A stretch of DNA of 64,000 bases from Tsuneonella sp. CC-YZS046 (GTDB taxonomy: Bacteria; Pseudomonadota; Alphaproteobacteria; Sphingomonadales; Sphingomonadaceae): the NCBI RefSeq assembly GCF_035581365.1, contig NZ_CP141590.1, forward strand, positions 2,414,001 to 2,478,000, in the 5' to 3' direction. The notes beneath the pieces are model-generated. The model was not told the DNA's origin. It saw only the letters and a list, made by a program, of their open reading frames with translations, and did not search any database. Below, in pieces: positions 1 to 64,000 of the stretch; within the stretch, counting starts at the first letter, position 1; every line of letters begins with the position of its first letter. The position numbers and the translations under genes are program-made.

Positions 1-45
1 TGAGGTTCTGTCCCGCGCGCGAGGCGGCGCGAACGTCAGGCCCGC

Positions 46-462
46 TCATCCCAGATCGTTCGCCTGCATGGCGATCAGACGCGAATCCTCCAGCGCGGCG
101 GTGCGATGGATCATGTGCCGCTGATATTCCGGATCGTCGAACAATGTCAGCAAGGCATCCGGCGTGGGATATTCCATGATAAGGATCTCGTCCCACCGCT
201 CGTCCGCCGGGCATACGAGATGGGCCATGGCCGCCCCGCTCCAGATCGCACGCGCCCCGAGGCGAGTCGCGATGGGCATCACCCCAACCGCATAACGCTC
301 GAAATAGGCTTCCCTCCCGCTGCACGGCGGGAACCCGCCGCCCTCCTCATAGTCCGCCACATCCCGGAACCGCAGCAGGTTGAGATTGGTGATCGGCTTG
401 TCCGGCGGAAGCGAGGCGACCATTTCGCGCAATACTTCCCGAGTGATGGTCACGGTCTTCAT
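46..462 (-). CDS. DUF1330 domain-containing protein
   Basis: A 138-residue protein of the small DUF1330 group, a ferredoxin-like dimeric alpha/beta-barrel fold with no agreed activity. It shows the NLLRF strand near residues 28-32, an acidic/glycine loop, a Y-x-x-Y stretch around residues 53-57, and the closing pattern I-x-M-E-Y-P-T followed by F-x-D-P-E-Y-Q around residues 95-113 that marks the family. The start is the ATG preceded by GGAAGGGA about 7 bases upstream; a longer frame reading further upstream overlaps the neighbouring hydrolase out of frame and is not real. It lies 29 bp downstream of the epoxide-hydrolase-like gene on the same strand, so the two are probably co-transcribed. 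Its role is unknown; co-occurrence with the hydrolase is the only functional hint. Confidence 0.85.
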   Translation of the reverse strand: MKTVTITREVLREMVASLPPDKPITNLNLLRFRDVADYEEGGGFPPCSGREAYFERYAVGVMPIATRLGARAIWSGAAMAHLVCPADERWDEILIMEYPTPDALLTLFDDPEYQRHMIHRTAALEDSRLIAMQANDLG

Positions 463-491
463 CGGCCTGTCCCTTCCGCCCGCGGATTCGC

Positions 492-1469
492 TCAGATCTC
501 GACCGTGGCGAGAAATTCCAGCAAGGCGGCGGTCGTCTCGGCCGGGCGCTCCTGCTGAATCCAGTGGCCCGCACCGGGAATGATGCGTTCCATCCGCAGG
601 TCGAGGCACATTTCCCGCTGCGCTTCCACGCATCCGGGGAACATGGCGAGGACGATTTCCCGGTCGCCCAGTACCAGCCCGGCGGGCTGCTTTATCCGCT
701 GGTCGCCATAGGCGCGCGCCTGCTGCTCGTTCCGGTCCCAGTTGCGATACCAGTTCAGCGGGCCATGGAAGCTGCCCCTGGCGAAGGCATCGGCATAGGC
801 ATCCAGATCCTCGTCGGTCATGAAGCTGAGCGGCCCGGACGGCGGCTGCGCAAGGCCCTTGAGCACGGGATCGTCGATCGGCCGCTCGCTCGTCCAGTCG
901 AACAGCGGCGCATCGCCGGAGAGGGAGAAATAGATGCGCTTCAGCGAATCGCGCGGGTCGCGATCCAGCTCGATTTCGGCGGGGCCGACCGGCTCGAAGT
1001 AGCGCATGTAGTAGAAGCGGTTGGGATAGGCGCTGTCGAACCACTCATGCGCGCTGATCTCGGCGGCGGGGCGATGCGGCACACTGAAGGAAAATACCGC
1101 CGCCACCTGATCCGGGAAGCGCAGCGCGCAGCGCCAGGCAACGGGAGAACCCCAGTCGTGCCCGACCGAGATCCAGCGCTCCGCCCCCAGGGCGCGGGCG
1201 AGCGCGCCCATGTCGTCGGCATGGGCATCGGTCGAATAGAGCGCGGGATCGTAAGGCTTGGCGCTGCGCCCGTAGCCGCGCATGTCGGGCGCCGCGACCC
1301 GGTATCCGGCGGCGACCAGCGGAGCGATCTGATGGCGGTAGGAAAAGCCAAGCTCCGGCCAGCCGTGCATCAGGATGACCAGCGGCCCCTCGCCGTCGAC
1401 AGCCGCGGAAATCGGGCCGTTGGGGGTCTGGAAAGTCTGTATCCTGCTGCTGAATTCCTGCCATCGCAT
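492..1469 (-). CDS. alpha/beta hydrolase, epoxide-hydrolase-like
   Basis: A 325-residue alpha/beta-hydrolase. The oxyanion-hole motif H-G-W-P-E is at residues 35-39. The nucleophile elbow G-H-D-W-G at 103-107 puts Asp105 as nucleophile, as in epoxide hydrolases and haloalkane dehalogenases rather than Ser esterases. A cap-domain tyrosine cluster lies at about 153-157, and G-A-G-H-W near residue 302 supplies the catalytic histidine. HGWPE plus the cap tyrosines favours soluble epoxide hydrolase over dehalogenase. It probably acts in the cytoplasm, as I see no signal peptide. The ATG start has GAGGAG 8-9 bases upstream. It is the first gene of a likely two-gene unit with the DUF1330 gene. The natural substrate cannot be read from sequence. 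Confidence 0.88.
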   Translation of the reverse strand: MRWQEFSSRIQTFQTPNGPISAAVDGEGPLVILMHGWPELGFSYRHQIAPLVAAGYRVAAPDMRGYGRSAKPYDPALYSTDAHADDMGALARALGAERWISVGHDWGSPVAWRCALRFPDQVAAVFSFSVPHRPAAEISAHEWFDSAYPNRFYYMRYFEPVGPAEIELDRDPRDSLKRIYFSLSGDAPLFDWTSERPIDDPVLKGLAQPPSGPLSFMTDEDLDAYADAFARGSFHGPLNWYRNWDRNEQQARAYGDQRIKQPAGLVLGDREIVLAMFPGCVEAQREMCLDLRMERIIPGAGHWIQQERPAETTAALLEFLATVEI

Positions 1470-1574
1470 ATATGCATCTCCTCTGCCGGGGGCGGACCCT
1501 ATCGGGGAAAAACGGGTTTAGCGAGCGGTTTGCGCCGCCGTTCGTCATGCCAGCCCAAGAACAACACTCCTCTC

Positions 1575-1643
1575 CGTCATTCCCGCGAACGCGGGAACCC
1601 AGGGGCCAGATTGAACTGGATCCCCGTTTACACGGGGATGACG
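1575..1643 (+). repeat. REP-like palindromic pair, copy 1
   Basis: A 69-bp element bounded by CGTCAT and ATGACG. The left hairpin is TTCCCGCGAAcGCGGGAA and the right is CCCCGTTTaCACGGGG. Other full copies are at 1886-1956, 23144-23212 and 43103-43173. The organisation looks like a BIME/REP doublet. Confidence 0.85.
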
Positions 1644-1885
1644 AATGATGAGATGATGGATGCCCCCCCAGCCGGTTGACGCAGAACGCCGAAAATGTGC
1701 ATTTGCATTTCGGCCCGCACTCGCACCATGGCTCGCGATGAACAGCCGTTCCGGGGCGAAGGGCCGGGCGCAACCGTGTGACCTTTCGCGGAAGGCATCC
1801 GTCCATCTCCACTATGCCAGTCAGCCGAGAAGCCGGGATGACGCAGAAGGCGAAAACAGCACTCCTCGTCATTCCCGCCCCTCTC

Positions 1886-1956
1886 CGTCATTCCCGCGAA
1901 GGCGGGAATCCAAGGCAATGTCGCAAATAGACTCCCCCGTTTGCACGGGGATGACG
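1886..1956 (+). repeat. REP-like palindromic pair, copy 2
   Basis: A 71-bp element with the same CGTCAT...ATGACG termini as copy 1 and hairpins around CCCGCGAAGGCGGG and CCCCGTTTGCACGGGG. It sits inside the longer composite repeat at 1575-2022 and has no counterpart at the equivalent place in the second composite copy, so it may be a secondary insertion. Confidence 0.85.
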
Positions 1957-2055
1957 GATAGGGCCGGGATGCTCTGCGTCTCATCCGTCAGGATAAGCCA
2001 GATTTCAGGCGTGTAGGAAAGGACGGAGCCGCCCCCGGCCTTCCCCCGCGAGCTG

Positions 2056-2409
2056 CTATTCGCCCACCAATATGCGGCGCCACTCGTCCTGGTCGAAGCC
2101 GACCAGCGTTCCGCCGTCCCATTCCAGCACCGGGCGCTTTATCATGGAAGGCTGCGCTTCCATCAGCGCAAGGGCCTTGTCCGCATCGAGGCCGGTCTTC
2201 TGCCCCTCATCGAGCTTGCGGAAAGTGGTGCCGCGGCGGTTGAGCAGCACCTCCCAGCCCACCACCTCTTCCCATTCCCGCAGCTTGGCGCGGCCCACGC
2301 CGACCTTCTTGAAGTCATGAAATGCATAGGGAATTTCAGCCGCTTCAAGCCAGGTCCGCGCCTTCTTGACCGTATCGCAATTGGGTATGCCGTAGAGAAT
2401 GATGTTCAT
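2056..2409 (-). CDS. ArsC/Spx-family protein (YffB-like)
   Basis: A 117-residue protein of the ArsC-like thioredoxin-fold family. The N-terminal Y-G-I-P-N-C-D-T-V-K-K-A (residues 6-17) matches the YffB/Spx branch, with a single active cysteine (Cys11) and no C-x-x-C. The conserved R-R-G-T-T-F-R-K and I-K-R-P-V-L motifs follow around residues 58-65 and 90-95. Family members are reductase-like or regulatory; arsenate reduction should not be assumed without an ars context, which is absent. The start codon overlaps the ruvC stop in an ATGA arrangement, indicating translational coupling at the end of a yebC-ruvC-yffB-like transcript. The family call is firm; the biochemical role is unknown. Confidence 0.85.
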   Translation of the reverse strand: MNIILYGIPNCDTVKKARTWLEAAEIPYAFHDFKKVGVGRAKLREWEEVVGWEVLLNRRGTTFRKLDEGQKTGLDADKALALMEAQPSMIKRPVLEWDGGTLVGFDQDEWRRILVGE

Positions 2410-2903
2410 GCCTGTCTCCTGATGCCAGTCCGGCTCGCATGTCCCAGATGCGCATCGGCAATCGCCACCGCCAGCGCATCGGCCGCATCCGATCCCGCGA
2501 TCTCGGCCCCCGGCAGCAGCACCTTGAGCATGGCCTGGACCTGCCGCTTCTCCGCCCCGCCGGTGCCGACCACCGCCTTCTTCACCAGCCGCGCGGAATG
2601 TTCGGCGACCGCCAGCCCGGCGGCGCCACAGGCGGCCAGCACCGCGCCGCGGGCCTGCGCCAGCTTGATGGTGGATTGCGGGTTCTTGTTGAGGAATATT
2701 TCTTCCGCCGCCGCCCGATCCGGCCGATGCAGCGCGATCACCTGCGCGATCCCCTGCTGCAGGGCCAGCAGCCTCAGGGGAAGCGCGGCCTTCGGATCGG
2801 TGGGGATTTCCCCATTGGCGATATGGGAAAGCCGGGAACCCTCGGCCCGGACGACCCCCCAGCCCGTGCGGGACAGGGAAGGATCGAGGCCGAGGATCAG
2901 CAT
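2406..2903 (-). CDS. ruvC: Crossover junction endodeoxyribonuclease RuvC
   Basis: A 165-residue Holliday-junction resolvase. The four acidic residues expected for the metal centre are visible: Asp7 in G-L-D-P-S, Glu67 in A-A-E-E-I-F, and Asp139/Asp142 in G-S-D-A-A-D-A. The length fits the family (about 160-175). RuvC cleaves Holliday junctions with RuvAB in recombinational repair. It lies 9 bp downstream of yebC and overlaps the ArsC-like gene by 4 bp. The yebC-ruvC pairing is common in Proteobacteria, but ruvA and ruvB are not downstream here, so they must lie elsewhere. Confidence 0.95.
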   Translation of the reverse strand: MLILGLDPSLSRTGWGVVRAEGSRLSHIANGEIPTDPKAALPLRLLALQQGIAQVIALHRPDRAAAEEIFLNKNPQSTIKLAQARGAVLAACGAAGLAVAEHSARLVKKAVVGTGGAEKRQVQAMLKVLLPGAEIAGSDAADALAVAIADAHLGHASRTGIRRQA

Positions 2904-2912
2904 GCGCCGGGC

Positions 2913-3665
2913 TTAACCCAGCTTCGCCATGACCTCGTCCGAGACTTCGTAATTGCCCCAGACGGTCTGCACATCGTCGTCGTCGTCCAGCACGTCGATC
3001 AGCTTGAACAGGGTCTGCGCATCGCCTTCCGCCACCTCGACCTTGAGGCCGGGCTTCCAGGCCAGCTTCACGCTTTCCGCCTCGCCCAATGCCTTTTCCA
3101 GCTCGCGCGCGACTTCATGCAGCGATTCGACGCTGGTCCAGATCGAGTGCCCGCCTTCCTCGCCTGCTTCGCTTTCCACATCGTCGGCCCCGGCTTCGAT
3201 CGCCGCTTCGAGCACCTTCTCCTCATCGCCGGCGCTGGCCGGATATTCGATCAGGCCCAGCCGCTCGAAGCCATGGCTGACCGCGCCGCTGGCGCCGAGA
3301 TTGCCGCCGTTCTTGGAGAAGGCGGTGCGGACATTGGTGGCGGTGCGGTTGCGATTGTCGGTCAGCGCTTCCACGATCAGCGCGATGCCGCCGGGACCAT
3401 AGCCCTCGTAGCGCACTTCCTCGTAATTTTCCCCGTCGCCTTTCGAAGCCTTGTCGATCGCCCGCTGGATATTGTCCTTGGGCATGGACTGCGCCTTGGC
3501 GGCGTTGATCGCCGCGCGCAGGCGCGGGTTCATGTCCGGATCGGGCATGCCCATCTTGGCGGCGACGGTGATTTCGCGCGAGAGCTTGGAGAACATCGCG
3601 GAGCGCTTCTTGTCCTGCGCGCCCTTGCGATGCATGATGTTCTTGAACTTGGAATGGCCTGCCAT
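2913..3665 (-). CDS. yebC: YebC/PmpR family protein (TACO1-like)
   Basis: A 250-residue protein of the YebC/TACO1 family. It starts with the signature M-A-G-H-S-K-F-x-N-I-x-H-R-K and carries G-Y-G-P-G-G near residue 90 and an acidic D-D-D-D-D run near residues 226-231. Family members are described as transcriptional regulators (PmpR) and, more recently, as translation factors for difficult proline stretches; the sequence does not distinguish these. First gene of the yebC-ruvC-ArsC-like cluster on the minus strand. The start is the ATG giving MAGHSKF, the invariant family N-terminus. Confidence 0.95.
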
Positions 3666-3790
3666 GGCTCCGCTTTTCTCTAGCTGCGTTTGGAAAGATG
3701 CGCGCCCTTACACCGGGCAAGGGCATCAGAGCAACCGCCGCCGCCTGACGATCCACGCGCGGGAATCCGCCGCGCGGATAGCGGCCGCCA

Positions 3791-4147
3791 TCACAGCAGG
3801 ACGGCCGTCCCCGATACGCTGACCATCAGCATGGAGCCGTTGGAGCCGAGCACCTCGTAATCGATATCGACCCCGATCACGCCATTGCCGCCCAGCTTGA
3901 CCGCTTCCTGCTTCATTTCGGACAGCGCTTCCTTGCGGGCGCGGGCCAGCACGTCCTCGTATTTTCCCGACCGGCCGCCGACGATGTCGGTGATCGAAGC
4001 GAACAGGTCGCGGAAGATATTGGCGCCGACGATCACCTCGCCGGTGACGATGCCGAGATACTGCCGGACCGGGCGGCCCTCGACGACGGAGGTGGTGGTG
4101 ACGACCATCCCGTCGCCGCTTTCCTGATCCTTCCAGGGGCTGGCCAT
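3791..4147 (-). CDS. YbjQ family (UPF0145/DUF74) heavy-metal-binding-like protein
   Basis: A 118-residue protein with the YbjQ signature: V-V-T-T-T-S-V near residues 15-21, a [14 protein letters not shown] block at 30-44, a R-x-x-A-L-x-E-M region, and [12 protein letters not shown] near residues 86-97. The family forms pentamers of unknown function and is sometimes called heavy-metal-binding by annotation only. Two starts are possible: the upstream ATG (GGGAG nine bases before) and an internal ATG 13 codons later, which gives the shorter N-terminus more usual in the family. No operon partner is obvious. Confidence 0.85.
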
Positions 4148-4184
4148 TCGCTATGTCTCCCGCATTGCGCCGCGGCGGCCCGGC

Positions 4185-4421
4185 TCAACCGATGCCCAAG
4201 GCCGCCTTGTAGGTATCGAGCACCAGTTCCATCTCGCGGCGGTCGTCCGGCTTCATCTTCCGCAACCGCACGATCTGCCGCATGATCTTGCTGTCATAGC
4301 CCACGGCCTTGGCTTCCGCATAGACATCGCGAATGTCGTCGGCGATGCCTTTCTTCTCTTCCTCAAGGCGTTCGACCCGCTCGATCAGCAGGCGCAGGCG
4401 GTCATCGGTGGCTTCGGCCAT
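4185..4421 (-). CDS. DUF2312 / GapR-family nucleoid-associated protein
   Basis: A 78-residue, strongly helical protein: an N-terminal coiled-coil stretch ([14 protein letters not shown]), the conserved [11 protein letters not shown]-x-G-Y-D motif around residues 28-42, then R-Q-I-V-R-L-R-K-M. This is DUF2312. The characterised member, GapR of Caulobacter, binds AT-rich and overtwisted DNA ahead of replication and transcription machinery. It is the right length for the family. Present in nearly all Alphaproteobacteria, so it supports the taxonomic call. It lies 37 bp downstream of the YbjQ start on the same strand; co-transcription is uncertain. Confidence 0.9.
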
Positions 4422-4504
4422 CTGGAATGCTCCGGTAAGTTTCGAGAATCAGTCTCGCCGGCTGATAGCGGCGGCGGCGCGAAGGGTGAAGGCGGTGATC
4501 GCGC

Positions 4505-4819
4505 TTATCCCATATCCGCGTTCTTCTTCATGCTCTCCTCCATCCGGGCGATCTGCTCCGGCGTGGCCTCGCTCTGATATTTCGCCTTCCATTCCTCCAT
4601 CGGCATGCCGTGGATCGCCGCGCGCGCATCGGCCTTGCCCAGCCCGGCGCCCGCTTCGTCGATCCAGTCGGCCAGGCAATTCCGGCAAAAGCCCGCCAGC
4701 CCCATCAGCTCGATATTCTGGGCGTCATGCCGGCGCCGCAAATGGCGCACGAGGCGGCGGAAGGCTGCGGCGGCCACGCTGTCGGGCAGCAGGTCGAGCG
4801 GGTCGGTTCGATCGGGCAT
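4505..4819 (-). CDS. DUF1244 domain-containing protein
   Basis: A 104-residue protein of the DUF1244 family. Hallmarks are F-R-R-L-V-R-H-L-R-x-R near residues 21-31, N-I-E-L-M-G-L-A-G-F-C-R-N-C-L-x-x-W at about 35-52 with its paired cysteines, and G-M-P-M-E-E-W-K near the C-terminal third. I chose the ATG preceded by AAGGAAT rather than a start 12 codons further out, which lacks a ribosome site. The function is unknown; the C-R-N-C pair could bind metal. It is divergent from pyk with 70 bp between starts, so the two promoters share this gap. Confidence 0.85.
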   Translation of the reverse strand: MPDRTDPLDLLPDSVAAAAFRRLVRHLRRRHDAQNIELMGLAGFCRNCLADWIDEAGAGLGKADARAAIHGMPMEEWKAKYQSEATPEQIARMEESMKKNADMG

Positions 4820-4889
4820 CGGCTTATTCCTTGTATCGTCGCACGCCTCTGACATAGGGCGATTGCCACTATTTCCGGAGTGCTATGCT

Positions 4890-6338
4890 TTGGCCAAGCT
4901 TGAACCACGTAACCGCAAGGTCAAGATACTCGCAACCGTCGGGCCGGCCAGCCATGACCCGGCGATGCTGCGCCGGCTGCTGCTGGCGGGGGCGGACGCC
5001 TTCCGGGTCAATATGAGCCATGGCGATCATGCGACCCATGCCGAGACGATCCAGGCGATCCGCGCCCTGGAGAAGGAATTCGCCCGCCCGATCGCGATTT
5101 TGTGCGATCTGCAGGGGCCGAAGCTGCGGGTCGGGACATTCAAGGAAGGAAAGGCGATCATTCGCCATTCCGGCCATTTCATCCTCGACCGCGACCCGGC
5201 ACCGGGCAACGAGAATCGCGTCTGCCTGCCCCACCCGGAACTGTTCGGCATCCTCGAAAAGGGCCAGCGGCTGCTGATCGACGACGGCAAGATCCGGCTC
5301 CGGATCATCCGCGCCGACGACCAGGAGATCCTGTGCTCGGCGGAGGTCGGGGGCGTGATTTCGGATCGCAAGGGGGTCAATATCCCCGATGTCGAAATTC
5401 CCATCCCGGCCCTCACCGACAAGGACCGCAAGGATCTGGCATTCGCGGTCCAGAACGGGGCGGACTGGATTGCCCTCTCCTTCGTGCAGCGGCCCGAGGA
5501 CATCGCCGAAGCGCGGCGCCTGATGGGCGGCTACGGGGCGCTGTGCGCCAAGATCGAGAAGCCGCAGGCGGTGAAGCGGCTGGGGGAAATCCTGGAACTG
5601 GCCGATGCGGTGATGGTCGCTCGCGGCGATCTCGGCGTGGAGCTGAACCCCGAGGAAGTCCCGCCGCTGCAGAAGCGCATCGTCGCCGCCGCGCGCACGG
5701 TCGGCAAGCCGGTGATCGTGGCCACGCAGATGCTCGAATCCATGATCGAAAGCCCGGCACCGACCCGCGCGGAAGTGTCCGATGTCGCCAATGCGGTGTA
5801 TGACGGGGCCGATGCGGTGATGCTGTCGGCGGAGACGGCGGCCGGCAAATGGCCGGAGGAAGCGGTCACCATCATGCACCGGATCGCCGGGGAGGTGGAG
5901 CGTGATCCCGGCTACAAGGGGCGGGTCCATTTCCATGCGACCCTGCCCGATGCGACCACCGCCGATGCGCTCAGCCATGCCTGCATGACCATCGCCGAGA
6001 CGGTTTCGATCGCCGCCATCATCGTGTTCACCGGATCGGGCGCCAGCGCCCGCCGGGTGGCGCGCGAACGGCCCGCGACCCCGATGCTGGTGCTGACGCC
6101 ATCGACCGGCACCGCCCGGCGCATGGCGCTGCTGTGGGGCGCGCATGCGGTCACCACCCGGGACATCGGCAGCTTCGAGGAAATGATCGCCAAGGGCAAG
6201 CGGATGGCGCTGCGCCACGGTTTCGGCCATGCCGGTTCCAAGCTGATCGCGCTGGCCGGGGTGCCCTTCGGCACGCCGGGGGCGACCAATCTGCTGCATG
6301 TGGTGACGCTGACCGGGGACGAGCTGAAACGCGCCTGA
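4890..6338 (+). CDS. pyk: Pyruvate kinase
   Basis: A 482-residue pyruvate kinase, converting phosphoenolpyruvate and ADP to pyruvate and ATP. The N-terminus R-K-V-K-I-L-A-T-V-G-P-A-S, then F-R-V-N-M-S-H-G, the L-Q-G-P-K-L-R-V-G strand, the K-I-E-K-P-Q-A catalytic region and the signature M-V-A-R-G-D-L-G-V-E are all visible, followed by the A-T-Q-M-L-E-S-M motif and a C-terminal regulatory domain. I place the start at a TTG: it is in frame, has CCGGAG 9 bases upstream and gives M-A-K-L-E-P-R-N-R-K. The nearest ATG (4885) is out of frame, and the frame upstream is unlike the family. Convergent with gltX; both stop codons lie inside one perfect 18-bp palindrome. Confidence 0.95.
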   Translation: MAKLEPRNRKVKILATVGPASHDPAMLRRLLLAGADAFRVNMSHGDHATHAETIQAIRALEKEFARPIAILCDLQGPKLRVGTFKEGKAIIRHSGHFILDRDPAPGNENRVCLPHPELFGILEKGQRLLIDDGKIRLRIIRADDQEILCSAEVGGVISDRKGVNIPDVEIPIPALTDKDRKDLAFAVQNGADWIALSFVQRPEDIAEARRLMGGYGALCAKIEKPQAVKRLGEILELADAVMVARGDLGVELNPEEVPPLQKRIVAAARTVGKPVIVATQMLESMIESPAPTRAEVSDVANAVYDGADAVMLSAETAAGKWPEEAVTIMHRIAGEVERDPGYKGRVHFHATLPDATTADALSHACMTIAETVSIAAIIVFTGSGASARRVARERPATPMLVLTPSTGTARRMALLWGAHAVTTRDIGSFEEMIAKGKRMALRHGFGHAGSKLIALAGVPFGTPGATNLLHVVTLTGDELKRA

Positions 6339-6349
6339 GGCCTCAGGCG
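6332..6349. terminator. Shared palindrome over the pyk and gltX stop codons
   Basis: CGCCTGAGG/CCTCAGGCG is a perfect 18-bp palindrome. It contains the TGA of pyk (6336-6338) and, on the other strand, the TGA of gltX (6343-6345). There is no T-run on either side, so it is at best a bidirectional pausing hairpin. Confidence 0.4.
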
Positions 6350-7671
6350 GCGGCGCGCTCCAGCCGGGCGCGGGCCTCGGCCTCGCCGATCAGGGGTAGC
6401 AGCTGTGCCATGTCCGGCCCCGAATCCCGCCCGGTCAGCGCCTGCCGCAAAGGCAGGAACAGCGCCTTGCCCTTGCGCCCGGTCGCTTCCTTCAAACCGC
6501 CGGTGAGGCTGTGCCAGGGATCGTCGCTCCAGGTCAGCAGCGCGGCGGCCTGGCCGAGGAATGCCTTCGTCTCGGCATCGAACGGCGGTTGCGCGACCGG
6601 GCCGGTCACGACCCTCCACCAGTCGGCGGCATCGGCCAGCGTGGAAAGGTTCGGGCGAATGGCGTTCCACCCTTGCTCGCTCATTCCGGCCGGCAGGCGA
6701 TGCCGCACCTCGCCGAACGGAAGCTGATGCAGGATCGCCGCATTCAGCCGCTCCAGCTCGGCATCGTCGAACCGTGCAGGAGCACGTCCGAAGGTGGACA
6801 GATCGAAGCTCTCGACGAGCTGCGCGCGGTCCGCGATCGGCTCGACCGGCAGCGAAGTCCCCAGCCGCGCCAGCAACGCCACCAGTGCCTGCGGCTCGAT
6901 TCCGCGAGTGCGAAATGCATCCGCGCCGAGCGCGCCCAGACGCTTGGACAGCTTGCCTTCGCTGCCCACCAGCAGCGCTTCGTGAGCAAAGCGCGGGGGT
7001 GCAGCATGAAGTGCGGTAAACATTTGAATTTGCACAGCAGTATTGGAAACGTGATCCTCGCCGCGCAGCACGTCCGTCACCCCCATGGCGATGTCGTCCA
7101 CCGCGCTGGGCAGCATGTAGAGCCAGCTCCCGTCCGCGCGCCGGACAACCGGGTCGGAAAGCTGCGCCGGGTCGAAATGCTGCGCCCCCCGGATGCCGTC
7201 CTGCCACGCGATTGGCTCACCATGATCCAGCTTGAAGCGCCAATGCGGCGCGATGCCCTGCGCCTCCTTCTCGGCGCGATCCGCATCCGTCAGCTTGAGC
7301 GCGCCGCGATCGTAGATCGGCGGCAGGCCCCGGCCCAGCAGCACCTTGCGCTTGAGTTCCAGTTCCTGCGCGGTTTCGTAGCAGGGATAGGCGCGGCCCT
7401 GCCCCTTCAAGGCTTCGAACGCGGCTTCGTAGCGATCGAACCGACGCGACTGGCGTTCCTCCGCGTCGGGTTCCAGCCCGAGCCAGGCGAGGTCCTCGCG
7501 AATCGCCTCTACGTAATCTTCCCGGCTGCGCTCCGCATCGGTGTCGTCGATCCGCAGCAGGAAACGCCCGCCCCCCTTCTTCGCCAGCAGCCAGTTATGC
7601 AGGGCAGTGCGGATATTGCCGACGTGGAGCCGCCCGGTGGGCGACGGGGCAAAGCGGGTTACGATATCCAT
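6343..7671 (-). CDS. gltX: Glutamyl-tRNA synthetase (HVGN-type paralogue)
   Basis: A 442-residue class I aminoacyl-tRNA synthetase. The HIGH equivalent is H-V-G-N at residues 16-19 in R-F-A-P-S-P-T-G-R-L-H-V-G-N, and the KMSKS equivalent is G-K-L-S-K-R. Between them are L-L-R-I-D-D-T-D, A-Y-P-C-Y and the V-L-R-G-E-D-H-V-S-N block typical of GluRS. It is somewhat shorter than the usual 470-490 residues, with a reduced C-terminal anticodon-binding region. From family knowledge, Alphaproteobacteria often carry two GluRS genes, and this H-V-G-N, R-T-A-L-H-N-W type is one of the pair. It may charge a subset of tRNA-Glu/tRNA-Gln ahead of the GatCAB amidotransferase; the sequence alone does not tell which. 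Confidence 0.9.
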   Translation of the reverse strand: MDIVTRFAPSPTGRLHVGNIRTALHNWLLAKKGGGRFLLRIDDTDAERSREDYVEAIREDLAWLGLEPDAEERQSRRFDRYEAAFEALKGQGRAYPCYETAQELELKRKVLLGRGLPPIYDRGALKLTDADRAEKEAQGIAPHWRFKLDHGEPIAWQDGIRGAQHFDPAQLSDPVVRRADGSWLYMLPSAVDDIAMGVTDVLRGEDHVSNTAVQIQMFTALHAAPPRFAHEALLVGSEGKLSKRLGALGADAFRTRGIEPQALVALLARLGTSLPVEPIADRAQLVESFDLSTFGRAPARFDDAELERLNAAILHQLPFGEVRHRLPAGMSEQGWNAIRPNLSTLADAADWWRVVTGPVAQPPFDAETKAFLGQAAALLTWSDDPWHSLTGGLKEATGRKGKALFLPLRQALTGRDSGPDMAQLLPLIGEAEARARLERAAA

Positions 7672-7804
7672 GATCGCCCTATAACGCGCGGGCTGGCGCG
7701 CGCCAGTGCGGTGAATTTGAAATGCGCCTCATTCTGGCGGCAGGAGCGGAACCTGTCTCAAGCCCATGAACCACGCCGGAATCGCATGGTCATTGGAGCA
7801 TGGT

Positions 7805-8269
7805 TCAGCAATCGGTGTTGGCAGCCTCAAGCGCGGCGACGGCGCGGACGGTCACGTCATGCAGATGTTCCAGCCGGTCGGCGCGGACCAGCCCCTGCAG
7901 CGTATCGTGGAAGGCCGCGCTGTTGCGCCCGCCGACCGCGCGGATCATGGCGGCAAGGGTATGTTCGTCCGGGCTGAGTGCCAGGCAGCAGGGGCGGTGA
8001 ACCATGAAGGATTCCGGCCAGCAGCGCCGCACCGCTTCGGCCAGTTCCAGCACGCTGCGCGCGGCGGTCACACTGCGGAAGCGGGTCGTCAGCTCCAGGA
8101 TCGGGTCGCGCCCCGCCGCCTCGAACAGCGCGCACATGCGCATGGCCATGACCAGCTGCAGCCCCTGCAGGGAGAGAGCCCTCAAATCGGCCGGGCGCGC
8201 CAGGGCCGCGATCGTCGCCGAAAATCTTTCCGATGGGTCGGCGGAGACACGCCGAATGTGATCTGCCAC
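7805..8269 (-). CDS. Conserved hypothetical protein behind Fur-like boxes
   Basis: A 154-residue soluble, mostly helical protein that I do not recognise with confidence. The best start is a GTG with GAGAGGAG about 8 bases upstream; a frame extending 27 codons further crosses the promoter region and is unlikely. Features include an R-M-C-A-L-F segment, an aliphatic helix (S-V-L-E-L-A-E-A-V) and an H-R-P-C-C motif near residue 93. From memory this layout is faintly like the sphingomonad-specific DUF6628 family, which also has a Pro-Cys-Cys motif, but I cannot confirm it. The promoter region carries two inverted repeats resembling alphaproteobacterial Fur sites, one over the -35 and one between the -10 and the start codon, so iron-dependent repression is likely. 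It lies downstream of nadE on the same strand. Confidence 0.7.
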   Translation of the reverse strand: MADHIRRVSADPSERFSATIAALARPADLRALSLQGLQLVMAMRMCALFEAAGRDPILELTTRFRSVTAARSVLELAEAVRRCWPESFMVHRPCCLALSPDEHTLAAMIRAVGGRNSAAFHDTLQGLVRADRLEHLHDVTVRAVAALEAANTDC

Positions 8270-8284
8270 GTGCAGGACTCCTCT

Positions 8285-8303
8285 CTTGCGATTGACTCGC
8301 AAG
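8285..8303. promoter_or_regulatory. Fur-like inverted repeat (proximal)
   Basis: CTTGCGA-TTGAC-TCGCAAG is a perfect 7-5-7 inverted repeat of 19 bp, the length of a Fur box. It lies just downstream of the putative -10 and 15 bp upstream of the GTG start of the 154-residue unknown protein. Assignment to Fur is by resemblance to GCGA/TCGC-armed sites I recall upstream of iron genes. Confidence 0.5.
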
Positions 8304-8305
8304 AG

Positions 8306-8334
8306 GTTTAACGCCAGAAGCGATCCCCCGTCAA
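8306..8334 (-). promoter_or_regulatory. Putative sigma-70 promoter of the unknown iron-box gene
   Basis: On the minus strand a TTGACG -35 (8329-8334) is separated by 17 bp from TTAAAC as a -10 (8306-8311). The -35 overlaps the distal Fur-like box and the proximal box follows the -10, a layout expected for tight repression. Confidence 0.45.
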
Positions 8335-8351
8335 TGCAAATGATTTGCAAT
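8333..8351. promoter_or_regulatory. Fur-like inverted repeat (distal)
   Basis: The core TGCAAAT-G-ATTTGCA (8335-8349) is a perfect 7-1-7 inverted repeat. With flanks it makes a 19-bp near-palindrome, matching the geometry of classical Fur boxes and the TGCAAAT/ATTTGCA arms reported for alphaproteobacterial Fur/Mur sites. Confidence 0.5.
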
Positions 8352-8365
8352 AACCAAAATGCCGG

Positions 8366-10027
8366 TCAGCCGCTCCGGAACTTGTGGGTGATCGGATAGC
8401 GCCGGTCGCGCCCGAAATTGCGCGCACCCAGCTTGACCCCGGGCGGCGCCTGGCGCCGCTTGTATTCCGCGAGGTGGAGCAGGCGCTCGATCCGCACCAC
8501 GGTGTCGCGGTCATGGCCTTCCGCCACCACCTGCTCCACGCTCTTCTCATGCTCGACCAGCCCCAGCAGGATCGCATCCAGCACCGGATAGGGCGGCAGC
8601 GAATCCTCGTCCTTCTGGTCCGGCCGCAGCTCCGCGCTCGGTGGCTTGCGAATGATGTTTTCCGGGATCACCGGCCCTTCCGGCCCCAGCCCGATCTTCG
8701 GCTTGTGGCTGTTGCGCCATTCCGAAACCGCGAAGACAGTCATCTTGTAGGCATCCTTGAGCGGATTGTAGCCGCCCGCCATGTCGCCGTATATGGTGGC
8801 GTAGCCCACGCTCATCTCGCTCTTGTTGCCGGTCGTCATCAGCATCGGGCCGAACTTGTTGGACAGCGCCATCAGCGTGACGCCGCGAATGCGGGACTGG
8901 AGATTCTCCTCGGTGATGTCGACCTGGGTGTCGGCGAAATCATCCTCAAGCATCCGATCGAAGCCTTCCACGGCGGGCTGGATCGGGATGGTCGAATAGC
9001 GGCAGCCCAGCGCCTCGGCGCAGGCCATCGCATCGTCGAGGCTTTCCTGGCTGGTGTAGCGGCTCGGCAGCATCACCGCCCACACCCGCTCCGGCCCCAG
9101 CGCATCGGCGGCGATGGCGGCGCAGATGGCGCTGTCGATCCCGCCCGACATGCCGAGCACGACGCCCGGGAAGCCGTTCTTGTCCACGTAATCGCGCAAG
9201 GCGAGGACCATCGCGCAATAGATGTCCTCGGGATGATCGGCCAGCTTCTCGATCTGCCCACGGTCGCAGTTCCAGCCCCGCGCCGTGCGGGTCCAGTGCG
9301 TGCGCACCTCCCGTTCTTCCCAATCGGCCATCTGGACCGCGAGCTTGCCGTCGCCATTGACGACGAAGCTGCCGCCGTCGAACACCAACTCGTCCTGCCC
9401 GCCGACCCGGTTGAGATAGGCCAGCGGCAGGCCGGTATCCGCGGCGCGGCGCTTCGCCACCCCTTCGATCCGCAGCACGTCCTTCTCGATCTCGTAAGGG
9501 CTGCCGTTGACGCAGATCAGCAGCCCGGCCCCCATATCCGCGAGATGGCGGCAGACATCGGGATGCCAGATATCCTCGCACACCGGCAGGCCGAGCATCG
9601 CGCCGCGAAACAGCACCGGCTCCGGCAGCGGGCCGGGCGAGAACAGGCGCTTCTCGTCGAAAGTGCCGTAATTGGGCAGCTCGTGCTTGAAGCGCACCGC
9701 CGTCACGATCCCGCCATCCAGCAGCGCGACGCCATTGTGCAATGCCCCGTCCCGCACGAACACGCTGCCCACCAGGATCGCCGGGCCGCCGTCGTTGGTG
9801 GCCTGGGCCAGCCGGTCCAGCTCCGCCTGGGCGCGCTGGATCAGCGACGGCTTGAGGATCAGATCCTCCGCCGGATAGCCGATCAGCTGCATTTCCGGAA
9901 ACACCACGAGATCGCTTTCGCGGGCGCGTTTGCGTACTTCCAGGATACGGGCGGCGTTGCCGCCGATATCGCCAACAGTCTGGTTGAGCTGGGCAAGGGT
10001 GATCGAGAGCGCGTCGGTCATGCCCAT
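8366..10027 (-). CDS. nadE: Glutamine-dependent NAD+ synthetase
   Basis: A 553-residue two-domain NAD synthetase. The N-terminal nitrilase-type glutaminase domain (about 1-260) has V-V-F-P-E-M (Glu45 region), the K-H-E-L-P-N-Y lysine and the L-P-V-C-E-D-I-W cysteine as its Glu-Lys-Cys triad. The C-terminal adenylation domain carries the PP-loop L-G-M-S-G-G-I-D-S-A and T-T-G-N-K-S-E-M. It uses glutamine-derived ammonia to convert deamido-NAD to NAD+ in the last step of NAD synthesis. The start is either this ATG or the ATG two codons later (M-T-D-A-L-S); neither has a clear ribosome site. The gene reads towards the unknown iron-box gene, but that gene has its own promoter. Confidence 0.95.
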   Translation of the reverse strand: MGMTDALSITLAQLNQTVGDIGGNAARILEVRKRARESDLVVFPEMQLIGYPAEDLILKPSLIQRAQAELDRLAQATNDGGPAILVGSVFVRDGALHNGVALLDGGIVTAVRFKHELPNYGTFDEKRLFSPGPLPEPVLFRGAMLGLPVCEDIWHPDVCRHLADMGAGLLICVNGSPYEIEKDVLRIEGVAKRRAADTGLPLAYLNRVGGQDELVFDGGSFVVNGDGKLAVQMADWEEREVRTHWTRTARGWNCDRGQIEKLADHPEDIYCAMVLALRDYVDKNGFPGVVLGMSGGIDSAICAAIAADALGPERVWAVMLPSRYTSQESLDDAMACAEALGCRYSTIPIQPAVEGFDRMLEDDFADTQVDITEENLQSRIRGVTLMALSNKFGPMLMTTGNKSEMSVGYATIYGDMAGGYNPLKDAYKMTVFAVSEWRNSHKPKIGLGPEGPVIPENIIRKPPSAELRPDQKDEDSLPPYPVLDAILLGLVEHEKSVEQVVAEGHDRDTVVRIERLLHLAEYKRRQAPPGVKLGARNFGRDRRYPITHKFRSG

Positions 10028-10210
10028 GATCTAGAGAGGGAAACGCCCATGGGCAATGGAGGCAAGCCATTCCCGTTGCAGGGAAGATGCCGGCCACCGG
10101 ACCGGCCACCCCCGCTCCGGCTCCGCCAGCCGCGCAAATGACAGACGCAGGTTATGGTGGCGCGCATGGCCATGCAGCGCCTATAAAATGAATCGCGGTT
10201 TTTCCGACGG

Positions 10211-11677
10211 ATGAAGGACACGGCAGCACAGGTGACGAAGGAAGTGGAGCTGAAGCTGGAGCTTGCCGCCGACGCCGCGGACAGGTTGGAAGCCGCGGGG
10301 TTGTTCCCGGGCCAGCCGGAAATCATTCGCCAGTATGCAATCTATTTCGACACGCCCGGCCATACCCTCTCCGCAGCCGGCCTTTCGCTGCGAATCCGCC
10401 GGAACGGCGACAGCCGGGTCCAGACGATCAAGGTGAAGGGCGGCGCGGCGGCGGGCCTGTTCGTCCGCAGCGAATGGGAGCGCGAGGTCGAGAGCGATGA
10501 TCCGGTCATCGACGAAAGCACGCCGATCCCGGCGCTTATGAACGACAAGGCGGGCGGGATCGGCCCACTGTTCGCGGTGGAGAACGAACGGCATCTCTGG
10601 AACGGCGAAGCGGTGGAAATCTCCCTGGATCGCGGGCGCGTCATCGCCGGGGGGCGGGAGGCGCCGGTCTGTGAAGTGGAGCTGGAGCAGAAAGGCAGCG
10701 ATCCAGCCACGATCTTCGCGCTGGCGCGGCGGATAAACGCCATCGCCCCGGTCCGTCTCGGCATACTGAGCAAGGCGGAACGCGGCTATCGGCTGCTGGG
10801 GCCGGAACTGACCGCGACCAAGGCCGAGCCGGTCAGGCTCGATGCCGACATGGCCACAGGGCGCGCGTTCCAGGAAATCGTCCACGCCTGCCTGCGCCAG
10901 TTCAGGCTGAACGAACCGCTGATCGCGGACCATCAGGATGCGGCGGCGCTGCATCAGGCGCGGGTCGCATTGCGGCGCCTGCGCTCGGCCCTATCCATCC
11001 ATAAGCCGATGGCCGCCGACAAGCGCGCCGGCATATTGAACGGAGAGCTGCGCTGGCTGGCGGCCGAGCTGGGCAAGGCGCGCGACCTCGACGTGCTGAT
11101 CGAGCGCGCCGCTGAAGGCCCGCTCAAGGCCCGCCTGATGGATGAGCGCGCCAAGGCCTATGCAGGCGCGATCGCCGCGATCGCCTCGGATCGGGCGCGC
11201 GCCGTCATGATCGACCTCGTCGAATGGATCTCGACCGGCGCATGGCTGTCGAACGCGAAGGGCCGCGAGCTGCGGGAACTTCCGGTGCGCGAATTCGCTG
11301 TCAGGACGCTCGACCGGCTTCGCAGGAAAGTGAAGAAGGGCGGCCGCGACCTGGAGGAATTGAGCGACGAAGCGCGGCACGAGGTCCGCAAGGCCGCCAA
11401 GAAGCTGCGCTATGCAACCGAATTCTACGCTTCTCTCTACGAGGGCAAGCGCGAACGCCGGCGGCACAAGCGCTTTCTTTCCGCCCTGGAGACGCTGCAG
11501 GACAAGCTCGGCATACTCAACGATCTCACCACCACGCCCGAGCTTTTGCGCAGGCTGGGCCTGATGGACAACCCGGCGGCGCAGGCCCTGCTCGGCGCGG
11601 GCAAGAAATCCCGCCTGCTGTCGGACGCCGCCGAGGCGCATGACGCCCTGCTGGATGCAAAGCGCTTCTGGCAGTGA
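10211..11677 (+). CDS. CYTH and CHAD domain protein (inorganic triphosphatase-like)
   Basis: A 488-residue fusion. The N-terminal CYTH domain (about 8-205) opens with the catalytic E-x-E-x-K signature in K-E-V-E-L-K-L-E-L and continues with Y-F-D-T-P, L-R-I-R-R and the K-V-K-G strand of the triphosphate tunnel. The C-terminal CHAD domain (about 215-480) is helical and rich in His/Arg/Lys (H-Q-A-R-V-A-L-R-R-L-R-S, H-E-V-R-K-A-A-K-K-L-R-Y). CYTH domains hydrolyse tripolyphosphate or similar substrates, and CHAD domains bind polyphosphate granules. The fusion is a known architecture, so a role in polyphosphate handling is a reasonable inference. Cytoplasmic. I see no ppk or ppx neighbour. Confidence 0.9.
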   Translation: MKDTAAQVTKEVELKLELAADAADRLEAAGLFPGQPEIIRQYAIYFDTPGHTLSAAGLSLRIRRNGDSRVQTIKVKGGAAAGLFVRSEWEREVESDDPVIDESTPIPALMNDKAGGIGPLFAVENERHLWNGEAVEISLDRGRVIAGGREAPVCEVELEQKGSDPATIFALARRINAIAPVRLGILSKAERGYRLLGPELTATKAEPVRLDADMATGRAFQEIVHACLRQFRLNEPLIADHQDAAALHQARVALRRLRSALSIHKPMAADKRAGILNGELRWLAAELGKARDLDVLIERAAEGPLKARLMDERAKAYAGAIAAIASDRARAVMIDLVEWISTGAWLSNAKGRELRELPVREFAVRTLDRLRRKVKKGGRDLEELSDEARHEVRKAAKKLRYATEFYASLYEGKRERRRHKRFLSALETLQDKLGILNDLTTTPELLRRLGLMDNPAAQALLGAGKKSRLLSDAAEAHDALLDAKRFWQ

Positions 11678-11764
11678 TCCGGCATCGGGCAGCGCGCTGT
11701 CATTGTGCTTTGACAATAAAAACGCGGCCAGCCAGACAGGCATAAAATCCAAAAGGAGAGAGAG

Positions 11765-12310
11765 ATGTTCGATGGCGCCGGCAAGATCTTCCAGAACGCC
11801 TATATCGTCGACGATATAGATGCGATGATGGACCATTGGGTGAAGCTGGAAGGAGCGGGCCCGTTCTTCCTGCACCGCAATCTTCAACTCGATATCGAAT
11901 ATCGCGGCCAGCCCTCGTCGATCGACATCGATCTGGCGATCGGCCAAGCCGGGCCTGTCCATATCGAGCTGATCCAGGTGCATTGCGACAATCCGACCGT
12001 CTATACCGATACGGTGCCCAAAGGCTCCGGCCCGCGTTTTCATCACAATGGCTATCTCGCCAGGGATTTCGACGCGGCCGTCGCCGCCTATGAAGGGGCG
12101 GGTTACGAGATCGCGATGAAGGGCGTGTTCGGCGACACGCCGTTCGTCTATGTGGACACCTTCGATGCCGTCGGCTGCTTCACCGAATTCCACGAAGATA
12201 CGGCGGAAATCCGCGCCATGTTCAAATATATCGCGGATGCCTCGACCGGGTGGGACGGCTCCCGCCCCATTCGCCCGATGTCCGAATTGCTGCAATGGAT
12301 GAACGACTGA
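11765..12310 (+). CDS. VOC superfamily (glyoxalase-like) protein
   Basis: A 181-residue protein of the vicinal-oxygen-chelate superfamily, resembling the Glyoxalase_4 group that includes methylmalonyl-CoA-epimerase-like proteins. Paired beta-alpha-beta-beta-beta modules are suggested by Q-N-A-Y-I-V-D-D-I-D at residues 10-19, H-I-E-L-I-Q-V near 66-72, H-H-N-G-Y-L-A-R-D-F-D near 93-103, and a terminal F-T-E-F-H-E. His and Glu residues at the strand ends could bind metal. The ATG has AAAGGAGAGAGAG upstream, a strong ribosome site. It stands alone between the CYTH-CHAD gene and ynfA. Enzymatic activity cannot be stated. Confidence 0.85.
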   Translation: MFDGAGKIFQNAYIVDDIDAMMDHWVKLEGAGPFFLHRNLQLDIEYRGQPSSIDIDLAIGQAGPVHIELIQVHCDNPTVYTDTVPKGSGPRFHHNGYLARDFDAAVAAYEGAGYEIAMKGVFGDTPFVYVDTFDAVGCFTEFHEDTAEIRAMFKYIADASTGWDGSRPIRPMSELLQWMND

Positions 12311-12396
12311 CGCCAGTCGCCGGCTTCCGGGCGCGGCCACGGCGAATACAGGGATAGCACCCCGTTCGCGACGCCTGTTGCCTTGCTCGCCCGCCA

Positions 12397-12735
12397 ATGC
12401 AAAACGGGCGTATGACGCTCCTTGCCTATTTCGGGGCCGCGCTTGCGGAAATTGCCGGCTGCTTCGCCTTCTGGGCATGGCTCAGGCTGGGCAAGTCCCC
12501 ATGGTGGCTGGTCCCGGGCGTGGCCTCGCTGTGCCTGTTCGCCTGGCTGCTGACGCTGGTGGACACGGAACAGGCCGGTCGCGCCTATGCGGCCTATGGC
12601 GGAATCTACATCCTTTCAGCCCTGCTGTGGCTGTGGGCGGCAGAGGGGACCAGGCCCGACAAATGGGACACGCTGGGCGTTGCCGTGTGCATCATGGGGG
12701 CAGCCATCATCCTGTGGGGGCCGCGCCCGTCGTGA
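12397..12735 (+). CDS. YnfA family small membrane protein (UPF0060)
   Basis: A 112-residue inner-membrane protein with four predicted transmembrane helices. The signature [14 protein letters not shown] near residues 16-29, the central [11 protein letters not shown] motif and the L-W-x-W-x-x-E-G-x-R-P-D-x-W-D near the end are diagnostic of YnfA. The family is grouped with small multidrug resistance-like transporters, but its substrates are not established. An alternative ATG five codons in (12412, M-T-L-L-A-Y-F-G) fits family N-termini better. It is convergent with rpoC. Confidence 0.88.
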
Positions 12736-12883
12736 AGTGAAGCCAGGCCGGTGCGGCCAACAAGCTGCCGCCGATCCGTCCCGTTGATCTGGCCCGCCGA
12801 TCCGGCGCCCCGCTCGCCCCGCCGGTCTGAACGGCGGCCCGGCCTGCCGACGGATGCCGCGCCGATACTTTCCCGCACCGACG

Positions 12884-12913
12884 AAAAACCCCGCCGGAAG
12901 CGATCCGGCGGGG
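12884..12913 (-). terminator. Rho-independent terminator of rpoBC
   Basis: Read on the minus strand, a CCCCGCCGG stem pairs with CCGGCGGGG around a 7-nt loop, followed by TTTTT. It lies 39 bp past the rpoC stop and fits the end of the rpoB-rpoC transcript. Confidence 0.85.
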
Positions 12914-12951
12914 CTGTTCATGATCGGGCCTGATCGGCGGAACGAAGGCGC

Positions 12952-17235
<4,284 letters not shown>

Positions 17236-17279
17236 TTTTCAGTCCCTCTGAAGGGTCAAATTCTGGTGGCGAGCGAACA

Positions 17280-17304
17280 AGCCCTGCCCGCGGGAGGCAG
17301 GGCT
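17280..17304 (-). promoter_or_regulatory. Hairpin in the rpoB-rpoC intercistronic gap
   Basis: AGCCCTGC and GCAGGGCT form a perfect 8-bp stem with a 9-nt loop, between the rpoB stop and the rpoC start. No T-run follows, so termination is unlikely. It may be a processing or stability element. Confidence 0.4.
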
Positions 17305-17311
17305 CGTAAGT

Positions 17312-21496
<4,185 letters not shown>

Positions 21497-21730
21497 GGAT
21501 GATTTCGCCTTCTTTATAAGTGATTCGCCGGCGCGGGCGCCGGGCGATGCAGATCATGCCGCGCGGGAGCACGCTTCCACGGAACGCGAAAAGGCCGCAG
21601 GGCACGCAATTCCTCACGGGAACCGCAACCTGCAGCTTGCGTCGCGCCTATGGAAAACCCGCCGCTTCCTTCCGTGGCATGCCCCCGCGCCGGGCCGCCT
21701 TGCTCGAAGCGAACGAGCAATTGGAAGCGG

Positions 21731-21759
21731 CATATAGGATCGCGGCCGGCTCCTGTCAA
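21731..21759 (-). promoter_or_regulatory. Strong sigma-70-type promoter for rpoBC
   Basis: On the minus strand TTGACA (21754-21759, a perfect -35) is followed by a 17-bp spacer and TATATG (21731-21736). Transcription would start near 21724, leaving an untranslated leader of roughly 230 nt before rpoB. Confidence 0.65.
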
Positions 21760-21869
21760 ACCGCTCCGCCGCATGGGAAGCCCGACCGAAAGATTGACTT
21801 TCGGAGGGAATTGGACCAATGGCCCGCCCCGGATGGCAGGATTTCCCGCCATTCATCCGTCCGAGACAG

Positions 21870-22082
21870 TCGGTGAGAGCAATCTGGCTCTCTTAATTTC
21901 CGGCCTAGACGGGGAAAAGAGTTTCACGCGGCGGCCCTTGCGGGCAGCCGTCATCGCGCTATCGGCGCATCTCCTTCCCCTGTTGCGCGGACTCGCCCGT
22001 TCGGAGCCTCGGCTTCGCGCGGACAAAACGTAGCCGGCCCTGCGGGCAGATCGCGCGCATGGCCATAGTGAAGGAGTAAGGC
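21870..22082 (+). ncRNA. Putative L10 autoregulatory leader of rplJ-rplL
   Basis: In bacteria the rplJ mRNA leader usually folds into a kink-turn structure bound by L10(L7/L12)4, which represses its own translation. This stretch is rich in short hairpins (GAGAGC/GCTCTC, GCCC-TTGC-GGGC, CCCTGCGGG) and ends at the GAAGGAG ribosome site of rplJ. The assignment rests on position and hairpin content only; I could not verify the covariance pattern. Confidence 0.3.
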
Positions 22083-22598
22083 ATGGATCGTTCGCAAAAA
22101 GCTGAGTCGGTCGCATCGCTGAACGCAACTTTCAACGAGGTCGGCGTGGTGGTCATCACCCGCAATCTCGGCATGTCGGTGGCCCAGTCCACCGCCCTGC
22201 GCACGAAGATGCGGGAAGCCGGCGCGTCCTACAAGGTTGCGAAGAACCGTCTTGCCAAGCTTGCCCTCAAGGACACCCAGTACGAAGGCCTGCAAGACCT
22301 TCTGACCGGCCCGACGGCGCTGGCCACTTCGGTGGACCCGGTTGCCGCCGCCAAAGCCGCGGTGGACTTCGCCAAGACGAACGACAGGATCGAAATCGTC
22401 GGCGGCGCAATGGGGACGCAGCTTCTCGACGAAGCCGGTGTGAAGGCCCTCGCCTCCATGCCCTCGCTCGACGAGCTGCGCGCAAAGCTCGTGGGTCTTG
22501 TCAATGCGCCGGCCACCAAGGTCGCGCAGCTGGCCAACGCCCCGGCCGCGAAGCTGGCCCGCGTCTTCGGTGCCTATGGCGCCAAGGAAGCGGCATAA
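22083..22598 (+). CDS. rplJ: 50S ribosomal protein L10
   Basis: A 171-residue L10, the base of the ribosomal stalk that anchors L7/L12 dimers. The N-terminal [10 protein letters not shown] and [11 protein letters not shown] are typical of Alphaproteobacteria. [12 protein letters not shown] lies around residues 50-61 and the alanine-rich C-terminal helix that binds L7/L12 ends the protein. The ATG is preceded by GAAGGAG. First gene of a two-gene unit with rplL, 78 bp apart. rplK and rplA are not adjacent, and rpoB lies on the other side in opposite orientation. Confidence 0.97.
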
Positions 22599-22676
22599 GC
22601 GGTTTTTCCAGCGAATTACCCGGGCGCCGGAATGGTCCGCACGCCCGGTCCAGTCATCTAATTGGAGTGAAACATC

Positions 22677-23057
22677 ATGGCCGATATCGCCAAGCTTGTT
22701 GAAGATCTGTCCCAGCTGACCGTCCTCGAGGCGGCTGAACTCGCCAAGGCCCTGGAAGAGGCATGGGGCGTTTCCGCCGCTGCCGCCGTGGCCGTGGCCG
22801 CCCCCGCCGCAGGCGGTGGCGACGCTGGCGCCGCTGCCGAGGAAAAGACCGAATTCGACGTCATCCTGACGGGCGACGGCGGCAAGAAGATCCAGGTGAT
22901 CAAGGAAGTCCGCGCCATCACCGGCCTGGGCCTGACCGAAGCCAAGACGCTGGTCGAAAGCGCTCCCAAGGCGCTGAAGGAAGGCATCAACAAGGCGGAA
23001 GCCGAAGAGATCAAGAAGAAGATCGAGGAAGCCGGCGGCACCGTCGAGCTGAAGTAA
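22677..23057 (+). CDS. rplL: 50S ribosomal protein L7/L12
   Basis: A 126-residue L7/L12. It has an N-terminal dimerisation region ([16 protein letters not shown]), a flexible Ala/Gly hinge around residues 35-58, and a C-terminal factor-binding domain with K-T-E-F-D-V-I-L, the K-I-x-V-I-K-E-V-R motif and G-L-G-L-T-E-A-K. It recruits translational GTPases to the ribosome. The gene ends the rplJL unit, with a strong terminator 30 bp beyond the stop. Confidence 0.97.
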
Positions 23058-23086
23058 TCCCGCTTCTCTCTTCGAGAATACAGGGA

Positions 23087-23117
23087 AAGGGCGGTGCCGC
23101 GAGGCGCCGCCCTTTTT
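23087..23117 (+). terminator. Rho-independent terminator of rplJ-rplL
   Basis: AAGGGCGGTGCC pairs with GGCGCCGCCCTT (one G-T wobble) around a GCGA tetraloop, and TTT extends the run of T residues. It confirms that rplJL transcription stops here and does not continue into another gene. Confidence 0.88.
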
Positions 23118-23699
23118 CCTTGCGCGGCCGTCATACTGTTTCTCGTCATTTCCGCGAAAGCGGGAATCCAGGGCAAGGTTGTAGCTAGATCCCCGTTTGC
23201 ACGGGGATGACGAAAGAGGAGATGGATGCTCCCCGGCCGGTTGACGCAGAACGCCGGAAATGTGCATTTGCATTTCGGCCCGGCGCGGGTCGTATTCCGC
23301 GATAAATGGCCGCGGCCGGGCGTGGAACCAGCGCTCATCCAGTGTGACCTTTCGCTGGAGCGCTTCTCCACCACCACGAATCCTCATCTGTCCGTTCTTC
23401 GTCTGAAGCCGGGATAAGGGCAAAGGCGACGGGCGAAGCTGCGGGATGCTCTGTGCGTCATCCATCAGGATAAGCCAGATTTCAGCCGTGTAGGAAAGGT
23501 GGAACGCCCACTGCGTCATGCCAGCCCTTCGGCTGGCTGGCCAAGCCAGCCGCTCAGGATAAACTGCCCTTTGGGGCAAGCTGGCATCTCAGGCAGTTGG
23601 GTGGTGCGTTGCCCACAGCGATTCCAGCTTTCGCTGGAATGACGAAGGGCTGGGAGGGGCGGCGGGGCAGGCCGGTTGACGCAGGTAGTGGAGTGAAGC
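23118..23699. repeat. Second composite repeat region downstream of rplL
   Basis: No credible gene in about 580 bp. It contains REP-pair copy 3 (23144-23212), the conserved block with the AAATGTGCATTTG hairpin (about 23226-23285), a divergent middle carrying GTGTGACCTTTCGC, and the GATAAGCCAGATTTCA block (about 23450-23505), in the same order as at 1575-2022. After that come a GC-rich stem around 23520-23550 and a half-REP at 23625-23643. A further GCCGGTTGACGCAG fragment occurs near 23672. Confidence 0.8.
23144..23212 (+). repeat. REP-like palindromic pair, copy 3
   Basis: A 69-bp element with CGTCAT and ATGACG termini. The left hairpin is TTCCGCGAAAGCGGGAA (one base changed in one arm) and the right is CCCCGTTTGCACGGGG. 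Confidence 0.85.
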
Positions 23700-24239
23700 C
23701 TATTTCAGCGCCTTGATATAGGCGACCACTTCCGCCCGCTTGGTATCGTCCTTCAATCCGGGATAGGCCATCTTGGTGCCGGGAATGACCTCGCGCGGGG
23801 ATTTGAGGAAGCTGTCCAGCGTCGCCTCGTCCCAGGTCAGCCCGGAATCCTTCATCGCCGTGCTGAAACTGTAGCCCGCGACCTCGCCCGCCTTTGTCCC
23901 GAAAATGCCCGCCAGCGAGGGGCCGATCAGATTCTTGCCCGGTTCGGTCGCATGGCAGCTGCGGCATTGGAAAAAGGCGGCGGGCGGGGTTGCGGCGGCC
24001 TGGGGCGCCGTCGCGGCGGCGGCGGAAGATGCGGGCTTCGCCTGCTCCGGCGTGGGCGCAGCGGCGGGCGCGGCCGGATCGCCAGCCGCGGCCTCGCCCG
24101 CCGTCACATCGGTTGCCGCGGCGGCCGGTTCGGTGGCCTGGGCGACCTCCTGATCTTCGGCATTCCGGCCGCTGCAGGCGGCGAGCATGGCGGCGAATGC
24201 GAACAGCGACGCGGCTTTGGCAGGCTTGCGCATGATCAT
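23700..24239 (-). CDS. Lipoprotein c-type cytochrome
   Basis: A 179-residue class I cytochrome c. A signal peptide with lipobox L-A-A-C (Cys22) predicts lipidation and membrane anchoring on the periplasmic side. Residues about 25-88 form an Ala/Pro/Glu-rich linker, and the globular domain has the heme site C-R-S-C-H (92-96) with Met157 in G-T-K-M-A-Y-P-G as the likely sixth ligand. It resembles mono-heme cytochrome c2/c552 electron carriers, tethered by a long linker. The ATG (or the ATG two codons later) follows GGGAGGAAA. Divergent from the MATE gene; the redox partner is not evident from neighbours. Confidence 0.9.
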   Translation of the reverse strand: MIMRKPAKAASLFAFAAMLAACSGRNAEDQEVAQATEPAAAATDVTAGEAAAGDPAAPAAAPTPEQAKPASSAAAATAPQAAATPPAAFFQCRSCHATEPGKNLIGPSLAGIFGTKAGEVAGYSFSTAMKDSGLTWDEATLDSFLKSPREVIPGTKMAYPGLKDDTKRAEVVAYIKALK

Positions 24240-24337
24240 GTTTCCTCCCGGGATTTGCGCGGGCTTCTATCAGCCGGCAAAACCCGCGCAAGTATTCCCT
24301 TTGTCCTGGCCCTGCCCTCGCCTATCCGGCGCGCCTC

Positions 24338-25723
24338 ATGTTGATGGCACGCCTCCCTTCCCTGTTCCGAACCGAGCTTGGCGCGACCTTGCGGCTGGCC
24401 GCGCCGCTGGCCGCCGCCAACCTGCTGCAGATGGCGGTCCACGCCGTCGACGTGATCTTCGTCGCCCGGCTGGGGCAGGAGGCGCTGGCCGCGTCCAGCC
24501 TTTCCATCGCGCTGTTCGGGCTGCTGATGTGGTGCTTTTCCGGGCTGACCGGCGCGGTGGCGCCCCTGATCGCGGCGGAACTGGGCAAGGGCCGCCATGC
24601 CGTGCGCGAAATCCGCCGCAGCATGCGGATGGCGATGTGGCTGGCGGTGGCCTGCGGGCTGGTCGGCATGGCGATCTGCGGCTTCGGCGAGGCGATCCTG
24701 CTGGCGGCCGGCCAGAATCCGGTCATATCGGCCCGGGCCGGGGAGTTCCTGGGAATCCTGATGTGGGCGATGATCCCGATGATCCTGGCCAGCGTCCTAC
24801 GCACCTTCGTCGCCACGCTGGGCAAGCCGGGCTTCGCGACCCTGATCACCGCCGCCGCGATCGGGGTCAACGCGCTGGCCAACTGGATGTTCGTGTTCGG
24901 CGCGCTGGGCGCGCCGGCCCTGGGCCTCAAGGGCTCGGCCCTGGCCAGCGTGGTGACGTCGGTGACGATGCTGCTGGCCTATGTGGCGGCGATCGCCGCC
25001 CATCGCCGGCTGCGGCGCTATTATCTGTTCGGCCGCTGGTGGCGGCCGGAAACGGCCCGGCTCAAGGAAATCACGATCATCGGCCTGCCCATCGCCGGCA
25101 CCATCCTGGCCGAAGCGGGGCTGTTCAGCAGCGCCGCCTTCCTGATGGGCTGGATCGGGGAAGCCGAACTGGCCGGCCACACCATCGCCCTGCAGATCGC
25201 CGCGCTCGCCTTCCAGGTCCCGTTCGGGATCGGGCAGGCCGCGACCATCCGGGTGGGCTATCATTTCGGCGCGGGCGACCGGCGGGCGGTCGGCCACGCG
25301 GGCTGGGCCGCCGTGCTGATCTGCGTGGCGTTCATGATGTTCACCGCCAGCGTGCTGCTGTTCGCCCCGCGCCTCGTCATCTCGGCCTATGTCGATGTCG
25401 ATGCGCCCGCCAATGCCGTGCTGGTGGGGCTGGCCGTGCAATATATGGCGATCGCCGCGCTGTTCCAGCTGTTCGACGGGACCCAGGCGGTGGCGGCCGG
25501 CGCATTGCGCGGCTTGCAGGACACCAGGGTTCCGATGGCGATCGCCATCTTCGGCTACTGGCTGCCGGGGATGGGCACGGCGCTGTGGCTCGGTTTCGCC
25601 ACGCCGCTGCGGGGGTCGGGCATCTGGATCGGCTTCGCGGTGGGGCTGGCGGTGGTCGCCGTGCTTCTGCTAAGGCGCTGGCACCGGCGCGACGCATTGG
25701 GCCTGGTCGCGAAACTGCCATGA
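24338..25723 (+). CDS. MATE family efflux transporter
   Basis: A 461-residue membrane protein with about 12 hydrophobic helices arranged as two related halves. The N-terminal [18 protein letters not shown] and V-A-R-L-G, and the repeat in the second half with [19 protein letters not shown] and [10 protein letters not shown], are characteristic of NorM-type MATE antiporters. These export cationic drugs or metabolites in exchange for Na+ or H+. The ATG used here or the one two codons later are both plausible, and the ribosome site is weak. Single gene. Confidence 0.92.
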
Positions 25724-25743
25724 AAAAACTTCATTGCCAGCGC

Positions 25744-25772
25744 TTGACGGCCTGAACCCAGGATACCATATG
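25744..25772 (+). promoter_or_regulatory. groESL promoter, RpoH-like and sigma-70-like
   Basis: CTTGACG (-35, TTGACG at 25744-25749) and CATATG (25767-25772) are 17 bp apart. The CTTG...CCATAT pattern fits the alphaproteobacterial RpoH (sigma-32) consensus and also a weak sigma-70 promoter. The CIRCE operator begins 8 bp downstream. Confidence 0.6.
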
Positions 25773-25779
25773 CGCGCCG

Positions 25780-25806
25780 CTGGCACTCTCGACCCGGGAG
25801 TGCCAA
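25780..25806. promoter_or_regulatory. CIRCE operator (HrcA-binding site)
   Basis: CTGGCACTC and GAGTGCCAA are separated by exactly 9 bp, matching the CIRCE consensus TTAGCACTC-N9-GAGTGCTAA with few changes. It lies around the expected transcription start of groES, the usual place for HrcA repression. Confidence 0.92.
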
Positions 25807-25844
25807 CGCGAGAATCCACTCATTTGGAAGAGGTCATAGATACC

Positions 25845-26132
25845 ATGGCATTCCGTCCGCTGCACGATCGCGTGCTGGTCCGCCGCCTTGAAGCCGAAGA
25901 AAAGACGGCTGGCGGCATCATCATCCCCGACAGCGCCAAGGAAAAGCCGAGCGAGGGCGAAATCGTCGCCGTCGGTTCGGGCGCCCGCGCTGAAGACGGC
26001 AAGGTTACTCCGCTCGACGTCAAGGCCGGTGATCGCGTGCTGTTCGGCAAATGGTCCGGCACCGAGGTCAAGGTCGATGGCGAAGACCTGCTGATCATGA
26101 AGGAAGGCGATCTGCTCGGCGTGATCTCCTGA
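25845..26132 (+). CDS. groES: Co-chaperonin GroES
   Basis: A 95-residue GroES. It begins [14 protein letters not shown] and has the mobile loop around [12 protein letters not shown] (residues 17-28) that contacts GroEL, then [16 protein letters not shown]. The start is fixed by family N-termini; the frame open upstream runs through the CIRCE element and is not translated. It caps the GroEL chamber. It is 52 bp upstream of groEL in the heat-shock operon, under the promoter and CIRCE site described here. Confidence 0.98.
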
Positions 26133-26169
26133 TCGCCCGACCTCGCTTTCATCCCGTCACGAACTCTAG

Positions 26170-27825
<1,656 letters not shown>

Positions 27826-27853
27826 GCCCGCCGCCTGCTTCCAGCTGCAAGGG

Positions 27854-27882
27854 AAGGGCCGGGGAAATTCCCCGGCCCTTTT
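27854..27882 (+). terminator. Rho-independent terminator of groESL
   Basis: AAGGGCCGGGG pairs with CCCCGGCCCTT around AAATT and is followed by further T residues. It lies about 30 bp after the groEL stop. Confidence 0.88.
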
Positions 27883-28120
27883 CGTTCATGGGCCGAGGCC
27901 CGCCCAGCCCCCGCCTTTCTGCTTCGGCCCGGCTTTCTTTCGCCCGGTTTCCATGCACTTATGTGCGAAACCGCACAAAAAACCGGCGGCGCGACTCGCC
28001 AGATCGCACGTGAGGGGCCTTTCGTCGCCCAACCTCCTTCCGTTCATCGCAGCATAGATTGCCTTCATCGTAAGAGCACTGTTAAGTCTACGATAACCTT
28101 GGGACGGGTAGGGTAAGCCA

Positions 28121-29143
28121 ATGAAATTCCGGGCAGCAAACCGCTTCAGGCGCTTTTTCGCAACGCTTGCGCTGGGTGCAACCGTGCTTGCATCGGCGCA
28201 GGCCGCGGCACGCGACGATTTCGAAGCCGCATTCGACAATACTCTCGGCACCGAGCTGCGCGCGCCGCGCAGTTACAGCTCGATCTATTCGGATGCCGCC
28301 GAAAGGCGGCTCGCGCTCACCGCCAATGGGGACAGGGGCCGGATCGGCGTGGCCGCGCTCGACCTTTCGACCGGGCGCGAATTCTCCATTCTCGGCGACC
28401 AGCGCTTTCCCATGGCCAGCACCAGCAAGATCGCCATCGCGGCGACCTTCCTGGAAGGGGTGGACAAGGGAAAATGGTCGCTGAGCGACCGCTTCCCGCT
28501 GATGGTCCCGGTCGCATCCAGGCCTTTCAGCAGCAAGATCGCGCCGGTCAATGCAGGCACCATGCTGCCTGCGCATGAATTGATCGAGCTGATGATCACG
28601 CGCAGCAGCAACCCGGCCACGGACGCCCTGCTCGCCGCCGTCGGCGGGCCGGATGCCGTGAACCGCTGGGTCCGCAATGCCGGGATCGACAATTTCCAGT
28701 TGAGCCGCGACATCGCGACGCTGGTGCGCGACGATGGGGAGTTCGACCCCGCGACCTATATCGACCAGCGCGACAGCGCCACGCCGCAGGCGATGATCAC
28801 ACTGCTGGCCGGGATACATCAGGGGCGCTGGCTTTCCGCGGAAAGCCGCCGGGTCATCATCGGGGCGATGGAGCGCTGCCGCACCGGCAAGCGCCGCATT
28901 CCCGCCCTGCTCCCGGCGGGCGCCTATGTCGCCCACAAGACCGGGTCGCTGAACAATACGTCGAGCGATATCGGCATCATCCAGATGCCGGACGGACGGC
29001 CCGTGGCGATTGCCATCTATGTGACCGGCCAGGGCTCGCGCCCGGCGCGGGAAGAGCGCATCGCCCAGATCGCCCGCGCGCTTTACGATAGCTATGCGGC
29101 GGAAGGCGGATCGACCAAGAACTGGGTCAACGCGCGCTACTGA
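28121..29143 (+). CDS. Class A beta-lactamase-fold serine hydrolase, exported
   Basis: A 340-residue protein with an N-terminal signal peptide (hydrophobic residues about 12-28, cleavage probably after A-Q-A-A-A). The penicillin-binding motifs are S-T-S-K at 100-103 (nucleophile Ser100, Lys103), S-S-N at 162-164 where class A enzymes usually have S-D-N, and K-T-G at 273-275. The omega-loop region before R-D-S-A-T-P (217-222) does not show a normal E-x-x-L-N; Glu207 and Asp204/205 are the only acids nearby. It could be a weak beta-lactamase, a peptidoglycan-processing hydrolase, or another acyl-enzyme hydrolase. No ampR-type regulator is adjacent. I would not infer a resistance phenotype. Confidence 0.82.
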   Translation: MKFRAANRFRRFFATLALGATVLASAQAAARDDFEAAFDNTLGTELRAPRSYSSIYSDAAERRLALTANGDRGRIGVAALDLSTGREFSILGDQRFPMASTSKIAIAATFLEGVDKGKWSLSDRFPLMVPVASRPFSSKIAPVNAGTMLPAHELIELMITRSSNPATDALLAAVGGPDAVNRWVRNAGIDNFQLSRDIATLVRDDGEFDPATYIDQRDSATPQAMITLLAGIHQGRWLSAESRRVIIGAMERCRTGKRRIPALLPAGAYVAHKTGSLNNTSSDIGIIQMPDGRPVAIAIYVTGQGSRPAREERIAQIARALYDSYAAEGGSTKNWVNARY

Positions 29144-29155
29144 CGCCCGGCACTG

Positions 29156-29242
29156 GTTCCGGTCGAACCGGAACGAGGCTGGAATACCTGTTTTCCGCGA
29201 TTTCCGGGTCAGCAAGTGCTTCCGCCTGCCTCGAAATCACTC
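29156..29242 (-). repeat. Nested-hairpin repeat, copy D
   Basis: On the minus strand this reads GTGATTTC, an inner GCAGGCG/CACTTGC imperfect stem, GAAATCGC, then GGAAAACAGGTATTCC and a GTTCCGGTTCGACCGGAAC palindrome. It is one of four intergenic copies (others at 49553, 53003 and 63827). Located between the beta-lactamase-fold gene and the Ala-rich lipoprotein gene. Confidence 0.75.
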
Positions 29243-29485
29243 GCGAGGCGAGCCATGCTCCAGCGCGGCTGGCTGAACCGGCGCCAATGAAAAGCTGATG
29301 GATTGCCTGCAAGCGCCGGGATGCGGCACCTTGGCTTGCCGTGCCCCGTTCAGCATTCGTCCTGATCCGCGAACGGCCGTTCGGCCCGCCGGGGCGGATA
29401 CTCGCCCGGATTCAGGAAGGCATGATCGGACAGCCGGGCAAGGCGCGGAACTGCTCCCGCCTTTGCAATCCGCCCGATCCTCAAA
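29243..29485. other. Intergenic stretch without recognisable gene
   Basis: Between repeat copy D and the terminator of the convergent lipoprotein gene I see no ORF with a family signature, no tRNA and no clear promoter. Confidence 0.5.
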
Positions 29486-29514
29486 CAAAAAGGGCGCGGC
29501 CCCCAGGCCGCGCC
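29486..29514 (-). terminator. Rho-independent terminator of the Ala-rich lipoprotein gene
   Basis: On the minus strand GGGCGCGGCC pairs perfectly with GGCCGCGCCC around a four-base loop, followed by TTTTT. It lies about 27 bp past the lipoprotein stop. Confidence 0.88.
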
Positions 29515-29541
29515 CCTTCCGTTTGCAAGTTGATCAGACGA

Positions 29542-29823
29542 TCACTCAGCAGCAGCCGGGCTCGCGGCGGCACTGGCAGCGTCGGTAGCGGCAGCGGCAG
29601 CAGCGTCGGTGGCGGCAGCAGCAGCGTCGGTAGCGGCAGCGGCGGCGTCGGTTGCAGCGTCGGTGGCGGTGGCGGCGGCGTCGGCAGCTTCAGAAGCAGC
29701 GGCGTCGGCGTCGGCCAGCGCGGAGTCAGCGGTTTCCTGAGCTGCTTCTTCGGTCTTTTCCGAGCAGGCAGCGAGAGTCAGGGCAGCGCCGGCAGCGGCA
29801 GCAGCGAGAACGATCTTGCGCAT
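29542..29823 (-). CDS. Small Ala/Asp/Thr-rich lipoprotein
   Basis: A 93-residue protein: signal peptide with lipobox L-A-A-C (Cys20), then a short charged segment and about 50 residues built from near-repeats of T-D-A-A-(A)-A-A, rich in Ala with regularly spaced Asp and Thr. At DNA level this is a tandem array of roughly 15-24 bp units (GCAGCGTCGGTAGCGGC-like on the plus strand). Regular Ala spacing suggests a long helix or Ala-zipper coil, reminiscent in design (not clearly in homology) of Lpp-type lipoproteins. It has its own putative promoter and a strong terminator, so it is probably highly expressed and monocistronic. No function can be assigned. Confidence 0.8.
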   Translation of the reverse strand: MRKIVLAAAAAGAALTLAACSEKTEEAAQETADSALADADAAASEAADAAATATDAATDAAAAATDAAAAATDAAAAAATDAASAAASPAAAE

Positions 29824-29908
29824 GAATAGTAATCCTTAACAGCGAGTGGACTACGCACGGCAAGCCGCCGTACGCAAAGCCTGCTACTGCATGCAGACTT
29901 CGGGCGCA

Positions 29909-29937
29909 CAGATAATCGCCAATCGAACGCGATGCAA
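29909..29937 (-). promoter_or_regulatory. Putative promoter of the Ala-rich lipoprotein gene
   Basis: On the minus strand TTGCAT (29932-29937) and TATCTG (29909-29914) are separated by 17 bp. The predicted start leaves a leader of about 80 nt ahead of a TAAGGAT ribosome site. Confidence 0.35.
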
Positions 29938-30109
29938 GGGTGTTCGCTGCACAGGCTTTTACGGCCTGCACAGACCGATACGCCCCCGGATTCCGAAACC
30001 CGGGTTCTCCTTTCCAGAAGAATGCGACCAAATCGTGACGATCGCCGGGCGGGGCGGGCAAGCGATTAAATCGGCTGATTTCCCGACCCCGCGCTGCTAC
30101 GAGAGCACC

Positions 30110-32950
30110 ATGGCCGAAAAGCAGCATCTCTATCTTGTCGACGGGTCGGCATATATCTTCCGCGCCTATCACCGTCTGCCCCCCCTCACCAATCCGCAAG
30201 GAACGCCGGTGGGCGCGGTCTACGGATACACCACGATGTTGTGGAAACTGGCGGCGGACCTGCATCAGGCGGACGGACCCAGCCATCTCGCGGTGATTCT
30301 GGACAAGGGCTCCACCTCCTTCCGCAATGCCCTGTACGACCAGTACAAGGCCAATCGCCCCCCGCCGCCGGAGGATCTGGTCCCGCAATTCCCGCTGATT
30401 CGCGATGCCACCCGCGCCTTCAGCCTGGCCTGCATCGAGGAAGACGATCTGGAAGCCGACGATCTGATCGCTTCCTACGCCCGCGAGGCCATCCGCCAGG
30501 GCTGGGACGTGACCATCGTGTCGTCCGACAAGGATCTGATGCAGCTCGTCGGCCAGCATGTGGAGGGCGGCGGCACGATCGACATGCTGGACACGATGAA
30601 GAATCAGCGGATCGGCATTCCCGAAGTCGTCGAGAAATTCGGCGTGCCGCCCGAAAAGGTCGGCGACGTGCTCGCCCTGATGGGCGATTCGGTCGATAAT
30701 ATTCCCGGCATCCGGGGCATTGGCCCGAAGACCGCGACCAAGCTGATCCAGGATTATGGCGATCTGGAAAGCGCGCTGGCCGCCGCGCAGGACATGAAAC
30801 CTTCCAAGATGCGCGAGAGGCTGATCGAGGAAGCGGAAATGGCGCGCCTGAGCCGCGTGCTGGTCGAGCTGAAGCAGGATTGCGCATTGCCGATCGCGCT
30901 GGAGGATTTCGCATTGGGCGAAATCCCCCGGGAACCGCTTGCCGCCTTCCTCGAAGCGCACGGCTTCACCAGCCTGCTGCGCAGGCTCGACAACGGCTCC
31001 GGCGCTCCGGGCAAAGCGACCGAGCTTCATCCGCCCAAGCCTGTGAACGGAGCGGCGGCGCCCCTGGCGGAGCCGGGCAAGCCGGCGCCGCTCGCCATGC
31101 CGGCCGTGGACCGCAAAAGCTACGAATGCGTGCAGAGCGAGCAAGCCCTGGCGCGGTGGATCGAACGCGCCTTCGCGGCCCGGACGGTGGCGGTGGATAC
31201 CGAGACAAGTTCGCTGGATGCGATGCGGGCCGAGCTGGCAGGGGCAAGCCTGGCTCTGGGGCCGAACGACGCCTGCTACATCCCGCTCGGGCATGGCGGC
31301 CACGATCTGCTGTCGGAACGCCCGGAACAGGTGCCGCTGGAGACGGCGCTGGCGATGCTCAAGCCGCTGCTGGAATCCGATAGGGTCCTCAAGGTCGGAC
31401 AGAACATCAAATACGACATCAATGTCTTTGCCCGCCACGGGATCGCCCTGGCCCCGGTGGACGACACCATGATCGTCAGCTTCGCGCTGGATGCCGGGCG
31501 GGCGGAGCAGGGGATCGGCGGCGGGCACGGCATGGACGAATTATCCGAACGCCATCTCGGGCACACCACCCTGACCTTCAAGGACATCTGCGGGACCGGC
31601 AAGAAGGCGATCCCGTTCGGCCAGGTCCCGCTCGACCGCGCGACCGAATATGCCGCCGAGGACGCCGATGTCACCTGGCGGCTGCATCGCCACCTCAGGC
31701 CGCGCCTGGCGGTCGAGGGCGGCACGCGCGTGTACGAGCGGATCGACCGCCCTCTCATCCCCGTCGTCGCCGCGATGGAACGCCATGGAATCAGGGTGGA
31801 CCGCGAGCGGCTGGCCCGGCTTTCATCCGAATTCGAGCAGGCCATCCGGGAACTGGAGCGCGAAATATACGAATGCTGCGGGCAGGAGTTCACCATCGGC
31901 AGCCCCAAGCAGCTGGGCGACATCCTGTTCGAGAAGATGGGCTACAAGGGCGCGCGCAAGGGCAAGAGCGGCCAGTATTCGACCGATCAGGCCGTGCTCG
32001 AAAAGCTGGCCGCGCAAGGGGCCGAGGTCGCCACCAAGGTGCTGGACTGGCGCCAGCTAGCCAAGCTCAAATCGACCTACACCGATGCGCTGCAGGCCGC
32101 GATCAACCCCGATACGGGCCGGGTCCACACCAGCTACAGCCTGGTCGGCGCGCAAACCGGGCGGCTTTCCTCCACCGACCCCAACCTGCAGAATATCCCG
32201 ATCCGCACCGCGATCGGGCGCCAGATCCGCGAGGCCTTCGTTCCCGAGCCGGGCAATGTCCTGCTGGCCGCGGACTACAGCCAGATCGAACTGCGCCTCG
32301 CCGCGCATATCGCGGACGTGCCGACCCTGAAGGAAGCCTTCGCGGCGGGTCAGGATATTCATGCCCGCACCGCGGAGGAAATGTTCGGCCATGTCGACCG
32401 GGATACAAGGGCCCGCGCCAAGACCATCAATTTCGCCATCCTCTACGGCATCAGCCGCTGGGGCCTGGCCACGCGCCTGAAAGTCGAGCCGGACGAGGCG
32501 CAGGCCATGATCGACCGCTATTTCGAGAGATTTCCCGGCATCCAGCGCTATATCGTGGCCACGCTCGAGAATGTGCGGGAACGGGGCTATTCGGAAACCC
32601 TGTTCGGCCGCAAGACGTGGTTCCCCCGGATCAACTCGAAGAACCAGGCGGAACGCCAGGGCAGCGAACGGGCGGCGATCAATGCGCCGATCCAGGGAAC
32701 CAGCGCCGACATCATCAAGCGAGCGATGGCCCGCATGATGCCCGCGCTCGAGCTTGCCGGCCTCGGACATGTGCGGATGCTGCTGCAAGTGCATGACGAG
32801 CTGGTGTTCGAGCTGCCCGAGAGCGACGTAGCCGCGGCCTCTCCGATCATCGCACAAGTGATGGCGCAGGCCGCCGGTCCGGCTATGGAGCTGAGCGTGC
32901 CGCTGGGCGTGGAAATCGGGACAGGACGCAGCTGGGATGCAGCGCACTAG
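30110..32950 (+). CDS. polA: DNA polymerase I
   Basis: A 946-residue family A polymerase. Domains in order: 5'-3' exonuclease (about 1-300, with L-V-D-G-S-A-Y-I-F-R-A-Y and D-D-L-E-A-D-D-L-I-A), 3'-5' proofreading exonuclease (about 345-550, intact D-T-E-T, N-I-K-Y-D and Y-A-A-E-D-A-D motifs), and polymerase (about 570-946, motif A L-A-A-D-Y-S-Q-I-E-L-R, O-helix R-A-R-A-K-T-I-N-F-A-I-L-Y-G, motif C Q-V-H-D-E-L-V-F-E). All three activities look intact. It processes Okazaki fragments and fills repair gaps. The start is the ATG giving M-A-E-K-Q-H-L-Y-L-V-D-G; the frame is open for 88 codons further upstream but lacks family similarity there. Confidence 0.97.
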   Translation: MAEKQHLYLVDGSAYIFRAYHRLPPLTNPQGTPVGAVYGYTTMLWKLAADLHQADGPSHLAVILDKGSTSFRNALYDQYKANRPPPPEDLVPQFPLIRDATRAFSLACIEEDDLEADDLIASYAREAIRQGWDVTIVSSDKDLMQLVGQHVEGGGTIDMLDTMKNQRIGIPEVVEKFGVPPEKVGDVLALMGDSVDNIPGIRGIGPKTATKLIQDYGDLESALAAAQDMKPSKMRERLIEEAEMARLSRVLVELKQDCALPIALEDFALGEIPREPLAAFLEAHGFTSLLRRLDNGSGAPGKATELHPPKPVNGAAAPLAEPGKPAPLAMPAVDRKSYECVQSEQALARWIERAFAARTVAVDTETSSLDAMRAELAGASLALGPNDACYIPLGHGGHDLLSERPEQVPLETALAMLKPLLESDRVLKVGQNIKYDINVFARHGIALAPVDDTMIVSFALDAGRAEQGIGGGHGMDELSERHLGHTTLTFKDICGTGKKAIPFGQVPLDRATEYAAEDADVTWRLHRHLRPRLAVEGGTRVYERIDRPLIPVVAAMERHGIRVDRERLARLSSEFEQAIRELEREIYECCGQEFTIGSPKQLGDILFEKMGYKGARKGKSGQYSTDQAVLEKLAAQGAEVATKVLDWRQLAKLKSTYTDALQAAINPDTGRVHTSYSLVGAQTGRLSSTDPNLQNIPIRTAIGRQIREAFVPEPGNVLLAADYSQIELRLAAHIADVPTLKEAFAAGQDIHARTAEEMFGHVDRDTRARAKTINFAILYGISRWGLATRLKVEPDEAQAMIDRYFERFPGIQRYIVATLENVRERGYSETLFGRKTWFPRINSKNQAERQGSERAAINAPIQGTSADIIKRAMARMMPALELAGLGHVRMLLQVHDELVFELPESDVAAASPIIAQVMAQAAGPAMELSVPLGVEIGTGRSWDAAH

Positions 32951-33102
32951 GAACCGCTTGCCTGGGGAAGAGCCGCACCGCGCGGTTTTCCCTGCCTTTC
33001 TCCCGCCCACGAACCGCCCGGGCCGATTGGCTCAATGGGTTCTTGCCCCCGAGGATCGCCGATTGAATGACACTCTCTCTCCTGCCGTGATGCCGCTGCC
33101 CC

Positions 33103-34425
33103 ATGCCTGACCCTGCACTGGCCGAAAAGGATGCGGGACATGCGGGCATCGCGCCCTTGCGCAAATGGCCCGCCATGCCCGGCAAATCCGCATTGGCGCT
33201 GTTCGCGCTGATCGGCATGTCCCTGATCGGCGCCCTGCTCCTGGTGTTCGAAACGGTCGAGATGGAGCGCGCCGCGCGGGTGCAGGTCCGCAAGACCAGC
33301 GAAATCCTGCTCGAACTGCGGAACGTAAGCCGGGCCGCGGTCAATGCCGAAACCGGCCAGCGCGGATATTTCATCACTCTCGACCGCCGCTATCTGGACC
33401 CCTATCGCGTCGGCCGCGAACAATACCAACCCGCGCTGCGCCGCCTCCGCGCGCTGCTGAACGACGGGGCGACGCCCCGGCAGCAAGCGCTGTTCTCGGA
33501 GATCCAGCGCCTCGCCGAGACGAAGTTCGCCGAAATGGAAGAATCGGTCGGGATGATCGAGCGGGGAGAGCTGGTCGCGGCCCAGCGCAAGCTCCTCACC
33601 GACGAAGGCCAGGAAGTGATGAATCGCCTGCGGCGCTCGCTGCGGGAAATGGAAGTGATCGAACAGGGGATTCTGGACCGGGCCGTGGCCCATACCGCCG
33701 CGGCGGAAGCGCGCCTCCTGCCCCTGCTCAGCTTTCTGACCGTGCTGATGCTGGCCGCGCTTGCGCTCGGACTCTGGCAGACCGGCCGCGCGGCGCGGGC
33801 CGAGGCGGCGGAGGCGAATGCAAAGGCGTTGCGGGAAGCGCATGACCGGGCCGACCTGCTGGCGCGCGAATTGAACCATCGCGTCAAGAACCTGTTCGCG
33901 ATGATCCTCGCCATCATCCGGATGAGCGCGCGCCACGAGCCGGAGGCAAAGGATGTGACCGACCGCATCGCCCAGCGGGTCCAGGCCTTGCTGACGGCCC
34001 AGGAAGTGACGCAAGGCGTGCCCAATCGTCCGGTGGCGGATCTTGCCACCCTCGTGGAAATGACGGTGGCGCCCTATCGCAGCGAGGAAGGAGACTGCGT
34101 GATCGAAGGGCCGGACACGATTCTCCCTTCATCCAAGGTCACGCCGCTCGGCCTTGTCCTGCATGAACTGACCACCAACGCCGTCAAATATGGCGCCTGG
34201 AACCACGCGGGCGCCGTGGATGTGCGCTGGCGCCACGAAGTCGATGGAGCGGAACTCGTGCTCGAATGGGTCGAAACCTGCTCCGAGCCGTGCAAGCCGG
34301 CCGGCAAGGAAGGCTTCGGCAGCCTGCTGATGGCCAGCGCGGCGCGGCAATTGCAAGGCTCGATCGAACGCCGCTTCGAAACCGAAGGCGCGAGGGTGCG
34401 GATCGCATTTCCCTTGAAGGAGTGA
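33103..34425 (+). CDS. CHASE3-HWE sensor histidine kinase
   Basis: A 440-residue membrane sensor kinase. TM1 at about 28-50, a CHASE3-type helical periplasmic sensor at about 53-190 (with N-A-E-T-G-Q-R-G-Y-F near residues 81-90, the family hallmark), TM2 at about 204-225, then a HWE/HisKA_2-type transmitter: phosphoacceptor His259 in E-L-N-H-R-V-K-N-L-F, N-box H-E-L-T-T-N-A-V-K-Y-G-A (about 354-365) and W-V-E at 389-391, the Trp-x-Glu that names the HWE family. No response regulator is adjacent, so it is an orphan. Alphaproteobacterial HWE kinases often feed the PhyR/NepR general stress response, but that link is inference here. The phosphoacceptor and N-box are intact. Confidence 0.9.
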   Translation: MPDPALAEKDAGHAGIAPLRKWPAMPGKSALALFALIGMSLIGALLLVFETVEMERAARVQVRKTSEILLELRNVSRAAVNAETGQRGYFITLDRRYLDPYRVGREQYQPALRRLRALLNDGATPRQQALFSEIQRLAETKFAEMEESVGMIERGELVAAQRKLLTDEGQEVMNRLRRSLREMEVIEQGILDRAVAHTAAAEARLLPLLSFLTVLMLAALALGLWQTGRAARAEAAEANAKALREAHDRADLLARELNHRVKNLFAMILAIIRMSARHEPEAKDVTDRIAQRVQALLTAQEVTQGVPNRPVADLATLVEMTVAPYRSEEGDCVIEGPDTILPSSKVTPLGLVLHELTTNAVKYGAWNHAGAVDVRWRHEVDGAELVLEWVETCSEPCKPAGKEGFGSLLMASAARQLQGSIERRFETEGARVRIAFPLKE

Positions 34426-34495
34426 CTGGCAAGGGCGCCAGACGCACCGGCTTCCCGATACAAGGCCGGCACCGAGCTGGCTCAGGGTCCACACA

Positions 34496-34520
34496 CAGGG
34501 CCGGGAATGCCCCGGCCCTG
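34496..34520. terminator. Hairpin between the convergent HWE kinase and CDC48-type genes
   Basis: CAGGGCCGGG and CCCGGCCCTG form a perfect 10-bp stem with a 5-nt loop. There is no T-run on either side, so it is at most a weak bidirectional terminator. Confidence 0.5.
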
Positions 34521-34531
34521 CGCGAAACGGA

Positions 34532-36841
34532 TCAGCCGTGCTTCTTTTCCCGTGTCGGTTCCACCATGCCGGGCGCGATGAAGCCGATCGGATTGACCTC
34601 GGCGGCACGCTTCTTCAACTCGCCCTTCATCTTCGCATATTCGGCTTCCATTTCGGCGGTCACCGTTGCCCGCGAATCCTCGAGAGCCTCGCTGAAATCG
34701 GCCGCCGTGACCTGGTCCACCGCCTCGCCCGCCCGCCTGATGGCGTTGAGGCCCGCGCGGCGCACCACATCTTCCAGATCCGCGCCGGTATAGCGCTCGG
34801 TCCGATCCGAGATTCCCGCAAGATCGACATCGCCCGCCAGCGGCATGGCCCTGGTGTGGATCTTCAGGATATGCTCGCGCCCTTCCTTGTCCGGCGTTCC
34901 GACATAGACCAGCTCGTCGAAGCGGCCCGGCCTCAGCAGCGCGGGGTCCACCAGTGCGGGCCGGTTGGTCGCGCCGATCAGCACGACCGACTGGAGTTCC
35001 TCCAGCCCGTCCATTTCGGCCAGGATGGTGTTGACCACCCGCGCCGTGACCTGCGGCTCGGCCGTGCCCGAGCCGCGCGCGGGGACGAGGCTGTCGATCT
35101 CGTCGATGAACACCACGCATGGGGCCACCTGGCGCGCGCGCGCGAACAGACGGGAAATCTGCTGTTCGCTTTCGCCATACCACTTGCTGAGCAGGTCGGA
35201 GCTTTTGATCGAGATGAAATTGGCTTCCGCTTCCTTCGCGACCGCCTTGGCCAGCAAGGTCTTGCCGGTGCCCGGCGGGCCATAGAGCAGGAAGCCCTTG
35301 GCGGCGCGGATGCCCAGCCTGCGGAACGCTTCCGGATTGCGCAGCGGCAGCTCGACGCCTTCCTTGAGCTTGGTCTGGGCGTCGGCCAGGCCGCCGATAT
35401 CGGACCAGCCGATATCCGGCACCTGCACCATCACCTCGCGCATGGCGCTGGGCTGCACCCGCTTGAGCGCCGCGAGGAAATCCTCGCGCGTGACGCAAAG
35501 CTCCTCCAGCACTTCGGGCGGAACCGTCTGCGCTTCCAGATCGAGCTTGGGCATGAAGCGCCGCACCGCCTCTATCGCGGCCTCGCGCGCGAGCGCGGCA
35601 ATGTCCGCCCCCACGAAACCGTGGGTGGTGCGGGCCAGTTCCTTCAAATCGACGCCCTCGCCCAGGGGCATGCCCCGGGTGTGGATCGCCAGAATCTCGC
35701 GCCGGCCATTCTCGTCCGGCACGCCGATCACGATCTCGCGGTCGAAGCGGCCGGGGCGGCGCAAGGCCTCGTCGATGGCGTCCGGGCGGTTGGTGGCCGC
35801 GATGACCACCAGATTGGCGCGGCTTTCCAGCCCGTCCATCAGGGTCAGCAGCTGGGCGACCAGCCGCTTCTCCGCCTCGCCCGGCACCTGGGTGCGCTTG
35901 GGCGCGATCGAATCGATCTCGTCGATGAAAATGATGGACGGCGCGGCGCGGGAAGCCTGCTCGAACACTTCACGCAGGCGCTTCTCGCTTTCGCCATAGC
36001 CCGACCCCATGATCTCGGGGCCGTTGATGGTGAAGAACTCCGCGTCGCTTTCATTGGCGACGGCCTGCGCCAGCCGGGTCTTGCCGGTGCCCGGCGGGCC
36101 ATGCAGCAGCACGCCCTTGGGCGGATCGACGCCGAGCCGGGTGAACAGTTCGGGATAGCGCAGCGGCAGCTCGACCATCTCGCGCAACTGGCGGATCGTC
36201 TCACCCATCCCGCCGACATCGTCGTAATTGACCAGGCCGCGGCCGTCGCGCGGTTCCTCGAACTCGGTGCGCAGCTCGACTTCCGTATCCTCGTCGATAT
36301 GGACGATGCCCTTGGGCGTGGTGGCGATCACCTGCAGCCGGATCTGGGTCAGGGCATAGGCGGGCGAATTGAAGAAGCGCTGCACGCCAGGGGGCATGTC
36401 CGTGACGGGCTGCTGGCCGGTGGTCGCCACCAGATCGCCCGCGACAAGCGGCTTGCGGAAGAAGTTGCGCTTCAGCGCATTTGGGGGCCCTTGCAGCCGC
36501 ATCTCGCGCTGGGCCGGCGCGAAGACCACGCGGGTGGCGGGGCGCGATTCGGCCTTGCGGATCAGGACATGGTCGCCCGAGCCGGTCTGCGCATTGCCGC
36601 GCTGGAGGCCATCCAGCCGGACCACGTCCAGGCTCTGATCCTCGGCATAGGCGGGAAAGGCGATCGCGGCGGTGGCCCGCTTGCCCGTGATCTCCACCAC
36701 ATCGCCTTCGGCGATGCCCAGCGCGGCAAAGGCCGTCTTGGGCATGCGGGCAATGCCCTGGCCGCTTTCTTCCTGCCGGGCTGCGGCGACCTGCAGGCGG
36801 ACCGTATCCTTGCTCAATGTTGCCGCTTCTGCATCCGCCAT
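34532..36841 (-). CDS. CDC48/VCP-type AAA+ ATPase
   Basis: A 769-residue double AAA ATPase. The N-terminal region (about 1-195) has the double-psi-barrel look of Cdc48/VAT N domains (R-L-Q-V-A, G-D-V-V-E-I-T-G). D1 has Walker A G-P-P-G-T-G-K-T at 248-255 and Walker B I-I-F-I-D-E-I-D at 303-310. D2 has Walker A at 521-528 and V-V-F-I-D-E-I-D near 576-583. Both arginine-finger regions (R-R-P-G-R-F-D, L-R-P-G-R-F-D) are present, so both rings look active. The hydrophobic-aromatic pore residues are present in D2 (K-W-Y-G) while D1 has G-S-G-Y-G. It probably unfolds or remodels proteins. A monocistronic gene with a GGGAG ribosome site. Bacterial homologues are patchy compared with archaea and eukaryotes. 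Confidence 0.93.
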   Translation of the reverse strand: MADAEAATLSKDTVRLQVAAARQEESGQGIARMPKTAFAALGIAEGDVVEITGKRATAAIAFPAYAEDQSLDVVRLDGLQRGNAQTGSGDHVLIRKAESRPATRVVFAPAQREMRLQGPPNALKRNFFRKPLVAGDLVATTGQQPVTDMPPGVQRFFNSPAYALTQIRLQVIATTPKGIVHIDEDTEVELRTEFEEPRDGRGLVNYDDVGGMGETIRQLREMVELPLRYPELFTRLGVDPPKGVLLHGPPGTGKTRLAQAVANESDAEFFTINGPEIMGSGYGESEKRLREVFEQASRAAPSIIFIDEIDSIAPKRTQVPGEAEKRLVAQLLTLMDGLESRANLVVIAATNRPDAIDEALRRPGRFDREIVIGVPDENGRREILAIHTRGMPLGEGVDLKELARTTHGFVGADIAALAREAAIEAVRRFMPKLDLEAQTVPPEVLEELCVTREDFLAALKRVQPSAMREVMVQVPDIGWSDIGGLADAQTKLKEGVELPLRNPEAFRRLGIRAAKGFLLYGPPGTGKTLLAKAVAKEAEANFISIKSSDLLSKWYGESEQQISRLFARARQVAPCVVFIDEIDSLVPARGSGTAEPQVTARVVNTILAEMDGLEELQSVVLIGATNRPALVDPALLRPGRFDELVYVGTPDKEGREHILKIHTRAMPLAGDVDLAGISDRTERYTGADLEDVVRRAGLNAIRRAGEAVDQVTAADFSEALEDSRATVTAEMEAEYAKMKGELKKRAAEVNPIGFIAPGMVEPTREKKHG

Positions 36842-37002
36842 TCGCCAGCTCCCTCGATTTCGGGCGTCGTTCCGTCCGCCAAGCTAGGAACGCTTCGGGC
36901 GTATTGCAAACGCGCGGTGATGGAAAAAGCGTTAAAGCAGAACGCGGCAGGGTCACGCGGAACGGATTCACGCGCTATCCAGGGTCAGGACCTAGCGCGG
37001 AT

Positions 37003-37033
37003 AAAAAAAGGCCCGGTCGTTGCCGACCGGGCC
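37003..37033 (-). terminator. Strong rho-independent terminator downstream of the AT-rich island
   Basis: On the minus strand GGCCCGGTCG pairs perfectly with CGACCGGGCC around a four-base loop, followed by seven T residues. It ends a minus-strand transcript that could be a long metK 3' end or an independent small RNA. Confidence 0.9.
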
Positions 37034-37130
37034 GTGGAAGTTTTGGGAGAGGATGCCTGAAAGGCAGGTTCTTTATGATTCATCCGACCTGATTCCGCAA
37101 GTGCGAAAAACACATGGTTAGTTGCAAATT
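37003..37130 (-). ncRNA. Candidate small RNA in an AT-rich island
   Basis: Between metK and the CDC48-type gene, 37081-37200 is only about 36% G+C by hand count, against roughly 65% around it. On the minus strand the island carries a TTCATTG/CAATGAA inverted repeat and a perfect TTGCAAA-T-TTTGCAA palindrome (37122-37136), followed by about 100 nt with a small CTGCCTTTCAGGCA-type hairpin and then the strong terminator. That layout (operator-like palindrome, short transcript, terminator) fits an sRNA gene. No convincing ORF fits. The alternative is a long metK 3' untranslated region. Confidence 0.35.
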
Positions 37131-37136
37131 TTGCAA
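37122..37136. promoter_or_regulatory. TTGCAAA/TTTGCAA palindrome upstream of the candidate sRNA
   Basis: A perfect 7-1-7 inverted repeat with arms very similar to those of the Fur-like box at 8335-8349. It may be an operator for the candidate minus-strand small RNA. Confidence 0.35.
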
Positions 37137-37257
37137 TTAATCTGTTGTTCATTGAAAATCCAATGAAAAATTACAAATCCTGCTGACATCTGTGGAAATT
37201 ACCGCCCAGCCCTGTTGCAATGCAACCAAGTTTGATTTTGCAGTGCAGCACAAATGG

Positions 37258-37281
37258 GCCGGAGACGGCGCCTCCAGCCCA
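37258..37281 (-). terminator. Hairpin just after metK
   Basis: On the minus strand GGCTGGAG and CTCCGGCC pair with one wobble around a 7-8 nt loop, about 20 bp after the metK stop. It is followed by CATTTG rather than a T-run, so any termination would be partial. Confidence 0.35.
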
Positions 37282-37301
37282 AGCCAACGATAATCGGAAG
37301 A

Positions 37302-38519
37302 TCAGCGGGACAGCGCGGACTTGATCGCGTCGATCAGGTCGATCTTTTCCCAAGGGAACAAATCGCCCTCGGCCTTGCGGCCGAAGTGCCCATAGGCGGC
37401 CGTGCTGGAATAGATCGGCCGGTTCAGGCCCAGCCCCAGGCGGATGCCGCGCGGGGTAAGCCCGCCCAGCTTCTCCTCCGCCACCACGGCGATCGCGGCC
37501 TCCAGAGCCTCATCGCCGGCCGTGCCGGTGCCGTGCGTGTCCACATAGAGCGAAAGCGGGCGCGACACCCCGATCGCATAGCTGAGCTGGATGGTGCAGC
37601 GCGTGGCGAGGCCGGCCGCAACCACATTCTTCGCCAGATAGCGCGCGACATAGGCGGCCGAACGGTCCACCTTGGTCGGGTCCTTGCCCGAGAACGCGCC
37701 GCCGCCATGCGGGGCCGCGCCGCCATAGGTATCGACGATGATCTTGCGCCCGGTCAGGCCGGCGTCGCCATCCGGGCCGCCGATCTCGAAGCTGCCGGTA
37801 GGGTTGATGTGATAGACCGTCTCATCCGAAAGCAGCCCGGCCGGAAGGACATCGGCCACCACCTGCTTCACGTAGGATTTCAATACGGCTTCGTTGTCGC
37901 CATCGTCATAGCCGGGGGCGTGCTGGGTGGAGACGACGATGGCGGTCGCCGCCGCCGGCTTGCCGTCCTGAAAACGCAGGGTCACCTGGCTCTTGGCATC
38001 CGGCTCCAGGAAGGGAGCCGCGCCGGAATGGCGGTCAGCCGCCATGCGCTGCAGGATCTTGTGGCTGTAATCCAGCGTGGCCGGCATGAGATCCGGCGTT
38101 TCGTCGCAGGCGAAGCCGAACATGATGCCCTGGTCGCCCGCGCCTTCGTCCTTGTTGCCGTTGGCGTCCACGCCCTGGGCGATATGGGCCGACTGGCCAT
38201 GCAGATTGTTCTCGAAGCGCAGCGTTTCCCAGTGGAAGCCGTCCTGCTCGTAACCGATCCGCTTCACCGTTTGGCGAACGGCGGCTTCGATCTCTTCCTG
38301 CGCGCCGGGCGCCCATGCCCCATCCTCATACACGCCCTTGCAGCGGATTTCCCCGGCCAGGACGACCAGCTGGGTCGTCGTCAGGGTCTCGCAGGCAATG
38401 CGGGCTTCGGGGTCCTTCGACAGGAACAGATCGACGATCGCATCCGAAATCTGGTCCGCGACCTTGTCCGGATGACCCTCAGAAACACTCTCCGACGTAA
38501 ACAGATAATTGGCACGCAT
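37302..38519 (-). CDS. metK: S-adenosylmethionine synthetase
   Basis: A 405-residue SAM synthetase, making S-adenosylmethionine from methionine and ATP. The start is the ATG giving [19 protein letters not shown], with AAGGAG upstream; a start 7 codons earlier is not family-like. Signatures [12 protein letters not shown] (hexapeptide), the [17 protein letters not shown]-loop-like region and R-S-A-A-Y are present. lnt ends 47 bp upstream on the same strand. I looked for a SAM/SAH-type riboswitch in that gap but saw no convincing structure. Confidence 0.96.
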
Positions 38520-38566
38520 CGAACTGCGGCTCCTTGGCAAGGGTTACGCTGATATGTCTGGGCGCT

Positions 38567-40141
38567 CTAGCGGCGCGCTCGAAGCGTGGCAACCAGCGCG
38601 GTAGAGATAAGCAACGCGGCCCATGCCAGCGGAAGGAGATTTCCCAGTCTCGAAAAGGGGGTCGGCGCGGCGGCTGGCGGCACCGTCGCGTCGATCCGCC
38701 GCGCCTCGCGCATCGGGGCATGATGCCGCACTATCCCGCGCGCATCGATGATCGCGCTGATGCCGGTCGTGGTCGCGCGCAGCACCGGCAGCCCTTCCTC
38801 GATCGCCCGCATCCGCGCCTGGGCGAGATGCTGCGGCGGCCCCCAACTGCCGAACCAGCCGTCATTCGATGGATTGTAGATATAATCCGGCCGATGGGCG
38901 CGATCGACGACGTGGCCGGAAAAGATGATCTCATAGCAGATCTGCGGACCCACCTTGCCCCACTGCCCCAGGTCCAGCGTGCGCGGGCCTGGCCCCGGAA
39001 TGAAATCGAAGGCTCCGGCAACCAGCCTGCTCGCGCCGAGCGGCTCCAGCAGCCAGCGCAGCGCAAGATATTCGCCATAGGGAACGAGGTGCGCCTTGGC
39101 ATAGCTGCCGCGAATCCCGCCCGCATGATCGAGCGCGGTGACCGCATTATAGGCGCCCACCGCCTTGCCCCCGGCGATTTCCAGATCCACCGTGCCGGTC
39201 AGCAACAGGCCGCCCGTGCCGATAACCCGGCCGACCCTGGCCCGCGCGAACGCCGGATCGCCGCCCGCCGTCATCTGGTCGTAATAGCGCTGCGGATAAC
39301 CGTCCTGCAAATAGTCGGGCAGGCCGGATTCCGGCCAGACCACCAGGCGATGCCCTGCCGGCTCCAGCGGCAGGCTCAGCCGCGCGATCGTGGCGAACTG
39401 GGCTTCGAAGAAACGCGGATCGTTCAGCTCTTCCTGCCGGAAGTCCGGCTGGACCAGCGTGACCGGCAAATGGCCTTCGCGCCCCTTGCCCGCGGGCGAA
39501 TGCATGGCAGCGACGAGCAGCGCCACAAGGGCGCCGAGCGGCACCATGCGGCGGCCCAGCGCCAGCAGAAGACCGGCCCCCGGCAACAGAACCGCCAGTC
39601 CCGACAAGGCGTAGGTTCCCAGCCACGGCAGCAGCGCGGCAACGCCCTGGGAATGGAACCCGCCCAGCAGGACCGCGCCCAGCGGATTCCACGGATAGCC
39701 GGTGAACACCCAGCCGCGCAGCCATTCGCTGACGATCCAGCACCCGGCGAAAGCCAGCACGGCCGGCCAGCCCAGCCTGTTCCCGGCGATCATTCGCGCG
39801 GCAAGGGCGGCGAACGCGGGGTAGACCGCAAGATAGAGCGAGAGGAGAGGAACCGCCGCCCAGCCCAGCAGCGCGGGCATTTCGGCCTGATAGGTAAAGG
39901 CCGTGGCGATCCAGTTGTTGCCGAGCGTGAAATGGGCAAGGCCGAACAGCCAGCCGAGCAGCGCCGCGTCACGGCGGCGTTCGGTGCGCATCGTCAGGGC
40001 GAGCAGGCCCGCCATCGCAAGCAGCGTGAGCGGCCATAGCGCCAGCGGGCGAAAGCCGAGCGCGGCCAGGGCGCCAAGCCCCAGCGCGCTCCAGCGCGGA
40101 TGCGTCTCAAGCCATGCGAATACGGAAGCCGCCCTGTTCAT
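38567..40141 (-). CDS. lnt: Apolipoprotein N-acyltransferase
   Basis: A 524-residue inner-membrane enzyme that adds the third acyl chain to lipoproteins. About six N-terminal transmembrane helices are followed by a periplasmic nitrilase domain with the triad in V-V-W-P-E-S-G (Glu), Y-A-K-A-H-L-V-P-Y-G-E (Lys) and Q-I-C-Y-E-I-I-F (Cys), and a final TM helix. I chose the ATG giving M-N-R-A-A-S-V-F; the frame is open 12 codons further to a TTG that lacks a ribosome site. It sits upstream of metK in a minus-strand run. The lipoproteins in this window (cytochrome c, Ala-rich, solute-binding) would be its substrates. Confidence 0.95.
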   Translation of the reverse strand: MNRAASVFAWLETHPRWSALGLGALAALGFRPLALWPLTLLAMAGLLALTMRTERRRDAALLGWLFGLAHFTLGNNWIATAFTYQAEMPALLGWAAVPLLSLYLAVYPAFAALAARMIAGNRLGWPAVLAFAGCWIVSEWLRGWVFTGYPWNPLGAVLLGGFHSQGVAALLPWLGTYALSGLAVLLPGAGLLLALGRRMVPLGALVALLVAAMHSPAGKGREGHLPVTLVQPDFRQEELNDPRFFEAQFATIARLSLPLEPAGHRLVVWPESGLPDYLQDGYPQRYYDQMTAGGDPAFARARVGRVIGTGGLLLTGTVDLEIAGGKAVGAYNAVTALDHAGGIRGSYAKAHLVPYGEYLALRWLLEPLGASRLVAGAFDFIPGPGPRTLDLGQWGKVGPQICYEIIFSGHVVDRAHRPDYIYNPSNDGWFGSWGPPQHLAQARMRAIEEGLPVLRATTTGISAIIDARGIVRHHAPMREARRIDATVPPAAAPTPFSRLGNLLPLAWAALLISTALVATLRARR

Positions 40142-40247
40142 CGCCCTGCATTTGGCCGCAAGGCCGCCGCCAGGCAAGCGGGCTTTCCGGCCTGCCGAAT
40201 GACTGTCCTATTCGCGGAAACGGAACGATCCGCAAGCAAGCCCGCGA

Positions 40248-40943
40248 TCAGCCGGCCTTTTCCAGCGGTTCGCCATCATTCTCGACCGGCGCGGCCCGGG
40301 GACGGCGGGGCGCACGCTTGCGCGGCGCCGGCTTTTCCTCGGCTTCGCTATCGCTTGCGCCGATAGGGGGCGGCAGGGACGAAGGATCGAGCGCAAGGGT
40401 CGGCTGGTCGCCGGATTCCCCTTCCTCCGCAGCCTCTTCGGCCGGCTGACGGCGCCGGGTATTGGTCCGGGTGCGCGTATTGCGGCGAATGAAGGGATTG
40501 TCGGCCGGTTCATAGGATACGCCCGGCACGCCGTCCTCAGCCTGCTCGACATCTTCCGCATCCTCGACGGCAGGCCCGGTTTCGCGCGGTTCAGCGCGCC
40601 CGCGCCCACGCGGCGGCGGGCTGTCATAGCTGCCGTCGTCGTCATATTCGTCGGACTGCGAATCGCCCGGCTGAAAGCGTTCTTCCTCGCGGCGCGCGCG
40701 CTGCTCTTCCTGCCGGGCACGGCCATCGGCAATCACCCGGAAATAGTGATCGGCGAACTGGAGATAATACTCCGCCTGCACACGATCCCCGTTGAGCGAG
40801 GCGTCATGTGCCAGCTTCCTGTATTTTTCCAGCAACTGGGGTGCATTGCCCCGCGCGCGGCTGTCGATCCGGTTGACTTGGTTGCCGCCCTGCGAACGAT
40901 TATTGCCGCGACCCCTGCGGCGATTGTTACGATTGTTGTTCAA
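40248..40943 (-). CDS. DUF4167 domain-containing protein
   Basis: A 231-residue protein. The N-terminal DUF4167 domain has the Asn/Arg-rich lead N-N-N-R-N-N-R-R-R-G-R-G-N, then R-I-D-S-R-A-R-G-N-A-P-Q-L-L-E-K-Y-x-x-L-A and Y-Y-L-Q-F-A-D-H-Y-F-R-V. The remaining ~150 residues are low-complexity, highly charged and probably disordered, ending in Arg/Pro/Lys-rich patches suited to nucleic-acid binding. I place the start at a TTG with GAGGA 11 bases upstream, because it gives the exact family N-terminus. The function is unknown; from memory the family usually sits next to prmC-prfA in Alphaproteobacteria, as here. Confidence 0.88.
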   Translation of the reverse strand: MNNNRNNRRRGRGNNRSQGGNQVNRIDSRARGNAPQLLEKYRKLAHDASLNGDRVQAEYYLQFADHYFRVIADGRARQEEQRARREEERFQPGDSQSDEYDDDGSYDSPPPRGRGRAEPRETGPAVEDAEDVEQAEDGVPGVSYEPADNPFIRRNTRTRTNTRRRQPAEEAAEEGESGDQPTLALDPSSLPPPIGASDSEAEEKPAPRKRAPRRPRAAPVENDGEPLEKAG

Positions 40944-41140
40944 GGGAAATTCTATCCTCAATCGAGACCGGCAGGGAACCAACCCTTTCGATCGCACATT
41001 CCCGCGCCATGGCCAGTAGCCCAGTCATGGGCCCTTCATCTGCAGATTTAGCGAAGGCCCCCGCCCACGCAAGGATGTGCAAATGTTGGATCTTGACCAA
41101 CCGGAGGGGAAAATCATCCATCCATCGGTCACGTCCCTAA

Positions 41141-42016
41141 CTAGTGATCAATAACCGCTTTGCCAAGACCAAATCGCAGCAAAAGTGCGCGAGGGCGCGC
41201 GCCAAGGTCCCGTCTCATCTCCACGGAAAACCCCGCATCCGCCGCCATGGCCGCCACGGCGGCGCTCTGGCTCGCCCCGATTTCCAGGACCGCGCAGCCG
41301 CAAGGCTCGAGCAGCGCGGGCAGTTGCGGAATCAGGATGCGATAGTCATCCAGCCCCTCAGGCCCCGCGAACAGCGCCCCCGCCGGCTCATGCAGATGGA
41401 CCGACGGCGCAAGCCGCGCCCCGCTCTCCACATAGGGCGGATTGGCCAGGATCAGGTCGAATGGGCCGAGATCGGAGGCCCAGCCGGGCCGGGTCCAGTC
41501 CCGCTCGATCAGCCGCGCCCGGCCGGAAAGGCCCAGCGCATCCGCATTTTCCCGCGCAAGCGCCACCGCGCCGGAAGAACGGTCGATCCCGATTCCCTCC
41601 GCTTCCCCGCATTCCGCCAGCAGCGTGAGCAGCAGGGCCCCCGATCCCGTGCCGCAATCCAGCACCCGGCGCGGCTGCGGCATGGCTTCCAGCGCGGCGG
41701 CAATCACCGATTCGCTGTCGGCGCGGGGGATCAGCACCTCCGGCCCGACCCGGAATGTGCGCCCGTAAAATTCCTGACGGCCGAGAATATAGGCGACCGG
41801 CTCGTGATTCAGGCGGCGCGCCAGCAAGGGGGCAAAATCTTCCGGAACCGGATCGCCGCCATGGCGCAGCAGCAGGTCCGAACGGGAAACGCCCAGGGCA
41901 TGGGCCATCAGCAATTCGGCATCCAGCCGTGCGGTATCGCTGGTGGGGGCGAGGCTCCCGGCCGCCTCACGCAGGGCCTGGGTGACGGTCTGCTTCGGCC
42001 CTGCCCGCGCTGTCAT
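41141..42016 (-). CDS. prmC: Release factor glutamine methyltransferase
   Basis: A 291-residue SAM-dependent methyltransferase that modifies the Gln of the GGQ motif in release factors. Motif I is [10 protein letters not shown], and the diagnostic N-P-P-Y lies in L-I-L-A-N-P-P-Y-V. The N-terminal helical domain ends with [11 protein letters not shown]. The start overlaps the prfA stop by 4 bp (ATGA), so enzyme and substrate are translationally coupled. Confidence 0.96.
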
Positions 42017-43083
42017 GCGCCCAGCGCGGCCAGCCGCTTGGCTTCGTCTTCCGCGATCAGCGCGTCGATCAGTTCGCCCAGCCCCGGCCCTTCCAGAATC
42101 TCGGGCAGGCGATGCAGGGTCAGGTTGATCCGGTGGTCGGTCACGCGCCCTTGCGGGAAATTATAGGTGCGGATTCGTTCGGAACGGTCGCCGGAACCCA
42201 CCATCGCGCGGCGCGCCTCGGCCTCGGCGCCATGCGCCTGCTCGCGCTTGAGATCATACAGCCGGGCGCGCAGCACCTGCATCGCCTTGGCCCGGTTCTT
42301 GTGCTGGCTGCGCTCGTCCTGCTGCGTGACCACGATCCCGGTGGGCAGATGGGTGATGCGCACGGCCGAATCCGTGGTGTTGACATGCTGCCCGCCCGCG
42401 CCCGAGGCCCGATAGATGTCGATCTTGAGATCCTTGTCGTCGATCTGGACATCGACCTCGTCCGGCTCGGGCAGAACTGCGACGGTCGCGGCGGAGGTAT
42501 GGATGCGCCCGCCGCTTTCGGTGACGGGCACGCGCTGCACGCGATGCACCCCGCTTTCGAACTTGAGCCTGGCGAACACGCCCTGCCCCGCGACATTGGC
42601 GACCACTTCCTTGAAGCCGCCGATGTCGGAAGCGTTCACGCTGATCGTCTCGACCCGCCAGCCCTGCTCGGCGGCGTAGCGCTCATACATGCGGAACAGG
42701 TCCGCGGCGAACAGCGCGGCCTCGTCCCCGCCGGTCCCGGCGCGGATTTCCAGCATGGCCGGGCGGGCATCGGCGGAATCGCGCGGCAGCATCGCCACGG
42801 CCAGCTTGCGCTCGGCCTCGGGCAGCGCCGATTTCAGCCTTCCGATCTCTTCCTCGGCCAGCGCCTTCATCTCCGGATCGCTATCGTCCAGCGCCTCCAG
42901 CCCGGCCAGCTCGCCGCGCATGGTGCGCACGTCCTCGGCGATCTTCGCGACCGGCTCCAGCTCCGCATAATCGCGGCTGGCGGCGACGAAGGCGTCGCCT
43001 TCCAGCGTGCCGGAGGCGAGCCGCGCCTCGATCTCGGCAAAGCGCGCGGCGATCTGGACAAGGCGCTCGTCTGGGATGGTCAT
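42013..43083 (-). CDS. prfA: Peptide chain release factor 1
   Basis: A 356-residue class I release factor for UAA and UAG. The catalytic G-A-G-G-Q-H-V-N is present. The stop-codon-recognition tripeptide reads P-V-T in [12 protein letters not shown], where enteric RF1 has P-A-T; as far as I recall P-V-T is common in Alphaproteobacteria. Normal length. Co-transcribed with prmC downstream; hisS lies 123 bp upstream with a REP pair in the gap. Confidence 0.97.
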
Positions 43084-43102
43084 GCGCTCAGGCCCACACG
43101 CT

Positions 43103-43173
43103 CGTCATTCCCGCGAAAGCGGGAACCCAGCAACCAGGAACGCAACTGGCTCCCCGCTTCCGCGGGGATGACG
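43103..43173 (+). repeat. REP-like palindromic pair, copy 4 (prfA-hisS gap)
   Basis: A 71-bp element with CGTCAT/ATGACG termini. The left hairpin is TTCCCGCGAAAGCGGGAA and the right is CCCCGCTTCCGCGGGG. The right stem differs from copies 1-3 by a paired change (GC for the GT/AC pairing), which preserves folding. This copy lacks the extra conserved blocks. Confidence 0.85.
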
Positions 43174-43206
43174 ATGGGGTAGAGGAGTCTGGGCTAAACA
43201 CGATGG

Positions 43207-44442
43207 TTACTTGATGGAATCAAAGATGGCTTGAATTTCGCCCGTTGCTACTTTGCCAGCCAGAGGCTTCGCAGTGTTCACAGGAACCCCATCGCGAAAA
43301 TCCAGCGAAAACAGGAAATCGGAATTGAGCTTTCGTGCCCGATCATACCGTTTGCGCGGGCTGCCCGTTGCGAAGATTTCGGCACTGATGCCGGCCCGGC
43401 GCAGGCGAACGACAACTTCCAGTGCGTCAATCTCGCGTTCCGTGTTCTCGGCAACAACAACGACTGTCGGGGCACCCTCACCGGCACCTTCGACCAGCAT
43501 CGCCAGCCGCTCGATCCCGGCCGCCCAGCCGACCGCCGGAGTATGCGGCCCGCCCAGCGTCTCGATCAGCCCGTCATAGCGCCCGCCGCCCAGCACCGTG
43601 CCTTGCGCGCCGAGCCGGTCGGTCACGAATTCGAAGGCGGTATGGCGGTAATAATCCAGCCCGCGCACCAGCGCCGGCGCGCGGGTCCAGGCCACGCCCG
43701 CCGCATCCAGCCCGGCCGTGACCTTGCCGAAGAAATCCTGCGCTTCCTGGTTCAGGTAATCGTCGATCTTCGGCGCTTCCGCCGTGAACGGCCTGTCGCG
43801 CGGGTCCTTGGAATCGAGGATGCGCAGTGGATTGCGTTCCAGCCGGTCCTGGCTGTCTTCGGACAAATCGGCCTTGTGCGCGCGGAAATATTCGATCAGC
43901 GCCAGCCGCCAGGCTTCCCGGCTCTCCGCGTCGCCCAGCGTGTTGAGCTGCAGGGTCACGCCGTCCGCGACGCCCAGCTCCTTCAAGAGCTGGTCGGCCA
44001 TCACCAGCAGCTCGACATCGGCCTGCGGCTCGCCCGCACCGATGATCTCCGCGTCGATCTGGTGGAACTGGCGGTAGCGGCCCTTCTGCGGGCGCTCATA
44101 GCGGAACAGCGGCCCATGGGTGGCGACCTTCAGCGGCACATGCTGCTGCCAGCCGTCCGTCAGATAGGCCCGCGCGATCCCCGCCGTGAACTCCGGCCTG
44201 AGGGTGAGCGATTCGCCGCCGCGATCCTCGAAGGAATACATTTCCTTGGACACCACATCGGTCGTCTCGCCGAGCGAGCGCGAGAACACCGCGGTCTTTT
44301 CGAACACCGGCATTTCGACCCGGCGGAAGCGGTAGAGCTTGCGCACCCGCTCGAAGGTTTCGACCACGAAAGCGAAGGCCTCGGCCTCGGCGCCGAAGAT
44401 ATCCTGCGTGCCACGGATGGCTTGGGGTGTTTGTGTGCCCAT
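43207..44442 (-). CDS. hisS: Histidyl-tRNA synthetase
   Basis: A 411-residue class II synthetase. Motif 2 lies in the [16 protein letters not shown] region, the histidine-binding L-V-R-G-L-D-Y-Y is present, and motif 3 is in A-A-G-I-E-R-L. The C-terminal anticodon domain (about 325-411) starts conventionally with [14 protein letters not shown] but ends in an unusual tail ([12 protein letters not shown]...). The last ~180 bp are about 52% G+C by hand count, clearly below the rest of the gene, and it ends in TAA. Possible recombination in the 3' end is listed as a finding. The catalytic core is normal. Confidence 0.95.
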
Positions 44443-44553
44443 GATCGCGCGCGATTAGGCCGTGGACCGGAAATCCGCAATGGCCGGCGACTTTTTTGCA
44501 ACGCAGCAATTTGCGCTTGGCGCGCGCCGCGCCGGACGCTAGAGGCCCGCCCC

Positions 44554-45087
44554 ATGCGTATCGATCTGATCCCCGCCGGCGACAACCCGCCCGAAAGCCT
44601 CAATGTCGTCATCGAAGTGCCGGTTGGCGGCGAACCCGTGAAATATGAATTCGACAAGGCGTCCGGCGCGCTGTTCGTCGATCGCATCCTGCACACGCCG
44701 ATGCGCTATCCCGCCAATTACGGCTTCGTGCCGCACACGCTTTCGCCCGACGGGGACCCGCTCGACGCGCTGGTGGTCGCACGCTCGCCCTTCGTTCCGG
44801 GCTGCGTCGTGCGCGCCCGCCCGATCGCGGTGCTGAACCTCGAGGACGAGCACGGCGGCGACGAGAAGCTGGTCTGCGTGCCGGTCGATTCCACCTTCCC
44901 CTATTACACCGACGTGGAAGAGAAGGACGACCTGCCCGAAATCCTGTTCAAGCAGATCGAGCACTTCTTCACCCACTACAAGGATCTCGAAGCGGAAAAA
45001 TGGGTCCGCATCGGCACCTGGGGCGGGGCGAGCGAAGCGCGCCAGGTGGTGATCGAAGCGATCGAACGCGCCAGAAAATCCGCCTGA
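44554..45087 (+). CDS. ppa: Inorganic pyrophosphatase
   Basis: A 177-residue family I pyrophosphatase that hydrolyses PPi and pulls biosynthetic reactions forward. Diagnostic motifs are V-I-E-V-P-V-G, K-Y-E-F-D-K, Y-P-A-N-Y-G-F-V-P-H-T and the D-G-D-P-L-D-A-L-V metal-binding signature. The start ATG follows AGAGG; the frame is open far upstream but that part is antisense to hisS. Convergent with pmbA. Confidence 0.97.
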   Translation: MRIDLIPAGDNPPESLNVVIEVPVGGEPVKYEFDKASGALFVDRILHTPMRYPANYGFVPHTLSPDGDPLDALVVARSPFVPGCVVRARPIAVLNLEDEHGGDEKLVCVPVDSTFPYYTDVEEKDDLPEILFKQIEHFFTHYKDLEAEKWVRIGTWGGASEARQVVIEAIERARKSA

Positions 45088-45142
45088 GCCTGCCGCCCCG
45101 GCGGCATTGCCGGGAAAGACGATTCGGAAGCGACGGCAGGCG

Positions 45143-46489
45143 TCAATCGCCCGCGACCGTCATCCCGTCCACCCGCAGCGTCGGCACATTGATCGACTGA
45201 TGCCATTCCAGGTCGCTGGCCGGGGTCAGCGCCCGGAACATGTCGACCAGATTGCCCGCCACGGTAAATTCCGCGACCGGCCCGGCGATTTCGCCGTTGA
45301 CGATGCGAAAGCCGGACGCGCCCCGGCTGTAATCCCCGGTCACGCCGTTCACGCCGTGCCCGATCAGTTCGGTCACCAGCACGCCATCGGCAATGTCGGC
45401 GATCAGTTCGTCCCGTGAAGCCGCCCCCGGCTCCATATGCACATTGCTCGCGGAAACGCCGGGCGCTCCGCTGCTCCCGCGCGAAGCATGGCCGGTCGGG
45501 GCAATGCCGAGCTGCCGGGCGGATGCCGATTCGGCCAGCCAGCCGGTGATCCTTCCGTCCGCCACCAGATCGCGCGGCGCGGTGAGCAGGCCCTCGCCGT
45601 CGAAGGGCCGGGACCGCAGCCCGCGCAGCAGATGCGGCTGATCGACGATACGGATCGCAGGATCGAACAGCACTTCATCCAGCCGTTCCAGCAGGAAGCT
45701 CGAGCGCCGGGCGATCGCCGGGCCCGCCATGGCGGAAATCAGATGGCCGATCAGGCTGCCGCCCACGCGCGGATCGAACACCACCGGCATCGTCCCGCTG
45801 GCCAGCCGGCCCGGATCGAGCCGGGCCACCGCCCTTTCGCCCGCCAGCCGGCCGATCTCGGCGCCCGACGGCAGGTCGGCGGCATGGCGCGTCTGCCGCC
45901 AGGCATAGTCGCGCTGCATATTGCCGCCATTGCCCGCGACCACGCTGGCGCTCAAGCCGTGGCTGCTGCCTTCGTAAGCGCCGGAAAAGCCATGGCTGGT
46001 CGCCAGCGCCACCAGCGAACGGCCGAAGCTGGCGCTGCCGCCTTCGCTGTTCGTCACCCCCGCAACCGCGCGGGCGGCGTCTTCCGCTTCCTCGGCAAGC
46101 GCGCGCAATTGCTCGGGGCGCGGCTCGCCCGCATCGCACAGATCGAGATTGAGCTGCTGGCCCCGCATCAGCAGGGCTTCGTCCGCCAGCCCGGCGAAGG
46201 GGTCCTCCGGCGCGGCCCTGGCCATCGCCACCGCCCGTTCCGCCAGCTCGCCCAGCGCGCCATCGCTGAGGTCGGTGGCCTGGATCGAGGCCGAGCGCTG
46301 CCCCACGAACACCCGCAGGCCGACCTGCTCGCTCTCGGAGCGTTCCACATCCTCCAGCTTGCCGAGCCGGACCTGGACGCTTTCGGATGCGCTCCCGATC
46401 GCAATGGCGTCGGCGCCATCCGCGCCGAACCAGCGCGCGCAATCGATCAATGCACCGCAGCGCTCCTGCGCCCGGGCCAGGTCAAACAT
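45143..46489 (-). CDS. pmbA: PmbA/TldE-type metalloprotease homologue
   Basis: A 448-residue member of the TldD/PmbA (TldE) family. The N-terminal V-R-L-G-K-L-E-D-V-E-R-S-E-S region, V-G-L-R-V-F-V-G, and the C-terminal G-A-S-G-F-R-I-V-N-G-E-I-x-x-P-V and N-x-L-D-M-F-like end (here A-G-N-L-V-D-M-F) fit PmbA. It lacks the H-E-x-x-x-H zinc motif that TldD carries, as expected for TldE. TldD-TldE heterodimers degrade unfolded peptides and mature some bacteriocins; a TldD gene is not in this window. The ATG has AAGGAG upstream. Confidence 0.93.
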   Translation of the reverse strand: MFDLARAQERCGALIDCARWFGADGADAIAIGSASESVQVRLGKLEDVERSESEQVGLRVFVGQRSASIQATDLSDGALGELAERAVAMARAAPEDPFAGLADEALLMRGQQLNLDLCDAGEPRPEQLRALAEEAEDAARAVAGVTNSEGGSASFGRSLVALATSHGFSGAYEGSSHGLSASVVAGNGGNMQRDYAWRQTRHAADLPSGAEIGRLAGERAVARLDPGRLASGTMPVVFDPRVGGSLIGHLISAMAGPAIARRSSFLLERLDEVLFDPAIRIVDQPHLLRGLRSRPFDGEGLLTAPRDLVADGRITGWLAESASARQLGIAPTGHASRGSSGAPGVSASNVHMEPGAASRDELIADIADGVLVTELIGHGVNGVTGDYSRGASGFRIVNGEIAGPVAEFTVAGNLVDMFRALTPASDLEWHQSINVPTLRVDGMTVAGD

Positions 46490-46572
46490 CGGGGATGCTC
46501 CTTACGGAAAAAATCATCGGCAACCCCCCGCCCTAGCCCCCTTGCGCGCCGGATGCCAAGGCCGAAGACGTA

Positions 46573-46962
46573 TCAGCCAAGCAGCAGCACCGCCCGATAC
46601 AGGCCCACCACCACGAAGGGCAGCCCCAGGGCGACCAGCCACACCAGCCATCGGTCGCGCCGGAACGCCCGGGCGCGGCCGGGATCGGCGGCTTCCTGAT
46701 CGGTGAGCCGTTCCCAGCGGCGCTCCATGATGCGCGAGGCGGGGATCACGCCCGCCACCAGCAAGCCCAGGGTCAGATAGGGCAACAGCGTACTGCCCCC
46801 GGCGCTGGCGGTCGACATGGTGAGGAAAATCTGCAGGACGGCGTAAACCAGCAGCGCCCGGGCTATATTGTCGCTCATCGCCTTGCGCCAGTCAGGGCGC
46901 CAGTCGGGCGGCGGCGCTTTCCGGCAATTGGCAGGTCTGATGCGCGGCAGCGCCTTTCCCAT
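46573..46962 (-). CDS. Small hypothetical membrane protein
   Basis: A 129-residue protein with three predicted transmembrane segments (about 36-53, 58-78 and 104-126) and a charged loop E-R-R-W-E-R-L-T-D-Q-E between TM2 and TM3. I chose the ATG with GGAGAG 8 bases upstream (M-G-K-A-L-P); a later ATG (M-S-D-N-I-A) 28 codons in could be used instead and would remove the basic lead. I do not recognise the family. Divergent from lptB, with about 170 bp between the starts. Confidence 0.65.
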   Translation of the reverse strand: MGKALPRIRPANCRKAPPPDWRPDWRKAMSDNIARALLVYAVLQIFLTMSTASAGGSTLLPYLTLGLLVAGVIPASRIMERRWERLTDQEAADPGRARAFRRDRWLVWLVALGLPFVVVGLYRAVLLLG

Positions 46963-47136
46963 GCATTCTCTCCGTTTTGCGGATCGGACTATTCCACCGC
47001 GAATCGTCATATTCAACCCGGCCGTGCCTTTTTCGTTTCATTGTTCCGCCGCATTTCCACCCGGCCATGCATGAATCCTGCCAATTTGTATCGCTCGGGG
47101 GTTTTTTGTTCGCGGACAAGTGCTAAGGCAATGCCG

Positions 47137-47931
47137 ATGAATGTCCTTGACGATCCCAACCGCCTCGATCCGGCGGAAACGCTTTCCAAGGCAGCTCCCC
47201 CCGTCCCCCAGGGCGGGCTGGAGGTCATCTCCATCGCCAAGAGCTACGACAAGCGCGCCGTGCTCACCGACATCTCGCTGTCGGTGGCCAAGGGCGAGGT
47301 GCTGGGCCTGCTCGGCCCCAACGGCGCGGGCAAGACCACCTGCTTCTATTCGATCATGGGCCTCGTGCGGCCGGACAGCGGCCGCATCCTGATGGACGGG
47401 GTCGATGTCACCAACCTGCCGATGTATCGCCGCGCGATCCTCGGCCTCGGCTATCTGCCGCAGGAAACCTCGATCTTCCGGGGCATGACGGTGGAACAGA
47501 ACATCGCCAGCGTGCTCGAAATGGTGGAGCCGGAAGAGGATGTCCGCCGGTCGGAGCTTGAGCGGCTGCTGGACGAATTCGGGCTTGCGCGGCTGCGCGT
47601 CAGCCCCGCCATGGCCCTCTCCGGCGGCGAGCGGCGGCGCTGCGAGATCGCCCGCGCGCTGGCGGCGAAGCCTTCCATCATGCTGCTGGACGAACCCTTC
47701 GCCGGGATCGACCCGCTTTCGATCGCCGATATCCGCCACCTCGTGATCGACCTGAAGGAGCGCGGTATCGGCGTGCTCATCACGGACCACAATGTGCGCG
47801 AAACGCTCGACATCGTGGATCGCGCCTGCATCATCTACGGCGGCCAGGTGCTGTTCGCGGGCAGCCCGCAGGAACTGGTCGCGGACGAGAATGTGCGCCG
47901 GCTCTATCTCGGTGAAAGCTTCACCTTATGA
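47137..47931 (+). CDS. lptB: LPS export ABC transporter ATP-binding protein LptB
   Basis: A 264-residue ATPase of the LptB2FG complex that extracts lipopolysaccharide from the inner membrane. Walker A G-P-N-G-A-G-K-T-T, Q-loop L-P-Q-E-T-S-I-F, signature L-S-G-G-E-R-R-R and Walker B I-M-L-L-D-E-P-F-A-G-I-D are present, as is the LptB-typical ending L-G-E-S-F-T-L. ATG 47137 has AAGG 9 bases upstream; the in-frame ATG 6 bp earlier is also possible. The N-terminal ~25 residues are an extension typical of sphingomonads. Followed by rpoN, the conserved lptB-rpoN order. Confidence 0.95.
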   Translation: MNVLDDPNRLDPAETLSKAAPPVPQGGLEVISIAKSYDKRAVLTDISLSVAKGEVLGLLGPNGAGKTTCFYSIMGLVRPDSGRILMDGVDVTNLPMYRRAILGLGYLPQETSIFRGMTVEQNIASVLEMVEPEEDVRRSELERLLDEFGLARLRVSPAMALSGGERRRCEIARALAAKPSIMLLDEPFAGIDPLSIADIRHLVIDLKERGIGVLITDHNVRETLDIVDRACIIYGGQVLFAGSPQELVADENVRRLYLGESFTL

Positions 47932-48037
47932 ATGGCGTTAGTCCGGCCTCGACCTCGTCGAGCCCGGCGCCCGGCACCAGACCGCCCCACCCCTGTTTCG
48001 CCGGGCCATGCGTTCGCCCGGAACCGGGCAAGCTCCC

Positions 48038-49552
48038 ATGAATTTCGGGCCGCGCCTCGACCTGCGGCAAAGCCAGTCGCTGGTGATGACGCCACAGCTC
48101 CAGCAGGCGATCAAGCTGCTGGCGCTCTCCAACCTGGAGATCGAGGCCTTCGTAAGCGAAGCGCTGGAAGCCAATCCGCTGCTCGAACTGGGCGAGGCGG
48201 AGGGAGCGGTCCCCGAACTTCCGGACAGCGACCTGTCGGCCGACCGGGAAGCGGCGGATGCGCCTGTCGATGCGGTGGAAACGGGGGTCGACCGCTTGCT
48301 GGAAACCGGGCCGAACGACGCGGAGCCGCCGCTGGATGTCGAATTTTCCGCGCTGCATGGCGATGCCGATACGGGACTTGTCGCGGATCTTCGCCTCGGC
48401 GCGGAGCAGCGTTCCGAAGCGAATGGAGAAGGTTTCTCGATAGAGGAGCGCGGGCAGGGGCCGCTCACCCTGACCGAGCACCTGCTCAACCAGATCGGCG
48501 CGGTCGCGGCCGACGAAGACATTGCCTTCATTGCCCGCTACCTGATCGGCCTGCTCGACGACACCGGCTATCTCACCGCCGACCTGCGCCATGTGGCGGG
48601 GGAACTCGATGCGCCGCTGGCCATGGTCGAGGCGGCGCTGGCTGCGGTCCAGTCCCTCGACCCGACCGGGGTGGGCGCCCGCAATCTCGCGGAATGCCTG
48701 GCCCTGCAAGCCAGGGAAGCGGATCGCTACGACCCCTGCATGGCGAGCCTGATCGACAATCTCGACCTGATCGCCAAGGGCAATCTCAAGCAGCTGCGCC
48801 GGATCTGCAATGTCGATGACGAGGATTTCGCCGACATGCTGGCGGAGCTGCGCGGCTACGATCCCAAGCCCGGCCTGCGCTTCGGCAAGGAGACGGCGGG
48901 GGCGCCGGTCGTGCCCGATATACTGGTGCAGGCCGCCGGCGGGGGCTGGGACATCGCGATCAACCCCGCCACCCTGCCCCGGCTGTGCGTCAATCGCAGC
49001 TATTATCTGGAGCTGCGCGGATCGTGCGAGGACAAGTCCTCGCGCGCATGGCTGAACGAGAAGCTGGCCGACGCCAACTGGCTGCTGCGGGCGCTCGACC
49101 AGCGCCAGAAGACGATCCTGAAGGTGGCGCGGGAAATCGTGAAGCAGCAGGAAGGCTTTTTCCGCCACGGCGTCTCCGCGCTCAAGCCGCTCACGCTGCG
49201 CGAAGTGGCCGAAGCCATCGAAATGCATGAATCGACCGTGAGCCGGGTGACCGCCAACAAATATCTGAACTGCGCGCGCGGCACGTTCGAGCTGAAATAT
49301 TTCTTCACCTCCGGCGTCGCTTCCTCGGATGGCGGCGGCGCGGTGTCCGCCGAAGCGGTGAAGGCCCAGATCCGGGCGCTGGTGGACGCGGAGGACCCAT
49401 CCGCGATCCTGTCCGACGACACGCTGGTCGATCTGCTGAAGGAAAAGGGCTTCGACCTCGCCCGGCGGACCGTCGCCAAATATCGCGAGGCGATCGGCAT
49501 CGGCAGCTCGGTGCAGCGGCGGCGGCAGAAGGCGCTCGCGGCGATCCGCTAA
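48038..49552 (+). CDS. rpoN: RNA polymerase sigma-54 factor
   Basis: A 504-residue sigma-54. The Gln-rich region I reads L-R-Q-S-Q-S-L-V-M-T-P-Q-L-Q-Q-A-I-K-L-L, followed by an acidic region II (about 60-140), the core-binding domain, the helix-turn-helix E-S-T-V-S-R-V-T-A-N-K-Y and the RpoN box A-R-R-T-V-A-K-Y-R. I use the ATG giving M-N-F-G-P-R-L-D-L-R-Q-S; another in-frame ATG lies 10 codons upstream. It directs transcription of enhancer-dependent genes. The usual downstream hpf and ptsN are absent; instead a nested-hairpin repeat and ctrA follow. Confidence 0.95.
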   Translation: MNFGPRLDLRQSQSLVMTPQLQQAIKLLALSNLEIEAFVSEALEANPLLELGEAEGAVPELPDSDLSADREAADAPVDAVETGVDRLLETGPNDAEPPLDVEFSALHGDADTGLVADLRLGAEQRSEANGEGFSIEERGQGPLTLTEHLLNQIGAVAADEDIAFIARYLIGLLDDTGYLTADLRHVAGELDAPLAMVEAALAAVQSLDPTGVGARNLAECLALQAREADRYDPCMASLIDNLDLIAKGNLKQLRRICNVDDEDFADMLAELRGYDPKPGLRFGKETAGAPVVPDILVQAAGGGWDIAINPATLPRLCVNRSYYLELRGSCEDKSSRAWLNEKLADANWLLRALDQRQKTILKVAREIVKQQEGFFRHGVSALKPLTLREVAEAIEMHESTVSRVTANKYLNCARGTFELKYFFTSGVASSDGGGAVSAEAVKAQIRALVDAEDPSAILSDDTLVDLLKEKGFDLARRTVAKYREAIGIGSSVQRRRQKALAAIR

Positions 49553-49608
49553 AGTGATTTCGAAGCAAGTGAAATCACTTGCTGACTCGGAAATCACGGA
49601 AACCAGAA
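49553..49608 (+). repeat. Nested-hairpin repeat, copy A
   Basis: Outer stem GTGATTTC/GAAATCAC and inner stem GCAAGTG/CACTTGC are both perfect, ending in GGAAACCAG. One of four copies; it follows the rpoN stop directly. Confidence 0.8.
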
Positions 49609-49639
49609 GCATGATGCGCCAGCGCTGGCCACCTGCCGC

Positions 49640-49781
49640 GGTGGCGCAATCGGGCGGCTTATTTGGCGGTTACAGAAAATTAACCTTTTTCATTCACACC
49701 TTGAATGGTTAATACAGGTCAATATCCATTTCTATCGGGTTACCGAGTGGGGAATCGGGGCAAAAAACGGGGGCTGTATCC
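49640..49781 (+). promoter_or_regulatory. ctrA promoter region with GANTC and CtrA-like half-sites
   Basis: An AT-rich stretch ahead of ctrA contains TTAACC (49680-49685) and GGTTAA (49707-49712), half-matches to the CtrA box TTAA-N7-TTAAC, and a GANTC site (GAATC, 49752-49756) about 25 bp before the start. A second GANTC (49584-49588) lies in the repeat upstream. CcrM methylation and autoregulation of ctrA are established in Caulobacter; the same logic here is inference. Confidence 0.45.
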
Positions 49782-50477
49782 ATGCGTGTTCTGTTGATCG
49801 AAGACGAGCCGACGACAGCTAAGGCGATCGAGCTGATGCTCACGACCGAAGGTTTCAACGTCTACTCGACCGACCTGGGCGAGGAAGGCCTCGATCTCGG
49901 CAAGCTCTATGATTACGACATCATCCTGCTCGACCTGAACCTGCCGGACATGCACGGCTATGACGTGCTCAAGAAGCTGCGCGTCGCCAAGGTGCAGACG
50001 CCGGTGCTGATTCTGTCGGGCATCTCGGAAATGGATTCCAAGATCCGCAGCTTCGGCTTCGGGGCGGACGATTACGTGACCAAGCCGTTCCACCGGGAAG
50101 AGCTGGTCGCCCGCATCCATGCGGTCGTGCGCCGTTCCAAGGGCCATTCCCAGTCCGTCATCCGCACTGGCAAGCTGGCGGTGAACCTGGACGCCAAGAC
50201 GGTGGAAGTCGATGGCGCCCGCGTCCATCTCACCGGCAAGGAATATGCGATGCTGGAGCTGCTTTCGCTCCGCAAGGGCACCACGCTCACCAAGGAAATG
50301 TTCCTCAACCACCTCTATGGCGGGATGGACGAGCCGGAACTCAAGATCATCGACGTGTTCATCTGCAAGCTGCGCAAGAAGCTGGCGCTGGCCTGCGATG
50401 GCGAGAACTACATCGAAACCGTATGGGGCCGCGGCTATGTGCTGCGCGATTCCGACGATACCGCCGAAGCGGCGTAG
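49782..50477 (+). CDS. ctrA: Cell-cycle response regulator CtrA
   Basis: A 231-residue OmpR-type response regulator. The receiver domain has Asp51 as phosphoacceptor, acidic residues E-D-E at 7-9 and the K-P-F lysine. The DNA-binding winged helix contains [18 protein letters not shown], an essentially diagnostic CtrA sequence, and [21 protein letters not shown]. It is the master regulator of the alphaproteobacterial cell cycle, motility and division genes. The length equals the Caulobacter protein. Its own promoter region carries GANTC and TTAA half-sites. Confidence 0.97.
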
Positions 50478-50492
50478 TTTGCATTCACTATG

Positions 50493-50518
50493 CCAGGGGC
50501 CGTCCGGTCCCCTGGTTT
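50493..50518 (+). terminator. Probable terminator after ctrA
   Basis: CCAGGGG pairs with CCCCTGG around a 9-nt loop and is followed by TTT, 15 bp after the ctrA stop. Confidence 0.6.
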
Positions 50519-50577
50519 CGCGCCCTAAGGCGCGGCGCGCTTGAGGCCCGGCTAAAACCCGCCTAAGCGCTGCGCCC

Positions 50578-51276
50578 ATGACGGCGCACAAACCCGGCGA
50601 TCCCACCACCCTCAACCGGCTCTACGGCCGGGCCAAGGGCAAGAAACTGCGCAAGGGCCAGCAGGATCTGGCCGATCGCCTGCTGCCGCAGATCAGCGTG
50701 CCTGATGACGGGCCGATCACCGCCGAGCGGCTGTTCAGCCAGCCGGCCCCGCTCCATTTCGAAATCGGCTTCGGCGCGGGCGAGCATCTCGCCTACCGGG
50801 CCGACCTGCTGCCCGACCACGGCTTCGTGGGCTGCGAGCCGTTCCTCAACGGCGTGGTCGGCGCGCTCGGCCATATCCGCGACATGGGCTTGGCCAATGT
50901 CCGGCTGCATATGGGCGACGCGCTGGAGGTGCTCTCCCGCGTGCCGGACGGCACCCTGTCGTTCCTCTATCTGCTGCACCCGGACCCCTGGCCCAAGGCC
51001 CGTCACGCCAAGCGGCGGATGATGAACGACGGGCCGGTGGCGATGTTCGCGGCCAAGCTGAAGCCGGGCGGGGAATTCCGCTTCGGCACCGACCATCCCG
51101 TCTATCTGCGCCATGCGCTGATGGTGATGCGGCGGCACCGCGACACCTTCGAATGGCTGGCCGACAGCCCCGCCAGCTTCCTCAGGCGGCCCGGCGGCTG
51201 GTGCGAAACCCGCTACGAAGCCAAGGCCCGGCAGCAGGGCCATGAGGTCTGGTACTTCCGCTATCGCCGCAAATAG
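50578..51276 (+). CDS. trmB: tRNA (guanine-N7)-methyltransferase
   Basis: A 232-residue SAM-dependent enzyme that makes m7G46 in tRNA. Characteristic segments are L-Y-G-R-A-K-G-K-K-L-R, E-I-G-F-G-A-G-E-H (SAM site), G-C-E-P-F-L-N-G-V, L-L-H-P-D-P-W-P-K-A-R-H-A-K-R-R and a final T-R-Y-E-A-K-A-R. All are family hallmarks, including the D-P-W-P-K loop. It lies after ctrA and 34 bp before the enoyl-CoA hydratase gene. Confidence 0.95.
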   Translation: MTAHKPGDPTTLNRLYGRAKGKKLRKGQQDLADRLLPQISVPDDGPITAERLFSQPAPLHFEIGFGAGEHLAYRADLLPDHGFVGCEPFLNGVVGALGHIRDMGLANVRLHMGDALEVLSRVPDGTLSFLYLLHPDPWPKARHAKRRMMNDGPVAMFAAKLKPGGEFRFGTDHPVYLRHALMVMRRHRDTFEWLADSPASFLRRPGGWCETRYEAKARQQGHEVWYFRYRRK

Positions 51277-51310
51277 GGCAGACCGGGAGCTTCCAGGGGG
51301 AGGAAAGCCG

Positions 51311-52075
51311 ATGAGCGTGTTGAAGGTCGAACGGGATGGCGCGGTCGCGATAGTGACGTTGAACCGGCCGGAAGCGCTCAACGCCTTGTCCTCGGAGCTG
51401 TGCATCGCGCTGACGGAAACCATCGAGGCGGCCGACCGGGACGATTCCGTCAGCGTGCTGGTCCTCACCGGCGCGGGCGAGCGGGCCTTCTCGGCGGGCG
51501 TCGACCTCAAGGAGCTGGGGTCGAACCCCGATGCGCTCAAGGCGATCCAGCAATACGATCCGGTCCGCGCGCTCGAGGCCTGCCGCAAGCCCGTGCTCGG
51601 CGCGATAAATGGCGTGGCGATCACCGGCGGGCTGGAAGTCGCGCTGGGCTGCGACATGCTGATCGGCTCCGCCAATGCCCGCTTCGCCGACACCCATGCG
51701 CGGATCGGTCTGCTGCCGGGATGGGGCCTGTCGCAAAGGCTGCCGCGGATGATCGGGGTCCATCGCGCCAAGCAGATGTCGCTCACCGGCAATTTCCTCG
51801 ATGCCGAAACGGCGCTGGACTGGGGCATCGTCAGCGAGGTCGTCGACCCCGACCGCCTGATGGCCCGCGCGCGCGACATCGCCCGCGACATGGCCGGCGC
51901 CGACCCTTCTTTCCTGCGCGAATACAAGGCCCTGATCGACCGGGGCTTCGCCATGCCGTTCGGCGAGGCGCTGGAAATGGAACGGCAGGTCGCGTGGAAA
52001 TTCAACGGAACGGTTTCGCACGGCGATCTGGAGCAACGCCGGGCCGCCGTGGTGCAGCGCGGCCGCGAGCAGTAG
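51311..52075 (+). CDS. Enoyl-CoA hydratase/isomerase family protein
   Basis: A 254-residue crotonase-fold enzyme. L-N-R-P-E-A-L-N-A-L at about 17-26, the oxyanion region A-F-S-A-G-V-D-L-K-E and G-x-A-I-T-G-G-L-E-V-A-L-G-C-D match the family; a Glu in G-G-L-E is a plausible catalytic acid, and T-H-A-R-I-G-L-L-P-G-W-G follows. The sequence most resembles enoyl-CoA hydratases of fatty-acid breakdown, but crotonase specificity is hard to predict. The start ATG follows GGGGGAGGAAAG. Possibly co-transcribed with trmB. Confidence 0.9.
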   Translation: MSVLKVERDGAVAIVTLNRPEALNALSSELCIALTETIEAADRDDSVSVLVLTGAGERAFSAGVDLKELGSNPDALKAIQQYDPVRALEACRKPVLGAINGVAITGGLEVALGCDMLIGSANARFADTHARIGLLPGWGLSQRLPRMIGVHRAKQMSLTGNFLDAETALDWGIVSEVVDPDRLMARARDIARDMAGADPSFLREYKALIDRGFAMPFGEALEMERQVAWKFNGTVSHGDLEQRRAAVVQRGREQ

Positions 52076-52203
52076 CAACCGCCCGGAGCCGCCCTCTTGA
52101 TCGGCAACGAGAAACCTGCACTACACGGCATCTCTGAAAAATTTGCTTCCCGCATTCGTGAAACGCGGGCAGTCGCTAACCCTGATCGATCCGTCAAAGG
52201 ACC

Positions 52204-52974
52204 ATGCCCTTGCATTTCGAAGCCTTCGAACTGAGCGCCCTCCTTCCTTTCATTGCCATAGGCTTCGCCGCGCAATTGGTCGACGGCGCGCTGGGCATGG
52301 CCTTCGGCGTGATTTCCAGCACCATGATGGTGGGGGTGATGGGCCTGCCGCCGGCGGTGGCCTCGCAGCGCGTGCATATGGTGGAATGCTTCACCACCGC
52401 GACATCGGGTATCAGCCACCTGCTGCATGGCAATATCGACAAGCGGCTGTTCTTCCGCCTGCTCATTCCCGGGGTGATCGGCGGCCTGCTGGGCGCCTAT
52501 GTGCTCAGCTCGCTCGACGCCGCCGTGGTGAAGCCCTTCGTGCTGGCCTATCTCTGCGCGATCGGCCTCTACATCCTCTGGCGCGGGCTGTTCTATCCGC
52601 CCAAGATCAAGGAAGCCAAGCTGATCGCCCCGCTGGGCCTTTTCGGCGGCTTCCTGGATGCGGCGGGCGGCGGCGGCTGGGGGCCGGTGGTCACGTCCAA
52701 CCTGCTGATCCAGGGCGCCGACCCGCGCAAGGTCGTGGGCACGGTCAATTCCGTGGAATTCTTCCTGACGGTGACCATCTCGGCCACCTTCATCTATCAT
52801 CTGGGCATAGCCGACCTCGCCGGCGCGACGCTGGGCCTGCTGATCGGCGGCATATTGGCGGCCCCGCTGGGCGCCTGGGCCGCGAAGCACCTGCCCGCCA
52901 AGCAGATGCTGATCCTGGTGGGCATCGTGCTGACGGTGACGAGCGCCTATGGCGTATCGAGAGCGATCAACTGA
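52204..52974 (+). CDS. TSUP family (TauE/SafE) permease
   Basis: A 256-residue inner-membrane protein with about 8 hydrophobic helices in two halves. The N-terminal G-F-A-A-Q-L-V-D-G-A-L-G-M-A-F-G-V and the repeated G-G-F-L-D-A-A-G-G-G-G-W-G-P-V-V-T-S-N-L are the internal repeats of TSUP transporters. Family members export sulfite, sulfonates or related anions. The substrate is unknown. An AAAGGA site lies close to the ATG. Monocistronic. Confidence 0.92.
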   Translation: MPLHFEAFELSALLPFIAIGFAAQLVDGALGMAFGVISSTMMVGVMGLPPAVASQRVHMVECFTTATSGISHLLHGNIDKRLFFRLLIPGVIGGLLGAYVLSSLDAAVVKPFVLAYLCAIGLYILWRGLFYPPKIKEAKLIAPLGLFGGFLDAAGGGGWGPVVTSNLLIQGADPRKVVGTVNSVEFFLTVTISATFIYHLGIADLAGATLGLLIGGILAAPLGAWAAKHLPAKQMLILVGIVLTVTSAYGVSRAIN

Positions 52975-53002
52975 TCGCGCCGTCCCGCCGAGTTGCGGCT
53001 GG

Positions 53003-53091
53003 AGCCATTGCGAAGCAAGCGGGATCGCTTGCCGAAGCGGAAATCACGGAAAACAGGTAAGTCCCAGGCCCGTTCCGGTCGAACCGGAACG
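53003..53091 (+). repeat. Nested-hairpin repeat, copy B
   Basis: Inner stem GCAAGCG/CGCTTGC is perfect and differs from copy A by a compensatory pair. The outer arm GAAATCAC is present on one side only. It continues with GGAAAACAGGTAAG and a CGTTCCGGTCGAACCGGAACG palindrome core. Lies between the convergent TSUP permease and maeB. Confidence 0.78.
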
Positions 53092-53110
53092 TGCCGGAAC
53101 GTGAACACGG

Positions 53111-55372
53111 TCAGCCCACCACGCCCGCCGCCGCCAGCACCGCCAATTGCAGCACATCGGGCGCGATGGAGGTCATAGGCGCGATCTGCACCGGCTTTTC
53201 CATGCCGATCAGCATCGGGCCGATGGTGGCGTTGCCGCCCAGCTCGCGCAGCAGCTTGGCTGAAACATTGGCCGATTGCAGGCCCGGCATGATGAGCACA
53301 TTGGCCGGCTGCGACAGGCGGCTGAACGGATAATTCGCCATTACCTTGGGATTGAGCGCGGCATCCGGGGCCATCTCGCCTTCATATTCGAAGCCGGGAT
53401 TTTCCGCGTCGAGGATATGGACCGCATCGCGGATGCTTTCCAGCCACTTGCCCGACGGATTGCCGAAGGTCGAGAAGCTGAGGAAGGCCACGCGCGGCTC
53501 ATGCCCCAGCCGCCGCGCCACCGCCGCCGTCTCCTTGGCGATATGGGCCAGTTCCTCGGCGGTCGGCCGTTCGTTGATCGTGGTGTCGGCCAGGAACACC
53601 GTGTAATCCTTGCCGATCATCAGATGGATGCCGAAGGGCAGGTGACCGGGCTTCGGATCGAGCACCAGTTGCACTTCCTTCATCGTCTGGGCGAAGGGGC
53701 GGGTCAGGCCGGAGATCATCGCATCGCCATGGCCCAGCGCCAGCAGGAGCGAGGCGAAGACATTGCGGTCCTGATTGACCATGCGGCGCACGTCGCGCTC
53801 CATGAAACCGCGCCGCTGCAGCCGCTGATACAGATATTGCACCATTTCCGGCACATGGATGGAATCCGCCGAATTCTGGATCTCATAGCTGTCGGGATCG
53901 TCGACCCCCAGTTCCACCAGCTTGTCCAGGACGGCCTGGGTGCGGCCGACCAGGATCGGGTTGCCATATCCGAAATCGCGATACTGGATCGCGGCGCGCA
54001 GGACGACCTCGTCCTCCCCCTCGGCGAAGACCACGCGCTTGGGGTTCTTCTTCAGATCCTCGAACACCTGGGTCAGCACGCTGGTGGTCGGGTTGAGCCG
54101 GGCCTTGAGCGCGGTGCGGTAAGCGTCGAAATCCTCGATCGGCTTCTGGGCGACGCCGGAATCCATCGCGGCCTTGGCCACTGCGGACGAAATCCGCTCG
54201 ATCAGGCGCGGATCGAACGGCGCGGGAATGATGTATTCCGTGCCGAAATGATGGTTGCGGCCATAGGCGGCGGCCACTTCCTCAGGCACGCGCTCGCGCG
54301 CCAGGGCGGCGATCGCTTCGGCCGCCGCAATCTTCATTTCCTCGTTGATCGCGGTCGCCTGCACGTCCAGCGCGCCGCGAAAGATGAAGGGGAAGCCGAG
54401 CACATTGTTGACCTGGTTCGGATAATCCGACCGGCCCGTGGCGACGATGGCGTCGGGCCGCACCTTCTTCGCTTCGGGCGGGGTGATTTCCGGATCGGGA
54501 TTGGCCATGGCGAAGATGATCGGCTTGGGCGCCATCTTCTTCACCATCTCCGCGGTCAGCGCGCCCTTGATCGACAGGCCGAGGAACACGTCCGCCCCGG
54601 CGATGGCGTCGCTCAAAGTCCGGGCGTCGGTGGCGATCGCATGGGCAGACTTGAACTGGTCCACATTGTCGCGGCCGATATAGATCACACCCTTGCTGTC
54701 GCACATCGTCACGTTTTCGTGGCGCACGCCCATCGACTTGATCAGCGAGGTGCAGGCGATGGCGGACGCGCCGGCCCCGTTCACCACCACCTTGACATCG
54801 CCCAGCTTGCGGCCGGTGAGGTGGCAGGCATTGATCAGGCCGGCGGCGGCGATAATCGCGGTGCCGTGCTGGTCGTCATGCATCACCGGGATCTTCATCC
54901 GCTCGCGCAGGGCCTGCTCGATGATGAAGCATTCCGGGGCCTTGATGTCTTCCAGATTGATGCCGCCGAAGCTCGGCTCCATCAGCGCCACGGCATTGAC
55001 GAAGGCGTCCGGGTCCTCCGTATCCAGCTCGATGTCGATCGAATCCACATCGGCGAAGCGCTTGAACAGCACCGCCTTGCCTTCCATCACCGGCTTGGAG
55101 GCGAGCGCGCCGAGATTGCCCATGCCGAGGATCGCGGTGCCGTTGGAGATCACGGCGACCAGATTGGCCCGGGCGGTGTAGATCGCCGCCTTGGACGGAT
55201 CGGCGGCAATCGCCTCCACCGGCGCGGCGACGCCGGGGGAATAGGCCAGGCTGAGATCGCGCTGCGTCGCCATCGGCTTGGACGCGATGATCTCGATCTT
55301 CCCGGGGCGGATCGTCTCGTGGTAAAACAGCGCCTCACGTTCGGTGAAGCGAAGCTTGTTGTCTTCAGCCAA
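53111..55372 (-). CDS. maeB: NADP-dependent malic enzyme (MaeB type)
   Basis: A 753-residue fusion. The N-terminal malic enzyme domain (about 1-425) has S-L-A-Y-S-P-G-V-A-A-P, the M-G-N-L-G-A-L-A-S-K-P-V-M-E-G-K motif, H-D-D-Q-H-G-T-A and the N-G-A-G-A-S-A-I-A nucleotide-binding region. The C-terminal phosphotransacetylase-like domain (about 430-753) is regulatory in this class. It decarboxylates malate to pyruvate. I read the start as TTG (M-A-E-D-N-K-L-R-F-T), with AAGGAGAA 7-8 bases upstream; no ATG is available nearby. Divergent from mutS with 122 bp between. Confidence 0.95.
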   Translation of the reverse strand: MAEDNKLRFTEREALFYHETIRPGKIEIIASKPMATQRDLSLAYSPGVAAPVEAIAADPSKAAIYTARANLVAVISNGTAILGMGNLGALASKPVMEGKAVLFKRFADVDSIDIELDTEDPDAFVNAVALMEPSFGGINLEDIKAPECFIIEQALRERMKIPVMHDDQHGTAIIAAAGLINACHLTGRKLGDVKVVVNGAGASAIACTSLIKSMGVRHENVTMCDSKGVIYIGRDNVDQFKSAHAIATDARTLSDAIAGADVFLGLSIKGALTAEMVKKMAPKPIIFAMANPDPEITPPEAKKVRPDAIVATGRSDYPNQVNNVLGFPFIFRGALDVQATAINEEMKIAAAEAIAALARERVPEEVAAAYGRNHHFGTEYIIPAPFDPRLIERISSAVAKAAMDSGVAQKPIEDFDAYRTALKARLNPTTSVLTQVFEDLKKNPKRVVFAEGEDEVVLRAAIQYRDFGYGNPILVGRTQAVLDKLVELGVDDPDSYEIQNSADSIHVPEMVQYLYQRLQRRGFMERDVRRMVNQDRNVFASLLLALGHGDAMISGLTRPFAQTMKEVQLVLDPKPGHLPFGIHLMIGKDYTVFLADTTINERPTAEELAHIAKETAAVARRLGHEPRVAFLSFSTFGNPSGKWLESIRDAVHILDAENPGFEYEGEMAPDAALNPKVMANYPFSRLSQPANVLIMPGLQSANVSAKLLRELGGNATIGPMLIGMEKPVQIAPMTSIAPDVLQLAVLAAAGVVG

Positions 55373-55494
55373 GCGGATTCTCCTTGATTCAATCGGCCAC
55401 TAGGCGCTGGCGGGCGCGCCCGCAACGGTTTGATCGGGGGAAAGCGTAGAGGCCACGCTTTCCGAATCGCCCACTGACCCGCTAACCCGCTCGC

Positions 55495-58101
55495 ATGGCA
55501 GGCGGTGCGACCCCGATGATGGCGCAATATTTCGCGCTGAAGGAACAGGCGGGCGATTGCCTGCTGTTCTATCGCATGGGCGATTTCTTCGAATTGTTCT
55601 TCGAGGATGCGCGCAAGGCCGCAGGCGTGCTGGACATCGCGCTGACCACGCGGGGGGAGCATGACGGGCAGCCCGTGCCGATGTGCGGCGTGCCGGTCCA
55701 TGCGGCGGAAAACTATCTCGCCCGGCTGATCAAGGCGGGCTGCCGGGTCGCCGTGGCCGAGCAGGTCGAAACGCCGGAGGAAGCGAAGAAGCGGGGCGGA
55801 TCGAAAGCACTGGTGAGCCGCGACATCGTGCGTTTCGTCACGGCCGGGACGCTGACCGAGGAAGCGCTGCTCGAGCCGCGCCGCGCCAACCTGCTGGTGG
55901 CGGTGTGCGACCTGCGCGGGATCGTCGGCATCGCCGCCTGCGACATCTCGACCGGGCGGATGGAGCTGGAGGAATGCCCACCCGACCGGCTGGGGGCCGC
56001 GCTCGCCCGGCTCGGCGCCAGCGAGATCGTGGCGCCCGAAGCCTGGGCGGACCGGCCCGCCGCCGCGGTGCCCCGGCCCCATGCCGATTTTTCCAGCGAT
56101 GACGGGGAAAGGCGGTTGAAGACGGTCCACGGCGTCGCCACGCTGGACGGGTTCGGCCAGTTCAGCCGCGCCATGCTGGCGGCGGCGGGCGGGCTGATCG
56201 CCTATCTCGACCATGCCGGGCGCGGCAAGCTGCCGCTGCTGCTGCCCCCGGTCGCCAGCAGCGGGGACGAACGCCTCGCCATGGACGAGGCCACGCGCGC
56301 CAGCCTGGAGATACTCGTTTCCCAGCAGGGCGCGCGGCAAGGCAGCCTGATCGCGGCGGTGGACCGCTGCGTGACCGGCGCGGGCGCGCGCCAGCTGGCG
56401 GAGGACCTCGGCGCGCCGCTGACCGACGCCGATGCGATCAGGCGACGGCTGGAGCTGGTCGGCTGGCTGCATGACGATCCGCTGCTGCGCGGCGACCTGC
56501 GCGCGGCGCTGCGCGGCCTGCCCGATCTCGGCCGCGCGCTGGGCCGGGTGGTGGCCGGGCGCGGCTCCCCCCGCGACCTGGGCCAGATCCGCGACGGCCT
56601 GGCCGAAGCGCGGCAGGTCCGCGAGCAGGTGCAGGGCAGGCCCGATCGCCCCGCCCTGCTCGAAGAACTGCTGCCCGCGCTGGAAGGGCATGGCGCGCTG
56701 GTCGACCTGCTGGGCCGGGCGCTGGTGCCCTCCCCGCCCACCGAGCGCGGCCAGGGCGGCTTCATCGCGGAAGGCTATGACGCCGCGCTGGACGAATTGC
56801 GCAAGGTGTCGGGCAATGCGCGCCGGGCCATCGCCGCGCTGGAGGCGCGCTATCGCGAGGAAACCGGCATCGCCACGCTGAAGATCAGGCACAATGGCGT
56901 GCTCGGCTATTTCATCGAGGTCCCCGCCCGGCATGGCGACGCGCTGATGGCGCCGGACAGCGGCTTTACCCACCGGCAGACCATGGCCGGCGCGGTGCGC
57001 TTCAACTCGCTCTCGCTGCATGAGGAGGCCAGCCGCATCGCGGAGGCAGGCGGCCATGCGCTCGCCGCCGAGGAGGCCCATTTCGAGGAGCTGGTCGCGG
57101 CCACCATCGCCGCCAGCCACGCCATCGCCGCCACCGCCGCCGCGCTCGCCCGGATCGACGTCGCCGCCGGGCTGGCGGAGCGGGCGGCGGAAGGGGGCTG
57201 GTGCCGCCCCGAGATCGCCGAAGAATGCTGCCTCGAAATCGAAGGCGGCCGCCATCCGGTGGTGGAAACCGCGCTGGCGGCCGGCGGCGCCCGCTTCGTC
57301 GCCAATGACTGCACCCTGGCCTCGCAAGACCGGCTGTGGCTGATCGGCGGGCCGAACATGGGCGGCAAGTCCACCTTCCTGCGCCAGAACGCGCTGATCG
57401 TGCTGCTGGCGCAGTCCGGGGCCTTCGTGCCCGCCTCAAGGGCGGTTGTGGGCCTTGTGGACCGCCTGTTCAGCCGCGTCGGCGCGTCCGACAATCTCGC
57501 CCGGGGCCGCTCCACCTTCATGGTGGAAATGGTGGAAACCGCGGCCATTCTCACCCAGGCGACGGAGCGCAGCTTCGTCATCCTCGACGAGGTCGGGCGC
57601 GGCACCTCCACCTATGACGGGCTGGCGCTGGCCTGGGCGGTGGTGGAAGCGGTGCATGAACGCAACCGCTGCCGCTGCCTGTTCGCCACCCATTATCACG
57701 AGCTTTCCCGCCTGGCCGAAAGCTGCGAGGCGCTGTCGCTGCACCATGTCCGCGCGCGCGAATGGAAAGGCGATCTCGTGCTGCTGCACGAAGTGGCGGA
57801 AGGCCCGGCGGACCGCAGCTATGGCCTGGCCGTGGCGCGGCTGGCCGGGGTGCCGAAGGAAGTGGTCGCGCGCGCCAAATCCGTGCTCGACCGGCTCGAG
57901 AAGGGCCGCGCCGAAACCGGCGGGCTGGCGGCCGGGCTGGGCGATCTGCCGCTGTTCGCCGCAGCGGCGGAAGCGGTGGCGGAACAGCGCGACGGCCTGC
58001 GGGAAAAGCTGCAGGCGCTCGACATCGATGCGCTCTCCCCGCGCGAGGCGCTGGACCTGCTCTATGCATTGAAAAACGAGGCGGCGGCCACGGAAAGTTA
58101 A
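55495..58101 (+). CDS. mutS: DNA mismatch repair protein MutS
   Basis: An 868-residue MutS. The mismatch-reading motif F-F-E in Y-R-M-G-D-F-F-E-L-F is intact, as are the connector and lever domains, Walker A G-P-N-M-G-G-K-S-T, Walker B V-I-L-D-E-V-G-R-G-T-S-T-Y-D-G-L-A, and the helix-turn-helix near the C-terminus. It recognises mismatches and recruits MutL. No ribosome site is obvious at this ATG; an ATG-ATG pair seven codons in (M-M-A-Q-Y-F) is an alternative start. Confidence 0.97.
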   Translation: MAGGATPMMAQYFALKEQAGDCLLFYRMGDFFELFFEDARKAAGVLDIALTTRGEHDGQPVPMCGVPVHAAENYLARLIKAGCRVAVAEQVETPEEAKKRGGSKALVSRDIVRFVTAGTLTEEALLEPRRANLLVAVCDLRGIVGIAACDISTGRMELEECPPDRLGAALARLGASEIVAPEAWADRPAAAVPRPHADFSSDDGERRLKTVHGVATLDGFGQFSRAMLAAAGGLIAYLDHAGRGKLPLLLPPVASSGDERLAMDEATRASLEILVSQQGARQGSLIAAVDRCVTGAGARQLAEDLGAPLTDADAIRRRLELVGWLHDDPLLRGDLRAALRGLPDLGRALGRVVAGRGSPRDLGQIRDGLAEARQVREQVQGRPDRPALLEELLPALEGHGALVDLLGRALVPSPPTERGQGGFIAEGYDAALDELRKVSGNARRAIAALEARYREETGIATLKIRHNGVLGYFIEVPARHGDALMAPDSGFTHRQTMAGAVRFNSLSLHEEASRIAEAGGHALAAEEAHFEELVAATIAASHAIAATAAALARIDVAAGLAERAAEGGWCRPEIAEECCLEIEGGRHPVVETALAAGGARFVANDCTLASQDRLWLIGGPNMGGKSTFLRQNALIVLLAQSGAFVPASRAVVGLVDRLFSRVGASDNLARGRSTFMVEMVETAAILTQATERSFVILDEVGRGTSTYDGLALAWAVVEAVHERNRCRCLFATHYHELSRLAESCEALSLHHVRAREWKGDLVLLHEVAEGPADRSYGLAVARLAGVPKEVVARAKSVLDRLEKGRAETGGLAAGLGDLPLFAAAAEAVAEQRDGLREKLQALDIDALSPREALDLLYALKNEAAATES

Positions 58102-58124
58102 CCGCTTTCCCCTATGGCGAGGGC

Positions 58125-58487
58125 ATGTCGCAGATCCTGTTCAAGAACCGCTGGTTCGCCGCGATTTTCGCCGGCATGACGCTGCTTTCAGTGGCGATCT
58201 TCACGGGCGAGGGCGGCCAGGGCGATGTGCTGACCGGCATGGCCGATGGCCTGCGCGAGCAGCGGGAAGATCTGGAGAAGCCCAGCGATCCGGTGCCGGT
58301 GGTGCTGGAAGAAAGCCCGCAGCCCGAAGCCCAGCCGGTGGAATTCGTGCCGGACGAGGAGCTGATCGACGACGGCGACGGCATGGACAGTTCCGGCGAC
58401 GAGGGCGGGGACGCGGATTCCGACGGCGAAGCCATGGACGAATCCGGCGACGGCGCCGTCGTCACCTATGGCGACCAGATCGATTGA
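58125..58487 (+). CDS. Membrane-anchored acidic hypothetical protein
   Basis: A 120-residue protein with one hydrophobic segment (about 9-27, F-A-A-I-F-A-G-M-T-L-L-S-V-A-I-F) and a long, strongly acidic tail rich in Asp, Glu, Gly and Ser (about 70-118), probably periplasmic and disordered. The central part has Pro/Val/Glu-rich stretches. The ATG has GCGAGGG upstream and lies 24 bp after mutS, so it is probably in the same transcript. I do not recognise a named family. The acidic tail might bind cations or basic partners; that is speculation. Confidence 0.72.
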   Translation: MSQILFKNRWFAAIFAGMTLLSVAIFTGEGGQGDVLTGMADGLREQREDLEKPSDPVPVVLEESPQPEAQPVEFVPDEELIDDGDGMDSSGDEGGDADSDGEAMDESGDGAVVTYGDQID

Positions 58488-58499
58488 GCTGACGCGCGC

Positions 58500-59369
58500 T
58501 CAGCGGGTGGGAACCGGCTTCTCCCCCGAATAATCGTAGAAGCCGCGCCCCGACTTGCGGCCCGTCCAGCCCGCTTCGACATATTTGCGCAGCAGCGGGG
58601 CCGGGCGATACTTGTCCTCGCCAGTGGTTTCGTGCAGCACCTTCATGATCTCCAGCAAGGTGTCCAGGCCCACGAAATCGGACAGTTCCAGCGGCCCCAT
58701 CGGATGATTGAGGCCCAGCTTGCAGCCCTGGTCGATGTCCAGCACGCTGCCCGTCCCCTGCCCCAGCACGAAGATCGCCTCGTTCAGCATGGGGCACAGG
58801 ATGCGATTGACGACGAAGGCCGGCTCGTCCCCGGCATGAACCACCGTCTTGCCGATTTTCTCCGCGAAGGCGCGGACCCGCTCCACCGTGCCGGGGCTGG
58901 TGGCAAGGCCGGGAATGACCTCCACCAGCTTCATCACCGGCACGGGATTGAAGAAGTGGATGCCGATGAACCGCGCGGGGTCCGGGCTGGCGGCTGCCAT
59001 GCGGGTGATCGGGATCGAGCTGGTGTTGCTGGCCAGGATCGCGTCCGCGCCCAGCACTTCGCCGACCGAGGCGAAGATTTGGCGCTTGATGTCCTCGCGC
59101 TCGGTCGCCGCCTCGATAATCAGCTGGGCATCGGCCATGCCGGAATAATCGCCCGCCGTGGCGATGCGGCCCACGGCGGCGTCCGCATCATCCGCGCCGA
59201 GCTTGCCCTTTTCGACCAGCTTTTCCAGCATTCCGGCGATCCGCGCCCTGGCCTTGTCGGCAATCGCAACGTCGATATCGGCCAGGACGACGTCCATTCC
59301 CGCCTGGGCCACCGTCTGGGCGATGCCCGTGCCCATCAGCCCCGCTCCGATCACCCCGACCTTGCGCAT
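58500..59369 (-). CDS. 3-hydroxyacyl-CoA (3-hydroxybutyryl-CoA) dehydrogenase
   Basis: A 289-residue NAD(P)-dependent dehydrogenase. The N-terminal Rossmann motif V-G-V-I-G-A-G-L-M-G-T-G-I-A-Q, the A-I-L-A-S-N-T-S-S-I-P-I-T region, the H-F-F-N-P-V-P-V-M-K-L-V-E-V catalytic His segment and E-P-A-F-V-V-N-R are all present. Length and composition match PaaH/Hbd-type stand-alone enzymes. The start is the ATG giving M-R-K-V-G-V-I-G, with AAGGAA upstream. Last gene of a minus-strand cluster gluQ / twin-TM / PduO-type / hbd-type. Roles in short-chain acyl-CoA or polyhydroxybutyrate metabolism are plausible. Confidence 0.93.
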   Translation of the reverse strand: MRKVGVIGAGLMGTGIAQTVAQAGMDVVLADIDVAIADKARARIAGMLEKLVEKGKLGADDADAAVGRIATAGDYSGMADAQLIIEAATEREDIKRQIFASVGEVLGADAILASNTSSIPITRMAAASPDPARFIGIHFFNPVPVMKLVEVIPGLATSPGTVERVRAFAEKIGKTVVHAGDEPAFVVNRILCPMLNEAIFVLGQGTGSVLDIDQGCKLGLNHPMGPLELSDFVGLDTLLEIMKVLHETTGEDKYRPAPLLRKYVEAGWTGRKSGRGFYDYSGEKPVPTR

Positions 59370-59441
59370 CGACCCGTTCCTTTCCAAAATGAGGGAAAGA
59401 CCGCTTGTTAGCGCCTGCACACAAGGCTGGCCAGCGCCGGT

Positions 59442-60011
59442 TTAGCGATTGGCGCCGGGAACCCAGCGGACATCGGCCGCGCCATTGTCGTTGAGGACGC
59501 GGGCCAGCACGAACAGATAATCGGACAGCCGGTTGATATAGGCCAGCGCCGCCGGATTGGCCGGTTCATCGGCAATCAGGGCGACGACCTTGCGCTCGGC
59601 CCGCCGCACCGAGGCCCGGGCGACATGCACCCGCGCCGCCGCCTCGCTGCCGCCCGGCAGGATGAAGCTGGTCAGGGGCTGCAGATCCTCGTTCAATCGG
59701 TCTATCGCCTGCTCCAGCCATTCGACCTGGGCTGGAACGATCCGCAGCACCATTTCGGACGGCGCGAAATCCTGGCCGGGCGTGGCAAGGTCCGCGCCAA
59801 GATCGAACAGGTCGTTCTGGATGCGGGCGATCGCCGCGCCATGCGCGTTGCCCGCCAGCGCCGTGGAGGCAAGACCCAGCGCGCTGTTCGCCTCGTCCAC
59901 CGCGCCGATCGCTTCCATCCGGGCCGCGTGTTTCGGGCAGCGTGAACCGTCGACGAGGCCGGTCGTGCCGTCATCGCCGGTGCGCGTATAGATCTTGTTG
60001 AGCTTTACCAC
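59442..60011 (-). CDS. Cob(I)alamin adenosyltransferase, PduO type
   Basis: A 189-residue adenosyltransferase that makes adenosylcobalamin. N-terminal K-I-Y-T-R-T-G-D-D-G-T-T-G-L, G-A-V-D-E-A-N-S-A-L-G, Q-N-D-L-F-D-L-G-A-D-L-A, F-I-L-P-G-G-S, R-x-x-x-R-R-A-E-R and N-R-L-S-D-Y-L-F match PduO/MMAB-like enzymes. The start appears to be GTG (M-V-K-L-N-K). It lies 16 bp downstream of the twin-TM gene. Adenosylcobalamin would serve methylmalonyl-CoA mutase, which is not in this window. Confidence 0.93.
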   Translation of the reverse strand: MVKLNKIYTRTGDDGTTGLVDGSRCPKHAARMEAIGAVDEANSALGLASTALAGNAHGAAIARIQNDLFDLGADLATPGQDFAPSEMVLRIVPAQVEWLEQAIDRLNEDLQPLTSFILPGGSEAAARVHVARASVRRAERKVVALIADEPANPAALAYINRLSDYLFVLARVLNDNGAADVRWVPGANR

Positions 60012-60027
60012 GCGCTTGCGGTCAGGC

Positions 60028-60255
60028 TCAATTGTTGATCGCGAGCAGCACCGCCACGACCAGCACGGCCAGCGCCTGATACTTGATGCGGGCGAACATC
60101 ATCTTGTTCTGGCGCAGCTGCATTTCCGTGGCGTGATCGCCGCTGCTCTCGAGATCGAGCTTGGTGCTCTGCAGAAAAGCTATGATCCCGCGCACCAGCG
60201 AAACCACGACCATGATCGTAAGGCCGATCACGAGGATGACGAGCAATGTGTTCAT
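60028..60255 (-). CDS. Twin-transmembrane protein, HIG1-like
   Basis: A 75-residue protein with two hydrophobic helices (about 3-27 and 58-74) separated by a charged loop and the segment R-Q-N-K-M-M-F-A-R-I-K-Y-Q. The Asn...Arg-Ile...Gln spacing recalls the HIG1 domain of respiratory-supercomplex factors, but the match is short. The start overlaps the gluQ stop (ATGA), so translation is coupled to gluQ, and the adenosyltransferase gene follows after 16 bp. From memory this twin-TM / PduO-type / 3-hydroxyacyl-CoA dehydrogenase neighbourhood recurs in Alphaproteobacteria. Function unknown. Confidence 0.75.
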   Translation of the reverse strand: MNTLLVILVIGLTIMVVVSLVRGIIAFLQSTKLDLESSGDHATEMQLRQNKMMFARIKYQALAVLVVAVLLAINN

Positions 60256-61097
60256 GGCGCCCTATGTAGGATGCCGGAAAGCGAAATGCCAGCGGGGAAG
60301 TTGCCGCCGCGCAGCGAGGCCGCCAGCGCCCACCCGTCCTCTCCCGACGCGCGGCGATCCGCGAGCGAAGGCGCGTTGCGCCGCTTCGCCAGCTTCCTGC
60401 CGTCTTCGTCCAGCAGCAGCGGGTGATGGTGCCAGGCCGGCACCGGCAGATCGAGCAGGGCCTGCAGCAGGCGATGGATATGCGTCGCCGCGAACAGGTC
60501 TGCGCCGCGCGTCACCAGCGTGATGCCATCGGCCGCATCGTCCAGCGTGGCGGCAAGGTGGTAGCTGGCCGGGGCATCCTTCCGGAGCAGGACGACATCT
60601 CCGAAAATCTGCGGACGCGCCTGCTGCATTCCGGCGATCCGGTCTTCCCAGGACAGGGGGCCGGTCCGTTCCAGCGCCTTGCCCACATCCAGCCGCCACG
60701 ACACGCCGCCGCCGATCTCGACGGCCCTGTTCCGGCAGGTGCCCGGATAGACCGGGCCATCCGGCCCGATCTCGCGCGCGGCCTGCGCGATCTCCGCCCG
60801 GGTGCAGCGGCAGGGATAGAGCAGCCCCATCTCCTTGAGCCGCTCGCCTGCCTCGGCATAGCGGCCAAGCCGCGCCGACTGGAGCACCTCGCCATCCCAG
60901 GCAAGGCCTAGCCAGGCCAGGTCCGCCCGGAACTCCCCGGCCAGTTCAGGGCGGCTGCGCGCGCCGTCGATGTCCTCGATGCGGAGCAGGAAATCGCCGC
61001 CCGCTTCCCGGGCCAGATCATGCGCGACAATCGCCGCATAGGCATGGCCGAGATGCAGCGAGCCGTTCGGGCTGGGGGCGAAGCGAGTGCGGATCAT
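60252..61097 (-). CDS. gluQ: Glutamyl-Q tRNA(Asp) synthetase
   Basis: A 281-residue GluRS-like enzyme without an anticodon-binding domain; it attaches glutamate to queuosine-34 of tRNA-Asp. The HIGH motif is H-L-G-H in R-F-A-P-S-P-N-G-S-L-H-L-G-H. The zinc ligands C-R-C...C lie in Y-P-C-R-C-T-R-A-E and Y-P-G-T-C-R, and the KMSKS equivalent is K-L-A-K-R. The ATG at 61097 begins M-I-R-T-R-F-A-P. The length is typical. First gene of the four-gene minus-strand cluster. Its presence implies queuosine-modified tRNA in this organism. Confidence 0.94.
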   Translation of the reverse strand: MIRTRFAPSPNGSLHLGHAYAAIVAHDLAREAGGDFLLRIEDIDGARSRPELAGEFRADLAWLGLAWDGEVLQSARLGRYAEAGERLKEMGLLYPCRCTRAEIAQAAREIGPDGPVYPGTCRNRAVEIGGGVSWRLDVGKALERTGPLSWEDRIAGMQQARPQIFGDVVLLRKDAPASYHLAATLDDAADGITLVTRGADLFAATHIHRLLQALLDLPVPAWHHHPLLLDEDGRKLAKRRNAPSLADRRASGEDGWALAASLRGGNFPAGISLSGILHRAP

Positions 61098-61222
61098 GAT
61101 CTGGCCGCTTGTTCTACCGGCAGTCCGGGTCTCGGCAAGTTTCCTGTGGATTGCCAATTCGTAACAGGCTTGACGCATTTCTAAGCAAATGCTCCCCTGC
61201 AGACATCAGGGAGGGCACGCTG

Positions 61223-61831
61223 GTGTTCAAAGCCGAACTGATTGATCAAGCTACGCGTTTTCGCAACGCGGACGACGACCCGAACCGGCGGCTGGAAAGC
61301 TGCCCGGCGCTGGTCCTCAATGCCGATTACACTCCTCTTTCCTATTATCCGCTGAGCCTGTGGCCTTGGCAGACCGCCATCAAGGCCATGTTCCTCGAAC
61401 GGGTGGATGTCGTCTCCAGCTACGAGCGGGAAGTGCATTCGCCCTCGCTGGACATGAAGATCCCCTCGGTCATCGCCTTGAGGCAATATGTCCGGCCCAG
61501 CGAATTTCCGGCATTCACGCGCTTCAACGTGTTCCTGCGCGACCGGTTCTCATGCCAATATTGCGGCAGCCCGCATCATCTCACCTTCGACCATGTGGTT
61601 CCGCGCAGGCTGGGCGGCAAGACCACCTGGGAAAACATCCTCACCGCCTGCGCGCCCTGCAACATGAAGAAGGGCGGCCGCACCCCCAAGCAAGCGCATA
61701 TGATCCCGACGGTGCAGCCGATCAGACCGACCAGCTGGCAATTGCAGCAGCACGGCAAGAGCTTCCCGCCCAATTACCTGCATGAATCCTGGCGGGACTG
61801 GCTTTACTGGGACATCGAACTGGAAGCATAG
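61223..61831 (+). CDS. HNH endonuclease
   Basis: A 202-residue HNH-family protein. Zinc cysteines occur as C-Q-Y-C and C-A-P-C, with the core L-T-F-D-H-V-V-P-R (His-Asp...), the E-N-I-L-T-A-C-A-P-C-N-M-K-K-G-G region and the typical N-terminal L-N-A-D-Y-T-P-L-S-Y-Y-P-L-S. This type is ubiquitous in Alphaproteobacteria and stands alone without restriction-modification partners. I chose a GTG start (V-F-K-A-E-L) with GGGAGGG upstream; an open frame 38 codons further crosses the gluQ promoter region. Cellular role unknown. Confidence 0.88.
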   Translation: MFKAELIDQATRFRNADDDPNRRLESCPALVLNADYTPLSYYPLSLWPWQTAIKAMFLERVDVVSSYEREVHSPSLDMKIPSVIALRQYVRPSEFPAFTRFNVFLRDRFSCQYCGSPHHLTFDHVVPRRLGGKTTWENILTACAPCNMKKGGRTPKQAHMIPTVQPIRPTSWQLQQHGKSFPPNYLHESWRDWLYWDIELEA

Positions 61832-61848
61832 CCGAGGTCCAGCCCGCC

Positions 61849-62271
61849 TCAGCCGTCGATCACGCGGCTCGCCGGGTGGTGCTTGTCGAGATGGCGCTTG
61901 ATGATCCGGAGATTGCGGCTGTTCGAACGGAACAGGAAGTCGAATACATCGCCCGCGAAAGGCACGGAGCCGAGGGCCGTGTCGAACGCGATATTGCCCG
62001 CCATGCGCCACAGCTTCCATTTCGGCAGGCCGAGATTGCGCGCTTCCCAGACGAGATAGGCGCCCATCGCCGCGGTCACCAGATCGCCCACCACCGGAAC
62101 CAGCCCGACGATCGCATCGAGGCCCAGCGGGCGGTTGAGGCCCGGCACGACAAGGCTGCGCTCGAGCAGTTTCTCCAGCACCTCCACCCGTTGCCTGACC
62201 GAGGCAGGGTCCGTGCCCAATGGCATCTGCATGCCCATCGGCATCGGGCGAACCGGTCCTTGCTTCACCAT
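61849..62271 (-). CDS. DUF4112 domain-containing protein
   Basis: A 140-residue protein. The hallmark is G-L-D-A-I-V-G-L-V-P-V-V-G-D-L-V-T-A-A-M-G-A-Y-L-V near residues 50-74, then M-A-G-N-I-A-F-D-T-A-L-G-S-V-P-F-A-G-D-V-F-D-F-L-F, two related hydrophobic repeats likely to be membrane-associated. The ATG (M-V-K-Q-G-P) has AGGAGA six bases upstream; longer frames start inside the neighbouring tandem repeat. Function unknown. Convergent with the HNH gene. Confidence 0.87.
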   Translation of the reverse strand: MVKQGPVRPMPMGMQMPLGTDPASVRQRVEVLEKLLERSLVVPGLNRPLGLDAIVGLVPVVGDLVTAAMGAYLVWEARNLGLPKWKLWRMAGNIAFDTALGSVPFAGDVFDFLFRSNSRNLRIIKRHLDKHHPASRVIDG

Positions 62272-62307
62272 CGTCGTCTCCTGCACACGCCCTTTACCAC
62301 CGGCCGA

Positions 62308-62352
62308 TGCTATTTGGCCCACTGTTATTTGGCCCACTGTTATTTGGGAAGC
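62308..62352. repeat. Three tandem 15-bp units at the 3' end of the solute-binding gene
   Basis: Three adjacent copies of TGTTATTTGGCCCAC (first with one change, third diverging at its end) lie at 62308-62322, 62323-62337 and 62338-62352. The third unit includes the stop codon of the solute-binding lipoprotein gene, so slippage duplicated the end of the gene. Confidence 0.85.
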
Positions 62353-63812
62353 ACCGCCAGCGGCGGCAAGGGATGAAAGCCCCAGCGGTTGGCGGCAAAG
62401 CCGGTGATGTCGCTGCGGACCAGAGACCAGCGCAACGGCACGCCGATCGGAATATAGACATTCGCAGCGGTCAGCTCCGCTTCCGCTTCCGCCAGCAAGG
62501 CGGCGGCCGAGGCCGCATCCGGCGCCGCTCTCGCCTCCTCCACCCTTGCATCCGCTTCCGGCGAGCAGGCCCCGCGGCGCAGGGAGCAATTGAACTGGTT
62601 GAGGAACCATTCCGCGGCGGCATAGCGCGCGACGCGATCCACCCAGATCAAATCCGCCTGCCGTTCCGTCGCCGCGCGATCGAGAACGAAGCCCGCCTTC
62701 GCGAGATCCCCGCGCAGGACCGTCAATACGATGTCGGACCCCGGCCCCTCCGGCAGGAACACCGACAGGCGCGCAGGCGCGGCGCCATTCGCGGCGCTCC
62801 AGGCCGCGACTCGGCGAGCCGCTTCCCTCTGCCGGTCCTCCACCGGCAGGCTCTCCCAGCGCTCCCCGATCGTGCCGAGATCGTCATCCAGCCCCGGGGA
62901 AACGAACCGCGTCGTCGCATCCCAGCCGCCCACGTTGAACGGCGCGATAACGGCGGGCCGATCGATCGCCATCGCCACGGCTTCCCGCATCGAGGGTTCC
63001 GCCAGCACGCCCTTCGGGTTGAGCACCTGCAGGCCGAACAGCCCGATCACCCGGTCCAGCCGGACGGTTCCGCGCGAAAGCGGGCCGGTGTCCACCAGCG
63101 GCAAGGTTTCGATCTGCCCGCCCAGCACCAGATCGACCTTCCCTTCGTCGAACAGCAGGATCGCCTGCGATGCCGAAACCGCGCGCAGCCTCAGTTCCCG
63201 GCTGCGTTTCGGCCAGGACGGATCTTCCGCTTCGCCGCGTGCCTGCGGAGGCAGGGGATGAAGGACAAGCTCATCGTCGTCCTCCAGCCGCATCAGGCCC
63301 TGGCCGGCTCCCTTGTGGAACAGGCCCAGTTCCGGCTGCGCCAGCAGCTGCAGGAAATTGGGCATCGGGCTGGTGAGGCGGATCTCCACCACCCGCCCGG
63401 CCATCGCGCGGATTTCCGATATGCGCGACAGGTCCAGCGCCAGAGATGTGCCTTTCAGGCTGCGCAAGGTGCGCCTGAAGGCATCCTCCACGCTTTCGCT
63501 GCTCAGTTCCGCGCCGTCGGGCCAGGTGCCGTTGCGCAAGCGGAAGATGTAGCTGCGCCCATCATCGGTCACGATCCAGCGTTCCGCCAGCGCCGGGGTC
63601 ACATCGCCATTCGCATCCAGCCTGACCAGCCCGTCCACCGTCGCGGAACGCAGCAGCTGGGCATCGGGGGAAAGCCGTGTTCCCTTCTGCAGAAGGCTGT
63701 CCCGATCGCCGATTACCGCGAGGTCGATCACCCCTTCCCGGTCCGCGCCGCAACCCGCCAGCAGCAAGGCGGCGAGCACAGCCGGGACAAGGAAGCGCAA
63801 GCGGAAAATCAT
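62340..63812 (-). CDS. Family 5 extracellular solute-binding lipoprotein
   Basis: A 490-residue periplasmic binding protein of the peptide/nickel type (SBP_bac_5). The signal peptide ends in a lipobox L-L-A-G-C (Cys21). The domain opens with D-L-A-V-I-G-D-R-D-S-L, then L-V-R-L-D-A-N-G-D-V-T-P-A-L-A-E-R-W, Y-I-F-R-L-R-N-G-T-W-P-D-G-A-E-L and the V-E-D-A-F-R-R-T-L segment typical of DppA/OppA-like proteins. It is somewhat shorter than most relatives. No permease or ATPase genes are adjacent, which is unusual. The ligand cannot be assigned. Its stop codon lies in a 15-bp tandem repeat. Confidence 0.9.
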   Translation of the reverse strand: MIFRLRFLVPAVLAALLLAGCGADREGVIDLAVIGDRDSLLQKGTRLSPDAQLLRSATVDGLVRLDANGDVTPALAERWIVTDDGRSYIFRLRNGTWPDGAELSSESVEDAFRRTLRSLKGTSLALDLSRISEIRAMAGRVVEIRLTSPMPNFLQLLAQPELGLFHKGAGQGLMRLEDDDELVLHPLPPQARGEAEDPSWPKRSRELRLRAVSASQAILLFDEGKVDLVLGGQIETLPLVDTGPLSRGTVRLDRVIGLFGLQVLNPKGVLAEPSMREAVAMAIDRPAVIAPFNVGGWDATTRFVSPGLDDDLGTIGERWESLPVEDRQREAARRVAAWSAANGAAPARLSVFLPEGPGSDIVLTVLRGDLAKAGFVLDRAATERQADLIWVDRVARYAAAEWFLNQFNCSLRRGACSPEADARVEEARAAPDAASAAALLAEAEAELTAANVYIPIGVPLRWSLVRSDITGFAANRWGFHPLPPLAVLPK

Positions 63813-63826
63813 GTGCGCCTGCTTAG

Positions 63827-63885
63827 AGCGATTTCGAGCCGGATGGAAATCCGGCGCCTTGGAAATCGCCGAAAAACAGGAATCC
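63827..63885 (+). repeat. Nested-hairpin repeat, copy C
   Basis: Outer stem GCGATTTC/GAAATCGC and inner stem GCCGGAT/ATCCGGC are both perfect and both differ from copy A by compensatory changes, ending GAAAAACAGGAATCC. Lies just upstream of the solute-binding gene start. Confidence 0.78.
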
Positions 63886-63961
63886 GGGAGCGTCGCTTTT
63901 CAGGCGGCCGAGGCCCAATCCGCTTCAGCGGCGCGCAGGGCGCCCGCCAGCGCCGACGACT

Positions 63962-64000
63962 TCAGATCTTGCGGACCTTGCCCGGCGCCGAATCCGGATA
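63962..64000 (-). CDS. Possible 3' end of a gene truncated by the window edge
   Basis: On the minus strand a frame entering from the window end reads about 12 codons (ending K-V-R-K-I, then TGA) with high third-position GC. Another frame stays open to 63900. Too short to identify, and either could be chance. Confidence 0.2.
   Translation of the reverse strand, partial: YPDSAPGKVRKI

Follow-up and report, generated by a model that had tools for sequence, protein, structure and literature searches.

The window analysed here, a stretch of 64,000 nucleotides of contig NZ_CP141590.1 from Tsuneonella sp. CC-YZS046, contains four copies (A to D) of a short repeat built around nested hairpins, which border on genes for, among others, the sigma factor RpoN, a solute-binding protein and a malic enzyme/phosphotransacetylase (Table 1). 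All four copies of the original prediction were confirmed by inspection of the sequence and with a covariance model, and the stem arms named for them are correct. The motif GGAAATCRCNGAAAACAGG (with at most three mismatches) occurs four times in the window against 0.08 times expected in shuffled sequences, and compared to shuffles copy A (z -4.9) folds far more stably and copy C (z -3.2) to a lesser degree, with a weak signal for copy B (z -2.1). Several details of the architecture have to be revised. Of the nested stems assigned to the copies, the outer one is disrupted in B (GCCATTGC versus GAAATCAC), and the pairing of D is imperfect. The tail GGAAAACAGG, thought to be common to all four, is exact in B and D, whereas A reads GGAAACCAGA and C reads CGAAAAACAGG; moreover, it is not the end of the repeat but the start of a spacer that joins two hairpin modules. 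Likewise, the GTTCCGG...CCGGAAC palindrome noted in B and D is indeed there, but it is what is left of a second hairpin module of regular form, which is complete in other copies. The copies lie in intergenic DNA, although A not wholly so, since its first three bases, TAA, form the stop codon of rpoN.

Table 1. Copies of the repeat and neighboring genes in the window, ordered by position.
Feature	Position in window	Strand	Remarks
Serine beta-lactamase-family gene	28184-29143		Copy D lies downstream of the gene
Copy D, module 2	29145-29181	-	GTTCCGG-TTCGA-CCGGAAC hairpin; same architecture in other copies
Copy D, module 1	29182-29244	-	73.2 bits
rpoN (sigma-54)	48038-49552	+	Ends with the stop codon that opens copy A
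Copy A, module 1 (nested hairpin)	49550-49612	+	79.5 bits; module 2 lost; starts with the rpoN stop TAA
TauE/SafE-family gene	52204-52974	+	Upstream of copy B
Copy B, module 1 (outer stem broken)	53000-53062	+	70.1 bits
Copy B, degenerate module 2	53065-53100	+	GTTCCGG-TCGAA-CCGGAAC hairpin; same architecture in other copies
Malic enzyme/phosphotransacetylase gene	53111-55372	-	Convergent to copy B
Solute-binding protein gene (antisense)	62340-63812		Start codon 11 nt from copy C, which lies upstream
Copy C, module 1	63824-63884	+	58 bits

The window holds other repeated and structured sequences as well. A second repeat family of ca. 80 bp with inverted ends (CGTCATTCCCGCG...CGGGGATGACG) is found at positions 1575-1655, 1886-1966, 23144-23224, and 43103-43183, and there is a larger duplicated stretch at 1575-2022 and 23144-23499, with flanking repeat pieces that are 91-96% identical. 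On the minus strand at 36995-37072 a match (57 bits) to the suhB/mmgR small RNA family RF00519 was obtained.

A covariance model built from 24 copies of the genome of strain CC-YZS046 retrieved 36 full copies from its 3.35 Mb, rather than only the four of the window. Among 150 sampled genomes of the family the distribution is patchy; 34 of them carry the repeat, in numbers ranging from one to at least 35 per genome, and members of the same genus differ widely (e.g., 5 versus at least 34, and 4 versus at least 36). Named hosts include Croceibacterium xixiisoli, Sphingomonas laterariae, Novosphingobium, and Sphingobium. In a class-wide sample of 240 alphaproteobacteria only seven other genomes matched, mostly weakly. 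The repeat is also present in 21 plasmid records, all of Sphingobium, Novosphingobium, Sphingomonas, or Rhizorhabdus. None of 50,697 phage records contains it, and a phage origin was rejected; the absence of any match in Rfam 15 at the gathering score led us to reject a known RNA family. A search of the open-licence literature found no description of the repeat in sphingomonads, and only two matches were obtained with a pattern (TAGAGCAT..AAAAGTG..CGGTTTT) for a sister repeat that would extend across the alphaproteobacteria.

The complete element measures ca. 101 bp plus TA and consists of TA-GAGC followed by hairpin 1, an A-rich spacer, and hairpin 2 followed by GCTC-TA. In other genomes its full-length form reads TA-GAGCGATTTC-nnn-GCAGGTG-GAAT-CACCTGC-TGACTCG-GAAATCGC-GGCAAACAAAAGAAA-TAGAGCGGCGATCCGATGCAATCGGATCGCCGCTC-TA, and the full copies there possess terminal inverted repeats, 5'-GAGC and GCTC-3' (5' GAGCGATTTC..., 3' ...GATCGAAAACCGCTC). 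In strain CC-YZS046 these terminal repeats have decayed in many copies, the 3' TA has mostly decayed as well (to TG or CA), and the second hairpin has drifted to GACTCGTTCCGGTTCAACCGGAACCGGAACGAGTC, the core of which is the palindrome seen in copies B and D. The outer arm of the nested hairpin is itself the terminal repeat (GAGCNNTTTC), the 3' spacer CTGACTCGG is conserved, and the element has no coding capacity.

Module 1 is rich in GANTC (14-18 per kb against 1.7 per kb in the window), as would be expected of a repeat of the CIR type, centered on CcrM methylation sites. However, about a quarter of the copies lack GANTC altogether (11 of the 37 copies of strain CC-YZS046 and 23 of the 103 others), the sites being located in the hairpin loop and spacer, where they are freely lost. 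Since GANTC is not constant, we rejected this reading, which seems very unlikely. CIR repeats of Caulobacter and Brucella were reportedly described by Chen and Shapiro in 2003. They resemble the present element in being alphaproteobacterial and intergenic, in their TA ends and in their frequent GANTC, but they differ in the constancy of that site; the review PMC2229807, in its entry for CIR, lists no terminal inverted repeat and gives the duplication as unknown.

The mobility of the element is evident from Sphingobium strains from one collection site, which contain near-identical megaplasmids. At the DinB locus strain TomTYG64 has an empty site, TTTGAGGAC-TA-GCTGGCAC (GGAC-TA-GCTGG; also written GAGGAC-TA-GCTGGCAC), and strain TomMM7A a filled one, TTTGAGGAC-TA-[101 bp]-TA-GCTGGCAC (GGAC-TA-[101 bp]-TA-GCTGG). 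TomTYG46 and TomTYG72 form an equivalent empty/filled pair on a second haplotype, at GAGAAA-TA. The comparison of empty and filled sites reveals a clean 2-bp TA target-site duplication, in Sphingobium rather than in the genome of the window. Empty and filled alleles of the DinB locus (L333, L320, L334, L312) are each found with both of the flanking haplotypes, which points to precise loss, to recombination, or to more than one insertion into the same TA. At the folD2 locus the gene ends with TAG in empty strains; filled strains carry the element and that TAG is still the stop, also in the deposited annotation, in which folD2 terminates within the first three bases of the element.

The IS630-family insertion sequences of the same bacteria have the same ends as the repeat, i.e., TA-GAGCGGTTTTCGA…GATCGAAAACCGCTC-TA. 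With some variation, the ends of these insertion sequences in this family read TA-GAGCG..TTTTC / GAAAA..CGCTC-TA and TA-GAGCGNTTTTC... / ...GAAAANCGCTC-TA; a complete element in TomTYG72 and TomTYG64 has TA-GAGCGGTTTTCGACC and CTGATCGAAAACCGCTC-TA. The outer arm of the repeat varies in parallel with the IS630 ends, and the last 17 nt, GATCGAAAACCGCTCTA, are identical between one such insertion sequence (L367) and one copy of the repeat (L104). Tc1/mariner-like IS630 elements use TA, and IS630 itself has a preference for CTAG. The insertion sequences of the Sphingomonadaceae (e.g., the annotated TRm10-1a of Sphingobium) thus share with the repeat the TA-GAGC...GCTC-TA ends and up to 17 identical terminal bases, but they are ca. 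1,050 bp long, encode a DDE transposase (DDE_3 match, E=2.8e-32), and lack the nested hairpins. A related IS630 transposase was detected in 16 of the 34 repeat-bearing genomes and in 23 of the 116 others (p=0.003), a co-occurrence that is possibly confounded because IS630 may simply track genomes rich in mobile elements. No IS630 transposase was detected in the genome of strain CC-YZS046 or in two high-copy genomes (G009 and G152); mobilization there would, therefore, be a past event or depend on a lost or plasmid-borne copy. In another genome (G008; L265, 1372-2425) an IS630 element abuts one copy of the repeat, its insertion point being precisely the terminal TA of that copy.

Short, non-coding and multicopy, with terminal inverted repeats, a target-site duplication in empty/filled comparisons and ends that match those of IS630-family insertion sequences, the repeat has the features of a miniature transposable element (MITE). 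From the TA duplication and the ends held in common it follows that it is, with high probability, a non-autonomous IS630-type MITE, probably moved in trans and accumulating at stop codons. The original prediction implied an independent structured element of a kind not described before; what we find instead is a new, apparently undescribed family of a kind that is already known elsewhere, as exemplified by RUP in the review PMC2229807. Most likely, the element would be cut and joined in trans by an IS630-family transposase, encoded in an insertion sequence that has these ends and resides on a plasmid or at another genomic site. Insertion would occur at TA dinucleotides, preferably in the context pyrimidine-TA-purine, with duplication of the TA. 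In strain CC-YZS046 this transposase would have been lost after the copies had spread. A quite different mode of movement is that of REP/REPIN elements, mobilized by a RAYT (Y1 HUH) transposase that recognizes hairpins as single-stranded DNA. Hairpin pairing kept by compensatory change (see below), a location mostly at the 3' ends of genes and the existence of one tandem array are all shared with such elements, but a 2-bp TA duplication and IS630-like ends are unexpected of them and no Y1 transposase was found in the high-copy genomes G000, G008, G009, G127, and G152. The TA duplication in particular largely refutes membership of the REP/RAYT group, which we consider extremely improbable.

Some copies have been rearranged. 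At L072 (1579-1816; G000:C1:2486278-2486515) four head-to-tail module-1 units of 58 bp form a tandem array, apparently through slippage amplification of one half of the MITE. At L025 (G000:C1:1998550) the 5' half of a copy has been replaced and its 3' flank matches that of L015, another copy, which points to a duplication and a later rearrangement. Downstream of the copy at a lipase locus (L285) we encountered a further repeat with nested hairpins, GAGCATCGTGCGCAAAAGTGGGAACCGGTTTTGCGCTTAAAACGATGC, one end of which is GAGC. It has one similar copy in the genome of strain CC-YZS046 (L370) and is possibly a sister MITE family.

The flanks of the copies reveal the target of the IS630-type MITE. 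A pyrimidine precedes the 5' TA in 85 of 97 copies and a purine follows the 3' TA in 34 of 39 (background 42%), and, hence, the target is YTAR. Gene calls by a codon-usage script placed the stop of the upstream gene on the first three bases of 42 of the 140 copies (34 TAG, 4 TAA, and 4 TGA), copy A behind rpoN among them; the TA(G) of stop codons is one of the targets. In stop-codon copies that have kept their 3' end, the base after the 3' TA is A or G in 16 of 16 cases, compared to 18 of 23 copies elsewhere (p=0.066), which is consistent with, although not decisive for, this base being the displaced third base of TAA or TAG. At three orthologous sites the gene products keep their full C terminus. 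The orthologs without the element (three, in G085) end at the same residue with TGA rather than TAA or TAG as stop, so that one substitution is needed for a fit with a TAA/TAG target. In strain CC-YZS046 there is a raw excess of copies at stop codons (11 of 36, against 11% of non-coding TA; p=0.0015). However, a fifth (21%) of the non-coding YTAR sites in the window are stop codons and, once this preference is allowed for, the excess is no longer significant (p=0.16); special targeting of stop codons was, therefore, rejected. YTAR sites in GC-rich, compact genomes are often stop codons, which explains why many copies are located there, and the bias toward gene ends needs no special targeting. 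Insertions that kill genes would be lost, and insertion into TAG or TAA, both of which contain TA, would rebuild the stop (TA+G), so that copies would accumulate at stop codons, in the gaps of convergent gene pairs and directly ahead of ribosome-binding sites. Copies follow the stops of sense genes in 90 of ca. 137 cases and those of antisense genes in ca. 95 of 133, and only nine lie between divergent genes.

The claim that the fold and not the sequence alone is conserved was borne out when the alignments were checked for stem compensation, both within the genome of strain CC-YZS046 and among copies from other genomes. In the former, two-sided changes occur in 6 of 15 pairs (13 cells against 4.1 expected in shuffles), in an alignment (A2) that was not fitted to the model. 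Copies from other genomes (101 distinct ones) show pairing in 98.4% of the paired cells and two-sided changes in 11 pairs, with 129 two-sided cells against 27 in shuffles and at most 18 with the partner slid, counts that lean toward the model structure since this alignment was fitted to it. The rate of divergence in the arms is about half that of unpaired positions within the element, and changes in the arms are mostly two-sided (131 versus 41). Two-sided changes are also seen among copies of single genomes, although in G009 and in strain CC-YZS046 one-sided changes are as common or commoner. Conservation of the nested pairing, beyond that of the sequence, is thus supported. G.U outnumber A.C mismatches by 38 to 22, which leans weakly toward pairing on the sense strand.

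These patterns may indicate that the nested hairpin of the MITE also acts as an RNA element in 3' untranslated regions (for stability, as an RNase III site or as a terminator), its pairing being selected on transcripts. The position of the copies behind sense and antisense stops and rarely between divergent genes, the slow and mostly two-sided change of the arms and the surplus of G.U would all fit, and in 7 of the 103 copies from other genomes the bottom strand of module 2 with the U-rich spacer fits an intrinsic terminator. Such terminator-like signals are, however, a minority, with none in strain CC-YZS046, and with 7 of 140 copies fitting a general terminator was rejected. Furthermore, the G.U bias is weak and the copies are related, and the 3'-end position is explained by YTAR targeting and the loss of harmful insertions. 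We regard an additional role in RNA as possible but doubtful. Covariation could also arise mechanically, if hairpin-templated repair (quasi-palindrome correction) transfers changes between the arms and the match of the outer arms is due to both being transposase-binding ends. That the outer arm is the terminal repeat and varies in parallel with the IS630 ends, and that two-sided changes are also seen within single genomes, is in line with such a process, but it leaves the lower overall rate in the arms and the conserved 3' spacer unexplained, and we put it forward only tentatively. More speculative, and rather unlikely, is that the fold of the MITE is under selection because a transposition factor or an RNA-processing enzyme recognizes the nested hairpin and the fixed 3' spacer, in the form of single-stranded DNA or of RNA; a module of transposon origin would then have turned into a structured 3' untranslated element found throughout the family and supplying stop codons as well.

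In kind, this MITE comes closest to RUP (repeat unit of pneumococcus), for which mobilization by IS630-Spn1 has been proposed (Oggioni and Claverys 1999, reviewed in PMC2229807). As portrayed in that review, RUP is also ca. 100 bp long, non-coding and intergenic, with TA at its ends and target and terminal repeats that match an IS630-family insertion sequence, although its sequence and host are unrelated. In contrast to RUP as described in PMC2229807, the present element is built of two hairpin modules, for which compensatory change has been demonstrated, and shows a bias toward YTAR sites and stop codons. According to the same review, RUP was the only bacterial repeat of this sort for which ends matching those of an insertion sequence had come to light. 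Correia/NEMIS and ERIC are, according to its Table 1 (PMC2229807), likewise short MITEs with a TA duplication and transcripts that fold into stem-loops, but their terminal repeats differ from those reported here. Our results name an apparently undescribed MITE family in much-studied degraders (Sphingobium, Novosphingobium, Sphingomonas, and Croceibacterium) and tie it to an identifiable IS630 partner. They offer a simple reason for the presence of repeats exactly on stop codons in GC-rich genomes, and the compensatory change in the hairpins provides a usable case for the question of whether MITE folds are selected or mechanically copied.
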